Shown piece after piece: positions 1-64,000 of a stretch of DNA of 64,000 nt. This stretch comes from Hyaloraphidium curvatum (lineage: Eukaryota > Monoblepharomycota > Hyaloraphidiomycetes > Hyaloraphidiales > Hyaloraphidiaceae): NCBI GenBank assembly GCA_025558095.1, contig JAIVFI010000030.1, positions 372,001-436,000 of the forward strand, in the 5' to 3' direction. How positions within the stretch are numbered: position 1 is the first letter of the stretch; each line of letters begins with the position of its first letter. The position numbers and the translations under genes are program-made. The notes under the pieces are model-generated. The model saw nothing but the letters and a program-made list of their open reading frames with translations, ran no database searches and was not told where the DNA came from.

Positions 1-267
1 AAGATGTCGCCAGATCAAAGGTCCATCACTCCCTCAAGAGCCTCCTCCATGCCGTACTCCGCCTGGAATTCAGGACGCGCAGAAGCCGGGGGAGGCAGGG
101 AGGTGGGTTATGGCGGTGAGGAAGTGCGACGAGCGGTGGCAACGTCACGCAGAGTGAGTCCGCCCCGCCCAGGCCGAATGGCGCCAACCAGCACCCCCGG
201 ATTCATTCGCAGCCCACCTTCGAGCCTAGAGTATACAGCGATGACTCCCTGCTGCAACCGCCCGAAT

Positions 268-2044
268 CTAGTAGAAGTCGATCACGCGCCTCAGCGCGTC
301 ATCCAAACCCGGCTGCCCCTCGGCGGCGGGGACTTCGGCGATGTTGAGCGAGCCCAGGGTGCGGCGCAGCTCGTAGGTGACGGCAAACAGCGTTTCGGGC
401 TCGACGATCCCGCGGCAGCTCCCGATGTCGAGCGCGTGCAGACCCGGGAACGCCGCGGCGAGGAGGTGCATCGAGGCGTCGTCGAGAGGCAGGGAGGCCA
501 GGTACAGAGAGCCGAGAGCCATCGTAGTCGAGTGCAGGAGAATCCTGATGCCTGTTTCGGTGACGGATGTGAAGGAGACGTCCAGGTAGCGGAGGCTTTT
601 CGTATGCTTGACGAGGGCCGCGATCGTGGCGTCCTGTTTCGAACACGTCAGCACCAAGCCCGCCAAGAAAGCAGGCCGAGGTGCTCACGCCGATGTTGGT
701 GCCGCGCAGCTTGACCACCAGCAGCCCCGGGTTTCTTTCCACCAGCCGCACGACCGCGCCGTCGGCCACGGCGGTTAAAGTCAGCCCAAGCACCGTCAGG
801 GAGGTCGACTGGAGCCTCGCCAGCGATTCGTCCGACACCGACGTGAACCCGAGGTCCAGCAGGGTCATCCCGTCCGCCTTGGCAAACGCGAGGGAAAAGG
901 CGGCGTTGCCGATCTGGAAGCAGAACTGCAGGCGCAGCCTTTTGATCGCGTCCACCCTGGCGACGAACGAACGGAAGTCCTCGTCACCGAAGCCCAGGAT
1001 CGGAATGCCTTCCTCCCGCAACTCCTCGCTCACATCCCAGGGACCGAGGAGCAGGCTGTCGAGGGTGCGAGGCGAGCAATCCGCAATCGCAGGGAAGGGC
1101 GTGGGCCCTTCGAGGGAACCCGAGATGGCGAACGTTCTCAGCCTGGGAAGCTTGAGAAGGATCGCGCTCCATACGGTCGGACTACAGTCGGCGTTGTGCG
1201 CCTGGAGGTGCTCGATGGTCCCGTCGGAACAGCGGACGCTCTTCCAAAGGAGACCGCCGGCGTCGAAGTGGCTCTCGGCGCGCACAGAGAGGGTCCGCAG
1301 CCCGTTCTGCCCCGAGAGAACGTTGCTGAGGCGGTCGAGCGCAGAGTCATCCGTCCCCGGGTCGAGGATCACCTCGACGCGGTTCAGCATGCGGCCGGCA
1401 TGATGGGGCGTGCGGCGCGCCAGGGCATCCATCCCGTCCGCGAATAGCAACAAGCGATCCGACTCGGTCCTCCCCGCCCCCGTCCCGAACGAGGTCCTCC
1501 TGCCCGAAAGCTCGAGGTCCGCGCACCCCCAGATCCTCCGCGACGCCACCTCGCAGAAGAGCCAGCTGACGCGGCACAGCTTGGCGGCCAGCTTCCGCCG
1601 GAAGCGGCACGGGCAACTGCATCCGGCGCGCTCGCACGAGGGGTCGCAGTACGGCTCTTTGCGGAACGAGCACGGCGGGAGGGCGAGGTGCACGATCATC
1701 CGCAGGATCTCGGGGGGCAGGCGCGGGCTGCCGGGGTTCCCCGCCTTCCGCGGGGTTTCCGCCGCGTCGATGACGGTGGGGAATGGAGCTGAAGCGCCGT
1801 CCGAACCCTCCGCCCCACCCTTCGGGCCGGCGGGCGCGAAGAAGGCCTCCATGCGGGGCTGCCGCGCCGACGCCTTGGCCGCGCCCGGGGCCCCCGAGTC
1901 GCGGCCCGGGCGCCCGACATCGACAGTTGAATGAGCAGGCATGCGCGTCGATGGCGCGGGAACGGCGGGGGAGCGGGAAGGAAGGCGGGACCCGCGGGAC
2001 GAAAACGCGGTTTTGGTGGTACGCCCGACGCCCGCAGACTCCAT
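268..2044 (-). CDS. F-box-like leucine-rich-repeat protein (paralogue 1)
   Basis: Model complement(join(268..633,689..2044)), about 573 aa; the 55-nt GT-AG intron is phase 0. After a low-complexity N-terminus there is an F-box-like helix (PRLPPEILRMIVHLALPP), then a Cys-rich patch (CSCPCRFRRKLAAKLCRV) and a series of LRRs (LTLLDLGFTSVSDESL type) running to the C-terminus. The family usually recruits substrates to SCF ubiquitin ligases; the substrate here is unknown. It is a clear paralogue of the plus-strand gene at 7645-9379, matching from the F-box to the last residues (DALRRVIDFY versus DALASIMSDSIY). The start is uncertain: ATG at 2044 or 1942. The F-box assignment rests on a short motif only. 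Confidence 0.75.
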
Positions 2045-2094
2045 CCATCAGACATCCCCGGCACCGATCGCTTTCCGCGCGGCAGACAGGGCCC

Positions 2095-3849
2095 CTACGT
2101 CCCCAGCAGCAGCATCCCCACCAGCACCCCCAACACCCCCACCGCCGCCGCCCTCCCCGCCTGTTCCCCCAACCCCCACCCCCCCTTTTCCCTCCTCCGC
2201 GTCCCCCTGGGTGCCAGCTCGTGCAGCCGCTTCGCCCTCCGCAGGTCCAGAGCGCGCGAAGCGGGCAGCGAGGCGACGTCCCTTTCCCACCGCGCGGGGG
2301 CGGAGTTGGGCCCCAGCGCCGGGCCGGCGTGGCGCATGAGCCACGCGGGGGTGTGCCGCGCGCAGAGTTCGCGGGCCCGCCTCAGGAGGTGCTCCACGGG
2401 GATCCAGCTCGGCCATTCGGACAGGAACCGGTGCGCCAGGCTGGGGTCGGGTTCGAGGGCGAGCAGCCCCTCGCGCCGCGCGAGCACGGCGGCGGCGGAG
2501 AGGTACACGGGCATCAGCGGGCCGCTGGCCAGCATGAGATCCAGGGTGCGGGGGGTGGAGGGCAGGGGGTCGTGGGTGAAGAGGGTCAGTAGCTGCGGGA
2601 GGGGGAAGAACGGGGAGAAGTTCGGGAGGGAGTCGAGGAAGGCGCCGACGTCCGGGTCGGCGGCGCGCAGCAGCGGGGGGAGGAGTTCCAGGACGGCGAC
2701 GGTGCCGTCCATGGTCTCGCGCATGTGGTCGCGCAGCCAGAAGTGCGCGAGGTTGGCCAGGCACGCGACGCACGCGTCGGGGCCGAGTACGAGGAGGAGG
2801 GAGGAGGCGAGGGAGTGGAAGCCCTGGTAGTAGTGCAGGTAGGGGTACAGGGTGAAGAAGCGGAGGAGGACGAGGGTGAGGTTGCGGCGGAGGAGGGCGA
2901 GGGTGGGGGCCGGGATCGCTGGTACGTTGGGGGGGACAGTGAGTTGGGGCAGCGGGCGTGCGGAATGGCAAGGGGGCTCACGACGAGGCCAGTTGACGAA
3001 GCTGCGGTCGACGTCGAGGCGGATCTGGTCGCGGTAGCTCGTGTCGAACGACATGGTGTCTGTTGGTAACCCAGAAGACCTGACGTCAAGCAAACGAGGC
3101 TTGGCGCGGCACGTGGGACACCAACCGAACGTCGGATCCATCAGTCCGTGGGCAAAGTACTGCCCGTCGTCCACCTGCTCCATCCCCACCTCAGCCGCCC
3201 CATCAATCGGCGACGCCGGGTCCAGCTCGTCCAGCAAATCCTCCGTCGCGCGCAGGGCGAGCACCGCCGTCCGCCCCTCGGGCGCGATGGGCGGGGAGCC
3301 GTCCGCGTCGTCTTCCACGTCCGCATCCGGGGGCGCGGGAGAGGGAGGCGGGGAGGAGAGGTCCAGGGAGCCCGGGAGCACGGCGCGGGAGGCGTCGCGG
3401 GACAGCTCGGCCAGGGCGGCGTCGAGCAGCGCGTCGTCGGCGTCCGACCCCTCCGGCGGTCCATTATCCTCTGTCCCATCCTCAACGGCCTCATCCCTCG
3501 GGCCCTTGGCAGCGATTGCCGAGGGTGAGGCGGCCTGGGAGGGCGGGACCCCAGCGGGCCCCAGGGTGCCGACCTCGCCGCCCCGCCTCCCCGTCTCCAC
3601 CTTCCCCCCGAGCTCTCCGTTCCCGTGGGGCTTTGGCCACGACGCCATCTTCCGCGCCTCCCCTGCGATGTCCACGTCCGCCCTCGCCGGCGCCGCATGG
3701 AGGAGCAGCGGCCACACCAGCCGCCGCACGCCGTCGTCGACGAGGCCGTCGCGCGACGCGGCCAACTCGCGCAGGAGCGCGAGGTCCTTCCGCGACACGG
3801 CGTCGAGGATCCGCGCGAGCTTGGCGGGGCGTCCGCTTGGGGCGGACAT
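2095..3849 (-). CDS. TBC-domain Rab GTPase-activating protein, TBC1D20/Gyp8-like
   Basis: Starts at ATG 3849 (MSAPSGRPAKLARILDAV). The N-terminal half has the first TBC helix (GVRRLVWPLLLHA). A long acidic/Pro insert follows, then the rest of a TBC domain (DQIRLDVDRSF; LYPYLHYYQGFHSL). The protein ends in a hydrophobic tail (AAAVGVLGVLVGMLLLG), as in TBC1D20/Gyp8, which are ER/Golgi-anchored GAPs for Rab1/Ypt1. A 63-nt GTGAGC...CCAG intron (2919-2981) keeps the frame and removes non-conserved residues. A second in-frame intron near 3065-3135 is possible, so length is about 540-563 aa. The insert between the TBC halves is unusually long. It is divergent from the SPAG6 gene, with only about 80 bp between starts. 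Confidence 0.75.
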   Translation of the reverse strand: MSAPSGRPAKLARILDAVSRKDLALLRELAASRDGLVDDGVRRLVWPLLLHAAPARADVDIAGEARKMASWPKPHGNGELGGKVETGRRGGEVGTLGPAGVPPSQAASPSAIAAKGPRDEAVEDGTEDNGPPEGSDADDALLDAALAELSRDASRAVLPGSLDLSSPPPSPAPPDADVEDDADGSPPIAPEGRTAVLALRATEDLLDELDPASPIDGAAEVGMEQVDDGQYFAHGLMDPTFGWCPTCRAKPRLLDVRSSGLPTDTMSFDTSYRDQIRLDVDRSFVNWPRREPPCHSARPLPQLTVPPNVPAIPAPTLALLRRNLTLVLLRFFTLYPYLHYYQGFHSLASSLLLVLGPDACVACLANLAHFWLRDHMRETMDGTVAVLELLPPLLRAADPDVGAFLDSLPNFSPFFPLPQLLTLFTHDPLPSTPRTLDLMLASGPLMPVYLSAAAVLARREGLLALEPDPSLAHRFLSEWPSWIPVEHLLRRARELCARHTPAWLMRHAGPALGPNSAPARWERDVASLPASRALDLRRAKRLHELAPRGTRRREKGGWGLGEQAGRAAAVGVLGVLVGMLLLGT

Positions 3850-3928
3850 TCTTCTGTTTGTGTGGCAAGTCCCTTGGCCCCCTTCGGAGCTCGCATCTGC
3901 AGACCCCGGTCGGCACCCCCTGGCCGCC

Positions 3929-6900
3929 ATGGCATCGCCGCACAACGCCGCATCGCAGCCTGCGGGGGCCGCGGGCGCCACGGCGTCGGCCGTGCAGCTC
4001 GCCGCGAAGCAGCTCGGCGCCGCCGTCGACGCCTTCCGCGCCGCGCGCGCGTCCTTTGCGTCCCACGTCGGCGAGCTCGCCGCAAAGGAGGGCTTCTTCC
4101 CCGCCGCGTCGCCCGCCGCACAGCAGCTGGTCGGCCTGCTGCGCCCGTTGGTCGCATGCGAGCAGTCGGCGGGCGTGCAGGCCGCCGCCGCGTCGGCCCT
4201 CGCGCGCATCATGCAGGCAGCCGCCGCAGGCACCGCGCCCGCGGACAAAAAGGCCGCGAGGGGCAGGGCGTGGGCAGAGTGCATCGTGCTTGGCGCGGCA
4301 GGCGCCGCGGAGCAGGAGCCCGCCGCCCGCGCGACGGTCGAGGCCCTGGTCGGCATCGTCGCGGGCTCGCCGCCGCCCGCAGACGCCGATGCGGCAAAGA
4401 AGCTCGGCAGGGGCCACCTCGAGGACCACGCGACCACCGCGGTGACTTGCTCCCCCGCGCAAAGTCCGCTCCATTCTGATCTCCACCCCTCCTTCACAGA
4501 AATACCTCCGCCGTGCGTCGCTCCTCCTCCTGCGCCACCTCGCCGCGCACCCCTCCGTCCTCCCCACCCTCCTGGACGCCGGCCTCGCCGCCGCCGTCGT
4601 AAAGTGCCTCGCCGACGAAGCGGACAAGGACGTGCGCGAGCAGGGCGCCTGGTGCCTCGGCATCGTCGGGCGCTCCGGCAAGGGTAGGCGCGCGCCGCGC
4701 CGCCGCCGGGGGAAGGATCACTGACGCGCCCGTTTGGCGCAGAGTTCGCGCAGCACGTCGCCGCCGCCGGCGCCTTCCCCGTCCTCGTGGAATGCCTCCG
4801 CGAGCCCGAACTGAGCGTCCGCAAGACCGCCTGCGCCGCCGCCGCCGACATCGTCAAATGGGACCCCGAGGTACCTCCCCTTCCCCTCCCCCCTCATCCA
4901 TCTCACTCACACTCCCGCCCCCTCCAGTTGGCCTCGCAGCTCCTCTCCCTCCCCTCCCTCCCGCTCCTCGCCTCCCTCCTCCGCTCCCCCTCCCCCCCGC
5001 TCCGCACCGCCTCCCTCTCCCTCCTCACCCACATCGCGCGGCACCCTCCCCTCGCCGAACGCACCGTGCTCCACCCGGGCGTGGCCAAGGCGGCGGTGAT
5101 GGGGCTGCACCCGTCCCGCGGTGGGCGGGAGCGGTGGGCGGGGGTGTGCTGGTGCGCCGAGGTAGCGCGGGGCGGGGAGGCGCTGGGGAAGCTGCTGGTG
5201 GATGCGGGCGCGGGGCCGCTGCTGGTGGCGTTCCTCGGCCAACCTCCCGAGCTCGCCGTGGTGCCCGCGTCCTCGGGGGCGGAGGGCAAGGCCGACCCGG
5301 CGGTGCCGGCGATCGCCGCGCTGGGCCACGTGGCGGGGTACTCGGCGCTCCTCGCGCACGCGTGCATCGGCGCCGGCGCCGTGCCCGCCCTGGCCGCCGT
5401 CCTGGACCCCTCGGCCGACCGCACCCCCGCGGCCCGCGAATCCGCCGCCTGGGCGGCGGGCCAGATCGCCAAATGGTCCCCCCTGCACGCCGCCGAGGCC
5501 GCCTCCCACGCCGTCCCCGAGCGCCTCCTCGCGCACGCTTTCGGCGCATCCGACCCCGCCGCATCCGCGCACAAGTTCCTGAAGTCGTTCCTCAAGGCCG
5601 CCCGCGCGCTGGACCAGCTTCCCGCCCTCGTCTCCTCGGCCCTCGCGCTGCCCTCCCCTCCCCTCCCCATCGGCTCCCCCGCCGCCGCGCTGATCGCGCA
5701 GCGCCTCCTCCCCCTCCTCTCGTCCTCCCTCGCCGCGCGGAAGGAGCTCGTGCGCACCGGCGCCCTCGGCCGGCTGCTCGAATGGGACCAGGCGGGCGCC
5801 GTCGACCACCCCGGGTGGACAGAGGCGATGCGCGGGATACGGGGGTGCTTCCCTCCCGAGGTGATCAGGTGGGTCCCCCTCCCTTGTTCCGGTGCAGAGG
5901 GGGGCTGATGGGACGGGGTAGCTACTACACGCCGGGGTACGGCGCGAGCCTGCTGACCAGGATGGAGGAGCAGGCGGGGGGGAGGGCGGCGACGCCAAAG
6001 GGGGTGCAGACGGGGGGCTCGCTGGATGAGGTGCGGAGGGAGGCTGCCAAGATCGAGGCCGAGGTGGTGCAGACGCCCAAGGATCTGTCGAGGGCGCAGA
6101 GCGAGGCCAGGGTGTCGAAGCCGGGGAGCATCGCGCAGCTCGGCACGGCGCCGGGCGCGGCGATCGCCAGAGCACCCGGCACGGTCGCGATCGCCAAGGC
6201 CGACAGCATCACCCTCACCAAGGGCGCGAGCACCACCCTTGTCAAGACCTCCAGCATCGCGGTCGAAACCCCCGGCACCGCGATCGCCCCCCCTGCCGAC
6301 CTCCCGCCGCTCCCCGCGCAGATCGCCGCCGCCCCCGCGCTGCTCCCCAACCAGAGCGCCTTCACCGCGGGGTCCAAGGATCATCTGCAGACCAAGGCGC
6401 CGCAGCGGGAACCGGAGTCGCCGACGACGGCGGTCGAGGGCGTGCGGGGGACGCCGGGGTCGTCGGTGGAAGGGTCGATGGAGCGCCTCGTCGGAAGCAG
6501 GCCGTCCACCGCACCCCGGCAGGCGAGCACCCCGCCCTCGACCCGCACCTCCCGCCCCGCTTCGGCCGCCCCGCCGACGGCCTCCCGCCCGCCTCCAGCC
6601 GCGCCGCCGTCGGCATCCCGCCCCGGCACCGGCGTCCGCACCCCGCCCCCGGACCCCGAGGAGGGCATCGGCGCATTCACCGCCTCGATGCTGTCGATCG
6701 TGCCCTCCTCCCGCGCCGCGCAGGCCGGCAGCGTGGAGTACCTCGGCCCGAAGGAGGAAGCGAGGATGGCGAGGCCGCCGAGCGGGACGAGCCTCGCGCC
6801 GTCGCTGCCGCCAGCGGCAGCGGGGGCGTACGGGGACGAGGGGGAGATGACGGCGTCGCAGTTGGTTGCTGCCGAGGTCGGGAAGGTGCAGGAGGAAGAG

Positions 6901-7479
6901 GAGGAGGATGGGGAGGAAGCCACGCCGATCGCCGGCAAGCCCGGGCCCGAGATCGCACGGGAGCAGGAGCCCGAGATCGCGCTCGGGACCCCGACCGCGG
7001 CCGAGATGGCCGGCACCGTGGAGGCGCTCGCCGGCGGGGAAAGCGCGCTCGCCCTCGCGCTCGCCGCCGCCTCCTCGCGCCCCCGCACAACGGACCCTCT
7101 GCCCGAAGCCGATCCCACCGAAACCGGCCAACCGAACGAACCCCTCCCTCCCTCCCCCGACAGGCCGTTTGCCCTCGCGCGCGACTCGCAGATCCGCCTG
7201 GAAGTCCCCGCCGGCCTCGCGGAGCAGGTCGAGGCCGATATCGCGCGGTCGATGGAGGGCATGGACCGGGCTGCGGTGCCGCTGGAGCCGATCGCACCCC
7301 CGGAGATCCCCACGGACGAGCAGCAGCAGCAGCAGCAGCAGGAGGACGAGGGGGACGAGGACGAGTACCAGAGCTCGGTGGATTACTCCGAGGCGAGGGA
7401 GGGGAGCGGGTACGCGGATTCGGAGGACGGGCTGTGGGACGACGGGGAGGAGATCGAGGTCGGGGAGGGGGAGCAATGA
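3929..7479 (+). CDS. SPAG6: SPAG6/PF16-like armadillo-repeat axonemal protein with long C-terminal extension
   Basis: Model join(3929..4441,4500..4683,4743..4870,4928..5868,5922..7479), 1107 aa. ARM repeats fill the first ~590 residues (e.g. KYLRRASLLLLRHLAAHPS; FAQHVAAAGAFPVLVECL; RESAAWAAGQIAKWSP). The signature end of the family is rebuilt across the last intron: CFPPEVI joined to SYYTPGYGASLLTRMEEQ, matching the PF16/SPAG6 C-terminus (PEEIVRYYSPGYS...). SPAG6/PF16 sits on the C1 microtubule of the ciliary central pair and is needed for motility. Family members are about 510 aa; this one adds about 500 residues of Pro/Ala/Thr/Glu-rich probably disordered sequence ending in polyGln and an acidic tail (DDGEEIEVGEGEQ). 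The start ATG has a good context (GCCATGG). The family assignment is confident; flagellar use is inferred. Confidence 0.87.
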
Positions 7480-7644
7480 AATGTAGAGTAGTGGACCATC
7501 GCTTATGCAAACAGTCGGAGGAAGGAAAGCGGGCGTGATCTTTGGCCAGCGATCTTCCTCTCGCGGCGGCCGACCGTTCCCATTCTTCCGCTGTCCCTCG
7601 CCACCGTCTCCACTCTTTCTCCCTCCGTACGCGCGTGTTCTGAC

Positions 7645-9379
7645 ATGGCCGCCCAAATCATCTGCTGCCCTCTCGCGTCGGCGGCCGCCGGGCGTGACGA
7701 AGGGCGGTTTCGCGCGACACCCCCCTCGGCGGCCCAGCCGCGAATCACGGCCTTCTTGGGCGCTCCGGAAGCAAACGTACTGTTGACGGGCATGTCTGGG
7801 TCACTTGAGAGGCTGTCTGCTCCGCGGAAGGACTCCGGGGAAGGACGCGTGCATGTCGGTTTCAAGGGCGGCCGTCGGCTCCCTCCAGAGGTCCTCCTCT
7901 ACCAATTCCTCCCGTGAGCTTCGTCGGATCTGCTGAGCATTTCTCGCGCTCAGCATACGCCCGCGTCAGGATGGCTCTCCCGCCCTGCTCCCGCGAGCCC
8001 TCGCTGGCCTGCGGGAACCCTTGCGACTGCCGCAAATGCTCCTGCACGTGTACGAGCAGGCGCAAACTTGCGGCCAAGCTGTGCCTCGTCTGTCGGGACT
8101 TCCTGCAGTACGCGTCGCCGTGGCTGTGGAACTGCGCGGACCTGGAGATCTCGGAGCGGCGCCCGTCGGTCTGGCCGCGGAGCGATCTGACCGAATCCGA
8201 GCGGTATCGGCGCTTCGAGGCCGGACTTAAAGCTTTGGCGAAGCGGGCGCCGGACGTTGCAGGAGGGCTGAAGAAGTTGACGCTGCGCGTCGTCGACGAC
8301 TGGGGCAACTTCGCGTATTGGAGTATGGAAACGGCGCCATTCCGGAACCTCAGTTACTTGAACGTCTCCTCATCGACGAAATTCGACGCCGAATGCATTT
8401 TCGAGCATATCTCCGACTCGCTGGAACACCTGGTGCTGGACGGCGCGGACTGCGATTTCGATGCTTGGGTATGGCAGATGGGTGTCCTTCACAAATTGAA
8501 GACGCTGTCCGTGTGCGGTTCTTTGGACACTTCAGCACCCTTCAGAGCAATAGCCACCTTCGCAGCCGCGTCACTGGAGAGTCTGCTGCTTGGACCGTGG
8601 ACCAAGAGCGACGGAGAGAGGGACTACGGGACGTCGGTGATCAGCTTCCAGGACAACGATTTTCGAACCTTCGTGAACCGGACGCGCGACCTCAAGAGGC
8701 TCCAGCTGTACTCGTGCGGTCTCATCACGCCTGCATCACTAGCGACCGCGCTGGGCAAGTTCAAGGGGCTCACACTCCTGGACCTGAGCTTTTGCCCCCT
8801 CAACGATGACGCGTGCATCAGGCTCGGCTCGCAAAGCCTCTCGACCCTCATTCTCGACTTTACTTCAGTCACAGATTCGGGCGTAGCTTGGGTAGTCGAA
8901 CGTAATGCGGGACTACGAACGATCAAGCTCTACGGCACGAGTGTGACGGTAGGAGCCCAGCTTACTGCCTGCCAAGGCTGCCGCTTACGCGTGTGATATG
9001 CCAGGACGTGACGCTGGATCGGATCCTGGCCACGTGCAAGTCTCTGACTTGCCTCAGTTTGGGATTCACGAATATCTCCGCCCCAGGACTGTGGAGATTG
9101 CTGCGGAACGGCGGATCGAGTGCGCTCACGAGCCTGACCTTGGCCAACCTCCCGGTCGACAACGACATGATCCTGACCCTTCCCACGAGCTTCCCGTCGC
9201 TCTACTGGCTGAACTTGTACGAGTGCGAAGGCATCACCGACGCGGAAGCCCTGTTCGAGATGGCGTTCGCGCTGAGGAAGACCGTGCGGAGCCTCAATTT
9301 CTCGGGAATCCCGGTCGTGGACGCTGAGCCGGGCTTCGAAGATGCTTTGGCCTCGATTATGAGCGATTCGATTTACTGA
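7645..9379 (+). CDS. F-box-like leucine-rich-repeat protein (paralogue 2)
   Basis: Model join(7645..7913,7970..8948,9005..9379), 540 aa; both introns are 56 nt. The F-box-like segment is split by intron 1: GRRLPPEVLLYQFL joins MALPPCSREPSLACGNPC. It is followed by the same Cys-rich RRKLAAKLCLV patch and LRRs (LTLLDLSFCPLNDDACI; LSTLILDFTSVTDSGV) as the minus-strand paralogue at 268-2044. Intron 2 is at nearly the same place as the paralogue's only intron, whereas intron 1 is absent from the paralogue. It probably acts as an SCF substrate receptor; the target is unknown. The start (ACATGGCC) is plausible but not proved. Confidence 0.77.
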
Positions 9380-9386
9380 AAATACT

Positions 9387-9828
9387 TCATTCCTCCTCCG
9401 CCTCCTGGTACCCCAGATAGCAGCACGTGATGAAGATGAGGTTGCCCGCGAAGTCCCCGGCCGCTCCGAAGTTGGTCAGCGCCCCTCGCCGCCAAAACAT
9501 ATAGTCGAACACGATGTATGGGATCATGGCGATGCCGAAAGCTTTGTAGCTTGTCTTGCTTTTCGGCGGTTGGTGTCAGCCTTGGCATCGACGCGTGAAC
9601 CGCCCTGGGTGGCACCCACGTCATTTTGGTCGTGAGGAGGAGCAGCCCGACCAGCGACGCCTGCGAGCCGAAGCACTGCATCACGAGCTTCAAGGGCGGA
9701 GAGGCGCCGGCGGGGCCCAGGAAGTCCGGTTTGAAGCACAGCGGGATGAGAGTGTCCTGCGGCGCGAACATGGTCCCCAGGCCCATGCCGAGGAACACGG
9801 TGCCGAGAACGCGTTGCGGCGTGGCCAT
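9387..9828 (-). CDS. Small four-helix membrane protein, unknown function
   Basis: Model complement(join(9387..9549,9620..9828)), 123 aa. It has a hydrophobic N-terminus (RVLGTVFLGMGLGTMFAP), a second helix around CFGSQASLVGLLLLTTKM, a third after the 70-nt intron (FGIAMIPYIVFDYMFW) and a fourth (FAGNLIFITCCYLGYQ). The spacing resembles small uncharacterised fungal multi-pass proteins, but I cannot name the family with confidence. It ends only 8 bp from the stop of the convergent F-box gene, so the 3' ends almost touch. A shorter intron with a GTTCAC donor would also keep the frame. Confidence 0.6.
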
Positions 9829-10029
9829 CGCTATTGGAGGCGCGTCGCGGAGGGGTCTTTTTCGGAGAGATGGCCTGCAACCGGGTGGGTTCGGACAGTG
9901 GCGTTCGGGGTGGGTTTGAGGGTTCTTCCGCCGCGCAGCAAGGGTCTGTTCCTTCTGGGGCGTCCGATCCGAAACGGCCCGGTTAGAAGCGCCGCGAGCA
10001 CCGCCTTCGTAGCAACATTGCACTCGTCT

Positions 10030-11946
10030 TTACGCTCTCGCTCTCTTCCCTGCCCGAACCTTGGCAAACATCTCAAAGACAACGAGCGCCGCCGACACGC
10101 TCGCCACGCCGATCATCAGCTCTAGGCTCGTCATCTCCGCGTACGCCAGGGGCAACAGGGCGAAAGTGAGCACAACCACTAGTCCAGCCAGCTTGCGCGC
10201 CCAGCCGGGGACAAGGGCATCCGACTCGGGGTAAATGTGCGTGAAGCTGAGGAGGAAGAACGAGAAATAGCTGGCGGCCATGGATCCGCAGAAAGACCAG
10301 GCTGCGGATGTCCGCCCAGATGGTCAGGGGAGCTGCTTTGGGCCTTCCATCGACTGCTCGCACCGTAATCAGCCGTCATGTACTTCTTCGGCTCCTTGTC
10401 GTCCGCGGCTCGAATCTCGATCCGCCTCGCGACCGAGTGGTAGGAAGCGTACGTGGTCCCCCGGTCCTCCATCATGACGATCGACGCCGCCGAGGCCCCC
10501 GCGAGGATCAGGAAGCCGATCAAAGGAAAGTGCAGGGTTGTCCACGCGATCCCGGCCCAAGCGTTGCGGCGGAGAGCGTGTTGCCGGATGTTGGACACGC
10601 CGTCGAATTACTGGCCAGCGATGCGTCGATCAGTCAAGCCGTCGGGGGGGTAAGCCGCGCGGGCTCACCATCCATTGGAGACACATTGCGGTCAAGAGGC
10701 CCAGCACCGCCTTGGCGTAGAGGAAGCCCTCGAACACGGGGTAGTCAAAAATCAAAGCGACAACGAATTCCCCGAGGGCGAGGATCACAAAGAGGCCCAT
10801 CCTCTCCGTGGTGTGCTCGATGTTGATCGCTGTCACCGGCCGAGCCGATCAGCGGACAAAGCAAGGGCTCGGCCCAAGAACGACTTGCCGGGCCGGAACT
10901 CGGGCGCCTTCCACCTCGACGCGTTCCGCTCCGTCACCCGCTCCCACCGGCGCAGGCCGAGCTCCACCGCGGCGTGGATGGCAAAATCGAGAACAAGTGC
11001 CGACCACCACAGCGCCGACATGAGGGAGTAGTTGCCGTAGGCGACGACAGCAGGCTTGGCAGGAGGATAGAGATCACGGTAAGGAGGAGGCTCGCGCGGA
11101 AGCGCGGGAAGAGGATCATGTAGATGGAGTAGACCGCGATCCACGTGCAGCGGCTGATGAGGTAGAAGGCGACGTACGCCCTGCCTGTGCCGAAGGGCAG
11201 GGCTGCCGAGGCTGTCGAAAATCGCCATCAGAATCCAGAGAAGCCAAACAGGGTTCGGCGCAGCGGGATCCACCTGTCACCCCCATCCCAATCACGCAAC
11301 CGGCGATCCACGCCGTAACGATGTTCGAGACGATGTCATCGGATGCAAAGATGTCGTGGTAGATGTTGAAGTCGGCCATCGTCCGGAAGATGGGCGCAAG
11401 GAGCATGAAGAAATCGGAAAGCCTCGTCCAGCTTGGGGCCGTGGCGAAGTGCGCGCCGAGCCGCGCGACGATGGTGACGAAGATCAGATCAAAGAAGAGT
11501 TCCAAAAACGACGTCTTGCGATGCTCCGGGCTCCGATGCAGCTTCCCGCTCCGGAAGTACTGCTTGATTCGTGGGGTGGAGAAGATCACGCGAAAGACGG
11601 AAACCGGCTCCTCGTCCTGCTCCTCCTTCTCCCCTCCATCTGCCGCTGCCGGGCTCGTAGTGCGCGCCAGAAGCTCAGGATTTGCGACCGGGTCCGTGGC
11701 GTGGTCGATGAACGCCACCTCGCCCCCGAGGGTCCCGAATTCCTCCTCGATCTTGGCGGCCTGGTGGTGCTCGACGATATGCGAGACCTCCTGCGCGAGT
11801 TCCGGGTCCACTTCGGCAACTTTTTCGGCCACAGCGTCGACGCGGGCGCGGCTTCCGCGCGGCGCGTCCGGGTCGTCGGCCGGCGGGGCAGCGGGAGTCT
11901 CGCGCGCCGCAGCTACTGCAGACTCCATATCCATGTCGAAAGACAA
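10030..11946 (-). pseudogene. LtrA-family (low-temperature-requirement A) membrane protein with an in-frame stop
   Basis: Exons complement(10030..10301, 10364..10610, 10669..10829, 10889..11054, 11096..11211, 11274..11946). LtrA signatures are KTSFLELFFDLIFVTIVARL, AINIEHTTERMGLFVILALGE and WAGIAWTTLHFPLIGFLIL, with about eight hydrophobic helices and a ~110-aa acidic cytosolic N-terminus. LtrA proteins are common in fungi; their role is poorly known. All six exons join in frame, but exon 5 opens with TAA (10608-10610) where homologues would have an aromatic residue. The product would stop after ~372 aa, losing the last helices. Two introns need GC donors (GCAAGT at 10888; GCGAGC at 11095). 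This is either a young pseudogene, a truncated protein or a base error. Confidence 0.65.
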
Positions 11947-12556
11947 ATCGTGCTGGTCCGGGGTCTCCTGCCGAGAGTAGGGCGAACTTCAATTGACCGC
12001 GATGCGGGGTGAAGTGCGGAAGCTCCACGTCAGCGGCTCCTGCGCCAAACACCCCGCGGATCGGGACGTGACAGACCAGCAGCACCCTCCCCCAAGTCGG
12101 TTTCTATAAACTTCCATCATTCAAGACATAATTAGACGCTCAGATTTAGCGGATGCTCTTTCCATCACCTTGTCGAACGCCTCGATAGTTGCTCGGTGAA
12201 TCAGAACGGCGCTCGGTTCCACAGCACCTGGATGTCTGGAGCATAGGCAGCAGTGTTGGATCATCTCAAGCATCTTCGAACTGTCTGGATGAAGCTTCTT
12301 GTGGCGCAGGTCCCGTTGGAGGAGGAGAGAAAGTCGGTTGCGCTGCACGACTCGTGAGGCGCGCGTGCCCTCCGGCCACTGCTCTTCGTCCCCCCCACCG
12401 ACCACCCCGCAGTAGCCGCCTGCGACAGTTGCGTCGCAGGCCACCGGAAGCGACCGCGCGCATCGTCTCAGCGGCCGCGCCGGCAGCGGCGGGACCGGCG
12501 GCGGAGTCGCCCCCGCGGAACCGTGCGGACTTGATTGGCGCCGTCCGCTGCCCGCG
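11947..12556. other. Divergent intergenic region
   Basis: About 610 bp between the LtrA-like gene (minus) and the C2H2/SWIRM gene (plus). It is less GC-rich near 12090-12250 than the flanks, with a TATA-like string (ctataaac) at about 12104. Reading frames here are shadows without family features. It presumably holds both promoters. Confidence 0.5.
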
Positions 12557-14648
12557 ATGGACGCGATGGGGGCGGACGGCTTCGGCGACGACGAAGTCAT
12601 CGAGGAGGTCGGCGCGGCGGAGGGCTTCGGCGCCGCCGGCGCGCTGTTCGACGGCATGGGCGACGTCGAGGAGGAGCCGCTCGACGAGGGAAACATCCAG
12701 CCGGCGGGCGTCTTCGGCGGCACCTTCGCCGCGCAGGGCTACTCGCCGGCGTCGCCGGGCAGCGGCTACGACGAGCACTTTGCCGGCGTGGTCGAGCTCA
12801 CGCAGCGGAAGAACAAATGGTGGGTGGCGCCTCGTTCTCGCGGCCACAAGCAGGCTGACTCGTCCTTGGCAGGGTCTGCACTATCGAAGGGTGCGACAAG
12901 GTGGGCTCGGTGGCTTGGGCGTCTCCATCTTGGGCCCGCGCTAATGCTGTTGGTTTCCAGAGCTTCATGCGGAAGATCGAGTTGGAGAAGCACATCACGA
13001 CTCATGGGGCCGGCGCGACCAGGTCGAACAGCGCCGAACCGGCGAGGCTTGCGCACCAGATACCTGCCGCAAATGGCTCCCGTGCAGTCCCCGTTGCGGC
13101 GCCCCTTGGGGGTTTGACGCCGGGCCAGAACGCGTTCACGATCCCGGTGGCCCATCAGGGCGGCTCGCCTTCCGTAGCCGCCCATTTGGGCGGGGCGCCT
13201 TCCGGTACCATCGGCGGGAACGAATCCCCTGCGCAGCTGAGCGCCAAAATCGCCGACCTGGAGACCAAACTTGCGGCGGCGCAGGCCCAAGCGACTCAGC
13301 TGGGCCAGATCCTCATCCAGTCGCGGAACGAGACCACGGCCTGGATGAACTCGAGCGCGCTGCTGCAGACGCAGCTCAACCAGCTCGCGGAGCAGTACGG
13401 CGTCCAGGGCGTCTACCAGGCCTTCAACCCCCAGATGCTCCACCAGCACCTGTCGCAGATGCAGGCGCAGAACACGCAGGCTGCCCAGGCCGCCAACCAG
13501 GTCTATCAGCCTCCCAGCCAGGCGGCGCCGACGAGCCAGCGCCAGCAGGCTCGCCGCCAGCAGCAGCAGCAGACCTACTCGGAGGACGAGGACGAGTCGG
13601 TCGACTACGAGGAGTACCGGCCCTCGCGGTCGACGTCCCCGCCGTCGGCCCGCGCCGCGCGGCCGCCGAGGAAGAAGAAGAAGCCCCTGATCGACCAGCT
13701 CCAGGACGAGATCGAGGCCGAGCGCAAGGCGCGGGAGGAGGCCGCCAAGACCGCCAAGCAGCGGAGGGAGCAGCGGGCCAAGCAGCGCGAGTCGCTCGAC
13801 AGGGGCTCGTCGCCGCCACCGGCCGCCGGGAAAAGGAAGGGCAACTACAAGCCGCCGCCGCCCAAGAAGGTCGCGGTCCCGAAGCCGCGGTACAGGGACG
13901 CGCTGATCAGGATGCGCGCGGCGGGCAGACTGAGGCCCGTCGGCGAGTTCCCGGACGATATCCCCATGGTGGAATGGGAACGCAGTGGGCTCGGCTGCGC
14001 GGTTGGGTGCCCTCAGAGTTCTGACTGTTTCGTCGCAGACGTCTCGAAGCCCATTGCCCCCGACTCCCCCGACTACGAGAAACTCCAGACTCCTGAGATC
14101 GAGGTCTGCGCCATCCTCCGCATCACCCCCACGCAGTACCTCAGCGCCCGGGACTTCATCGTCTCGCGGACGGAGAGGGTCGGGTTTCTGCGGAAGAAGG
14201 AGGTCAAGACCAACCTCCGGATGGACGTGAACAAGGCCGGGAAGCTCTACGACTGGTGGGTTGCCGGTCCGTTGCCGCGCCTAGTTTCCGCTGATTGTCG
14301 CTCTCGTGCAGGATGGCCGCCATCGGCTGGATCCCCACGCCCGCCCCCGGCGCCCGCGAGCCCCTCGTCTGGGACGAGGGCAGCGACGTCCCCGTGGCCT
14401 TCTCCGAGTCGCTGACCTACGGCCGGGGCACGGCTCAGGCGAGCACCGACGCCGGGGATGACGACCGCTCGGGCGACGAGGTCGGGTCGGAGCAGGACGG
14501 CGAGGGCGAGGACGAGGAGATGGAGGCGCACGGGAGCGAGGCCGGCGCCGGGGAGCACGAGGCGGAGCAGGGGGTCGAGGAGGCTGCGGGGCACTACGAG
14601 GATGAGGGCGAGCAGGATCCGGACGCCTACTACGACCGAGAAGACTGA
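12557..14648 (+). CDS. C2H2 zinc-finger plus SWIRM-domain protein
   Basis: Model join(12557..12819,12873..12900,12961..13984,14039..14255,14312..14648), 622 aa. One classical C2H2 finger (C-x4-C-x12-H-x3-H; VCTIEGCDK joined to SFMRKIELEKHITTH) is assembled from three exons, including a 28-nt microexon. The middle is Gln/Ala-rich with a coiled segment, then a basic Lys/Arg-rich stretch. A SWIRM-like helical domain follows around residues 450-525 (EVCAILRITPTQYLSARDF; LRMDVNKAGKLYDW). SWIRM domains bind DNA/nucleosomes in chromatin regulators (Ada2, Swi3, LSD1). The C-terminus is strongly acidic. It is likely a nucl­ear transcription or chromatin factor; targets are unknown. Confidence 0.8.
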
Positions 14649-14849
14649 GGATGCTTTGGGCTCTGGGTCGAGGGTATCTTCGTCTTTATGTAGGCGTGTC
14701 ATCGACGTAGCGTTTCAGATATTCGACAATCCATCATCATCGGTGCGTTTCGAAAGCGAGCAGCGGCACTTAGCTCGAGATCGCGGGGATCGGGAGCCGA
14801 CAGCGGCAGCAGGCGGCTTCCCACGCCGGCCCGCCCTAGCTCGTCCGCC

Positions 14850-16088
14850 ATGCCGACAAACATGAAGCGGAATATGAATCGCGTGCTGGTTCCCTGTTCC
14901 CCCATTCCCGCTCTCTTTGGAGGGCGGGAACGCGTAGCAACATCGCTTCCGCGACGGGCCGCGCGGCCCTTTTCCGCGGGGGTGCCCGCGCCGGCCGAGC
15001 ACCTCGCGGAGGACCACCTGCAGGCGGTGCTCGCGCACTTCCGCGCCCCGGTCCGCTTCGCGGTCGGCTACGGCTCCGGCGTGTTCCGCCAGGCCTCGTA
15101 CGCCAAGGACGCGCGGCCGATGCTGGACTTCATCTTCGGCGTGACCCACACGCAGCACTGGCACTCGCTGAACATCAAGCAGAATCGCCAGCACTACTCG
15201 GGCGCGGCCGCCCTGGGATCGTGGGCCGTGTCGAAGCTGCAGGACAGCTTCGGCGCCGGGGTCTACTACAACACGAACGTGGAGGTGGAGGGCTACCGGA
15301 TAAAGTACGGCGTGGTCCAGCTTGACAGGCTGGTCCGGGATCTCGAGAACTGGGACACCATGTACCTCGCCGGGCGATTCCAGAAGCCTGTGAGTACATC
15401 ATGACTGTTTGGCGGTGCTTGCCGTCTCTAACACGCGTTTTCGGCCGCCAGTTGAGCGTGATCCGCGGGGATCCACGCGTGGAGCTGGCCAACGCGTCGA
15501 ACAGGCTCGCCGCGCTCCGACTCTCGCTTCTTCTCCTCCCTACGGAGTTTACCACCACGGATCTGCTTGTTACGATAGTCGGGCTTTCCTACCGCGGCGA
15601 TTTCCGGACCTACATCGGGGCAGAGAACCCGAACAAGGTCCGCAACATCGTCGCAGGGCAGCAGGAGCTCCTGTGGACAATCTATCGGCCGCTGCTGGAG
15701 CAGTCTGGTGACTTTGTTGCCTTGAGGGGCGGCGACTCGTGGGTCCAGGCCGAGGACCCGAAGACTCGGTCCAGGATCGTTGCCGGGCTCCCGTCGACCT
15801 TCCGCCGCAATCTGTACCAGGTGTACGGGGACGGTGCTGCGGATCCGGCTGCTTTGGCACTTGGCGTGGCGTCTTCGCCAAACCTACCTGAGCTGGTTCG
15901 CAAAGGTGAGTTCGGAATCCTGCGGCCCCGTGTTTCGCTGTGATTTGACCCTTCTTCCTCTTCCAGCGCTGACGAAAACGATTGCCTATCCGGCTTTGGC
16001 GCAGTCGGTGAAGGGTATCGCGACGGCAGGCATCCTGCGGAGCGCCATGTACAGCTTGGACAAGCTCCGGAAAGGACGGCAGAAGTAG
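14850..16088 (+). CDS. TAM41: Mitochondrial CDP-diacylglycerol synthase TAM41
   Basis: Model join(14850..15389,15452..15905,15967..16088), 371 aa, introns 62 and 61 nt. The N-terminus is basic and Ser/Arg-rich like a mitochondrial presequence (MPTNMKRNMNRVLV). The nucleotidyltransferase core carries FAVGYGSGVFRQ, MLDFIFGV and HWHSLNIKQNRQHYS, then IKYGVVQLDRLVRDLENW and YRGDFRTYIGAENPNKVRNI. The C-terminus matches the family (ALTKTIAYPALAQSVKGI...AGILRSAMYSLDKLRKG). TAM41 makes CDP-DAG from phosphatidic acid at the matrix side of the inner membrane for cardiolipin synthesis. Length is close to that of fungal homologues. Confidence 0.93.
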
Positions 16089-16170
16089 CGACTCTATACC
16101 CAAAGTGCAAATCTTCGGCATTCATCGATCTGATGTAGCTCTCTCATCAATGTACCTCAATCTTTGTCGA

Positions 16171-17627
16171 TTACAGGTGACCCTGAACCTTCTTTGGCAC
16201 GTACTGAAAGGACAATTGAGTGAGCGACGACGCGGAAGAGTAGGGAGAGCACGCGACGCACGGGCTCCTCGATCGCCGCGATCTCATCAGGGGTCAGTTT
16301 GACCTTCAGCCCGCCGATCAGGTCGTCCAGGTGGTGTTTCTTGGACACCCCGACGATGGGGCTCGTGATGTAAGGTTTCGAGTAGAGCCACGCGAGCGCG
16401 ACCTGCGGCACTGTCACGCCCTTCTTCTCGGCGACGTCGTAGATCCGGTCGATGACCGCCCCGTCCGCCCCTTCGCCCTTGTTCATGACGCGGTACATGG
16501 GGTCAGACTTGGTGCGCACGGTTTCCCGATTCTTGCCCGTCAGCGCGCCCCGCGCGAGGGGAGACCAGGGGACTGCGAGCGATAAGCTGTCGGCACACTG
16601 GGCGCGAAGTAGGACTCACTGCACGCCATGCCCCAGTCCTGGAGCAGCGGGACCATCTCGCGCTCCTCCTCCCTAGCAAATAATGAGTTCCCGTCAGCTT
16701 TACGGCAGCAGAGCGATCGTACCGGTAGACGGCATTGACGAGGTTTTGCCTGGGCGCGAGTCAGTACTTTGCCCGAACCTGAACAGAGCGAAAGACCCAC
16801 ATGGACACGAACGGCGTCCAGCCGTTCATCTTGGCAGTGTACTGCATCTTTGAGAGCTGCCACGCCCGCATGCTACTGGCTCCCAAATATCGCACCTTGC
16901 CGGCCCTCACGAGATCGTGCAGCGCCAGCATGGTCTCCTCGATGGGCGTGTCGTTATCAAACCGGTGGATTTGGCTGTCCGGAATCAGCCGCCGGCCTCC
17001 TCGCTCGCCCAGATCAACTCACTACAGGTCGATGTAGTCCGTCCCCAACCGCTTCAGCGACTGCTCGACCTCGAAGAAGATGGACTTGCGGCTGAGCCCG
17101 GCCCGGAACTGGTCGTCCCGGCCGGGCATCTTCCCGCCGGCGCGGCGGTTCATCGCCTCGGGAAAGGTCGGGAAGTAGACCTTGCTCGCGATCACGACCC
17201 TTTCCCGCGGGATGTTGAACTTCCGGAGGGCGTTGCCGACGATGCGCTCCGAGTCGCCATTCGAATACATGTTGGCGGTATCCCTGCATTTCCACGGGGG
17301 AATTAGCCAGTTAGTGCTGGAACGGCGGCAGGGAGACACGAGGTCTGACCAGAAGTTGATCCCTGTTGCCCAGCGGGTCAGTACGCGCGACGGCGGCTTC
17401 CGGCGCCTGGTCTAGACGTGCCTTTGTCCCACGCGTACTTGATCATCTCCAGCGAAGGCTCTTCCGGGATGACCCATTCCGCCCATTTCGGGTTCCCGTA
17501 GCTCATGCACTTGGGCGGGTTCAGCGGGCCCGGCGACGACGCATCGCGGCAGGAAACCCACGCCGAGGCAGAGCCTGCTGACCGTGAGGCCGGTGTTGCC
17601 GAACCGCACATATTCCATGTCGGACAT
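16171..17627 (-). CDS. Aldo/keto reductase
   Basis: Nine-exon model complement(join(16171..16203,16262..16572,16620..16672,16723..16749,16801..16974,17026..17283,17350..17362,17422..17509,17562..17627)), 340 aa. The join rebuilds the AKR fold: LGNTG-like start ([17 protein letters not shown]), [15 protein letters not shown] with the catalytic Asp-Tyr region, [10 protein letters not shown] with the Lys, [15 protein letters not shown] with the His, [13 protein letters not shown], and the C-terminal NADPH-binding segment ending [13 protein letters not shown]. It most resembles the fungal versicolorin-reductase-like/yakC group using NADP(H); the substrate is unknown. Two exons are tiny (13 and 27 nt). 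The intron at 17363-17421 needs a GC donor (GCACGT...ACAG) with a strong TACTGAC branch site. Confidence 0.88.
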
Positions 17628-17951
17628 GAGTCGGGTGTCGGAAGATAGGGGCGGGCACGGATCGCGGTCGGCTCTCGCGGAACGTCCGCGTGCGCCGCCT
17701 GGCCGGTCGGCAGATATCTAGCGGGTCCGCTCTGCGAACGGCAGATGCAGAGCGTCCGCGTGCCCGCTGGTCGGCAGATGCAAGTGCGTCCGCTCCGCGG
17801 CGCGTGGAGAGCGACAACATTGATGACAAACACCCCATGCTACGGGCACTCGACGTAGTAGACTGTTGATTAAGTAGATAGTGTAGGATCGGCAGATGCT
17901 CTACCGGGGGTTGGACGGCTCGTTTCATGAACACCGGAGCTATGGAAGCGA
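17628..17951. other. Intergenic region with degenerate ~32-bp repeats
   Basis: Upstream of the aldo/keto reductase. Between about 17700 and 17795 a unit of the form GGTCGGCAGAT...GCGTCCGC recurs three times in degenerate form, and GGATCGGCAGATGC appears again near 17889. No coding feature is supported. Confidence 0.45.
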
Positions 17952-18367
17952 GATCAGATCAGATCTCTATCACAGCCGCTGAGCGCCCCCCAACCCCGAT
18001 ACATCACGTCACGCGATATACATTGAATTCGGGGAAGAGGGGAGGGGTTAGATGTCCGCCGAGCTGCCGGGTACAGGCTTCCTTGAACCTGTTCATAAGC
18101 TGTTGGCAACCCAGTACGCGCCCCCGCTGAACAACGGCGCGCAGACGGCCGGTCTGGCGGGCCATGAGACCATCGACATCCCAGTCTTTGCCGTCGGATT
18201 TGGTGCGCGGGGGAGAGATCTCTCGAGACCAAACACGGAGCTGTTCGTCCGCCGCGTCGTGCAGGCGGCCGAAGGTCGAGACCGCAAACCAAACGAGGTT
18301 GTACACGGGGGGATCGGGAACGTAGAACTGATCTGCTCAGCGCCTGTGATAGAGATCTGATCAGATC
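17952..18367. mobile_element. Putative non-autonomous element with 32-bp terminal inverted repeats
   Basis: The ends 17952-17983 and 18336-18367 are inverted repeats of 32 bp with two mismatches (core GATCAGATCTCTATCACAG). The 416-bp span encodes no transposase. Flanks (ATGGAAGCGA before, ATGAACCGAC after) are similar but not a clean target-site duplication. Size and structure fit a MITE-like element. Short frames inside (e.g. 102 aa plus strand, 100 aa minus strand) have no recognisable family features. Confidence 0.6.
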
Positions 18368-18812
18368 ATGAACCGACCTCGCGCGCGCCTCGATGCCACC
18401 CATGGTTGTCATTAACAGCTGTTCGAGTTTTGGAGGTGGCGTTGGTCTGGGCCAGAGGCCGGTGGTCTTGCACTTCGCACAGCGCACGGGACGGCGCCCC
18501 AAGAGGCGATGGCTCCGGGTGCCCTTGCGCAGGGCTTTCATATGGCGCCACAATCTCGAATCGCGGCAGGGACGGGTTCCAGACATCATATTTTGATTCG
18601 GTACTGCTGGTTGCAGATCAGTCTGAACCTGTTCTGTTCCGTCGACGGCGGCCGCTTTCGCGGGGCGAAGCCTGCTGTGTGGTCAGGCGGAGGGGCGGGA
18701 GGCCCTGAAGTCAAGTCAGTCAATCGTCGCGCACTCCGCGCGCAAAAGGCTCGGTCACCCTTCAGGCACCCCCGAACCCGCGGCGCCGGCCGCCCGGCCG
18801 CGGGACATCACA
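18368..18812. other. Intergenic region upstream of Ca2+ ATPase
   Basis: About 445 bp without a supported gene, presumably the promoter and 5' leader of the calcium pump that starts at 18813. Confidence 0.4.
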
Positions 18813-21800
18813 ATGGGGTGCTTCGGCGGCAAAAAGGCTGACGGGCCGGTCGAGCTGGCCGACCCCGACCCCGCGCCGTTCGCGTTCCCGCCGTCGCAGC
18901 TCGCCGCGCTGTTCGACCCGAAGAGCACCGACCTGCTGATGGCGATGGGCGGCGGCTCGGGCCTCTGCACCGGCCTGCTCGTGGACCCGAACACGGGCCT
19001 GGACGAGGCGGGGCAGGCGGGGCAGGCCGTGACCGACGCGGCCCACGCCAACGGGGCCAACGGGCCCACGAAGGTGGGCAGCATTTGGAACTGTGCTGGC
19101 GGCGAGCGGTTGCGGAAACGACTGCACGTTCTACATGTGTCTTTTGTCGTCGCCGTCATGGCGCGTCGGAGGGCTACCGGGGGAGGAATCCTAGCATGCG
19201 GGAGTTCGAGCTAACGCCATTCTCCCTCACCAGGGCATCCCGCTCGATTCCGTGCCCCACCCTACCAACTCGCCCCCGATCCCCAGGCGCCAGGAGATCT
19301 ATGGCGTCAACCGGCTGCCGGAGCAGAAGTCCAAAAGCATCTTCGAGCTCATGTGGCTCGCCGCGCAGGACAAGACTATCATCCTTCTATCGGTCGCGGC
19401 CTTGGTCTCGCTGGCATTTGGCCTGTGGCAGGACTTTGACCCGAACATCAACCAAAATGACGAGCCGAAGGTTCACTGGGTCGGTGGGTAGCTTTGTTGG
19501 CCTGTGCTCTTTTGGACTGCCGACGCGTGCCGCAGAGGGCACGGCCATCCTGATCGCCGTCGTGGTCGTCATCCTTGCCGGCTCCATCAACGACTGGCAG
19601 AAGGAACGTCAGTTCCGGAAGCTGAACGCGGTGAAGGACGATCGCACGGTGGTCGTGCTCCGTGGTGGCAACATCAAGGAGATATCCATCTTCGACGTCG
19701 TCGTGGGCGACATTATGACGCTGGAACCTGGCGACGTGCTGGCCGTCGACGGTGTTCTCCTTACGTCGTCGGGCAACCTCAAAGTGGATGAGTCCGCGGC
19801 CACCGGGGAGTCTGATGCCATCAAGAAGAGCCCAGTGCCGCAGGGAGAGAAGCACTGGGACCCGTTTATTCTCTCTGGAGGGAAGGTCCAGGAGGGGACG
19901 GGCCGGTTCGTCGTCTGCGCTGTCGGACAGAGGAGCTACTTTGGTCGAACCATGATGGGTGGGTGGATTATTACAACCCGCTTCTGTCCAATCTCACCAG
20001 TTGTCTTCGTTTCCAGCCCTTCGCACGGAGGCCGAGGACACTCCGCTCCAGGTCAAGCTCGACAAACTCGCCGAAAGGATTGCCAAGCTCGGCGCCGCCG
20101 CTGCAATCACCATGTTCCTGGTTCTGTCGATCAAGTACATTATCACGGTCGTCTCGTTCGGAGGACAGGGCTTTGGTCCCGACTGCGTGGCCCAGGAGTG
20201 CGCGGCCGAGGCGTTACAGCAGTTTGTGCAGATCATCATCTCGGCCATCACCATCATCGTCGTGGCCGTGCCGGAAGGACTGCCCCTGGCCGTCACGCTG
20301 TCGCTCGCCTACGGAACGATCAAGATGCTCAAGGACAACAACCTCGTGCGTGTTCTTGCGGCCTGCGAGACCATGGGAGGGTGAGCATCCGCACACGCAT
20401 CCCCTTAAAGTTCGACTGATTGTTTGCCACCATGTCCAGCGCCACGACCATCTGCTCGGACAAGACCGGTACGCTGACCCAGAACAAGATGACTGTCGTG
20501 AAGGGCGTGGTCGGCATGAAGATTTTTATCGAGAACGAGGATCAGATCAAGACCCTGCCGTCGCGCATGGCCGAGCTGCCCCAGACGACCACCTCGACAC
20601 TCTCGATCGAGCCGACCGAGGCGGCCGCGCCGCGTCCGCTGGCTCCGACGTATCTGCTTTCGGTGCTTCAGCAGTCGGTGGCACTCAACTCGTCGGCCTT
20701 CGAGGGCGTGGACTCCAAAACAGGCGAGAAGACTCTGGTCGGCAGCAAGACCGAAACCGCCCTGCTCGAGTTCTCGGTACGGGTCGGCGGGCCCGACGGC
20801 GATTTCAACGGCTTGCGCGCGGCCCCTTGGCTCCAGACCGTGCAGGTCTTTCCGTTCTCGTCGGAACGCAAGAGCATGGCCACGGTCGTCAAGATCGATC
20901 CCGCGCAGAGGCCGCAGGAGAAGCTCGCCGGGGGCAAGCAGGAGCCGTTCTACCGCGTGTTTGTCAAGGGAGCTTCGGAGATTGTCCTCTCGTTCTGCTC
21001 GTGGGCCGCCGTCGTACCGGCGGGCAACGCTGCTGGCGCGGAGGCCCTCTTGGAGAGGCTCAACCCCAAGGCCATGATCCGCATTCAGGTTGGTCCGTCC
21101 GTGTGGGGACAATGTGGACGCTAATCCGCGGACGTTTCCTTAGGAGGACATCATCAACGTCTACGCCAGCGAATCTCTGCGCACCATCTGCCTCGCGTAC
21201 CGCGACCTGACGGCGTCCGAGTTCGAGTCCCTGACCAAAGGCTCCATCCGGGAAAAGGCCATCGCCAAGATGAAGGAGGACCAGCGCGACGCGGCGCGGC
21301 GCAAGCTCATCTCCAAGGCTGTCGAGTCTGGCTTGCCGGCGGATACGCAGGCGATCGAAGATCGCCTCGCGCTCGAGGACCTGCCGGAGCTAGACGTTTC
21401 GGACGACGACATCCTTCAGAGCCCGGAGGCGTTCCAGGAGCTGTGTATGCACGGTTGCACGCTGCTTTCCATCGTCGGAATCGAGGACCCGCTGCGGCCC
21501 GGCGTTGCCGAGGCCGTGGAACGGTGCAAGACGGCCGGCGTCGTGGTGCGGATGGTCACGGGAGACAACATCATCACGGCCAAGGCCATCGCGAGCAAGT
21601 GCGGCATTTACCAGAAGGGCGTGGGCTACGCGATGGAGGGTGCCAAGTTCCGCACCTTGTCGGAGGAGGAAATGGACCGGATCCTGCCGAGGCTCCAGGT
21701 GCTGGCGCGCTCTTCGCCGACGGACAAGCAGCTGCTTGTGGGACGCCTGAAGGAGCTCGGGGAGACTGTGGCAGTCACCGGAGACGGCACGAACGACGGG

Positions 21801-23796
21801 CCGGCGCTCAAGATGGCCGACGTGGGCTTCGCGATGGGCATCGCGGGCACGGAGGTCGCCAAGGAAGCCTCTTCGATCATTCTCATGGGTAAGGGGCATC
21901 ACTAGTGTTGCGTCGATCCCTGGCTAAGCCCTCCAGATGACAACTTTGCTTCGATCGTCCGCGCCATGATGTGGGGTCGCGCCGTCAACGATTCGGTCAA
22001 GAAGTTCCTCCAGTTCCAGCTCACCGTCAACATCACCGCCGTCACGCTCGCATTCGTTTCCGCCGTCGCCGATGGCAATGAGCAACCTGTTTTGACCGCC
22101 GTCCAGCTCCTTTGGTGGGTGTCTCTTCTCGCTACGCGCCGCGCTGCTGACTGTACATTTCGCACAGGGTCAATCTCATCATGGACACGTGAGTTACTTC
22201 ACCGCACTAGAGCTTTGCGGCGCTAACCTCTTGCCACCAGTCTCGCCGCTCTCGCTCTCGCGACCGAAGAACCAACCGACGAGATCTTGGATCGGCCACC
22301 GCAGGGCAAGGACTCTCCGCTCATCACTTTGAACAGTCGGTTGTTTCGCGGCTCACGACTTCGGGTGGTTGACCCACGCCTCCTACAGTGTGGAAGATGA
22401 TCATGAGCGAGGCTATCTTCCAGATAACTGTCGCGCTTGTCTTCCTCTTCGCCGGCCCGTGGATTTTCGGGTGCGCGGAATTGTTCCTCCATACAGCGAC
22501 GTATCTCACGATGCATCCATTCCAGATTCTCGAACCTTGCGAGCGTTGGCGGTGTCACCACGAACCTCAACACGACGCCGCCGCCGCCCGGATATCCCGG
22601 TGACCAGCAATCATGGTCGGAACTTCTCTACGGCGAAAAGATACAGCTCAAGTCGATCATCTTCAACACATTTGTCTTCATGCAGATGTGGAACATGATC
22701 AAGTGGGTTCCCGGAAAAGGCTGGTGGCACCCTTCGCTAACCGTCGTCGGATCAGCTGCCGTCGTATTGACAGCAAGCTGAACATCTTCTCGGGAATCCA
22801 CCGAAACAAAGCGTTCATCATCATCTTCTTCTTCATCATCGCATGCCAGATCCTCATGTGGGTGCTCCGAGGCTGATTGACGGCACGAGCCTAATTAGTG
22901 GTGGCAGCATGTTCTTTGGCGGCGCTGCATTCAAGGTCAAGAGCCTCACGGGTCCGCAATGGGCCGTTTCAGTCATTGTTGGCCTCTTCTCCCTGCCGGT
23001 TGGGGCCGTCGCCCGCCTCGTGCCGAACGACGTCTTCTTTTTCTGGCTGCGGTGCCTCCCCGAGAACCGCAAGCCGCGGTCCGAGTTCCGGATACAGGAA
23101 CCTATTCCCAAGCTTTCGGACAAGGATCTCGACCCGTTCGCGCCCGCAGCCGGCGATTCGTATTCGTCGAGGCGGTTCTCGGGCCCCCCGGACGGCCGGA
23201 TCTCGCCCGCGGTCAGTAGGCGGTCCGGAGCCAGCGAACTGGAGAAGGCCGCCGCCTCCGCACCGGGCGATCTCTCCTTCTTCCGCAACCTGCGCGGCGG
23301 CCGCATCTACGGCGCGGAGGCGCAGAGCATCATCAGTGCCAAGCACGGCGAGGCGGTCAGCATTCACAGCGGCCGCACCGGCGTCGAGAACAAGGCCGAC
23401 TTCTACGCGACCCCGGCTGTGCGCCGCTGGAACGTCGTCCAGAGCGCAGTGCAGGACGGCACGCTCAGGAGGAAGGTCATCGACCAGGCCAAGGCCAACG
23501 CGGCCAAGGCCGCCTACGCGGCGGGACGGCCGTCCGAGGACGGCGGATCCGCCGGGCCGTCGACCATCAGTCTCAGCGTTTCGGACCACGACGGGCCGAG
23601 CCCGCGCATGTCCCACGTGGTGTTTGCGGCCATGGCCGAGAGGGACAAGGCGCGGATCCAGCAAGCGGCCACCGGAGGGGCGGGCGCGACGCCGCTGACG
23701 GCGCCCGGGTTCACCCCAATGGTCGTGCCGCTGTCTCCGGAGGCGGATGCCGCTGTCAGCAGCGCGGAGGCTGCTGTGGCAGTCAACCCCAAGTGA
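18813..23796 (+). CDS. P2B-type calcium-transporting P-ATPase (PMCA/Pmc1-like)
   Basis: Thirteen-exon model join(18813..19073,19234..19483,19536..19958,20017..20380,20440..21088,21144..21888,21937..22114,22168..22188,22241..22335,22389..22470,22526..22702,22756..22857,22899..23796), 1414 aa. The phosphorylation site is [14 protein letters not shown] (joined across 20381-20439). Also present are [31 protein letters not shown], the hinge [21 protein letters not shown] and the M6 region [22 protein letters not shown]. It exports Ca2+ from the cytosol across the plasma or vacuolar membrane. The ~280-aa hydrophilic C-terminal tail may be regulatory. Odd features: a 21-nt microexon, a 41-nt intron and one 160-nt intron in otherwise ~55-nt introns. 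The N-terminus MGCFGGKK could be lipid-modified. Confidence 0.93.
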
Positions 23797-23907
23797 TCTT
23801 AAATCAGCAGCTCTGGAACGTTTCAGCTCAGGAAAGTTTTGGTGGAACCGATGTACATTCTTGGCAATGATGATGGGGGACATCTTTTGCTGTGAACGCG
23901 CCTACAT

Positions 23908-25997
23908 TCACGCCTTCTTCTTGGCCGGCCCGGCGGTCTTGGGTCCGCCCTGGACCAGCGCCGCAAGCAGCCCGTACAGCCCGCCAAAGACGTTCTCCCA
24001 CGTCGCGCCGTACATCATCTCGGTCAGCTTCAGCATGAACCTCGCCGAGTTGCCCTTGATCGGGTAGTTCAGCACGGGCGGGATGTTGTTCCTCACGGCC
24101 GGTATCCTGTCCTCGGTAACGGCGCGCGCGTAGCAGCCCCCGCGGACGCCCTCCTCGCCCGCGAACCTGTCGAACCCGGACCCGCCGACGCCGCCAAAGG
24201 GCAGGCTCTGGCACAGGTAGTTCACGGCAAAGTCGTTGAGGTTGCACATGCCCGTCCGCGTGGCCTCGAGCACGCGGCGGCCCTTGGCCAGGTCCAGGGT
24301 GAAGACGGCGCCGTTGAGGCCGAAGGGGGTCGAGTTGGTGATGCGGACCGCGTCGGCTTCGTCGGTGAAGGGCATGATGGCGTAGATCGGGCCGAAGACC
24401 TCCTCCTGCGCGATGCGCATGGCGGGGGTGACGTCCACGAGGAGGGTCGGGGGGTAGTATTGTCCCTGGCGTACCACGTGAGACAAAATCAACCAGACGG
24501 GCGGCGAAAGCTCACCTTGGGCCACCGCAGGTGGACGGTCCGCTTCCCGCCCACGAGTAGCCTCGCCCCGCTCTTCACCGCGTCGTCCACCAGCTCCTGT
24601 ATCCTATCCAACGAGTGCGGTAGCACCATGGCGCCAACGTCCACCTCGTCTTCGCCCAGCCCGAACCCGAGCGGCGCCCCCTGCCTGAGCTTGGATATCC
24701 GCCCCTCGATCTCGGCCACGAACTTGTCGTAGACCCCGCGCTGCACCAGCACCCTCTCGATCCCGATGCAGTTCTGCCCCGCGTTCTGGAACACCCCCCG
24801 CATGGTGACGTTGAACACCTGGCCCAGGTCCGCGTCGTCGAACACCACCGCGGCGTCCTTGCCGCCCAGCTCCAGGACCACGGGGGTCAGCGTCTCGGCG
24901 GCCTTGGACATGATGGCCTTGCCGACGCCCGACGAGCCGATGAAGGTCATCTTGTCCACGAGGGGGATCAGGGCGGCGCCGGTGGCCGCGTGGCCGGTGC
25001 AGAGGCGGATCAGGTTCTCGGGGAGGCCGGAGGCCTGGAGGGCCGCGCGGAAGAGGTTGCGGAGGAAGGGGAGGGTGAAGGCCGAGTACTGGGCGGACGG
25101 TTGAGTGATCGGACCAGGGCAGCCGGGCGACAGGAAGCCCACCTCCGAGACCTTGATAACACAGGCGTTGCCGCTCGCAATGGCAGCAGTCACGGGTCCA
25201 ATCACGTTGTGGATAGGGTAGTTCCACGACACGATGGCGCCCAGCACGCCGAACGGGACGTAGTCCACGCGCGCGCTTTTGGCCACCGTCATGGGGCCCA
25301 CGGAGCGGTACTCCGGGGCGAGCAGGCGTGGGGTTTCCGCGCGGAGGTACTTGAGCTTGGCGAGGTTGGTCAGGTGCTCTCCGAAGTAGGCGTCGATCAC
25401 TTTTGGTTCGCGTGGGGCACGGGATCAGGGCCGGCGGGATCCGGGTGCCTCGGGCAACCCACAGGTCTTGCCGCTCCCCCTCGCCGAAATCCACGCCACC
25501 TCCTCCCCATGCTCCAGCTCCCACCGCTCCAGCACGCCCAGGAACTTCATCCGCGCCGCCATCCCCTTGCCCGGCATCGCCATGACCTCCTTCTGCGCCT
25601 CCCTGGCCTCGGCCACCATCGCCGGCAGCTCCTCCGGCGGCGTCAGCGCCACGGGCGGCAGCTGGTACCCCGTCGCCGGGTCGAACGGGAACAGCATGTT
25701 GGGCTTGCCCTCCCGCACGATGGAGTGCGGCTTGCCCTTTGGCGGCGCGTTCTTTTCCAGCGCCGCGTCGCCGTCCCAGCTCGGCGACGCCTCCCGCGGG
25801 ATCTCCACGGAGATTTTGGGGAACCGCGGCGGGAAGAGGAAGAGCAGCAGGGGCCGGGCGACGTACTGCGGGCGCGCGGGGTGAGCCGGGACGCGGGGAG
25901 GAAAACGGGAGAGACCGACCGAGACGAGAAGGAACAGCGCTCCGTACGAGAGAATCGCGACGGTCGTCGCCGGGAGCGTGATTTGCAGGTCCTGCAT
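23908..25997 (-). CDS. Membrane-anchored aldehyde dehydrogenase (fungal Msc7-like)
   Basis: Model complement(join(23908..24465,24516..25088,25143..25399,25463..25997)), 640 aa. An N-terminal hydrophobic anchor (ATTVAILSYGALFLLVSVGL) is followed by the full ALDH fold: WNYPIHNVIGPVTAAIASGN (NAD-binding), FIGSSGVGKAIM, VVLELGGKDAAVVFDDADL with the general-base Glu, and NAGQNCIGIERV with the catalytic Cys. EEVFGPIYAIMPF and LPFGGVGGSGFDRFAGEEGV complete it. The anchor plus ALDH order is that of yeast Msc7 and relatives; the substrate is unknown. It is convergent with the calcium pump, 111 bp apart. Confidence 0.92.
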
Positions 25998-26236
25998 GGC
26001 GGCAGACGTGGCAGAGAAGGTGGGTTTTGAGGGAGTTGTGGAGAGCTGCCGAGGTGGCACTACGGCGCTGCGCCCAAACAGGGCGCGGACCCCACCGGCC
26101 GGACGTGGAAGACTGGAAGGCCTCCGGAGCAGGACTACGCGCTTGTTGGATACGCAGAGCAGCTCTATCTTCCCCAATCCAACGAGATCCGTCCCCCTGC
26201 GGACGGCCCTCGCGTCCGCATCCACATCCGACCTCA

Positions 26237-28106
26237 TCACTGACACGCCACCGACGCGTGTATCTGGAGGTAGTAACCCCCCGGGCAGTCCGGGAAGGGG
26301 ATGGACGTGCCGTCGGTGGTCAGCATTCCCGAGGGGCCGTTGATGGTGCCGGTGAGGGGAAAGGAGCCCGGCGCGTCGCCGCCAGCGGGCTGCGCGGCGC
26401 GCGTCAGCGATGAGGCGTGCGCCCAGGGTTCGGGGGCCCACCTGAGTGCACGAAAACAGCACGTGGGCCGAGCTGATTGTCCCCCCGTTCCGCACCGCCA
26501 AGTCGACCGTGATCCCGTCGGCGCGGAGGTCCACGTCCGCCGGTGAGGGGAAAGGAGCCCGGCGCGTCGCCGCCAGCGGGCACCCCGGCCGGCTGCACCC
26601 GGACGTCTGCCCGCTGACAAAGGCGGAGCCGCCGACGACGAGGTCGGCGGTGTAGGTGCCGGGGTCGATCGGGCCTGCGGACACCCGGGCGTCAGCGATC
26701 TGATCTCATTGTCGTGAAGGTGCGCGGCCCACCGATGATGAGAGACCACCGAGTGCCGGACGAGGGCGACCATGGCTCGCCCTGGATCCAGCCAAACCCG
26801 GTTCCATGCGGACGGCGGGGATCAGGGGCACGCTGATCGGGCCGCGAGAGGTGGACCCACGGAAACGCAGTTGCCGGCGGGCGCCTTGGTCGTCGTGGCC
26901 TGCCTCCGGGTCGACGTGCGACGGCGGCTGGTGGTGCGCGGGGCAAGGTCGGTGGCGACTGGAGGTGGGGGAGCGACGGGGCGGGTGGTGGTCCGTCGGT
27001 GGGAGGTGCTGTGCCGGCGGGACGTGGTCTTCACGATCGGGCTGCTGCTGGTCCTGATCGGCCGGGTGGTCGTCTTCACCGGTCGGGTAGTCGTCTTTAT
27101 GATCGGCCGCGTGGTTGTCCTGATGATCGGGCTGCTCGTGGTCACCACAGGTCGGGGCGTCGTCACGACTGGGCTGCGCGGCGTGGTCTTGGGGGCGGCC
27201 GGGGCAGTGGTCTTCCTGACCAGCGCAAAGGTGATCTTGGGCACTACAGCGGTAACCCTGATGCTCGTGCGCCGCTGTGCGGTCGTCGGTGGCCGCGCAG
27301 GCTCGGTGGTGGCGATCGGCAGAAGCACGGCACTCCTGGTCGTCGATCGGCGGGCCGATTGCCCGGGCAGATCGGTGGCCGGCACGACGGGGCGCCGCCG
27401 AGCGGTCGTCTTCCTGGCGTGCCAGCGGTGGTCGGCGGTGCTGGCCCCACGGTGGGGCATGGCTCCCCGGTCGTGACGGAAACGGTCTTGGTGCCCGTCT
27501 CGCGCGAGACTGTCTTTGTCGTGTGCCTGGTCCGCGTGATCCGCGAGGTGGTCGTGCGGGTGCGCCTCGCGATGGGGCAACATGCCTTGCTGCCTTCCTC
27601 GGGAAAGGTGTTGGCAACGAGACCCGAATCCGGCGGGCAGGGAGGGCAGAAGTTGCGTGCGTGCAGCGCGTGCACCTGATCCGTCCCGGAACCCACAAAA
27701 TGGCCAGACTCGGTTGTCGTCCGGGACACGGTGATCGTCGCCAGCACCGTGCGCGTGGTCGTCAGAGTGCTTGCCGACGGGCAGCAGCAGCCTGCGGCGT
27801 AGTCGCAACCGGCGCAGCTGCGGGGAATCGCGCGGTGAGCGAGGCTCCGCGGGCGCTTCCACGGGCCGAGGCGGGGGGGGCCGTGGCCGGAACCCCGTGA
27901 CTTCAAGAAACTCACCACTGCTCGCCGGGGAACCATCCGCCGCCCGATGTGCGGTCCGCCAGGCGATAACGGGCGGGTTGCCCGGCGAAAAAGGATGCTG
28001 GCGGTGCTGCGTTCCCGTCCCTCGGTAGCGCCGCTGCCGCCCCGCAGAGGGCGAAGAAGACGGCAAGTATGGCAGGCAGCGTCGTGGAGGGGACCGCGCC
28101 GCGCAT
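26237..28106 (-). CDS. Secreted Thr/Pro-rich stalk protein, paralogue A
   Basis: Model complement(join(26237..26389,26442..26674,26733..26781,26861..27409,27451..27817,27916..28106)), 513 aa. It has a signal peptide (TLPAILAVFFALCGAAAALP), a Cys-rich head (CCAGCDYAAGCCCP; NFCPPCPPDSGLVANT), a long Thr/Pro/Arg stalk with TTRPVKTTTRPI-type repeats, and a C-terminal beta-rich domain (EPWSPSSGTRWSLIIG; CPGGYYLQIHASVAC). It is a close paralogue of the gene at 29728-31972. The stalk is likely O-glycosylated and wall-associated; function unknown. Two odd joins: a 41-nt intron (27410-27450), and a displaced acceptor (intron 26782-26860) because the paralogous AG is lost here. Confidence 0.68.
26348..26389 (+). 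repeat. 42-bp direct repeat, copy 1 (within paralogue A)
   Basis: Identical over 42 bp to 26539-26580 (core GAGGGGAAAGGAGCCCGGCG). This copy is the ancestral one, because its translation PAGGDAPGSFPLTG aligns with the other paralogue. Confidence 0.9.
26539..26580 (+). repeat. 42-bp direct repeat, copy 2 (within paralogue A)
   Basis: Second exact copy, 191 bp from the first and read in another frame. It replaces sequence that is conserved in paralogue B, so it looks like a local template-switch or gene-conversion event. Confidence 0.88.
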
Positions 28107-28594
28107 GACTACCCGACGAGGTGTGCGGGACCGCCGGTTTTCGGCGATCGGCAGCGCGCTCAGCCAAGGACATCGGACCCTAGGACTACGGGCGGTTGAA
28201 TTTGCGCGGCCGCCGATCGCGCGCGCCCCGAAACCGATCTCGACTTGGCCGGCAGGCTCCTCGTTTGTTGCCTTCCACGCTCAATAGGCCTAGCCTCCCG
28301 GGGCCCTGTGGCCATCTGTGGCCCCGATCCAGGCGGCCGACCTGACCGCCCTCCGAAGCACCTTCGGACCCATCACATCTCACCGCGCGCAGGGAAAACG
28401 GGCCACCGGCACATTCTAATGATGCATATCAGAGCCCGGAGAGACTCCGGTGGGGAGACGACGCGCGCCTGCGGGATGCGACGGTTCAACGACATACAAG
28501 TACATGCACACACTCTCCCAAGTCCAAGATCGGCCGAAACCTACTCCTTACCAGCCGAACCACTTTGGTACAGATCCAATTTTCCGGTTCCAGC
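28107..28594. other. Intergenic region between two secreted-protein genes
   Basis: About 490 bp between the start of secreted paralogue A and the stop of the next minus-strand gene; no gene or repeat seen. It should hold the promoter of paralogue A. Confidence 0.4.
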
Positions 28595-29397
28595 TCATGA
28601 GCTGGGCACGGTCAGTGTCATGGCGCTGAAGCCGGTGGTCGCCCCCGACGACGGGTCGGTGATACGGGCGACGGCCGAGCCGCCCGAGACGGCAAACTCC
28701 ACCGCGTACGTGCCGCTGAAGTAACTGGCTCCGGTCATGTCGCTCCCTCCGCCCCGGTAGAACAACAGCGGTTTGTTGCCGTCCCATATGAACCCCGTCG
28801 TCGGCTGGGCACCTTCGTTGAAGGTCGCGCCCGCGAGCGACGGGGCAAAGACCGAGGAGGTGAAGATGAGGGTCGTCACGTCGATCGCGAAGTTGAACGA
28901 GCCGGAGACGTCGGACAGGACCCCGCTGGTGCGGAAGGTGCCCGCTTCCTGGCCGCTGTTGAACGAGAAGCTCCAGGTCATGGGCGGCGGCGGGCCGTAC
29001 CGCCCGAACAGCCGGCGCGGGCCCGTTTCCTCGTCGTTTCCGTAATTCACGCACGCCACGGAGCCGGGCGGCGCGCCTTGGTACCCGAACTCGCTGCGCG
29101 GGCCGGTTCCGTGAGCGGCGCCCGGGCTGTGCCGGCGCGGGACGCACCAGAACGAGCCAACGACGTCGTCGCACTCGGTACAGGATCTTTTGAACACGAC
29201 GGCGTTGGGTCGGGGCGGGAGAGGGCTGCGGCGGACCGAGGGGAGCGGGCCGGGGGAGGTGAGCGCGGCCGGAGCGGGCGGGATCCGGCGCACCTCGCCG
29301 CGGCGATGCCGAGGCACGCCGCAAGGGCGGCGAGGATTGCGATCGCGGAAAAGAGACCCATCGCCGGGGGAACGAGGGTGCTGGCGTTTCGTGGCAT
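28595..29397 (-). CDS. Small secreted Cys-containing protein
   Basis: Model complement(join(28595..29093,29148..29225,29294..29397)), 226 aa. The signal peptide is clear (MGLFSAIAILAALAACLGIA). The mature part has a Cys cluster (SCTECDDVVGSFCEFGYQG) and a beta-rich C-terminal domain (WSFSFNSGQEAGTFRTSG; YFSGTYAVEFAVSGGSAVA). The second intron (54 nt) keeps the frame and removes Arg/His-rich sequence, so it is likely real but not proved. No family recognised. It lies between two larger secreted proteins on the same strand, suggesting a local cluster of cell-surface genes. Confidence 0.65.
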
Positions 29398-29727
29398 GGC
29401 ACCAAATCTCGGGGGAGGTTTGGTGGGTCCGCGGAGGGAGCTGTGCCGCGCGGATTGTTGCGGAGGTTGAGCCGCCGGTCGATCCAGGACCCTCCGCACT
29501 CGTCCGATCCGCTCCAAAACCCCGAGTGCACAGGCGGGAAACGGCACCGGATGTGCTCGCATGCCAACACGGTCGTTGATTTTCGGTCGGCGCCAGAGGG
29601 ACCTCCGATGATGTCGCGGCCTTCACAACAAGGCGTTGGGTAGCGGCTTCAGAGCAAGATACTAATGTCTCATTTCGCCAATGCATATCATGTCAGTTTA
29701 CAGCTTGCAATCCCCCGACCGCGGCGC
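29398..29727. other. Short intergenic region
   Basis: About 330 bp between the small secreted protein gene and the end of paralogue B; nothing recognisable. Confidence 0.35.
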
Positions 29728-31972
29728 TCAGCACGCCACGGACGCGTGCACCTGGAGGTAGTAGCCCCCGGGGCAGTCCGGGAACGCGATCGAGGTGCCG
29801 ACCGTCGTGAGCGTGCCCGAGGGGCCGTTGATGTTGCCCCCCAGCGGATACTGTCCCGGCGGGTCGCCGCCCGACGGCTGTGCGGGGACGGCGGGTCAGG
29901 CAAACAGGCACGCACGGCCGCCGACGGCGGGCCCACCATGGTGCACAGGAAGTTGACGTGCGCGTCGGCGATCCTCCCCGAGGCCAGGTCGAACGACACG
30001 GTGATCCCAGTTGTGGTCAGCGCGACGGTGGTGATCCCCGCCACGGTCCCGCAACTCCCCGTGATGGCGCCGGTCGGCGAGCCGGGGTACGGGCACCCGC
30101 TTGTGCCCCCGTTGGCAAACGCCGAGGCGCCGACGACCAGCTCGCCGCCGTAGGTGCCGGGGGAGACGGGGCCGATGATGAAGGACCACCGCGTTGTCGA
30201 GGAGGGGCTCCACGGTTCGGTGGGGAGCCAGCCGAAGGCGGTTCCCTGTGCGGCGGGGGGATCGTTAGCATCCATCGATCGAGCGGCAAGTGAAGGGGGA
30301 ACGCACCGATGTGCACGACCCGCCCTTGGTCGTCGTCGGCACGGCCCTCCTGCTCGTGGTCCGCCGGCGGGTTGTCGGCCTCGGGGCGTCGGTCACGGGC
30401 CCCACGGCGCGGGAGGTCGTGCGCCGCCGGGAGGTGGTGCGACGGCGGGTGGTGGTCTTCCTGCGGGAGGTGGTGGGTACGGGACGGGGGGAGGTCTTGA
30501 CGATCGGGCTGGTCGTCTTGACCACCGGCCGGGTCGTCGTCTTGCGGATGGTCGTCTTGACGATGGGACTGGTGGTCTTGACGATCGGGCTCGTGGTTTT
30601 CACCACCGGGCTCGTGGTCTTGACCGGCGGCGCCGTGGTCCTGATGATGGGCGGTGGCGGGCGGGTGGTGGGGAGGACGATGGGCCGCGGGGTGGTCTTG
30701 ACGATCGGGCTGGTCGTCTTGACCAACGGGCTCGTGGTCTTGACGATGGGGCTCGTGGTCTTGACGACCGGGCTGGTCGTCTTGATGATCGGGCTGGTCG
30801 TCTTGACCAACGGGCTCGTGGTTTTGACGACGGGGCTCGTGGTCTTGACGACCGGGCTCGTGGTCTTGACCGGCGGCGCCGTGGTCCCGATGATGGGCGG
30901 CGGCGGGCGGGTGGTGGGGAGCACGATGGGCCGCGTGGTGGTCTTGACGACCGGGCGCAGGGTGAACAGCTGCGCGGTCCTGCGCGCGGTGGTCGGCACC
31001 ACCGCCGGCGTCGTTTTGCGCAGCGTGGTCTGGCCCGGCAGGTCCGTCGCGAACCCGGGGGTCGTCCTGCGGCGCGAGGTGGTGGCCTTCACGGAGGGAG
31101 GGGCGGTGGTTTCCGGCGGCGGCGGCGGAGGCGGCGGAGGCGGCGGCAGGCACGACCTGGTGGTGGTAATCGTCTTGGTGCCCGCGCGCTGGGTCACGGT
31201 GCGGGTGATTGATTTGGTGCGGGTGATCTTGCGCGTGGTGGTCACCGTCCTGCGGGCGTTGGGGCAGCACGGCTGGCCGCCGTTGTTGTCGTTGGTGTTG
31301 GCGACGAGGCCGGATTCCAGAGGGCAGGCGGGGCACGCGTGTCGCGCAAAGAGGGCGTGCGGCGAGTCCGCGAGGTCCGAGAGATCCGAGGCGGGGTAGT
31401 CGTAGGATGCGGATGCGGAGATCTCGGGGAGATCGTCGTGATCGGCCAGCGCGCGCTCGATGAGCAGCGCGTTTGATCCGACATCGCCGTGATCCGCGGC
31501 CCGCCGGTCCCGCCGCGCCCTCCTCCCCCTCCGCGGGCAGCCTGTGGAAACAGTGGTCGTCCGCGTGACCCACGACGAGGCCAGCGTCCGCGTGGCGGTG
31601 CGCGACACCGTGGCCGTCGAGAGCACCGTTCTCGTTGCGGTGACGGTCGAGTGGCGCGGCGGGCAGCAGCACTCTGCGTCTGTGTAGCTGCAGCCGACGC
31701 AGCTGCGGTGCCCGCGGATCAGCCCGGCGGCGGCGGAAATGGCGCGAAAACGGCGGCGCTCACCAGGTTTCCCCAATAAACCACCCGCCGGCATTCGCCC
31801 GCGCCCGCAGCCCGCCTCCGAGGGCACGGCCGTTCCCGCCCGGCGCGGAAACTTCGGCGGCCTCCCGCGACCCGCCCGGCGCCGCCGCCGCGCACGCCGC
31901 CGCGCCCAGCAGGATCACAAAGATCGCCGCCGTCCGGTCCGCGGCCCCGCGGGGTTCGGCACGCGCGCGCAT
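29728..31972 (-). CDS. Secreted Thr/Pro-rich stalk protein, paralogue B
   Basis: Model complement(join(29728..29877,29937..30245,30307..31702,31764..31972)), 687 aa. It begins with a signal-like hydrophobic segment (AAIFVILLGAAACAAAAPGG), then a Cys-rich head (CCVGCSYTDAECCCPP; HACPACPLESGLVANT) and a polyPro run of 11. More than 200 residues of near-perfect KTTSPVV/KTTSPIV/KTTSPLV heptads follow, then a C-terminal domain (EPWSPSSTTRWSFIIG; CPGGYYLQVHASVAC). The heptads give regular Thr/Ser sites for O-glycosylation, as in mucin-like wall proteins or adhesins. The function is not established. Repeat length may be mis-assembled. Confidence 0.78.
30480..31000 (-). repeat. KTTSP-type heptad repeat tract
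   Basis: Coding tandem repeat inside paralogue B: 21-bp units encoding KTTSP[VIL][VI], interrupted twice by a longer module (RPIVLPTTRPPPPIIGTTAP and its near copy). The two-level periodicity suggests expansion of both the 21-bp unit and a larger ~200-bp block. Confidence 0.85.
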
Positions 31973-34733
31973 GTCGGTTTCAAAAGGGGAGCGGCCAGCC
32001 TGGACGATCGCCGACGGTCCGTCGGACCCTAGGTGGCTGCGCGGAACCCTGAATGGCCGGTGCGGCCGCACTATTCCGCGACCGACCGCCGCGAAAGAGT
32101 GCCGGAAGACGGAGCGGACGGAGGGGATTGCGGGGCGGGCAGGCTGGCAGCGGGGCGGCGTGCCGGCGGCGAGATCGGTGGCCGCGCGGGTCCTGGCCAG
32201 CCGGGCGCGGAAATCTTTCCGGTCCGCGCCGGTGCGGCCCGTGAAGCACGACGAGGCCGGCCCCGCCGCACATCCGTGCACCTGGATCGGAAAAAGATGC
32301 CAACATCCTCGCGGTGCCGGAGTTTTCGGCGCCCGCGCGATCCGGAGGGGCGGGGCATCCATTCCTCGTCTCTGGGCCAGGCGGCTACGCAAGCCCGGCG
32401 GTCCATCTCGTCGTGCGGCCGAGAAAGCACCACCGCTATGCCCGACGGATCCCATGCCGGTCTCGGAATGCTCATGATCCCGCGGAACGGATGTCCGTCC
32501 GATCCCATCGCTTCCCCCCCGCACACCGGATCACCCTCGGCGCGAGACCGCACCGCATCTCCGGGCCTGCCCGCCCGTCCGCCGCCCGTCCGCATGTTCC
32601 CCGCGGCGCACCGCCCCCGTCCCCATCCCAACCTCAACCACCCCGTCCCCGGCCCCGCGGCCTCCAAACCTCCCGGAGCTCACTCCCCGCCCCGAAAACA
32701 TCCCCCAGGCCACCCCCGTCTCCCCATGTCCCCCTGCGGCGTCACCGGCACCGCTCTGCCGGCAGCTGCGATCCTCGGCCCGACGGGGATGCACCCCCCC
32801 TGTTCCCCAGCCTTCGGGTCTCCGAGGTCCGATATCGGACATTTCGCAGGCGGAAAAAACGCCACCGAACCCGGGCCCATCGGGCCCCGCACCCTCCCGG
32901 ACCCATTTTCAGGGCTCCATCCGCCTTCCTCGGGCCGGACCGGCCGGCTTGCCTGCCGGCCGTGTGCGCGCGGGGCGTTGACGTTGCGCTCCCGAGAAGC
33001 CACGGAAATCAGTCAGTCAAGCGCGCGCGGGTCCAGGCCCCGCCCGGACGGGCGGGGCGGCCGAATTGGCCGACGAAAAAGGTGCGTCCCGCGACGGTTG
33101 ACGGGAGCGCGGAGCCCGGGATGGAGGGAGGGTGGGTTCCGGCGGGGGGATCGGGGGGTGGCAGCCAGAGGACCCTTGGGACGCCGCGCCGCCCGCCCGA
33201 CAACCGGCATCGGCCCGCACGCCGGAACCCATGCTGCACCAAGCATCGCACACCGTTGTGTAGGTCGCTTTCCTTCCCCATTTCGGCCGGCTGGCTCGCC
33301 ATCCGGCCGTTTCGAGGGTGCGAGCTATGACCTGACGTCACCCGGCTTCCCGGCTTCCCGGTGCCTCCGCGCCCGGCGCGCGGCCGTGCGTCGGAGGGGG
33401 CCGGTACGTGCGTCCAAGGGGCATGTGAAGGCAGCGCGGGATGTTCCGGAGCTCCGGGGGCCCGCGAAGCGGAGGCGGTCGGGGGCCCGCGGGATCCTGG
33501 AAATCGGGTTCAGCCTGCGGGACGTCCGGCCGCCCGGTGCGCGGACGGGCGATGCGGGGCAAAGACGCGGGAGGGCGTTCGGAAATGAGTCGGGGAGGCG
33601 GGATTTAGGGGCGGAGGCGGGGTGGGCCGGGGCGTGGCCGGACCGGTCGGGGGGGAAGTCCGAACGGCCACGACGAGCCGGTCGGGGATTACCCGGTTCG
33701 GAGGCCCGTTCCGACGCGGGGAGGGATCATGCGGAAGTCCGCGGCGCGGAAAGAGAGCCTTTTGATGGCCATCAACCCCGCATCGCACCGGCGCGGGGAT
33801 CGGATGCATCGCCCCGCGCCCGTTCCGCGGTGCCTCCAGGGGCTGGATCGCCGGGTTGCAGGCGCCCGCGCCCGCGAGGTCACCCGTCACCTGCCGACCG
33901 GCCAACGGCGCCCCGCCACCGCGCTTCGGGGACGGCACCGGCGCAGGCTTCCGCCCGCGGTGGGTGTCGCGGCGGGGGCAGGAGGGCGGGCGGCGGCGCG
34001 ATTCTGACCGCGGTGCCATTCCGCAGAGGCACCGGACGGGGGGCAGGGCAGAGCGAGACAAGCGAGCCCGGGACGCCCGTTCCGGAAGCAGGCACCGCGA
34101 GAGACCGCCCTCCGCTCGCCCGGAACCGGACCTCGCAGCGCCCTCGAGGGGGCACATGGCCGCGAAAGTTGAGAGCCCCGACCGCACGCCGTCGCCGCCG
34201 GTCACGCCGCCAGACACCGCGGGGAGCCCGGGAGAGCCGATGTCCTCGCCGCTGTGGGGCGAGGCGAGGTCGTGGGCGCCGGTGGTGGGCGCCCGGGCGG
34301 GGGTCGACCCCGCCGGGGGATTGGTCGGCCCTGATGGGGAGCCGGAGGCCGGCAGCGGCGGCAGGCGGGGCGGCAAGGAGCCGCAACACGGTCTGCCGGG
34401 GGTAGGGAACCGCGGCGGGCGCGAGACCGGCCACCAGGACGGCGAGGAGCAGCAGGTGGGTGCGAGGCCTGATCGAGGGCGCTGCTGGGGCCGTGGGGCG
34501 ACACCGGCCGCTGGGGATGGGCCACGGGTGTCTGCTGGGTGCCCCCCTTACCTCTGGGAGAGCGATGCGCCTCATTCGGGAGGGCAGCCCGGGGGTGGTT
34601 CTGACGTGGCCTAGGTTTGCAAACCTAGCGGCGGCTCCCAGCCACTCGGTCCCAGCACGCCGCTGCGACATCCGACAACAGCGACTGACCCGCGCGCCCC
34701 TCCGCCCCCGCGCCGCCCGCCGCCGCCGCCGCC
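31973..34733. other. Gene-poor GC-rich region
   Basis: About 2.76 kb without a gene I can support. Very long open frames exist on both strands (one plus-strand frame spans 32033-34405), but their translations are Arg/Pro/Gly/Ala-rich with no domain, no plausible codon pattern and overlapping rivals. One minus-strand frame near 34430-34490 has a signal-peptide-like stretch (THLLLLAVLVAGLAPAAVP) followed by low complexity. It could be the start of a small secreted gene, at low confidence. Confidence 0.45.
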
Positions 34734-35707
34734 ATGACCCACAACTCGCCCGACGGCACGCCGTCGACCCGCCGCCACCGCGGCGGCCACCTCAACTCGG
34801 CGCTGCCGTACCACTCGCGGCACTCGCAGGTGGGCGAAACCGCCCATCGGGGCCATTCCCCCTCTTAAATCCCGATTCTAACCGCTGTTTTATTGCCCCC
34901 CGTGCGCCGGCCGCCCGCGATTCGCCGCGATTCCCCCTTCCCCCCGCCAGAACTCGCACCTCCCCGCCGACGCCTTCGGCCCGCACACGCCCCCCGTCCC
35001 CGGCACCTGCCCCGTGCCCGGCTGCTCGCACGCCCGCATTGCCCGCTGCGCGCTGCACCCCGTGTCGTGGGACCCGGACATGCAGCGCGTGGTGGCGCTG
35101 AGCTCGAGCGAGTACGCAAACAACGAGGCGCAGTGCGAGGTCGCGCGGCACGTGGTGAGGGAGCATCCGTGCGTGGCGAGGGGGGGGAGCGCTGCGGATA
35201 GGGCGACGCAGAGGGACAAGGAGACGGGGAGGTGGGGTTCCCGCGGGGGCCGCGTTCGTCCCCCTATCTGACTTTTCCCTTTTCCCCTCCCCCTTTCCCT
35301 TCCACACCCCCACTCCCACCCTTCCCCACCCCGCCAGACCCCTGTGGTCCTGCCCCATCCCCCACATGGCCGACGGCACCCCTTGCGGCTACCTCTCCTC
35401 GCGCAAGTCCAACCTCGTCTCGCACCTGACCTCCAAGCACTGCCCCGCCACCAAGCACTACTTCTGCCACGCGTGCGCGCCCGACGTCGCCGCGGCCTAC
35501 GTGCGCGGGCTGGAGGAAAGGTGCGCGGGGGGGGATCCGGGGGGGGTGATGGGCGAGGAGTCGAGGTTCAGGTCGAGGGGGGAGTTCAAGACGGCCGAGA
35601 ACGCAAAGAAGCACTTTTTGGAGAAGGACGTGGAGAGGATGCAGGAGGCGGGGGGGACCAAGAGGAGGAGGGGGCCGAGGCAGTTCGGGTTCGAGGTGGT
35701 CGAGTAG
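34734..35707 (+). CDS. Cys/His zinc-binding-like protein, unknown function
   Basis: Model join(34734..34829,34951..35231,35338..35707), 248 aa; introns are 121 and 106 nt, longer than most here. Two Cys/His groups are visible: CPVPGCSHARIARCALHP and, after intron 2, WSCPIPHMADGTPCGYLSS followed by LVSHLTSKHC and YFCHAC. These resemble C2H2-type finger remnants of the kind in fungal nuclear proteins, but spacing does not match a named family. The C-terminus is Lys/Arg-rich (GGTKRRRGPRQFGFE), possibly a nuclear signal. ATG context is good (GCCATGA). Confidence 0.65.
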
Positions 35708-35845
35708 GCGGGAGGCGCGACGGCGCGCTGCTACGGAGATGGGGGCGGACGGACGGGCGGTCGGGATGCCGACGTTGTAGATAGCTTTGCCACGGCACTC
35801 TTCATTGCAATGGGTCTTCCAGCTCTCTTTCTTTCCTCCGGCACG

Positions 35846-38050
35846 CTACACCGTGGCGTCGGAAGCCCCGTCCGTCTCGTCCCCGACGTTACCGTCGTCA
35901 GACAGCAGGTCCGAGTACTCGGGCTCCTCCCCCCCAATCCCGCCGCTCGCCAGCAGGCCTGCGAGCTCCGCCGCGATCTCCACGAACGTGGGCCGGTCCG
36001 CGGGCTCCTGCGCCCACGCCCGCTGTATGAGGGCCCACAGCGGATCCGCCGCAATGCGGTACGGCCGTGGCGGGCGTCTTCCCGAGCGGACCAAAAATGC
36101 ACTCTGGCGGTGAAGTGAGCAGCGCGCGGGGATCCATCCCTGGCAGGACGTTACCGACATGAAACTGCCCCATCCCACGGAACGGGTACTCTCCCCCGCT
36201 TGTGACTTCGTAGCAAACCATGGCAAAAGAGTAAACGTCGCCGGGGGCCCGGAGCGGGTTCCCTGCCAATCGCTCGGGGGCCATAAAGGGAACCGTGCCG
36301 CCCGTCACACGGCTCGACTGGGAATCTGCGTCGTCGTCCTCGTACTCGTCTGCGGAAATGGTCGTTTCCGGATGAAGTTGCGCCAGCCCGAAATCCGCGA
36401 TTTTGGGGACGTCGTCGTCTGCGGGGGCCAAAATCACGGAAAAGCTGGGGCACCTCACCGGGTGCGCCTTACCGATCAGGATGTTCACGCACTTGAGGTC
36501 CCCGTGAAGCACGCCGCAAGAATGGAGGTATGCCATGCCGTCAGCAACACCTTTCAGGAAGCGAAGGCCGAGAGCCAGATCCCATCCCGCGGCCTCGAGC
36601 CGCTCGCGCATGTTGCCTTGGGGACAAAATTCGGTGATCGTCATCGGTGGGGATTCGCAGAAGGCAAGCAAAGGCATTACTGGGGAAGACGAAAAGGTCA
36701 GCTGGATGTCCCTGCTTCAACGCTGCTTACCGTTGCGCTGAGTGAGCCCTTCCCAAACGGCGATCTCGTCACGGAATGTCTTCAGCAGCCTTGGTTCCTG
36801 CACCTCCAGTTTTGGCAAGACTTTGACCGCAACCACTGTCACTCCTCGCAGTTTGCCACGAAAGATGGTGCCGAAGGCTCCATCGCCTATGCGATCCTCT
36901 TGCGAGTATGACACGTCCGTCGCATTGACTCTGAGCTTCGAAAGAAGGCCAGGCTGCCGGGGCAGGGGCAGCTGCGGCTCCGTTTGAACTATATCACGCT
37001 CCAAAAGATCTACAACCCCGTGTGCACCTTCAAAAAGTGGGCGATCGAAAGGGTCCACGTCGGTACAGATTGACATCAGGTGCCATGCTTGATCGTCGTT
37101 TGCAATCTCGTATGGACGAGACAGAGGCGACCCCTCGGCGATGCTCCGAACCCGATCCTGAGAAACATCGTGAGCCAACATGATGCCTCTCGCGAGATCC
37201 AAAAGTATACGAACCATGTTGGGCAGCTGTCCGCACGCGACCTCATAAGCGATAACGCCGAAGCTGTACACGTCGGCAGCTTTGCTGCGGGTTCCGGCTT
37301 GGGTTTGCAAAGCTTCCGGAGGCAAGTAGGCAGGGGTCCCCGCGGTCGACGTCCCTGCAAGATCACGCAACGTCGAGAAACCGAAATCGGCGACCTTGTA
37401 GATGCCACCGCGGATCATGATATTGGCCGGCTTCAAATCGCAATGGAGAATGTCCATGGAATGGAGATAACGCATCGCTTGGGCTACCTGGAGTAAGCAC
37501 TTCTTGAATCCAGGCATGGGGAACGTGTTCGGCCGCCCGGACTCCTTCAAGTCCTTAAGCACATGTTCCAGATCTCCACCGTCCGCGAATTCAGATACCA
37601 GCGCAAGAGGCTCGATGCAGTAGCCGAGGAAACGGAGCACTGCGCGAGAGAATGAGATGACGGCAAGAGACCCAGCCTCGGTGTCGCTGCACCGTTATCG
37701 TCCGCAAGCCTCTGCCAGTTTTCGACCTCCTTGACCAGCGCTGTTGCGAGAGTCCGTCGGTCGGTGCGCGGTCCCTCCTTCAGCACCTTGACTACCGCCG
37801 GCGTCACGCGGCGGAGCACCGCCTTGTAAGCGACACCGAAAGCTCCCTCGCCGAGCTTCCGGCGACGATGGGTGTCCGGATCCCGCTCAAACACAAAGTC
37901 TTTATCAAAAAAGAGCTCGAAATCGTGCGGCCTCGGCCGGACGGGGCTGGCTTCTCGTGCGGCACGCGCCCCGTGGCCCGGCGGCGGAGGGGTTTGCGGC
38001 GCGTCCGGCCGCAACGAATCCCGGCCACCGCCGGCCGAATCGTCGGCCAT
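35846..38050 (-). CDS. Tandem protein-kinase protein (two TKL-like kinase domains)
   Basis: Model complement(join(35846..36103,36159..36679,36731..37157,37215..37639,37693..38050)), 662 aa. Kinase 1 (about residues 55-330): LGEGAFGVAYKAVL, VVKVLKEG, HCDLKPANIMI, VADFGFSTLRD, GTPAYLPPEAL, DVYSFGVIAYEVACG. Kinase 2 (about 350-620): IGDGAFGTIFRGKL, VAVKVLPKLE, HGDLKCVNILI, KIADFGLAQLH, GTVPFMAPERLAG. Both lack the Arg of HRD but keep Asp, Lys, Asn and DFG, so activity is plausible. Kinase 1 is paralogous to the kinases at 47305-50770, with identical intron positions. The start is the ATG at the conserved MA[DY]D leader. Substrate unknown. Confidence 0.85.
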
Positions 38051-38731
38051 CGTAACGGTAACGAAGGTCGGCGATGGCTCGGTGCCGTGGATCGTCCCCG
38101 GCACGCTGACGCCTTGAACGGGCGGTGAGAATGATGTCTCGACGACGCGCGACTGGCCGCGCATCGTCGATCCCGCGAAGACAGTTCGATGACTGACCCA
38201 GGATGAACGACCCTCACGTCCTCATAGATGCGGCAAGTGTTTCTCGATCGAGGAGTCTCTTTCCTGCGGCTGAGGGCGAGGGCGACCGGCTTTAATATTC
38301 CACCGGCGCACGTGCCCTGACGCTGACTCCGCCGACTTCGTGAGTGACGGGCACAACCAGCCCAGGGAGACGATCATACATTGAAGTAAGCCGATAGCAT
38401 AGAGCCCGCTGTACTTGGCCTGACGGACCGTGACCGCCAGCAGGCCAAAGCTCCCGCTCCGTACTTTCCTTTTGATCGATGCACAGCAGACGGGAGATGC
38501 AGATGAATCCTGATGACTCCAGACCGAATCCGTTACCGAACCGTCATCTCGTCCGCTTGGATATCCGTAGCTGGCGTTGCGAACGCGTGGAAACCCGGAT
38601 CGCGATTCGGAAAGTTCGATGCCGCCCGGCTGGCAATCGCCCACAGCCGCTCCGAACCTTCGAACAAAGCCGTCCAACTGCCAGACGGCGGATCTCCGCG
38701 TTCCAACACCGCGTGTGATTTCTCCCCACCA
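38051..38731. other. Divergent promoter region with leader shared by kinase paralogues
   Basis: About 680 bp between the tandem-kinase start and the carrier gene. On the minus strand it contains GTCATCGAACTGTC and a following CGTCGAGACA segment that also occur, diverged, upstream of the kinase-caspase gene (near 50850-50895). These look like shared 5' leader sequence from gene duplication. The string ATCGGCTTACTTC (minus strand, about 38384) recurs near 39970. Confidence 0.5.
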
Positions 38732-39715
38732 ATGGCCTCGGCCGGCGACGACCGGGCCCACGCGGCCGGCCGCTCCCCCAACTCCTCGGCGCCCGCGCCG
38801 CGCCGCTCAGTCCTCCGCACGGCGTTCCGCGGCGGGGTCGCGGGGCTCGCCGGCGGCGCGGTGCAGGTGCTCCTGCTGATGTGGCTCCGCACCGCCGTGA
38901 ACTACCAGTCGCGCCACGGCGGAACCTCGGTGGACGCGCTCAAGGCGCTCTACGCCCAGGGCGGGATCGCGCGCTTCTACGAGGGCGTGACGTTCGCCAT
39001 CCTGCAAGGCCCTCTCGCGAGATTCGGAGGCGTGGCGGCCAACGAGGGTGCCCGCGAGCTGGCCGCCGTGCTCGCCGTCGCCGAAAACCAGCGGCCCGCC
39101 TTCGCCGCGGCCCTCGGCTCACTTCTCTCCACCCTGTGGCGCGTGCTGCTGATGCCCATCGACACCTGCAAGACCGTGCTGCAGGTCGATGGCCGGGCAG
39201 GCCTGCAGACGCTCCTGCGCGAGGTCCGCAACGGCCGCCCCGGGCTGCTGTTCGAGGGGACCGTGGCGACCGCCGTGGCCAACGTGCTGGGCCACTACCC
39301 CTGGTTCTTCGTGCACAACTTACTTGAGGCCAAGCTGCCGCGGCGCCCGTCCGCAGCCGGCAACCTTTTCCGCACCGCCGTCATCGGCTTCCTCGCGGCC
39401 TGCGCCTCGGACGCCGCGAGCAACTCCTTGCGCGTGCTCAAGACCGTCAAGCAGGCCGACGCGGCCAAGCTCGCCGGCGGGGGGTCGTACCTCGCAGCCG
39501 CGAAAAACGTGCTTGCGGGGGGAGGGGCGGCGGAGCTGTTCGGGAGGGGGCTGGCGCTGCGGGTGCTCGCCAACGGGGTGCAGAGCGTGCTGTTCGTGGT
39601 CGTGTGGAAGAAGGTGGCGGAGATGCTGAGGGGCGGTTCCGGGGAGGGCGGGGAGGGAGGGCAGAGGGCGGGGAGGCGGGCGGCGGGGGACGGGGAAGAG
39701 ATGCGGAAGAGCTAG
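38732..39715 (+). CDS. Mitochondrial carrier (SLC25) family protein
   Basis: Single exon, 327 aa, ATG in good context (CCAATGG). It has several hydrophobic segments with carrier-like features: RGGVAGLAGGAVQVLLLMWL, RVLLMPIDTCKTVLQVDG (a P-x-D-x-x-K motif), GLLFEGTVATAVANVLGHYP and SDAASNSLRVLKTVKQ (a degenerate carrier motif). The protein resembles divergent fungal carriers in which two of three signature motifs are relaxed. It probably sits in the mitochondrial inner membrane; the substrate cannot be inferred. The C-terminus is Gly/Glu/Arg low complexity. Confidence 0.75.
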   Translation: MASAGDDRAHAAGRSPNSSAPAPRRSVLRTAFRGGVAGLAGGAVQVLLLMWLRTAVNYQSRHGGTSVDALKALYAQGGIARFYEGVTFAILQGPLARFGGVAANEGARELAAVLAVAENQRPAFAAALGSLLSTLWRVLLMPIDTCKTVLQVDGRAGLQTLLREVRNGRPGLLFEGTVATAVANVLGHYPWFFVHNLLEAKLPRRPSAAGNLFRTAVIGFLAACASDAASNSLRVLKTVKQADAAKLAGGGSYLAAAKNVLAGGGAAELFGRGLALRVLANGVQSVLFVVVWKKVAEMLRGGSGEGGEGGQRAGRRAAGDGEEMRKS

Positions 39716-40145
39716 CGCATCGCGCCAGCGGGTGTGCCGTGTTGTGGATGAGATTTCTTTTCTTGGTGCATGACTAGATCGTCTGCCCCGATCGGGGAGG
39801 CCAGCTTCAAGGTTGGCGCGCTTCCGCAAGTCGAACCGGCGGCCGTAACGCACGGAGAGGGTGCATGAAAATCCAGAAGCACCGCAGCGGTCAGGATCGT
39901 CGACGAACAGCGCCTTGGCACCTGAATCGAGGCTCCGGGACCAAACAACTTCATGAGGTAAAGATTGCCGTAGAAGTAAGCCGATTGCACTGTGGCAGAC
40001 CCAATCCTGGTTGCACCCCTTGGAGGCGCCGCAAAGAGTTCGGGGAGGCGGCGCTTTCCGGGATGGACGCTGCGACACGGTCACGGCATCTGACGCTGAC
40101 GCCGCCACATCCACCGCATAAGCCCCGACATTCCGGCCCTCAATA
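39716..40145. other. Intergenic region
   Basis: About 430 bp between the carrier stop and the PARP start. Minus-strand frames are open but have no recognisable family. It carries a second copy of the GAAGTAAGCCGAT string seen upstream of the tandem kinase. Confidence 0.35.
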
Positions 40146-42344
40146 ATGCCTCGAACGGATGCTGGCACTGTATCCAACCAAACTCACCACAGCACGGCCG
40201 CCGCCCCGAACCGCGCCGACGATTGGGCGTCGAACGGCCAGTCCGCGCCTATTCCTCCCCAAACGGAACGCATCGCGCCAGCGCGGCCCGATGACGCTTC
40301 CGATTCAGGCGCTGCGTCGTCATCCGACCGCGATGCGGCCGCGGAACGCGCCGGGGCTCGCTCCACCTCGGATTCCGCCGGCGAGGGCCCCCAGTGGCGT
40401 TGCCAGGAGCCCTCCCCTCCAGCGACCCCCGTCAAGCCCGCTCCCACCCGAATCGCGACGCGGTCGACGACGGCTGCTTCAAAAATGCCCATTGCTGCTT
40501 CTTGCGGCTGCGAGATTGGCGGAAAGCGCTTCGATTCGGAGCACATGACCCAGGAATCCTGGGAGGCCGCCGCGGAGGTCGTTGGACCCGTTGCGGGTGC
40601 CGGAATCGAGATCATCTGCTGGCACGGGAACGAGCTCAAGGTGCGCGTCGGCGAGCGCGCTCCTGTGCGTGTCAAGTTCGACTCGGACAGGCGCCTGTGC
40701 GTGGCTTTCGGTGAGAAGGTCGACCCTCGCGTCGACACCGTCATCGAGGACGGCCAAGACTCCAACCACACCCTTGCCTTCGCCTGGTTAGCCTGGGGCA
40801 TGCTCAACGTGCTCACAGCCCGCGAGGTCCTGTCTCGACGCGAGCTTCTGGAGGCCCAGTGCGGATTCGTCCGGCACACGGTCGACGTCGCCGCGGGGGA
40901 GCGCCATCGCGACGAGTGGACCGATGGGGAGGTTTGCGCGGCCGCAGACAGGCTGAACAAAGTGCTCGGGGAGCTATGGGACCGTCCCGGAACCGCTTTC
41001 GAAGAGCGGGTGCTGGGCGTGCTACGGTACTGCGACGCCAACCTCTACCAGCACTGCTACATGTGCTGCCGCCACCTCCGCGAGCTGCACGACTCCGAGC
41101 GCGACGTGCTCCCCACCACGTGCGGCGCCACCCGGTGCGCAAGGGCCGCGAGCGAGGACCTTCGGAACGTGGACCTGGGGGGCTATCTCAAGCACCGGCA
41201 CGCCCGCGCGCTGCTCGTTTTCGTCGTCGAGTCTGCCTACCGCGCGACCGAGCACCAACAAAGAGACCGACTTTTTCCGTTCGTGCCAAAGAAGTTCGAA
41301 AAGGCGCCGACGGACACGACCGAAGTGGGCAACATGGAGGGTAACGCACCTCTACGTATCGAGGATGCTGTCGTCGGCACCGGCGGAGACCAGGCGCCGC
41401 ACGCCGCAGTTGGCACCGCTCCGCCGACCGCTCCGGCAGGGGCGCCCGCTCCGCCTCCCCCACCGCCTCCTCCGCCACCTCCTCCGCCGCCTCCCCCTTT
41501 GTCGAGAGCTACTGCCAACTCCGAGCGATCTGACCGACGGAGCTTGGCGGAGCAGCTGCAGCAGCGGGTGCCCCTGGTGGGAGCTCCCGAGCCACCTCCC
41601 CAATCATTCTCTGCCACCGTAGCAGCCGATCGAGCCCGCCGTGGGCCCAGCAGGCGTGCGCATGTCGCCCGATACGACCGCCAAGCGGTGCGGGAGAACC
41701 TGGAAGCCATCCGCTCCCTCGCGAGCCTCCGCGAGCTCTACGAAGGCCCGACGACGCCGCAGGGGAGACCGCTGCGCATGCTCGCGTGGTGGCTGCTGTG
41801 CATGACGGTGCCGCGCGTGCGCCCCGCCGACATCGAGGCGGTGCTCGCGGACGGCGCCGAGTCCGGGCTCGACTACACCGGCTTGGACCGCGGCGCGCTG
41901 GTGACGGCGCTAGAGGTTCGTCACGACGAAGACGAGGAGCTCGCGTTCCGCAGGGCCGCCGAGAAGCACGGCAGGGTGCAGTGCGTGCACGGGACGGACG
42001 TGGAGAGGTTCTGGTCCATCCTCCAGAACGGCTTCAGGATCCTGTCGGGCTCGTCGCTTCAGGCCAACGGGCGGATCCACGGAGGCGGCCTGTACATGGC
42101 CAGTAGGTTCGCAACCAGCGTCGAGTACTCGAAACGGTGCACGGTCACGCACAACAACACCATGTCGGAGCACGAGAGGAGGCTGGGGAGGTATTGGGCC
42201 ATGGCAGTCATGGACGTGGCGAACGACCCCGATGCAGTGGAGAGGCCGCAAGGTGACTTTGTCAAGGCCAATCGGACGGACGGGATCGTCCTGTTCCGGT
42301 ATCTGCTGATCTTCAAGGGCGACAGTGACGAGGAGTCAAGCTAG
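40146..42344 (+). CDS. PARP-family ADP-ribosyltransferase (PARP6/8/16-like)
   Basis: Single exon, 732 aa. The C-terminal ~200 residues are a PARP catalytic fold: VQCVHGTDVERFWSILQNGF with the NAD-binding His-Gly, IHGGGLYMASRFATSVEYSK with the Tyr, and TDGIVLFRYLLIFKG at the strand that holds the third residue. The Glu of polymerising PARPs appears to be replaced by a hydrophobic residue, which suggests mono-ADP-ribosylation. Upstream is a Cys/His cluster (CYMCCRHLRELHD; TTCGATRCARA), as found in PARP6/8. A 13-20-residue polyPro run (around 41456-41506) separates the halves. The N-terminus is disordered. Function inferred from family only. Confidence 0.83.
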   Translation: MPRTDAGTVSNQTHHSTAAAPNRADDWASNGQSAPIPPQTERIAPARPDDASDSGAASSSDRDAAAERAGARSTSDSAGEGPQWRCQEPSPPATPVKPAPTRIATRSTTAASKMPIAASCGCEIGGKRFDSEHMTQESWEAAAEVVGPVAGAGIEIICWHGNELKVRVGERAPVRVKFDSDRRLCVAFGEKVDPRVDTVIEDGQDSNHTLAFAWLAWGMLNVLTAREVLSRRELLEAQCGFVRHTVDVAAGERHRDEWTDGEVCAAADRLNKVLGELWDRPGTAFEERVLGVLRYCDANLYQHCYMCCRHLRELHDSERDVLPTTCGATRCARAASEDLRNVDLGGYLKHRHARALLVFVVESAYRATEHQQRDRLFPFVPKKFEKAPTDTTEVGNMEGNAPLRIEDAVVGTGGDQAPHAAVGTAPPTAPAGAPAPPPPPPPPPPPPPPPPLSRATANSERSDRRSLAEQLQQRVPLVGAPEPPPQSFSATVAADRARRGPSRRAHVARYDRQAVRENLEAIRSLASLRELYEGPTTPQGRPLRMLAWWLLCMTVPRVRPADIEAVLADGAESGLDYTGLDRGALVTALEVRHDEDEELAFRRAAEKHGRVQCVHGTDVERFWSILQNGFRILSGSSLQANGRIHGGGLYMASRFATSVEYSKRCTVTHNNTMSEHERRLGRYWAMAVMDVANDPDAVERPQGDFVKANRTDGIVLFRYLLIFKGDSDEESS

Positions 42345-42656
42345 ATGTTGTAGGTTCCGACGATACCGCCAATGGAGGATAGCTTCAGACCTCCAATTTA
42401 TCTTCGCCAGCCTCGTCCCCTCATCATGGATTAAGAATTTGGAGACATGGCCCGTTGAACGGACCCCGCGATGCCTTGCGCGAGGGCGCGACCACAGGCC
42501 TGAGCTCCAGCCATGCGCCAAGGTGGCAACTGAAGCTTCTCCCTGGAAGCTCCGCGAATCGTTTCCCTCCTGCGCGCTTCACTCCGCGGCAGGCACTCTT
42601 CTGGACATCGGCCCCGCTGAGCCGGGCCTGTGCGCGGCACCCGACCCCGGACGCCG
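42345..42656. other. Intergenic region
   Basis: About 310 bp after the PARP stop; nothing recognisable beyond GC-rich open frames. Confidence 0.35.
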
Positions 42657-44260
42657 ATGGGAAGCAGCGACGTCCCCAACGCGGCCCCGCCGGCGGCGGC
42701 CCTCTCCGCTGCGGATTTCCTGCTGCTTTTCCCGGTGCCGCCGCAGCCGGTGCCGAGCTCCTAAAGCGCGTTGTCGCCCGCGCGGTCGGACGACCCCGCA
42801 GCCGCCCTCCGCGTCTCGGATCCCGTCACGGCACGCGTGCTGAAACGCGCCGTGGCGCCATACGGTCTTCTGAGCCTCGCGTACTCGCTCAACCGGTTCT
42901 TCTCGCCCTGGGTCACGCGAGCCGGCCTCTTGCGGCACGCGCTTGCCACGTTCGCGACGGCGCTCCTGCTGGCCGCGACGATCCGGCTCAACGAGACCGC
43001 GTACCGCATCTTTGGCTCCAAGCAGGTCATCGCTGGCACCATCGCGGTGCTGTACTCCTTCATCGCCGACGACATCGGCTGGGCGCTCGTCAAGGTCCGC
43101 GTGCGGAGGGAGGCCGACCCCCGCGTCCACGGGGCGACCGAACTCGATCAAGGGGCCCGGACGGAAGCGGATGCGGACATGGGGGACCATCCTTTCGCGG
43201 GGCTGACGCGGTGGCTCGGGGCGTGCGGGGTCGTCAGGGATGCCGAGCGGGGTGGTGTTACGGCTGGGGACCGGCCGCTGCTCGCCCATGTGCCCAACGA
43301 CAAGTTGTGTCCTTGCCTGCAGTGCATGCGGGCCACGCCGAACCAGGCAGGGCTCCTGTGCCTCCTTGACCAGGCACTTGTTACGGTCTTCTGCCTCGTC
43401 GCATGCCTGGTGCTGGCGACGTACACGCCTTTCGTTAGCTTCTCCGCGGTCTTCTGGTCCCTGCCCTGGTGCATCGCAATAGGCTGCGCCTACATTGTGA
43501 TCCATTTGCTCCATTGAATTCCGTTGGGGTTCGGCATCGTGCGGAGCAACGTCGCGCTCCTTAAGCTGATGACGAGGCTTCGCCATCGGGCCGTGACGAT
43601 CGCACTGTCGTCGCTGCTGGTGCACCTCCAGGATGTGGTCTCCGGCAAGCGAGTCTCGGATGCCGAAGCGTCAGAGCTGTATCTGGTGCTGCATGGCCAC
43701 CTGCGCACTTCCTGGAAGGACCGCTTCCTCGCGTCCCGCGCCACCCTGGCCTTCCAGACCTTTGTTTTCGGCAACGGGATCGTGGCCATCACCGTCAACA
43801 TCGTATGTGCCGTGTCCAGCGCGCCCCGATTGGACCTGACGGCCCCCAGATTGCCGGCAGCTGCATCACGGCCGCTTCCATCCTCTACATCGCCAGCATC
43901 GCCATCTCCGCGCTCGTCGTCAACGCAGCTAACTACGCCGCCGCCAACGCCGAGAGCGCCGCCGTCGCATCGGCCTATCGCGGCGCGCGGGTGCGCATCC
44001 ACGAGATGCTCGTCCGCGCCGCAAACTCCCGCGCCGCGGACCCCGCCGGGGTCGCGGAGCTGCAGACCCACGAGAGGGCGCTGCAGGTCCTGGCCGAGGA
44101 CGGGGCCGATTGCGCCGAGCGGGTGCTGGGGGTCGCGGTGGACTCGGGGGCAGCGAGGTCGATGGTCGTGGGGGCGCTGACGGTGGGGCTGGGACTGTAC
44201 TCGATCTTCAGGTCGGCGGGGATATTCGCAACGGTGCAGATTTTTGCCCCGTCCGTGTAG
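42657..44260 (+). CDS. Multi-pass membrane protein, unknown family; gene model incomplete
   Basis: At least three coding blocks are visible. Block 1 (about 42771-43470) has helices around LATFATALLLAATIRL and VFCLVACLVLATYTPF and a CLQC motif. Block 2 (about 43540-43802) is KLMTRLRHRAVTIALSSLLV up to FGNGIVAITVNI. Block 3, after a clear 47-nt intron (43803-43849), runs SCITAASILYIASIAISALV to the stop at 44260. A 78-nt intron 43440-43550 would join blocks 1 and 2, but its acceptor is weak. The ATG at 42657 does not join block 1 by an obvious splice. It could be one or two genes; no function assigned. Confidence 0.45.
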
Positions 44261-44822
44261 CGGATGGACGGCCGATTCACTAGCTGGAGCAGTGGACGTC
44301 ATGGACTCCCCGACGCCAGAAGCTTCAATGCATGACGGATATCTCATGCGCGCTAGCTTCTTCAATAGATACTGGCGGCCGCCAAGTGCTTTGGTTGAAC
44401 TTGACCCCACCTGTCGGGCCGGCGGTAAGTCGGGGGGAATGGCGGGATCAGCGCGGACCCAAGTCTCTGCTAGGACGAAGACAATATACACGAAAAGCGA
44501 ACCCCTGCCCCCCGAAATTTACCCTTCCATCTCGTAGAGCCACTGAGCCGTGCCCTCCACCCGACGACTTACCTCACCGGCCGCCCTCCCAGCCGCCGTG
44601 GACACCCCCTGCAGCGACCCCGATCCTGAATCCTGGCCGCCGTCCGAAGAACCTCCAGCAGAGCCGCCGCCGTTGCACGAGGCCAACAGGAACGCGTCGA
44701 CGCAACGCCGACGGGGTGTCTGCTGCTCCACCGATTCCTTCCGGCAAAGGCTACCCTCGAAGGTCACCTCAAAAGCTTCCCTGCGAGCTCTCCACGCGTC
44801 GCACGCACCCCATCGCACCGCC
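44261..44822. other. Intergenic region
   Basis: About 560 bp, less GC-rich at 44330-44520; no gene supported. It presumably includes the promoter of the DJ-1/PfpI gene. Confidence 0.4.
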
Positions 44823-45530
44823 ATGGCCTCGCCGCCGCTGCGCGTCGGCTTCCTGCTTTTCCCGAAGCTCACGCAGCTCGACCTCACCGGCCCCTACGAG
44901 GTCTTCGCGCGCCTCCCCAACGCCGCCGTCCTCACGATATGGAAGTCGCCCGGCCCCGTCGTCTCCGACACCGGCCTGACGCTCCACGCGACGACGGGAT
45001 TCGACGCTTGCCCGCCGCTGGACGTCGTCTGCGTGCCCGGCGGGCCCGGCGTGGCCGAGTGCATGGAGGACGAGGAGGTGCTAGCATTCCTCCGGCGGCA
45101 GGCGGCGGGCGCGAAATGGGTCACTTCGGTGTGCACGGGGGCGCTGGTGCTCGGCGCCGCGGGGCTGCTCAGGGGCAAGAAGGCGACGACGCATTGGGCG
45201 TCGCACGACTTCCTGGGGAAGCTGGGAGCGGTGCCCGTGGACGCGAGGGTGGTCAGGGACGGCAACGTGGTCACGGGGGGCGGGGTCACGGCGGGGATCG
45301 ACTTTGGTCTGGCGATCGCGGCGGAGATTGCGGGGCAGGAGGCGGCGCAGGCGATCCAGCTGATGATCGAGTACGAGCCCGAGCCGCCGTTCAGGGCGGG
45401 GAACCCGAAGGTGGCGACGGCGGGAGTGTTGGAGACGGCGAGGAGGAACGGCGCGGAGATGAGGAAGAGAAGGGAGGAACTGATGGAGCGGGTGGCGGCG
45501 AAGCTGCAAGCTGATTTGCAGCCGTCATGA
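44823..45530 (+). CDS. DJ-1/PfpI family protein (isonitrile-hydratase-like)
   Basis: Single exon, 235 aa, ATG in Kozak-like context (GCCATGG). It has the glutamine-amidotransferase-like fold: LRVGFLLFPKLTQLDLTGPY, then VVCVPGGPGV, the nucleophile elbow WVTSVCTGALVLGAAGLL with the conserved Cys, and KKATTHWASHDFLGKLGAV, the pattern of bacterial InhA isonitrile hydratases and AraC-type DJ-1 domains. VVTGGGVTAGIDFGLAIA completes the fold. Many fungi carry such cytosolic proteins; the substrate is unproved. Lacks any DNA-binding domain. It is convergent with the oxygenase gene. Confidence 0.88.
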   Translation: MASPPLRVGFLLFPKLTQLDLTGPYEVFARLPNAAVLTIWKSPGPVVSDTGLTLHATTGFDACPPLDVVCVPGGPGVAECMEDEEVLAFLRRQAAGAKWVTSVCTGALVLGAAGLLRGKKATTHWASHDFLGKLGAVPVDARVVRDGNVVTGGGVTAGIDFGLAIAAEIAGQEAAQAIQLMIEYEPEPPFRAGNPKVATAGVLETARRNGAEMRKRREELMERVAAKLQADLQPS

Positions 45531-45873
45531 CCTTGCTCCTGCGTCGCCCTCTCTGTAGTCAGTTTCCGTTTGCGGGGACTCGTTCACCCTATCAATAGGC
45601 AACAACGTGACTGTGTGATTTTCTCCAAACTCTGCGACGAAGTACACTGTGGTCGTTCGTCTTTCCAATTGTCCCGCCGCTTTCCAGTCCAAACTCTCGC
45701 ATGCGGAGCGCAACTGCTCCTTTTCCGGTCGGTCGTGCACTTTCCGATCATCCCACTACACCGAGGCAGCGATCGCCTCGGCCGCCTCGGAGTGCATGCC
45801 AAATCTGCGGTACTGCTCGGGCCAAAAGCGCTTCGCGATCCCGGGGTACTGCCTTAAGGGTCGGGCGGAGGCG
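45531..45873. other. Convergent intergenic region
   Basis: About 340 bp between two gene ends; relatively AT-rich at 45540-45720, consistent with 3' UTRs. No other feature seen. Confidence 0.4.
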
Positions 45874-47001
45874 TCAGATCCGGCCCGCGGATTCACCGCC
45901 CGCACGAACCCACCTCACGCGGTTCAGGATGATGCGATCCTCGAACGACTCGAGGTTGTCCCCGTCCCAGTCAGGATCGACGTCCGTCACGACGTGCTTG
46001 ATCTTGCGCCCCTCTGCGAGCTCCGCCTCGCTGACGCCCAGGTGCTCGGCGACGATCTTGCGCGCCCGCTCGGCGCTGACCAGTTCCGGCAATCCGGCGG
46101 TGGGAACAAAGAAGTAGGGCACGCTTACGCGGCGCTCGGGCACCACGACGGCGTTGACCCTGTGCGTGGTGGCCTCGAGCGCGCCGTGGGTGAGGTCCGC
46201 TAGCAGCCGTCCAAAGTTGACCACCGCGGTGCCGGGCACCACGGGCACGTCGATCCACTCGCCCGAGTGCAGCTGTACCTGCAGGCCGGGCTTGTCCTGC
46301 ACCAGCACGCTGAAGAAGCCCGTGTCGGTGTGCGCGCCAAGCCCCTGTGCCCACGACGCGTTGCCCGAAAGCTCCTCGGCCGTGGCGATGGGGACCTCCT
46401 TGGTGGGCGGGTAGTGCGACAGCTTCAGCAGGAACCACGGGTCCTCGGGTCCGTCGAGGCTGAACCACTTGTCGAACCGCGCGGGGTCCTCGCCCGGCGC
46501 GCCGAGCCGCTCGGCGACCAGGTGCAGCACGGCGAGGTTGATCCCGTGCGCGATCTTGCCCCACTCCTCGACGGTGGAGCGGAAGCCGGGGACGAGCGCC
46601 TCGTCGGGCCACACGTTGGGCCCGTTGAGCATGCGCTTGACGAGGGGGACGGACTCGTCCTTGGGGTCGAACGCCGGGCGGTCGAAGCCAAAATCGTAGT
46701 TCTCGCGGTAGTTGACGGCGTAGTGCGTCGTCTCTTCGCCCAGCTTGACGTAGCCGCGCCAGTTGGGGTACTTGAGAACCGAGTACCTGTCCTTGACCTG
46801 CTGCGGCAGGTCGAAGAAGCCGTGCACGGTGGAGATGAGGCGGTCGATGAAGGCCTGGTCCAGTCCGGCGGCGCCTTTGAGGAGGAAGAAGCCGGTGTCG
46901 AAGAGGCCGCGGTCGAGGGCGCGGGCGAACGCCTCGCGGTCCGCCGGCGAGGCCGAGTCGCGGAGCGCCAAGTCGACGATGGGGATTTCGGTGGCCGTCA
47001 T
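45874..47001 (-). CDS. 2-oxoglutarate/Fe(II)-dependent oxygenase, isopenicillin-N-synthase-like
   Basis: Single exon, 375 aa from ATG at 47001 (MTATEIPIVDLALRDSA). The N-terminal DIOX_N part includes FFLLKGAAGLDQAFIDRL and FDLPQQVKDRYSV. The jelly-roll core has the metal triad as HTDTGFFSVLVQD (His, Asp) and EATTHRVNAVVVPERRVSVPYF (second His plus the Arg that binds 2-oxoglutarate). Such enzymes hydroxylate or desaturate small molecules; the substrate is unknown and there is no biosynthetic cluster beside it. An open frame extends 100 codons upstream through a C23 run, but the ATG at 47001 begins the family match. Confidence 0.9.
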   Translation of the reverse strand: MTATEIPIVDLALRDSASPADREAFARALDRGLFDTGFFLLKGAAGLDQAFIDRLISTVHGFFDLPQQVKDRYSVLKYPNWRGYVKLGEETTHYAVNYRENYDFGFDRPAFDPKDESVPLVKRMLNGPNVWPDEALVPGFRSTVEEWGKIAHGINLAVLHLVAERLGAPGEDPARFDKWFSLDGPEDPWFLLKLSHYPPTKEVPIATAEELSGNASWAQGLGAHTDTGFFSVLVQDKPGLQVQLHSGEWIDVPVVPGTAVVNFGRLLADLTHGALEATTHRVNAVVVPERRVSVPYFFVPTAGLPELVSAERARKIVAEHLGVSEAELAEGRKIKHVVTDVDPDWDGDNLESFEDRIILNRVRWVRAGGESAGRI

Positions 47002-47126
47002 GGCGAGCAAGATTGGCGCAGGGAGGTGCGGAATGCGCTCGGTTGCCGCCGTAAATGCTGTTATGGCGCGATGGCGGCCTTTGCCACACGGAGGGATGAC
47101 GGCGATCTCGCATGGCGTCATTTTTG

Positions 47127-47149
47127 CCCCCCCCCCCCCCCCCCCCCCC
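47127..47149 (+). repeat. C23 homopolymer
   Basis: Twenty-three consecutive C residues between the oxygenase start and the kinase stop. The exact length is likely uncertain in the assembly. Confidence 0.95.
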
Positions 47150-47304
47150 GGGAGACGGATCGCGGTGCCGCTCACACTCCGGAGCAAGGTCGTCACCATA
47201 ATCAAATCGTTTGTCTCTTCCAGCAAATACACATCTGATCGAGGCTGCAGCCCCTCTCCACCCCGACCCACTGGGTTGCTCACTCCGTTCCGACCCATCA
47301 ATGT

Positions 47305-48375
47305 TCAAACCTTGGCCATATCGGCAGTGCCGCTCTTTTGAGACAAGAAGGAAACTATGTCTTGAAAATGTGGTCGAAGGTATGGGTCGACATCCGTGCA
47401 CAGCGACATGATGTGCCAGGCCCAATCGTCGCTGGCAGTCTCGTACGGACGCAGCAGCGGCGTCCCCTCGGTCACGCTTCGAACCAGATCCTGAAAAAAC
47501 TGGTGAGCCAACGTCTTGCATGATCGGGAGATCCGAAGGTGCACCAACCATGACGGGCAGCCGCCCACAAAAGACCTCGTACGCAATCATCCCGAAACTG
47601 TACACATCACCGGGTTTGTCCCTTGGTGCCGGTGGACTTCGAAGCGCTTCCGGAGGCGTGTAACCAAAAGTTCCCGCTGTCGACGTCCCTGCAAGGTCGC
47701 GCAAAGTCGAGAGACCAAAGTCGGTGATCTTGAACTGGCCCCGGCAGATCAGGATGTTGGCCGGCTTGAGGTCACAGTGCAGGACGTTCTTTGAATGGAG
47801 GTACCGCATGCCCTGGGCCACTTGGAGCAGGCAGTCGATGCCACCTTTCCAAGGGAACGCGTGGGCATCGTTCACTCGATCCAGCATGCCCTTCAGGTCC
47901 CCTCCGTCCGCAAACTCATAAACCACAGCAAATGGATCCGCGCAGTAGCCATGGACTCCGAGAACTGCCGCGCCGGGAGAGTAAGCGGGGTGCGATGCTG
48001 TGCTCGCTCTCGAGGAATCTCACCGTTGTCGTCCCTGAGCAGCTGCCACAGCTCGACTTCCTTGGCCATCTCTTCCAGTAGTCTCCAGTGCGGCCCGCTT
48101 CGCTGGAGCCTTTTGATAGCTACAGGCGTATCGCGTCGAAGCTTCCCTTTGTAGACGACGCCAAAGGCTCCACTGCCGAGCTTCACGGGCTCCGACGTGT
48201 CCGGATCCCGATCCAATTCGATCTCATCGCGGTACGAGATCAAAAGGTCCGCGGGTTTCGGGCGGAACGGGCTAGTCTCCCGAACGGAGCTCCCCACGCC
48301 ACCCGGAGGAGCGAGAAACGGCGGCGCGTCCGGGAGGTCGAGATCCCCGCCATCGCGACCGGGATCGTAGGTCAT
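47305..48375 (-). CDS. TKL-like protein kinase (second kinase unit, possibly fused to the gene upstream)
   Basis: As a separate gene: complement(join(47305..47490,47549..47964,48024..48375)), 317 aa from MTYDPGRDGGD, which aligns with the N-terminus of the kinase at 50770. Motifs: LGSGAFGVVYKGKL, VAIKRLQRSG, HCDLKPANILI, ITDFGLSTLRD, GTFGYTPPEAL, DVYSFGMIAYEVFCG. Intron positions match the other two kinase genes. The reading frame is open for 161 codons upstream, in phase with the caspase gene, so this may instead be the C-terminal domain of a kinase-caspase-kinase protein of ~1061 aa. Both models are in frame; transcript data would decide. Confidence 0.78.
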
Positions 48376-50770
48376 TGCGGCGATCGAAACGTCAGTCATC
48401 GACCCCTCCAGAAGGAAAACTGGCTGCGATTCGCTGCCCACAACCATCATCGGTGCAACGTTGTAACAGGATACCACAGCGCCCTTCATAAAGGCAAACA
48501 CCATCTGGTGGGGTTGGTGCAGAAAAAGACCACTGGTGTTGTATGCCCGTTGATGTGGGCTAAACAGAAGCCGAGCCTGAACTACCTCCTTGTCTCCATA
48601 GAGCTCACTGGTCCGGCATAGTTCCAAAATAAGATCCACAGCAGTCCATTGCGACCGGTCACCGTGCCACGTCGTCCCATCTTCGAAGGTCATCTCGAGC
48701 TTGTATTGGCTCGTGAACAGGTCCTCCACGTACGCAGCCAATGGATAGGTCTGCTGGAGGGCGTCTTGGTTGTACAGTTCACTTGAGCGCTTCTGGAACG
48801 CTCCAGCAAGTCCTTGCACCACGCCTTCTATCGCATAGGACGATTTTGGATCAGGTCTCTGCAGAGCAGGTTATCGTTATCGCTGCGCCAGCTGTGCAGG
48901 GCCACGGACTCACAAGCTTGTGCGCTTCCAGGCCCAAGTCAACCTGTCCGTGTCCAAGATTCATGTGCCGTGGCTTTTGAACCAGAGGAGCGTTGGCCGA
49001 TTCCGTTCCCTGCGCCAAGCCTCGTGCTGTTGCCGTTCCCTCCACAATCCGGTCTCGGACGTCGTCCAAGAGCTCGCGCCACGTGAAGCTCTTGTCCTGA
49101 CGGTCAAAGCGCTTCCAGAGTTCCTCAGCTAGGACGAAGGTGTACAGGCACCCGTACGCTTTCTCCCCGTGCCGTGCAGCGAAGCCGACAACGACGTTGT
49201 TCCTGTCCACGTCGAAAGGTCGATCCTCTGTGCCCATGGATCCGCGACAGCAATCGAGGAGCACGACGACGAGGCCCCGGTGATCCGTGGGAATCTGGGA
49301 GATGATGTCGCGCTCCAGATCCACCGTGCTGTCCTCGGCCGGCACTTCACTTTCCGTCCCCGCCGAGGGTACTCCCTCGAACACGAATCGGCCTTGGCGA
49401 TCGCCTCCGTGTCCAACGAGGTGAACGATCGATGTTCCTGTAGCAGACCGCAAGCTAGAGAGAGCAGGGCGAGCGGCCGTCCGGATAGCGTGGGCACTGT
49501 GATCCGTCAACGGCTTCCCCGAGAACCCGTAGAAAAGCACCAGGACAGTCTGCAGGAGAGCGACGCTCTCAAGGGCCATCGGGAGGTTCTTTTCGTGTCC
49601 TGGCGGGCCGTAGTTCCTGTTCGCAACCTGGAGCAAAATACGATTCGATGCGTCTCCCGGCGGAGGAGCTCCACGTGGGGGGCCGATACCTCCCGCTTCC
49701 GACACACCGGTGTCCGTGAGGTCGGCGAGTAACTCGTCGAAGAAAGGGCGATCCAAAGGATCCACATCAGTGCAGATCTGGATCATGTGCCAGGTTTGAT
49801 CGTCGCCCGCTGTCTCGTACGGACGCCGCAGAGGCGTCCCGGAGCGACGCATCGCAGCAAAACGTAGGACCAAATCCTAGAGAGGGGAAGTGAGTCGAAA
49901 AGGACAGAGCCCGCGCGTGTGGAGGATACGCACGACATTTGGCACCTCTCCGCAAACCACCTCATACGCGATCACGCCGAAGCTGTACACATCCGCGTGC
50001 TTCCCTCGAGATGCCGGTGGAACTCGTAACGCCTCGGGAGGCATGTAGGCGGGAGTTCCTGCCGTCGACGTCCCAGCGAAATCTCGCAGGGTTGAGAAAC
50101 CAAAGTCAGCAATCATGTACGCGCCATTCCGAATCATGACGTTGGCCGGCTTCAGATCGCAGTGCAGAATGTTCATGGAGTGGAGGTACTGCATGCCCTG
50201 GGCCACTTGAAGCAAGCACTTCTTGAAACCAGGCATCGGGAACGCGTCCGGCCGGCCCGACTCCTTCAAGTCCTTCAGCACGCCCTGCAGGTCTCCCCCG
50301 TCGGCAAAATCCGATACCAGAGCAAGATGCTCGATGCAGTAACCATGGAATCGGAGAACTGCACGAGAGAATGAGAAGGGACGGGAGTCGTAGCCACGGA
50401 GTGTCGCACCGTTGTCGTGGGCAAATCTCTGCCAGCTTTCGACCTCCTTGACCAAAGCTTTGACGAGGCTCTGTCGGTTGGCTCCTGGACCCTCTTTCAG
50501 GACCTTGATGACCACCGGCGTCACTCGGCGCAGCATCCCCTTGTAAGCGACTCCGAAAGACCCCTCGCCGAGCGGCGGCGCGCGACGACCCTTGTTGGGA
50601 TCCCGGTCAAACAAGAAGTCCTTCTCGTAGAAAAGCTCGAGATCGAGCGGCTTCGGCCGGACGGGGCTAGGTTCCCGAGCGGGGCCCGCTGCGTAGCCGG
50701 GCGGAGGTGGCGGCGGCGGCGCGTCGTCCGGGAACGGATCCCCGCCATCGCCGCCGGGATCGTACGCCAT
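48376..50770 (-). CDS. Kinase-caspase-like protease fusion protein
   Basis: Exons complement(49934-50358, 50410-50770, 48914-49876 and 48858 downwards). The N-terminal kinase (residues ~65-330) shows LGEGSFGVAYKGML, VIKVLKEG, HCDLKPANVMI, IADFGFSTLRD and MPPEALRVPP. It is followed by a caspase/metacaspase-type p20: FYGFSGKPLTDHSAHAIRT, TGTSIVHLVGHGGDRQ with the His (about residue 418) and LVVVLLDCCRGSMG with the likely catalytic Cys (about 472, as in QACRG/DxCRG). Then comes a p10-like part (YTFVLAEELWKRFDR; TWRELLDDVRDRIVE). A 55-nt intron (48859-48913) extends it into RPDPKSSYAIEGVVQGLAG and a ~150-aa tail without a stop before the next kinase. Likely cytosolic signalling or regulated proteolysis; inferred only. 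Confidence 0.8.
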
Positions 50771-51148
50771 CGTGACGGAAGCGGTCGCCGGAGTGTTCCG
50801 GTGACACGCCCGGCGCCGGGCGCGCCGCTGCTGCGAGTAACGGGGAGCCGGAATGTTGTCTCGACGCGCGATCCCTGACAGCTCGATCACGCTGCCGAGG
50901 CTGTCACGCACTGCTTGATACCCGTCCACCACGACGAAACCCGTCGAAATAAGCTGATTGCTTCAAACGTGCTCGATCATGGACGTCTTGGGACTTTTTG
51001 GGTATGGGAGCTCGGAGCTGGGTTGCCATCGATGAAGCAACCTCGAGACCGAATACCGACCGAGATCGAGAGCGAATCGTCTCTTACTCGACTGCTACAG
51101 CTCCACGGCAACCTTGTCCAAGCATCCGCGCGGCACCTCCCCTCCCAA
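50771..51148. other. Intergenic region upstream of the kinase-caspase gene
   Basis: About 380 bp; contains the leader segment GTGATCGAGCTGTC...CGTCGAGACA (minus strand) shared with the tandem-kinase gene, and a diverged copy of the AATCAGCTTATTTCGAC string. Confidence 0.45.
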
Positions 51149-52108
51149 CTACCTCTCGAAGTCCCCGACGAACCGCATCAGGCCCACGAACAGCACGTAC
51201 TGCACCGCCCCCGCGACCGCCGTCCTCGCCGTTCCCGCCCCCGCGCCCGCATAGAACGCCCTCCACCCGTACAGCGCCAGCAGCTGCCTCGCGGCGTCCC
51301 ACGCGCCGTGGTACGTCCCCGCGAACCCCGGCGACGACGACAAGACGGCCAGCCTCCGCACGGTGTCCAACGGGTACGCGGCGAGCTGCCCCGCGACGGT
51401 GGCCAGCACGGCGATGCCGAGGCGGGCCCAGGCGGCGCGTTCGGTGAGCACGATGCCGTCCACGCCCGCGTTGCGCGCGAGATAGTCGTACGCGGGCAGA
51501 CGGACCACCGTCTGGATGCCGGCGCCGAGCATGCCCACCCCGAGCCCCTTGTACAGCGAGAGGAAGCCGTGCCCGCGCGCCGTCTGCCGCACGGCGTCCC
51601 AGATGCCGGAATAGTGCTTCGGGGATCCTTTCGGGGCCAAATCAGCGGCCAGGAGCGTCCGTGCCAGGCCGAGGGGGTACTCGACGGCGCAGGAGGAGGA
51701 GCCGGCGAGGAAGGCGGCGAGCAGTCTTCGGGATTGCGGCATCGGCCCCGTGGAGGGCGCGAACCACGACGACAGGCGGAGGAACAGGGCGGAAGACGCG
51801 TAGGCCGACAGCGGCCCGCGCAACACGTGGGCAAAGTTGCCCCTGAACGCCGCCCCGCGCCCCTCGCGCGTGCCCTGCCTCCGGAGCACGTCCATTGCGC
51901 CGGCGTAGGGCAGCCCGGGCGCGGGGTGGGCCAGGTGCTGCACCTGCAGCACGATCTTGGCGCGTGCGAGCGGGGCGGATGCGGTCCGTGCCGCGGCGTC
52001 GGCGGCCGAGAGCATCAGGCCGTGGACGGTCGCGCGGAGAGCGGCCATCGACGAGTCCCCGCGGTTGCGCCGCGGCATCGCCAACCGCGCCTTGTCGTCC
52101 ACCGCCAT
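51149..52108 (-). CDS. Mitochondrial carrier, ADP/ATP-translocase-like but divergent
   Basis: Single exon, 319 aa from ATG at 52108 (MAVDDKARLAMPRRN); upstream in-frame codons exist but are unlikely. Carrier features are ASAPLARAKIVLQVQHLAHP, FRGNFAHVLRGPLSAYASSA, EYPLGLARTLLAADLAPKG, GFLSLYKGLGVGMLGAGIQ and AAYPLDTVRRLAVLSSSPG. The third repeat aligns with the nucleotide-carrier signature, but RRRMMM is replaced by RRLAVL, so true ADP/ATP exchange is doubtful. It probably transports a nucleotide or cofactor across the inner membrane. Substrate unknown. Confidence 0.82.
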   Translation of the reverse strand: MAVDDKARLAMPRRNRGDSSMAALRATVHGLMLSAADAAARTASAPLARAKIVLQVQHLAHPAPGLPYAGAMDVLRRQGTREGRGAAFRGNFAHVLRGPLSAYASSALFLRLSSWFAPSTGPMPQSRRLLAAFLAGSSSCAVEYPLGLARTLLAADLAPKGSPKHYSGIWDAVRQTARGHGFLSLYKGLGVGMLGAGIQTVVRLPAYDYLARNAGVDGIVLTERAAWARLGIAVLATVAGQLAAYPLDTVRRLAVLSSSPGFAGTYHGAWDAARQLLALYGWRAFYAGAGAGTARTAVAGAVQYVLFVGLMRFVGDFER

Positions 52109-52347
52109 GCTTTGCTCGTTGGAAAGAACACTTTCCAAATTGCGGAGACACGAGCCAACTCCGGGAACGACGTGTTTCCACGAAGTCCGATCAGGATCTC
52201 GCACGGGGACGGCCGCGATAAACAAACGGCGCGTCGCCCGGAATCACAGAGGCATGTCACGGCAGGGCGGAGCCCTGGAACTCTAGAATGGGGCACCGCA
52301 TACTTCGTTCACCAAAGATGGTTGACTAGCGATTCCCGGTGCGGCAT

Positions 52348-53574
52348 CTAGGATTCCAGGGTCTCCCACAGCCCGCTCTCTGCGGAACAGACCCTCTCCA
52401 CCCTGCTCACCGCATATCCCGAGCTTCGCTCGTACGTGATGTGCTGCGCGACGCGGAGCCACATTTGCTTCTCGGCCGCGTCGTCCGTGCCCCTGCGGGT
52501 CTTCTGCCCGAACGCATCCCCGTCGATCCAGAGCCTGCCGACGCGCCGCCGCACCTCGGATTCCACGCGCGGGAGATCTTCGGGAGGAATTTTGAGCCCG
52601 GAAGCGGAGATTTTGAGGTGCTTGGTACGAGGGAGGCCGTGCAGTGCGAAGATCCCGGTGTTCCCGGAGCGCAGCACCAAAAGGTCTAGGTCCAAGCCCA
52701 GGCGGTCGAAACGCTCGCCCGTCCACCACAAGTTTTCTTCCTCTCCCTCTTCGAAGAAGAAGGAAGTGCGGACATCCAGCTCGCGAGGCCGGAAAAGTTC
52801 GTGGCACAGCAGCGAATCCGGAACGCCGTCCGAGCGGGTCTCGAACCTCCAGAGGGCGCGTACAAGGCTGGAACGGATGGCCAGGCGCTCAAGGAATTCG
52901 GGGCTCTCGATGACGGCAAGCTCCAGCCGACGGAGGTTCGGGCAATCGGTGGCGATGTTGTCTGCTACGGCGGGTGGGATCTCTCCGCCGTTCCGCTTGT
53001 TGGAGAGCCTCAGGTCCTCGACCGACGGCGGCAACCGCAAGTGCTCCAGAGCTTGAGCTGCTTCCGTATCAAGGCATGTCACTTCCAGCTTCTGGAGATG
53101 AGACAGCGTCGTGAGGCCGTTGGGAAAGTCGGCTCGAAGATACAAATCGAGTTTCCGCAGCCCACGAAGAAGAGCGAAGGACACTCCTGCCATGTCTGCA
53201 TTGACGACTCGAAGCTCTTTGATCATTCCCGCGAGACGAGACGTCGACAGAACGTGCATGACGGAATCGTAAACTTCGTCTCCGTAGATCATGAACTTTT
53301 CGTACAACAGCGGCATGGCGAGGGCGTAGAACTCCCTCGAAGCCGCTGCGCACCTGAGCAGATAGTTTTCGCCGAGGCTGTAGAAGTCCGAGGAGACGTA
53401 GCGGAAGATCTTGATGAGCAGTTCGCCGGGGAGTCGCGGGATTTCTGCGCTGCGACCTCCGCCAGAACGCACTCTGTCGGGCCCCCTTGCCGCTTCCGAG
53501 GCACGCGCGGCGTCCGGAGCATGTGCAGACGCGGTGCCCACCACCGGCCTTCGGGGGTTGCGGCGCCTGAGCAT
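52348..53574 (-). CDS. F-box protein with LRR-like C-terminus
   Basis: Single exon, 408 aa. An F-box is visible at about residues 45-85 (EIPRLPGELLIKIFRYV then YLLRCAAASREFYALAMPLL). The rest is helical with weak leucine-rich periodicity (LRKLDLYLRADFPNGLTTL; NLRRLELAVIESPEFLERL). Such proteins link substrates to Skp1-Cul1; no substrate inferred. It is divergent from another F-box-like gene, with 82 bp between the starts, so they may share a promoter. Confidence 0.78.
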   Translation of the reverse strand: MLRRRNPRRPVVGTASAHAPDAARASEAARGPDRVRSGGGRSAEIPRLPGELLIKIFRYVSSDFYSLGENYLLRCAAASREFYALAMPLLYEKFMIYGDEVYDSVMHVLSTSRLAGMIKELRVVNADMAGVSFALLRGLRKLDLYLRADFPNGLTTLSHLQKLEVTCLDTEAAQALEHLRLPPSVEDLRLSNKRNGGEIPPAVADNIATDCPNLRRLELAVIESPEFLERLAIRSSLVRALWRFETRSDGVPDSLLCHELFRPRELDVRTSFFFEEGEEENLWWTGERFDRLGLDLDLLVLRSGNTGIFALHGLPRTKHLKISASGLKIPPEDLPRVESEVRRRVGRLWIDGDAFGQKTRRGTDDAAEKQMWLRVAQHITYERSSGYAVSRVERVCSAESGLWETLES

Positions 53575-53656
53575 CTCCGGTTACACGTCAGAGAACTGGT
53601 TGACCGGAGCGAATAAACCCCTTTGTAAACAACCAGCGCGTCCCCTCTGGGGAAGG

Positions 53657-55876
53657 ATGCCCGGCGCCGGGCCGGTGCTGCCGGTCGAGCTGCTCGATGC
53701 CGTCCTTTTGCCACTCGCCGGGAGCGACGACGCGCACCGGCTGTGGGCGCTGCGGCGCGTGTCGCGGGCGTTCCACGCCGTGTGCGGCCGCCTGCTGCTG
53801 CGCGCGGTGCGCGGGCTGCTGCGGACGCGGCGCGGGGCGAGGCTGTCGTGCCTGCTGATTGCGCTGCGCGAGCTGGAGAACATGGGCTGGGCGAGGGTCG
53901 GCCTGCTGCTGGCGGAGGCGGCGGACCCCGAGCGGGCGAGGGGCGAACGGACACCGCATCCGGCGCCGGCAAGGGAGCCCGGCGGCCCCGCTTCGGGCCT
54001 GCTGCTGCCGTTCCTCGTCTCTTTCGCTTCGCACCTCGCGATCGCCGAGCTGCCCATGGCCGCTGTGGCGCCCCTGCTGGACCAATTGGCTCTCCATCCG
54101 CTTGATCTGGCTTGGCTCCTCGAGGAGCTCCCCGCCGACGAGGACGACCGTGTGCCTCCTCTTGGCGCACTGCTTGCTGCCATGCGTCTGACCCCGCACG
54201 TGCGCCGCTGGGTCGTCTGGAAGGGCCTCGAGGACGAGGCGGCGTGGTGGGATCCGTCGGCGAGGTTCCTTCTCCTGTGCCACGCGATGGGGTGGTTCCG
54301 CGGGGACGCGACGTGGGGGCCCGCGGCCGAAGAGCTTGTGTCAATCGCCGTGCATGGACCTGAGCTGGTCCGCGGCGCAGTCAGAACGAACGGCAGCTCC
54401 CCTCTGCCTGCGTACCCGAAGCCCGGCATGCCGTTTTCCCTCCACGGGCTCGACTGGGCCGGACAGATCATCACCTCCCCCAAACTCCCCCGCGACCTCG
54501 TCCCCGCCTTCGCCGCGCGCCTGTACGAAGCCGCGGGCGCCTCCCCCGACCCCGTGCGCACCTCGCGCAACCGCCGCGCGCTCTTCCGCGCAATCGGCAT
54601 GCGGCCCGTCAACCCGGACTGGGGCGACCGGCTCTCCGCCGAGGTGGTCCTGGCCATCGCCGCCGGGAACGGGCGCCGCGCGGCGTCGGCGATCGAGGAG
54701 CTGTGCTACGAGGGCGAGGGGCCCGCGCCGGACGAGGTGCCGACGGTGCTGGCGACCTTCTTCGCGCCGGTGCCGAGGGAGGGAAAGGCGGCGTTCGTGG
54801 CGGAGACGCTGGCGAAGCTGTCGTGGACCGCGCTTAGGAGGCGGCTGTTTACGACGATCGAGGCCGTCTTCGTGTTCGGCGGGGGTGCCGCCGAGGTGGA
54901 AGCGGACGGCAACGTGGCCGCGAGCTCTTTCCCGGAGTTTCTCGGGCACGTGTTCCGGCACATGCTCCGCGCGTCGACGTACCGCATCGATCACCTCGCC
55001 GAAGCCGCGGACAGGCTGGTCAACATGCACCGCGCGGAGCAGGAGCACGAGTCGGCCGAGGAGCTGGCCACCCTGCTGCTCGCGCTGGGCTGGCTCGACG
55101 ACGCCGACGAGCAGCTTGCGGCGCCGGACGGCGGGGACGTTGCGGACGAACAAGTGGCCGGCTACGAGGACCTGGCGTTCCTGCTCTTCGAGAGGCTGCG
55201 GTCGTCGGCGGCAACGCCGACCTTGCTGGGCCGGACGTTTGCCCTCCTCACGGGCAAGCACCTCGGCTCGAAATGGCAGATCGAGGACATCTACAGCCCC
55301 GATCCCGCCCCGCTCCCCGACGCCGCGCACCTGCTCCCCCTCCGCGGGCTGCACCGCCTCGCCTCCTCCTCGTGCAGGCTGGCCGCGCACCTCCCGCTCG
55401 TCGGCGTCACCCGGGCCTTCCTCCGGCGCAGCCCCGAGCTCGCCCGCCGGATGCTCTCCCCATTCTGGGCGTCCTTCTTCGCCTCGATGTCCGAGAACGG
55501 GTTCATCTCCATCGCGCCCGGCCAAGCCGTCGCCGACGCCCCGCCGTGGGCCTCCCTCCTCCTCCCCGCCGCCCGCGCGCTCCTGCCGCCCCCGCAGCGC
55601 GCGCAGCTCCTCTGCCCGCTCTTCCGCAACCCGGAGCCCACGGCGGCGCTGATCGCCCGCGTGGCGGTTGCCTGCGGGGCGCGGGACGAGGCCGCCGTGA
55701 GGGCGGTCGCGAGGCAGATGGGCGCGGGGAGGAGCAGCACGAGGGAGGGGAACGCGGTGAGGGCCGCGAGGGGGCTGTGGGCTGCGGAGAGGGCGGCGAT
55801 TGGTGGAGAGGCGGGGGTGCCGGATGAGGCGGAGTCTGGAAAGGGGAGGATGGAGGGGGCCATGCGGGCAGAGTAG
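53657..55876 (+). CDS. Large F-box-like protein of unknown function
   Basis: Single exon, 739 aa. The N-terminus reads VLPVELLDAVLLPLAGSDD then LWALRRVSRAFHAVCGRLLL, an F-box pattern. The remainder is mostly alpha-helical, Ala/Leu/Arg-rich, without recognisable repeats or catalytic motifs. Length and composition are like uncharacterised chytrid F-box proteins. ATG at 53657 follows AAGG. Codon use is as GC-rich as its neighbours. I cannot propose a substrate. Confidence 0.65.
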   Translation: MPGAGPVLPVELLDAVLLPLAGSDDAHRLWALRRVSRAFHAVCGRLLLRAVRGLLRTRRGARLSCLLIALRELENMGWARVGLLLAEAADPERARGERTPHPAPAREPGGPASGLLLPFLVSFASHLAIAELPMAAVAPLLDQLALHPLDLAWLLEELPADEDDRVPPLGALLAAMRLTPHVRRWVVWKGLEDEAAWWDPSARFLLLCHAMGWFRGDATWGPAAEELVSIAVHGPELVRGAVRTNGSSPLPAYPKPGMPFSLHGLDWAGQIITSPKLPRDLVPAFAARLYEAAGASPDPVRTSRNRRALFRAIGMRPVNPDWGDRLSAEVVLAIAAGNGRRAASAIEELCYEGEGPAPDEVPTVLATFFAPVPREGKAAFVAETLAKLSWTALRRRLFTTIEAVFVFGGGAAEVEADGNVAASSFPEFLGHVFRHMLRASTYRIDHLAEAADRLVNMHRAEQEHESAEELATLLLALGWLDDADEQLAAPDGGDVADEQVAGYEDLAFLLFERLRSSAATPTLLGRTFALLTGKHLGSKWQIEDIYSPDPAPLPDAAHLLPLRGLHRLASSSCRLAAHLPLVGVTRAFLRRSPELARRMLSPFWASFFASMSENGFISIAPGQAVADAPPWASLLLPAARALLPPPQRAQLLCPLFRNPEPTAALIARVAVACGARDEAAVRAVARQMGAGRSSTREGNAVRAARGLWAAERAAIGGEAGVPDEAESGKGRMEGAMRAE

Positions 55877-56193
55877 ATGCATTGCACCGGCGATCGTCCG
55901 GCCTCCTCGTTCCGGTATCGCGGATCGGATTTCGGATCGAGAGACGACGCGCATCCGGCTGCAAGTATTCCCTGCTGCCGCATCCCGCGGGCGGGGTGCG
56001 CCTCTGGCGTTTGGCAGTTTCGCCGCGGCCGCGGAACGAGTTTTCCCGCGGGACCCGCGGTACAATCCCCCGCGCCCTCTGCACCACAAAAAGCCTCCGC
56101 GCGTCGGCCGAGGAAGGCCATCTCGGAGCACTTCACCTCCTCTGCCTTGCCAGACCCGCCGTTGCCCGCCCTTCCCCCCGTCGAAAGCGCGCC
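55877..56193. other. Intergenic region
   Basis: About 320 bp between the F-box gene and the SDR gene; nothing recognisable. Confidence 0.35.
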
Positions 56194-57395
56194 ATGGGGT
56201 GGACCGAGAAGCAGATTCCCGACCTGAAGGGCCATACGATCCTGGTTACAGGCGCGAACCAGGGGTTGGGCAGGGTCACCGCCCGTTGGTTCCCTCCTCC
56301 GAGCGTCCTGCACCCGGTTTGCTCACTTCTCGCGGCCCGCAGTCGAGCTCGCCCGCGCCAACGCGCGCGTCCTCATGGCCGTCCGCAACACCGAAGGCGG
56401 GCAGGTCGCGGCCGACGAGATCGCGCGGGCGACGGGGAACAAGGCCGTGGAGGTGCGGCAGCTGGACCTCATGTCGCTCGAGAACGTCGAGGCCTTCTGC
56501 AGGAAGCTGAAGGAGGGCGCGGACAAGGTGGACGGGATCGTGCTCAACGCGGGGTGGGTCCGTCGACATTGTCCGCCCGGGCAGCAAGCTGACGGCCCTT
56601 TTCCGCTCCAGGATCATGGCGATCCCCTCGCTCAAGCCCTCGGCGGACAACATCGAGAGCCAGTTCGCGACCAACGTCGTCGGCCACACCCTCCTCCTCC
56701 TCCGGCTCCTCCCCTCCGTGATCCGCAACGCGGACGAGAAGAAGCTGCCCGCGCGCGTGGTGTGGGTCTCGAGCGACCTGCACAACAAGGCGGACCCCAA
56801 GATCGGCGTCGACTTTTCGACCGTCAACGACGCGAGCAAGTACAAGCCGTGGGTCTGGTGTGAGTTTAAATCGAATCCGTTGACCTGGCAACGAGCTGAT
56901 GAATCTCCAGACGGCGAGACCAAGCTCTGCAATCTCCTGCTTTCCAACTATATGACATCTTTGCTGCCCGCGTCCAAGTACCCGAACCTGTACATCAACG
57001 CCTGCCATCCTGGTGAGCTCGACAGGCTTCTCCCATCTTGGATCGAGTCTCTTACATCGATTCCCTCCGCAGGCTTCGTCGCCACCGAGCTCGCCCGCAA
57101 CGTGACCGGCATGTCCTTCCTCGGCCCCGCCAAGACCTTCTTCCTCAGGATGGCCGGCGCCGGCAAGGTCGAGAACGGCGCCCGCCCGCAGACCTACCTG
57201 GCCTCCGCCACCACGGGGCGCGGCGAGTACTGGGGCCCGAACAAATCTTCGTGGGAGGCGGAGAAGCAGACAACGTCGCCGTTCGGGAGCGACAAGGGGC
57301 TGCAGAAGAAGGCCTGGGAGTGGACGCTGGCGGTGCTGAAGGAGAAGGGGCACTCCGTGGACGCCGAGCTCGCCGAACTTGGGATCTCGGCTTGA
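56194..57395 (+). CDS. Short-chain dehydrogenase/reductase
   Basis: Model join(56194..56284,56343..56553,56612..56859,56911..57012,57073..57395), 324 aa. The Rossmann motif is TILVTGANQGLGRVTA (TGxxxGxG), followed after intron 1 by LELARANARVLMAVRN. Then LDLMSLENVEAF, the NAG motif at intron 2 (GIVLNAG|IMAIPSLK), RVVWVSSDLH with the catalytic Ser, and LLLSNYMTSLLPASKYPNL at the position that usually holds YxxxK. In this copy the Tyr-Lys pair is not obvious (TKLCNLLLSNYM), so activity may be altered or the motif is shifted. HPGFVATELAR is standard. It resembles retinol-dehydrogenase/WW-oxidoreductase-like fungal SDRs. Confidence 0.87.
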
Positions 57396-57619
57396 GGCAC
57401 TCGGGAGTTGGATTGCTGACGTGGAGCGCAGAAGGTTGCATATTGCACATTCGTTGAATGATACGCTTGATTGCTTTCTTGGTATGTTAGACCGGAAGCA
57501 TACTGTTCCGCTAGAACGACTGGGACGCTGTCTGATCGCTTGCCTCAGCCCGCATAGGCGCCACGCGTGACTCCTCTCTAGCCTGTCCCCCACAACCTTC
57601 CGCCGTCAGCCCCGCAATC

Positions 57620-58394
57620 ATGCTCGCCGGCACTTCATCCGGCCGCGATGATGACGATTCGTCCTTGGCGGACGCGCCACCGCCGAGCACAAAGACCGCG
57701 CCGGCGTGGCTCGCTCCGCAGCGCCACGAGGCTGCCGAAGAGGCCCCTGCGCCGCCGCCGCTCCCAACTCTTTCGGCCGCCGTGCGCGAGAATGGCATCC
57801 TGAAGCTTCGCCTCGAGGTCTCTCTTGCGGAAGACCGCGATTCGCCCAAGCTGACGCCAGTGTGCGCAGGCCCAGGAACTCACGACGCGAATGGAACGCA
57901 GCCACGCGATTGTGCTCGAAAACCAGCGCGATATCGCCATCGAGGAGCAGGAGAAGCTGAAGATGGAGTTCCGAGGGCAGATGGACGCGGTGGAAGAGGT
58001 CGTGAACAGGGCCGAGGAGGCGCTCCAGGAAGCCGAGGAGGAGGAGATCAGGCTCAAGGCCGAGGTGCTGAACCTGCAAGAGGAGGTCCAGAAGCTACGG
58101 AGCGAGCTGGAGCAGGAGAGAAGTCAGCATGATCAAGACGTGGAGAGCTTGAACACCGCGATGGCGAAGCTGGACCAGGAGAGAAGTCAGCATGATCAAG
58201 ACTTGGAGAGCTTGAACTCCGCGATGGCAAACGCCGATGCTCTGAAGGCTCAAATGGATGAAGTGGCCGCGCAAGCTGCTCCTCTTCCGGAGGATGCCAA
58301 GCAAAGTGGCGTGGCTCAACGGAGCTGGGACTTCTTCCTAGCCGGGATTGCATTCGGAGCGGCTATCACCTTTGTTCTGCGCCGTTACCTTTGA
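57620..58394 (+). CDS. Tail-anchored coiled-coil protein
   Basis: Model join(57620..57817,57870..58394), 240 aa. The intron is 52 nt with GCTGAC branch. An Asp/Pro-rich N-terminus is followed by a continuous coiled coil (about residues 55-200; KLRLEAQELTTRMERSHAIV, EEALQEAEEEEIRLKAEVL) and one C-terminal hydrophobic helix (WDFFLAGIAFGAAITFVLRR) ending at the stop. That fits a tail anchor in the ER, mitochondrial or nuclear membrane. It contains a 21-residue tandem duplication. No family recognised. Confidence 0.75.
58107..58232 (+). repeat. 63-bp tandem duplication in coiled-coil gene
   Basis: Units 58107-58169 and 58170-58232 encode L[ED]QERSQHDQD[VL]ESLN[TS]AMA. The periodicity of 21 residues (three heptads) preserves the coiled coil. 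Confidence 0.9.
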
Positions 58395-58403
58395 AGTCAA
58401 GGA

Positions 58404-58440
58404 GCGGTAGCATAGCGGTCAGGGGGCGGTAGCATAGCGG
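58404..58440 (+). repeat. 15-bp repeat pair just after the coiled-coil stop
   Basis: GCGGTAGCATAGCGG occurs at 58404-58418 and again at 58426-58440, in the 3' flank shared with the convergent bestrophin gene. Confidence 0.85.
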
Positions 58441-58479
58441 ACATCTGTGTTCCAATTCTGGTTCAACATCGTTCGAGAG

Positions 58480-60254
58480 CTAAGGCAGCGCGACGCTTTC
58501 GACGACCCAATCGTCCGTCCGCACAACCGGGTGACCGACCATGAACTCGATTTCCCGCCTGAGCGTCGCGCAGATCTCCCCGAGAGGCAGGTCGTTCGCG
58601 TCGTACCTGAGGACAATCAGCACGTGCGCCAAAAAGGCATCGGTTGGCAAAGCTTACCCGAAGGGGTTCTCGAGCTCGAGGCCCATGACCTCGAATCCCC
58701 AGAGGACAAAGGCGGAGACAGCCATGAGAAGAATGCCAAGGAAGCCCCAGTCCAGAAACTGGAAGGGCAGGAAGAAGAAGAAGATGCTGAGGATCATTCG
58801 GAGATGGATCGTGTAGACTGGCGGCATCGGCGTGGAGAGGATACGCTCGAGGGCTGCCTGTGTCTGGACAGGAGTCAGTGCCGCGCTCGTGGCGTCTCTC
58901 CGGGGCCTTTCAATGCCTACCGCAGCCAGGTCTGAAAGCGCGCCGCTCGCCGTTCCACTCTGGGTTCCGTCGGCGGTGTCGTATGCGGTCATGAGAGCGA
59001 CGAGCTGACCCGGGACGGCGAACGTCCTGGTGTCACTCCAGGTGCCGGGAAGCTTGAATGCAGTCAAGCTGCGGCCCAGGCGTCGCTGGGAGAACCCAGA
59101 TATCTGTACTGTGGTGATTGTGAGCATCTCGCAGAGCGGAAGAGGGCATGAACTCACTGACTGCTGGTGTCTTCTCGAAGCTGAACAAGCCGTTTCGGTC
59201 GTGCGATTCCAGAGCAAAGCCTCCGGAGCGCGAGCGGGGTATCAGGTCGGCGCAATCCGCGTGCGCGAGCGGGTCTGCGCAAGCCGGTCAGAGGGGATCG
59301 CCTGGGCCTTCGTAGACGCCTGCCTTCGTCACGAACGTGATCTGAACATATCAATGACGATTAGATGTCAAGGGCATCGCCAACAAGCAAACTGCACCCA
59401 CACATGAGCGCGTAAAGGTAAGCCACGGCGCAGCGGCACGCTCCGAGCTGCTTCAACCTCTCCGTCTCCGACTTGGCGGGCCGCGCCACCGTCCATGTCC
59501 GAACCAAATCCCGAATCTTCCCGCAGGCGACTTCGAAAACGCGGCGTCCCTCGTACCATCGCTCATCTGCCAAGGAGAATCCTTAGTGAGCCAGATAGCC
59601 AATCAGCACACGAATCACGACCTACACGCGCTGTTTGTCCGGAAGCCGAGCAAAAGAGCCGCGGCGAAGCCTGAAACCCGCTTCAGAGCCGACGACGGAA
59701 TTACATTCGCGATGGTACTCGCCGGTCAGGTTGACAATGCCTTGGGAGGGGAACGCGAGCCTATCGCGAAGGTTTCCCAATTCCGCCACGACGACGACGA
59801 TGGCCGCCCAAAACGTCCACAATAAAACGACGTACCACACCCGGGGCACTGAATGCAGCACGAGTTGGAGCGGTAGGAGGGGACGACGCGTCAGAGGCTC
59901 TCGGAGCTTGCGTCATTGCGGCCTCGACCACCCACGAACGGAGCCATGCCACCGAATCCACTTCATTCCTGATGTCGGACTCCTGGCGGCAGCGCTTCCG
60001 CCCGCGCCCGGGAAGGGCTTCAACATCTGATCCACAAACTCGTCGTAGGGGCCCGCGCGACCGGACGCGTCCCCGATGCGAATCGAGGCGGAGCCACCCC
60101 GCCCGGAGCCAAGATTGATGAGCCGATCCTCCTCCGCGTAACCTTGAGAGGACATGAGGTCGAGAAGCGGGGCGTGGGGCGCGGAGTGTAAAGGCGGGTG
60201 CGTCCCTGACCCGCCAGGGTCGTCCATGGAGCGGCGACCGAAGTCCCAAGCCAA
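58480..60254 (-). CDS. Bestrophin-like (UPF0187) anion channel
   Basis: Spliced gene of at least seven exons. Recoverable pieces in order: an N-terminal leader (MAWDFGRRSMDDPGG...), RVWYVVLLWTFWAAIVVVVA, FAAALLLGFRTNSA joined to YERWYEGRRVFEVACG, AYLYALM joined through a 9-nt exon to HPLAHADCADLIPR, and AAALERILSTPMPPVYTIHL. The C-terminus is FQFLDWGFLGILLMAVSAFV, ENPFG joined to YDANDLPLGEICATLRREIE. The SAYERW motif, PMPxxYxxHL and ENPFGYDxNDLPL are bestrophin/UPF0187 hallmarks. Fungal members form anion channels. The join of the leader to RRPLLPLQLVLHSVPRVW is not resolved, so the start is uncertain. Confidence 0.8.
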
Positions 60255-60528
60255 TGGGTGTAGATCTCGAGATACAAAACGAACATCGTCGCGTCAAGTA
60301 GTTGCTATCATTGCTATCCAATCGGTGGCCGGTTTTCGGATTCTTGAAAGGCTCAATGGCCGTGGACGGCGGAGAAACTCTGCCGATCGCGATCGGAATC
60401 TCCGCAACGACGAGATTGTGCTTCCCTCTTCCCTCACACCTGCGGGGGACGGACCGTCCACGGCGGGAGCTAAAACAGGAATCCTCACCGATAAGATTGA
60501 GTCCGCGCGTCGGACCAACATCGCAAGC
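60255..60528. other. Divergent intergenic region
   Basis: About 270 bp between the putative bestrophin start and the RidA start, AT-richer at 60270-60330; likely bidirectional promoter. Confidence 0.4.
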
Positions 60529-60969
60529 ATGTCGGACGGCCCAAAGTTCTTCACCGATGCTGGCGGCCCCGGCCAGACCTTCTCGAACCAGTTCCACTAC
60601 GCGCAGGCCGTGCGTTTGGGTGGTGTTGTCAAGCTTTCCGGGCAGGGCGGCTGGGACGCGGCCGGAGCCATCGACGGCGAGGATCCCGAGGGCCAAGTCA
60701 AGCGCACCTTTGAGAACATCGACCGCGTCCTTCGCGAAGCCGGATTGCGCGGCTGGGAAGATGTTTTCCTCGTGCGCTCTTTTCATGTGGATAAGATGCA
60801 GAAGGACGGCACCACATTCGACTACTCGGTGCGCAGGATGAAGGAAAGGCTTCCGAATCACCGTCCTGCTTGGAGCGCGGTTGCGGTGCCTGAGCTCGCC
60901 TTCCCCGGGATGCTTGTCGAGATCGAGGTCGAAGCTTGGGCCGGCGGCGATGCTTCGGGAGCCCATTGA
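60529..60969 (+). CDS. RidA/YjgF/YER057c family protein
   Basis: Single exon, 146 aa from ATG at 60529; the frame stays open upstream but family similarity begins here. Features: SNQFHYAQAVRLGGVVKLSG, DPEGQVKRTFENIDRVLREA, WEDVFLVRSFHVDKM and HRPAWSAVAVPELAFPGMLV. RidA proteins hydrolyse reactive enamine/imine intermediates or act in related small-molecule reactions. The canonical R(I)xxxxVxxP[EA]LA region has AVAVPELAFP, so the active-site Arg is not in its usual place; this subfamily may have other activity. Confidence 0.85.
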   Translation: MSDGPKFFTDAGGPGQTFSNQFHYAQAVRLGGVVKLSGQGGWDAAGAIDGEDPEGQVKRTFENIDRVLREAGLRGWEDVFLVRSFHVDKMQKDGTTFDYSVRRMKERLPNHRPAWSAVAVPELAFPGMLVEIEVEAWAGGDASGAH

Positions 60970-61168
60970 ATTTGCTGACGCTGGTCAGCTTTGGACGACA
61001 GTGGACCTTGGTTGATGGCGGACTTCAGTGGACAGAAGACGGACCTTATAGCAGCTTTCATCTTCATTTCGGTCGAACACTGTCGGGTATCACATTCTCT
61101 GAATCCTTGCACTTCGCTCTTCGCGCCCATGTGAGAGAACCAATACTTGCGGCATCGTGCGCAACCAA

Positions 61169-63775
61169 TCACATCCGCCTCCGCTTCCTCTGCTCCTCGT
61201 CCGCATCGCCACCCGCATCTCCACCGGGAGGCAGCATGCTCGGCACCCCCGCGGTCCGTCTGAATCCATCAAGCGTCACCCATGCCAGAAGCGCCGGGAT
61301 GCTCTTTCCCGACGTGACGTAGTACTGCACGGCGGGGTCGAGCGACGCCAGGAAGTCCGAGCTCCCCGATCCCAGGAACTTGAGATGCTCCGAGGGATTG
61401 GACGGCGACGACTGAAAGTAGAAGCAGTGCGAGTCCTGCTGCGACGTGGAGGACCGCAGCGTGATGCGCTGGCTGGCTGGATCCGCATCGAGTTTGTATC
61501 CTGTTTATCCAACCGTCAGGAACAGTAGATCCGCCGAGCACGCGGCGAATGCCCACCAAGAACCTTGAAAACCGTGTCTCGAACGACACCCGCCTGCTCG
61601 TGGAACACTTTCTTGAGGCGATCGAGCCGCTTGGTCCACTCCCCGAGCTCCGTTTGCGCGCGCTGCAGCTCCGCTTGGACACGCTCGACGGAAGCAACGG
61701 GCACCACGGCGTCCTTGGATGACGGCGACGAGAGCCGCTGGAGCAATGCCGTGTTCTCGGCGGTCAACTTGTCCAGCTGGTCCTGGCGTATGGCCTGCGA
61801 TTGGGCATACGGGTTGTCGCGGAGCTCGAGAATCTAGACGATCAAGATTAGGTTCCAAAGCGAAGCCAGGCAGATGGCAACGAACCTTGGTCGTGTCCGG
61901 GTTGTACTCGCCGCGGCCCAGAGCCCGTTCGAGGAGGCCGACCTGCTCGTCCAATGCCGAACACTGCTTCTCCAGCATCTCCCGGTCGGCCTTTGTCTGT
62001 GCCGCCTGCTCTTCCAGCTCCCGGATCCGGGCCTGGTAGTTCCGGATCTGCTCCGCCGAAAACGAGACCGCGTCCGATTTGGCCCCCGGCCCCGCCGAAT
62101 CCTTCTTCGCCAGCTCCGTTTCCAGCTCGGCCACGCGCGCCTTGTACCCGTCCGCGACCTCTTCCCACCGCTTGCCCTCCGCCATCCCGTCGGGGGCCTT
62201 GCCCGACCCCGGCTTCATCTCGCCCAGCTCGATCTCGTAGCTCTCGCAGCGCGCCTTGTACAGGTCGATCTCCCGCGCCGCGAGTGCCTTGCCGCGCTCC
62301 GCCCGCGCGGCACGCGATTCGAGCCTCGCAACGGCGGCCTCGAGCTCGCCGACCCTGTCCAGCGCCTTGCCGAGCTTGGCCGAGGCGTCGGCGAAATCGA
62401 CCTCAAGCGCGGCATGCTTGGCCGCCAGCTCCCCCGCACGCTCGCGCTCGATAGCAAGGTCAAGCTGCGTCCTGTAGGCGCGCTTCGCCACAGCCGCGGG
62501 AGTGGTGCTCCCCGCCGGCGTCCCGGGCTCTCCAGAAGGAAGGAAGGAAGCCCACTGGGTCCGTTCTGCCCTGGCGAGGGCGAGCTCGCGCTCGAGCTCC
62601 TCGTTCCGCCGCTTCACGTCGGCGGTGCGGTCGAGGTCCTGCTGGAGGGCATCGCGTTCGGACTTGAGGATCTCGACGTTCTCGAGGCGGGCTTTGACGG
62701 CGGCGTTCTCGACAGTCAGCTCCGAGACCTTGGTCTTGAGCGTGGCGATGTACGCCTGCTGCTCTGTTGTTGTCAAGCGAGTCAGGAGAGCCAAAGACGG
62801 AGGCAGAACGTGTGGTCCAACCAGTGAGTTGCCGGGCGATGATGTCGGCATCCTCCGCCCTCGACGTCCGCATCCTCTCGTCCCTAAGCTCCTTCTCCAG
62901 CCTCGCGATCCTATCGTGCAGCTCCGCCCCTTCCTGCGTCCTCGATTGTGCGAGCTCCCCGCTCCGTGCCGCCTGCTGCCCCAGCCCCGCGAGCTGCGCC
63001 TCCAGCCTGGCCTTGGTGGCGGACCACTCGGACTCCTTGCGGCGCGAATCGGCGGTCTGCGCCGAGAGCTTGGACTGCGCGTCCGACAGGCGGTCCTGTA
63101 GGGTGGTATTGTCCTGGCGGAGCTTGGAAACAGTTGCGTCGGTCGACTTTCGGAGGGCCTCGTGCGCGGTTCTGAGCTCTGCGAGCTGGGAGGTAAGCGC
63201 CTGGTTCGCGTTGTGGAGAAAGTCCCTGTCCTCGGTCAGTTTCTGCGGCAGGCAACGACTGTCAGCGGCCGCCGTGAGCAGGGCGGTAGAGCTCCCACCG
63301 CCACCCTGTCCTCTGCCTTCTGCAGCTCTGCCCGGTAGTGCTCTCCGTCCCTCGTCAGCCCTCCCAGCTCCGCCGCCAACCGCGCCTTGAGCTCCAGCGA
63401 CTCCCGCCGCGACTCGCGCAGGCGCCTCTCCAGCTCCTGCACCGCCTTGGTCTGCTCGGGCGCCGAGAGCGCCGGAGCGCCGAAGTCCAGGTCGATCAAG
63501 GGGGCGTCCCGGGGCCCGGCGCGGGACGAGGAGGCCACGGCGCGGGAGGTACTAATGCCCAAGCCGACGGCGAGATCATTCTCGTCGTTGCCCGGGCCCG
63601 CGAGAACGGATAACGTGGCAAGGGGCCTCGGAGCGGCCGCCGAAGGCGTGGAAACCGCAAAGGTTGGCGGCAGCTGCGGGATCGAGCGGTCCGTCGGCAT
63701 GCGCGCTCCACGCTGCGCGGTAGACGGCGCGGAGGAGAGGAAAGGGTTCGGTCCCGTGCCGCGCGGGGTCGTCAT
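61169..63775 (-). CDS. MAD1: Spindle assembly checkpoint protein Mad1
   Basis: Model complement(join(61169..61500,61557..61833,61886..62763,62822..63242,63305..63775)), 792 aa. A disordered N-terminus precedes a long coiled coil (KAVQELERRLRESRRESLEL; YIATLKTKVSELTVENAAVK). The family signature is GEYNPDTTK joined to ILELRDNPYAQSQAIR, then DKLTAENTALLQRLSSP (Mad2-interaction region homologous). RLDRLKKVFHEQAGVVRDTV and the C-terminal RWD-like head (GYKLDADPASQRITLRSST; HLKFLGSGSSDFLASLDPAV) follow. Mad1 recruits Mad2 to unattached kinetochores and lies at nuclear pores in interphase. The C-terminal acidic/basic tail (DEEQRKRRRM) is extra. Confidence 0.93.
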
Positions 63776-64000
63776 GTCGGTCCGCTGGCTGCCGGGCGGT
63801 GGCGGGCGCCAAGAACGCGTTCACGCCGCCATTCTGGGCCGGTTCCGCACGTGGCCAAAAGCAACAAGACGAAAGGCGCCGAAACTGGAGGGAACGGAGG
63901 TAAAACGCGTCAGTCTCCTGCCTTCGAACGGCTGCCAACCGCCTCGCTCTGCAGCGAGCCCAAGCCCACAGCCGGCCCGAATCCCGCGCTTCCCAACAAA
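63776..64000. other. Window end, upstream of MAD1
   Basis: About 225 bp without a supported gene; promoter of MAD1 or the start of a neighbour. Confidence 0.35.

Follow-up and report, generated by a model that had tools for sequence, protein, structure and literature searches.

A kinase-caspase gene of Hyaloraphidium curvatum that probably continues into a second kinase and belongs to a family with apparently exchangeable C-terminal modules

A gene on the minus strand of the Hyaloraphidium curvatum genome very probably encodes a multidomain protein in which an N-terminal TKL-type kinase (kinase 1) is followed by a C14 caspase domain, a domain termed X, and a second kinase (kinase 2). The organism is a freshwater fungus placed in Monoblepharomycota, and the gene lies in the window, the 64,000-nucleotide stretch of DNA that was analyzed. 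Six exons (50770-50410, 50358-49934, 49876-48914, 48858-48024, 47964-47549, and 47490-47305) are separated by introns of 51, 57, 55, 59, and 58 nt, all five with GT...AG borders, and splicing yields 1061 amino acids plus a stop with the frame intact. A preliminary description had claimed that a TKL-like kinase is joined in frame to a caspase-like domain, and that the frame continues over a 55-nt intron and 161 open codons into a second kinase. All coordinates of both claims were borne out, with matches to Pkinase and Peptidase_C14 for the first and exon sums that confirm the 1061 residues of the second. The third intron is followed by exactly 161 open codons and then by the ATG at 48375. The features are listed below.

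50771..50870, minus strand: 5' leader stretch, similar to the leaders of C13a, C13b, C30k, and the 38050 window kinase
49715..50770, minus strand: kinase 1, TKL-type, N-terminal, residues 1-316 (exons 1, 2, and the start of exon 3)
48914..49654, minus strand: caspase-like (peptidase C14) domain with its C-terminal extension (residues 337-583), all in exon 3 (49876-48914)
49409..49411, minus strand: putative catalytic His418 in HLVGHGG, invariant in 7/7 aligned sequences
49247..49249, minus strand: putative catalytic Cys472 in LLDCCRG, invariant in 7/7 aligned sequences
48859..48913, minus strand: 55-nt phase 0 intron between the caspase domain and X, the third of the gene
48376..48858, minus strand: domain X (161 codons), with conservation up to about residue 716 and none in the last 28 residues
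48373..48375, minus strand: presumed fossil start codon of kinase unit 2, where MTYDPGRDGG parallels MAYDPGGDGG of unit 1
47305..48375, minus strand: kinase 2, TKL-type, C-terminal, residues 745-1061 (48375-48024, which is part of exon 4, 47964-47549, and 47490-47305; stop at 47305)
36195..38050, minus strand: neighboring related kinase gene of the kinase 1 type, its closest relative (69%), with no caspase

The public protein model of this gene, P0001 ('kinase-like domain-containing protein', 1001 aa), contains both kinases in one gene. Its 3' end differs from that of the 1061-aa model and leaves kinase 2 incomplete. The last intron of P0001, deduced from the DNA as 47573-47503 (minus strand), has CT...AC borders and may represent an antisense transcript or an annotation slip; the same interval reads GT...AG on the plus strand. 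The canonical 58-nt intron at 47548-47491 restores the full kinase 2 C-lobe relative to P0001. A run of 23 G residues (minus strand) is located just downstream of the gene at 47127-47149.

Both kinases carry the usual catalytic residues. Kinase 1 has a proline-rich N-terminal tip, a G-loop, a VIK lysine, an HCD (non-RD) loop, and DFG. The Pfam check called for on the 583-aa part gave Pkinase at 5.7e-41, PK_Tyr_Ser-Thr at 4.9e-37, and Peptidase_C14 at 26.3 bits, above the gathering score of 21.4 bits. Kinase 1 matched 58 PDB sequences at E up to 1e-20, mostly RAF, B-raf, MAP3K9, TAK1, and KSR plus one EGFR and one Mer entry. RAF ranked first (3.9e-24), followed by MAP3K9 and TAK1. We take these three to be members of the TKL group, hence the assignment of kinase 1 as TKL-type. 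Known kinases of that group with which kinase 1 can be compared are RIP, RAF, and MLK. The difference is the protease, as we know of no RIP, RAF, or MLK kinase that is fused to a caspase fold, and RIP kinases reach caspase-8 via adaptor domains. Kinase 2, the last 317 residues, matches Pkinase at 5.0e-42 and also has an HCD loop. It is 56% identical to kinase 1, whereas the sister of kinase 1 is the caspase-less 38050 kinase (69% identity, support 99/99). Kinase 2 is therefore not a recent copy of unit 1. The 38050-36195 gene (minus strand) is itself a fusion of two kinases, its second exon extending into one of a different kind (HGDLKCVNIL).

The one-gene and two-gene models both keep frame, as the preliminary description stated. 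The single frame into kinase 2 stood, and comparison, together with the one-gene public model P0001, now supports one gene, which we regard from sequence comparison as much likelier than two. The two-gene model consists of a 583- to 744-aa kinase-caspase(-X) protein and a separate 317-aa kinase that starts at ATG 48375. This arrangement is improbable, although kinase unit 2 opens with a close parallel of the family initiator region, readthrough into the third intron meets a stop after 20 codons, and the related unit at 38050 exists without a caspase. There are zero in-frame stops between X and kinase 2. The intron at the caspase-X border follows a Leu codon in all five family members of the genome, and a gene end inside it is unlikely because conserved domain X would be lost. 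The public models P0001, P0002, P0003, and P0005 are spliced at this border, P0004 (C13a) is not, and P0006 and P0007 run there into donor-like residues (VS and VC, respectively). The upstream region also disfavors two genes. A leader of about 100 nt is common to unit 1, C13a, C13b, C30k, and the 38050 kinase (z 2.9-16.5 in ten pairs; positions -130 to -21, mononucleotide shuffles). The distance from conserved X to ATG 48375 is only 84 nt, and the family leader was not found upstream of kinase unit 2 (z -1.2 to 0.8 against six other leaders). The leader evidence is supportive and not decisive because no alignment is obtained for the leader of the divergent member C23a either (z -1.4 to 2.4). 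Chance-level words aside, BLASTN similarity between unit 2 and C30k begins 17 nt before the ATG, and similarity between unit 2 and unit 1 begins at the ATG. ATG 48375 is presumed to be a fossil start, the remnant of a neighboring kinase unit that became joined to the end of X without its promoter.

The 161 codons before kinase 2 are open as claimed, but they amount to more than a linker, since about 133 make up domain X, which is present in all five genes of the family. Pfam gave no significant match for the 161 residues between the caspase and kinase 2. A low-confidence model of X predicts a helical start and then a beta-beta-alpha-beta-beta-alpha order. The dN/dS of X is 0.16-0.40 in five of the six pairs of four genes; the sixth pair is saturated and two others have dS >2. 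The 28-residue stretch from X to ATG 48375 does not significantly resemble the tails of four paralogues (best 197/2000 shuffles).

The caspase domain scores 29.5 bits (7.3e-07) against Peptidase_C14 on its own and 25.0 bits within P0001. Among the relatives, P0002, P0005, and P0010 are above the cut-off, and P0003 (18.1), P0006 (15.5), and P0007 (19.1) are under it. Three of seven proteins are thus below in this tally, which leaves out the caspase part of C13a. The His418 and Cys472 motifs are also present in P0010. The dN/dS of the domain (NG86) is 0.11-0.19 in six of the ten pairs of five genes, those in which synonymous change is not near saturation. The caspase-like fold held up under the check proposed for it, since the domain scores above the Pfam cut-off and its predicted structure is caspase-like at a mean pLDDT of 64.5, with values below 50 in parts that include the stretch right after the catalytic Cys. 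In the structural ranking MALT1 came top, with caspases tied within 1 Z. A profile of the domain (A4) compared with solved chains matched nine at E 7e-04 to 0.0025 and one at 0.043, all MALT1 or a homologue, and the next match was unrelated (E 0.068). By profile and predicted fold, the nearest solved relative of the domain is the MALT1 paracaspase. The two share the motifs LLDxCR at the Cys and GHG at the His. MALT1 lacks a kinase and carries death and Ig-like domains. Neither a death nor an Ig-like domain was found in P0001 by Pfam at E up to 1. Paracaspases have three acidic S1 residues. In the caspase domain an invariant Asp lies two residues before the Cys, the position in the MALT1 alignment that we take to be Glu500 is Gly, and the third is without clear alignment. 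The S1 preference is uncertain because the presumed Glu500 position is Gly.

A genome search with PF00656 listed neither the window locus nor its paralogues and found only three other places. These loci, on contigs C10, C4, and C23 (101.9, 37.4, and 26.1 bits), are probably ordinary metacaspases. Fungal type I metacaspases share with the window gene a C14 fold with an H-C dyad, whereas the window gene adds fused TKL-type kinases and domain X. The accessible part of a review gives type I metacaspases a proline-rich N-terminus and a calcium-binding small subunit.

The window gene is a member of a family. A caspase-X query of the genome gave nine matches at five loci, which are the window gene (u1) and four further loci, C13a, C13b, C30k, and C23 (C23a). 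As read from these genes, the constant core of the family is kinase-caspase-X, and the C-terminal modules appear exchangeable. The tail of the window gene is a kinase of the family's own type. In C13a, one 887-codon open stretch leads from X into leucine-rich repeats (LRR_6 6e-31, five stretches). The C30k (P0003) tail has ankyrin repeats (Ank_4 3.7e-08) and a kinase of another type (1.6e-32). The C13b tail is disordered with no Pfam match and that of C23 is short, so two of five members have no recognized sensor module. The adjacent kinase had been proposed as a partner or a second domain; it is very probably a second domain in one frame, now refined to one of several C-terminal modules. Part of the C13b tail (GGHKLFGGLGNVFEHRK) is repeated with few changes in the kinase gene that follows downstream (C13:564001-574000), where it lies in the N-terminal linker, and this shared segment may be read as a sign of module exchange between neighbors.

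A search of 5.8 billion proteins found, besides P0001-P0005, only P0006, P0007, and P0010 among the scored candidates; in two of the protein searches, scoring covered the best 7996 and 7997 candidates by shared words. P0006 (JGI) has 534 aa and 55% identity, and P0007 (JGI) has 338 aa and 45% identity. P0010 (564 aa, source code lgn, which we take for Logan) lies on a 96,558-base contig and is 35% identical over the kinase, the caspase, and the YPLAAYVED motif of X. A kinase precedes the caspase in each of the three as far as the sequence reaches. P0007 starts, by eye, in an apparent end of a kinase C-lobe, and Pfam lists C14 alone for it, below the cut-off. No prokaryotic or viral relative was confirmed in these searches. 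The family is more than chance because there are four further loci, relatives on other contigs, and low caspase dN/dS. It was not found in the literature searched and is apparently undescribed. This absence may be because the caspase scores are near or below the cut-off and two public models are truncated, P0003 starting inside kinase 1 and P0004 stopping near the third intron.

The best explanation of these data, which we hold tentatively, is one gene for a 1061-aa multidomain signaling protease that is gated by phosphorylation and carries swappable C-terminal sensor or effector modules. The C-terminal module (LRR, ankyrin, or kinase) would detect or recruit something, and the non-RD TKL kinase would be turned on by proximity or conformational change. 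The activated kinase would license the caspase-like domain through phosphorylation or release, and the licensed protease would then cleave a substrate, perhaps following a basic residue. The two kinases encoded by the window gene may act as an intramolecular pair. Gating of the protease by the kinase is a possibility that the architecture suggests, an immune role is more doubtful on the same basis, and the architecture points to a stress, non-self, or cell-death response as the likeliest setting.

The closest rival, less probable than phosphorylation gating, is an EACC1-like release switch in which the constant caspase cuts its own chain and frees the C-terminal module (kinase 2) as the true effector. 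In the accessible text on bacterial EACC1 systems, a constant caspase is combined with up to 50 alternative C-terminal domains and autoproteolysis is the proposed mechanism (PMC7159879). The window family shares this layout, and X is separated from kinase 2 by 28 unconserved residues. The sole NCBIfam match of the caspase domain is the EACC1-type caspase model (NF047832), but the similarity is weak at 18-26 bits (22.3 for the domain, 18.3 for P0001, and 25.7 for P0005) against a cut-off of 140. The gene is without a known cleavage site, and the LRR tail of C13a is more sensor-like than effector-like. The EACC1-associated caspases also differ in being bacterial and having a membrane partner, and the accessible text describes no N-terminal TKL kinase.

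Slightly less likely again is a lineage-specific regulatory protease of growth, cell cycle, or proteostasis that lacks an immune role. Metacaspases have many non-death jobs, H. curvatum is unicellular, and kinases are numerous in its genome (112 matches at E up to 1e-8), so that the fusion may reflect general module shuffling. Against this, LRR and ankyrin modules whose tails vary are a typical feature of detection systems. The loop is non-RD in every family-type kinase seen (HCD, with HFD in P0010), and non-RD kinases are frequent in immune signaling. A caspase fold that is a non-catalytic scaffold, or a decaying gene, would fit the weak C14 scores and the report, in the accessible text, that about 70% of effector-position caspase domains in bacterial vWA systems are inactive (PMC7159879), but it is highly improbable given the invariant His418 and Cys472, the low dN/dS of the six unsaturated caspase pairs, the canonical introns throughout, and the intact frame.

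Phosphorylation gating under a detection module can be set beside the fungal NLRs. These resemble the window-gene family in having a modular enzyme domain and C-terminal repeats, and differ because the family is without NACHT or NB-ARC and has LRRs in C13a. A six-frame search that ignored introns gave zero NACHT and NB-ARC matches in the genome, and P0001 has none. The accessible sections of a fungal NLR survey report none in chytrids and LRRs as absent from fungal NLRs (PMC4986451), and those of another source give as few as one NLR per species in Chytridiomycota (PMC12258605). Protein kinase is among the domains that these sections list for fungal NLRs (PMC4986451, PMC12258605). LRR_6 had at least 41 matches in the H. 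curvatum genome. Thirteen LRR-kinase neighbor pairs were noted from the match lists and six of them were read. In all six of these loci, chosen for a nearby kinase match, inspection by eye shows LRRs in the same open frame as the N-lobe of a kinase at least. The genes are on contigs C9, C12, C41, C6, C15, and C33 and join ribonuclease-inhibitor-like LRRs to a kinase, one also with ankyrin-like repeats by eye. The H. curvatum genome thus has at least six LRR-kinase genes, and the repertoire may be sizeable.

A broader reading, which we consider rather unlikely as it stands, is that Hyaloraphidium and related uncultured organisms, probably zoosporic fungi, have an NLR-free receptor system made of self-contained cytosolic proteins. 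In each of these a paracaspase-like protease would be gated by a non-RD TKL kinase, under the control of a swappable LRR, ankyrin, or kinase module. Kinase-to-caspase signaling in animals runs via several proteins and adaptors. If true, the NLR-free system would have arrived independently at an equivalent of the RIPK-caspase axis, one that places kinase and protease in a single chain. The layout of the family resembles a home-made danger receptor. If the kinase controls the protease, one recombinant protein would allow direct measurement of their coupling. The H. curvatum family places both enzymes in one chain, with apparent detection modules in some members, in a fungal branch with few reported NLRs.
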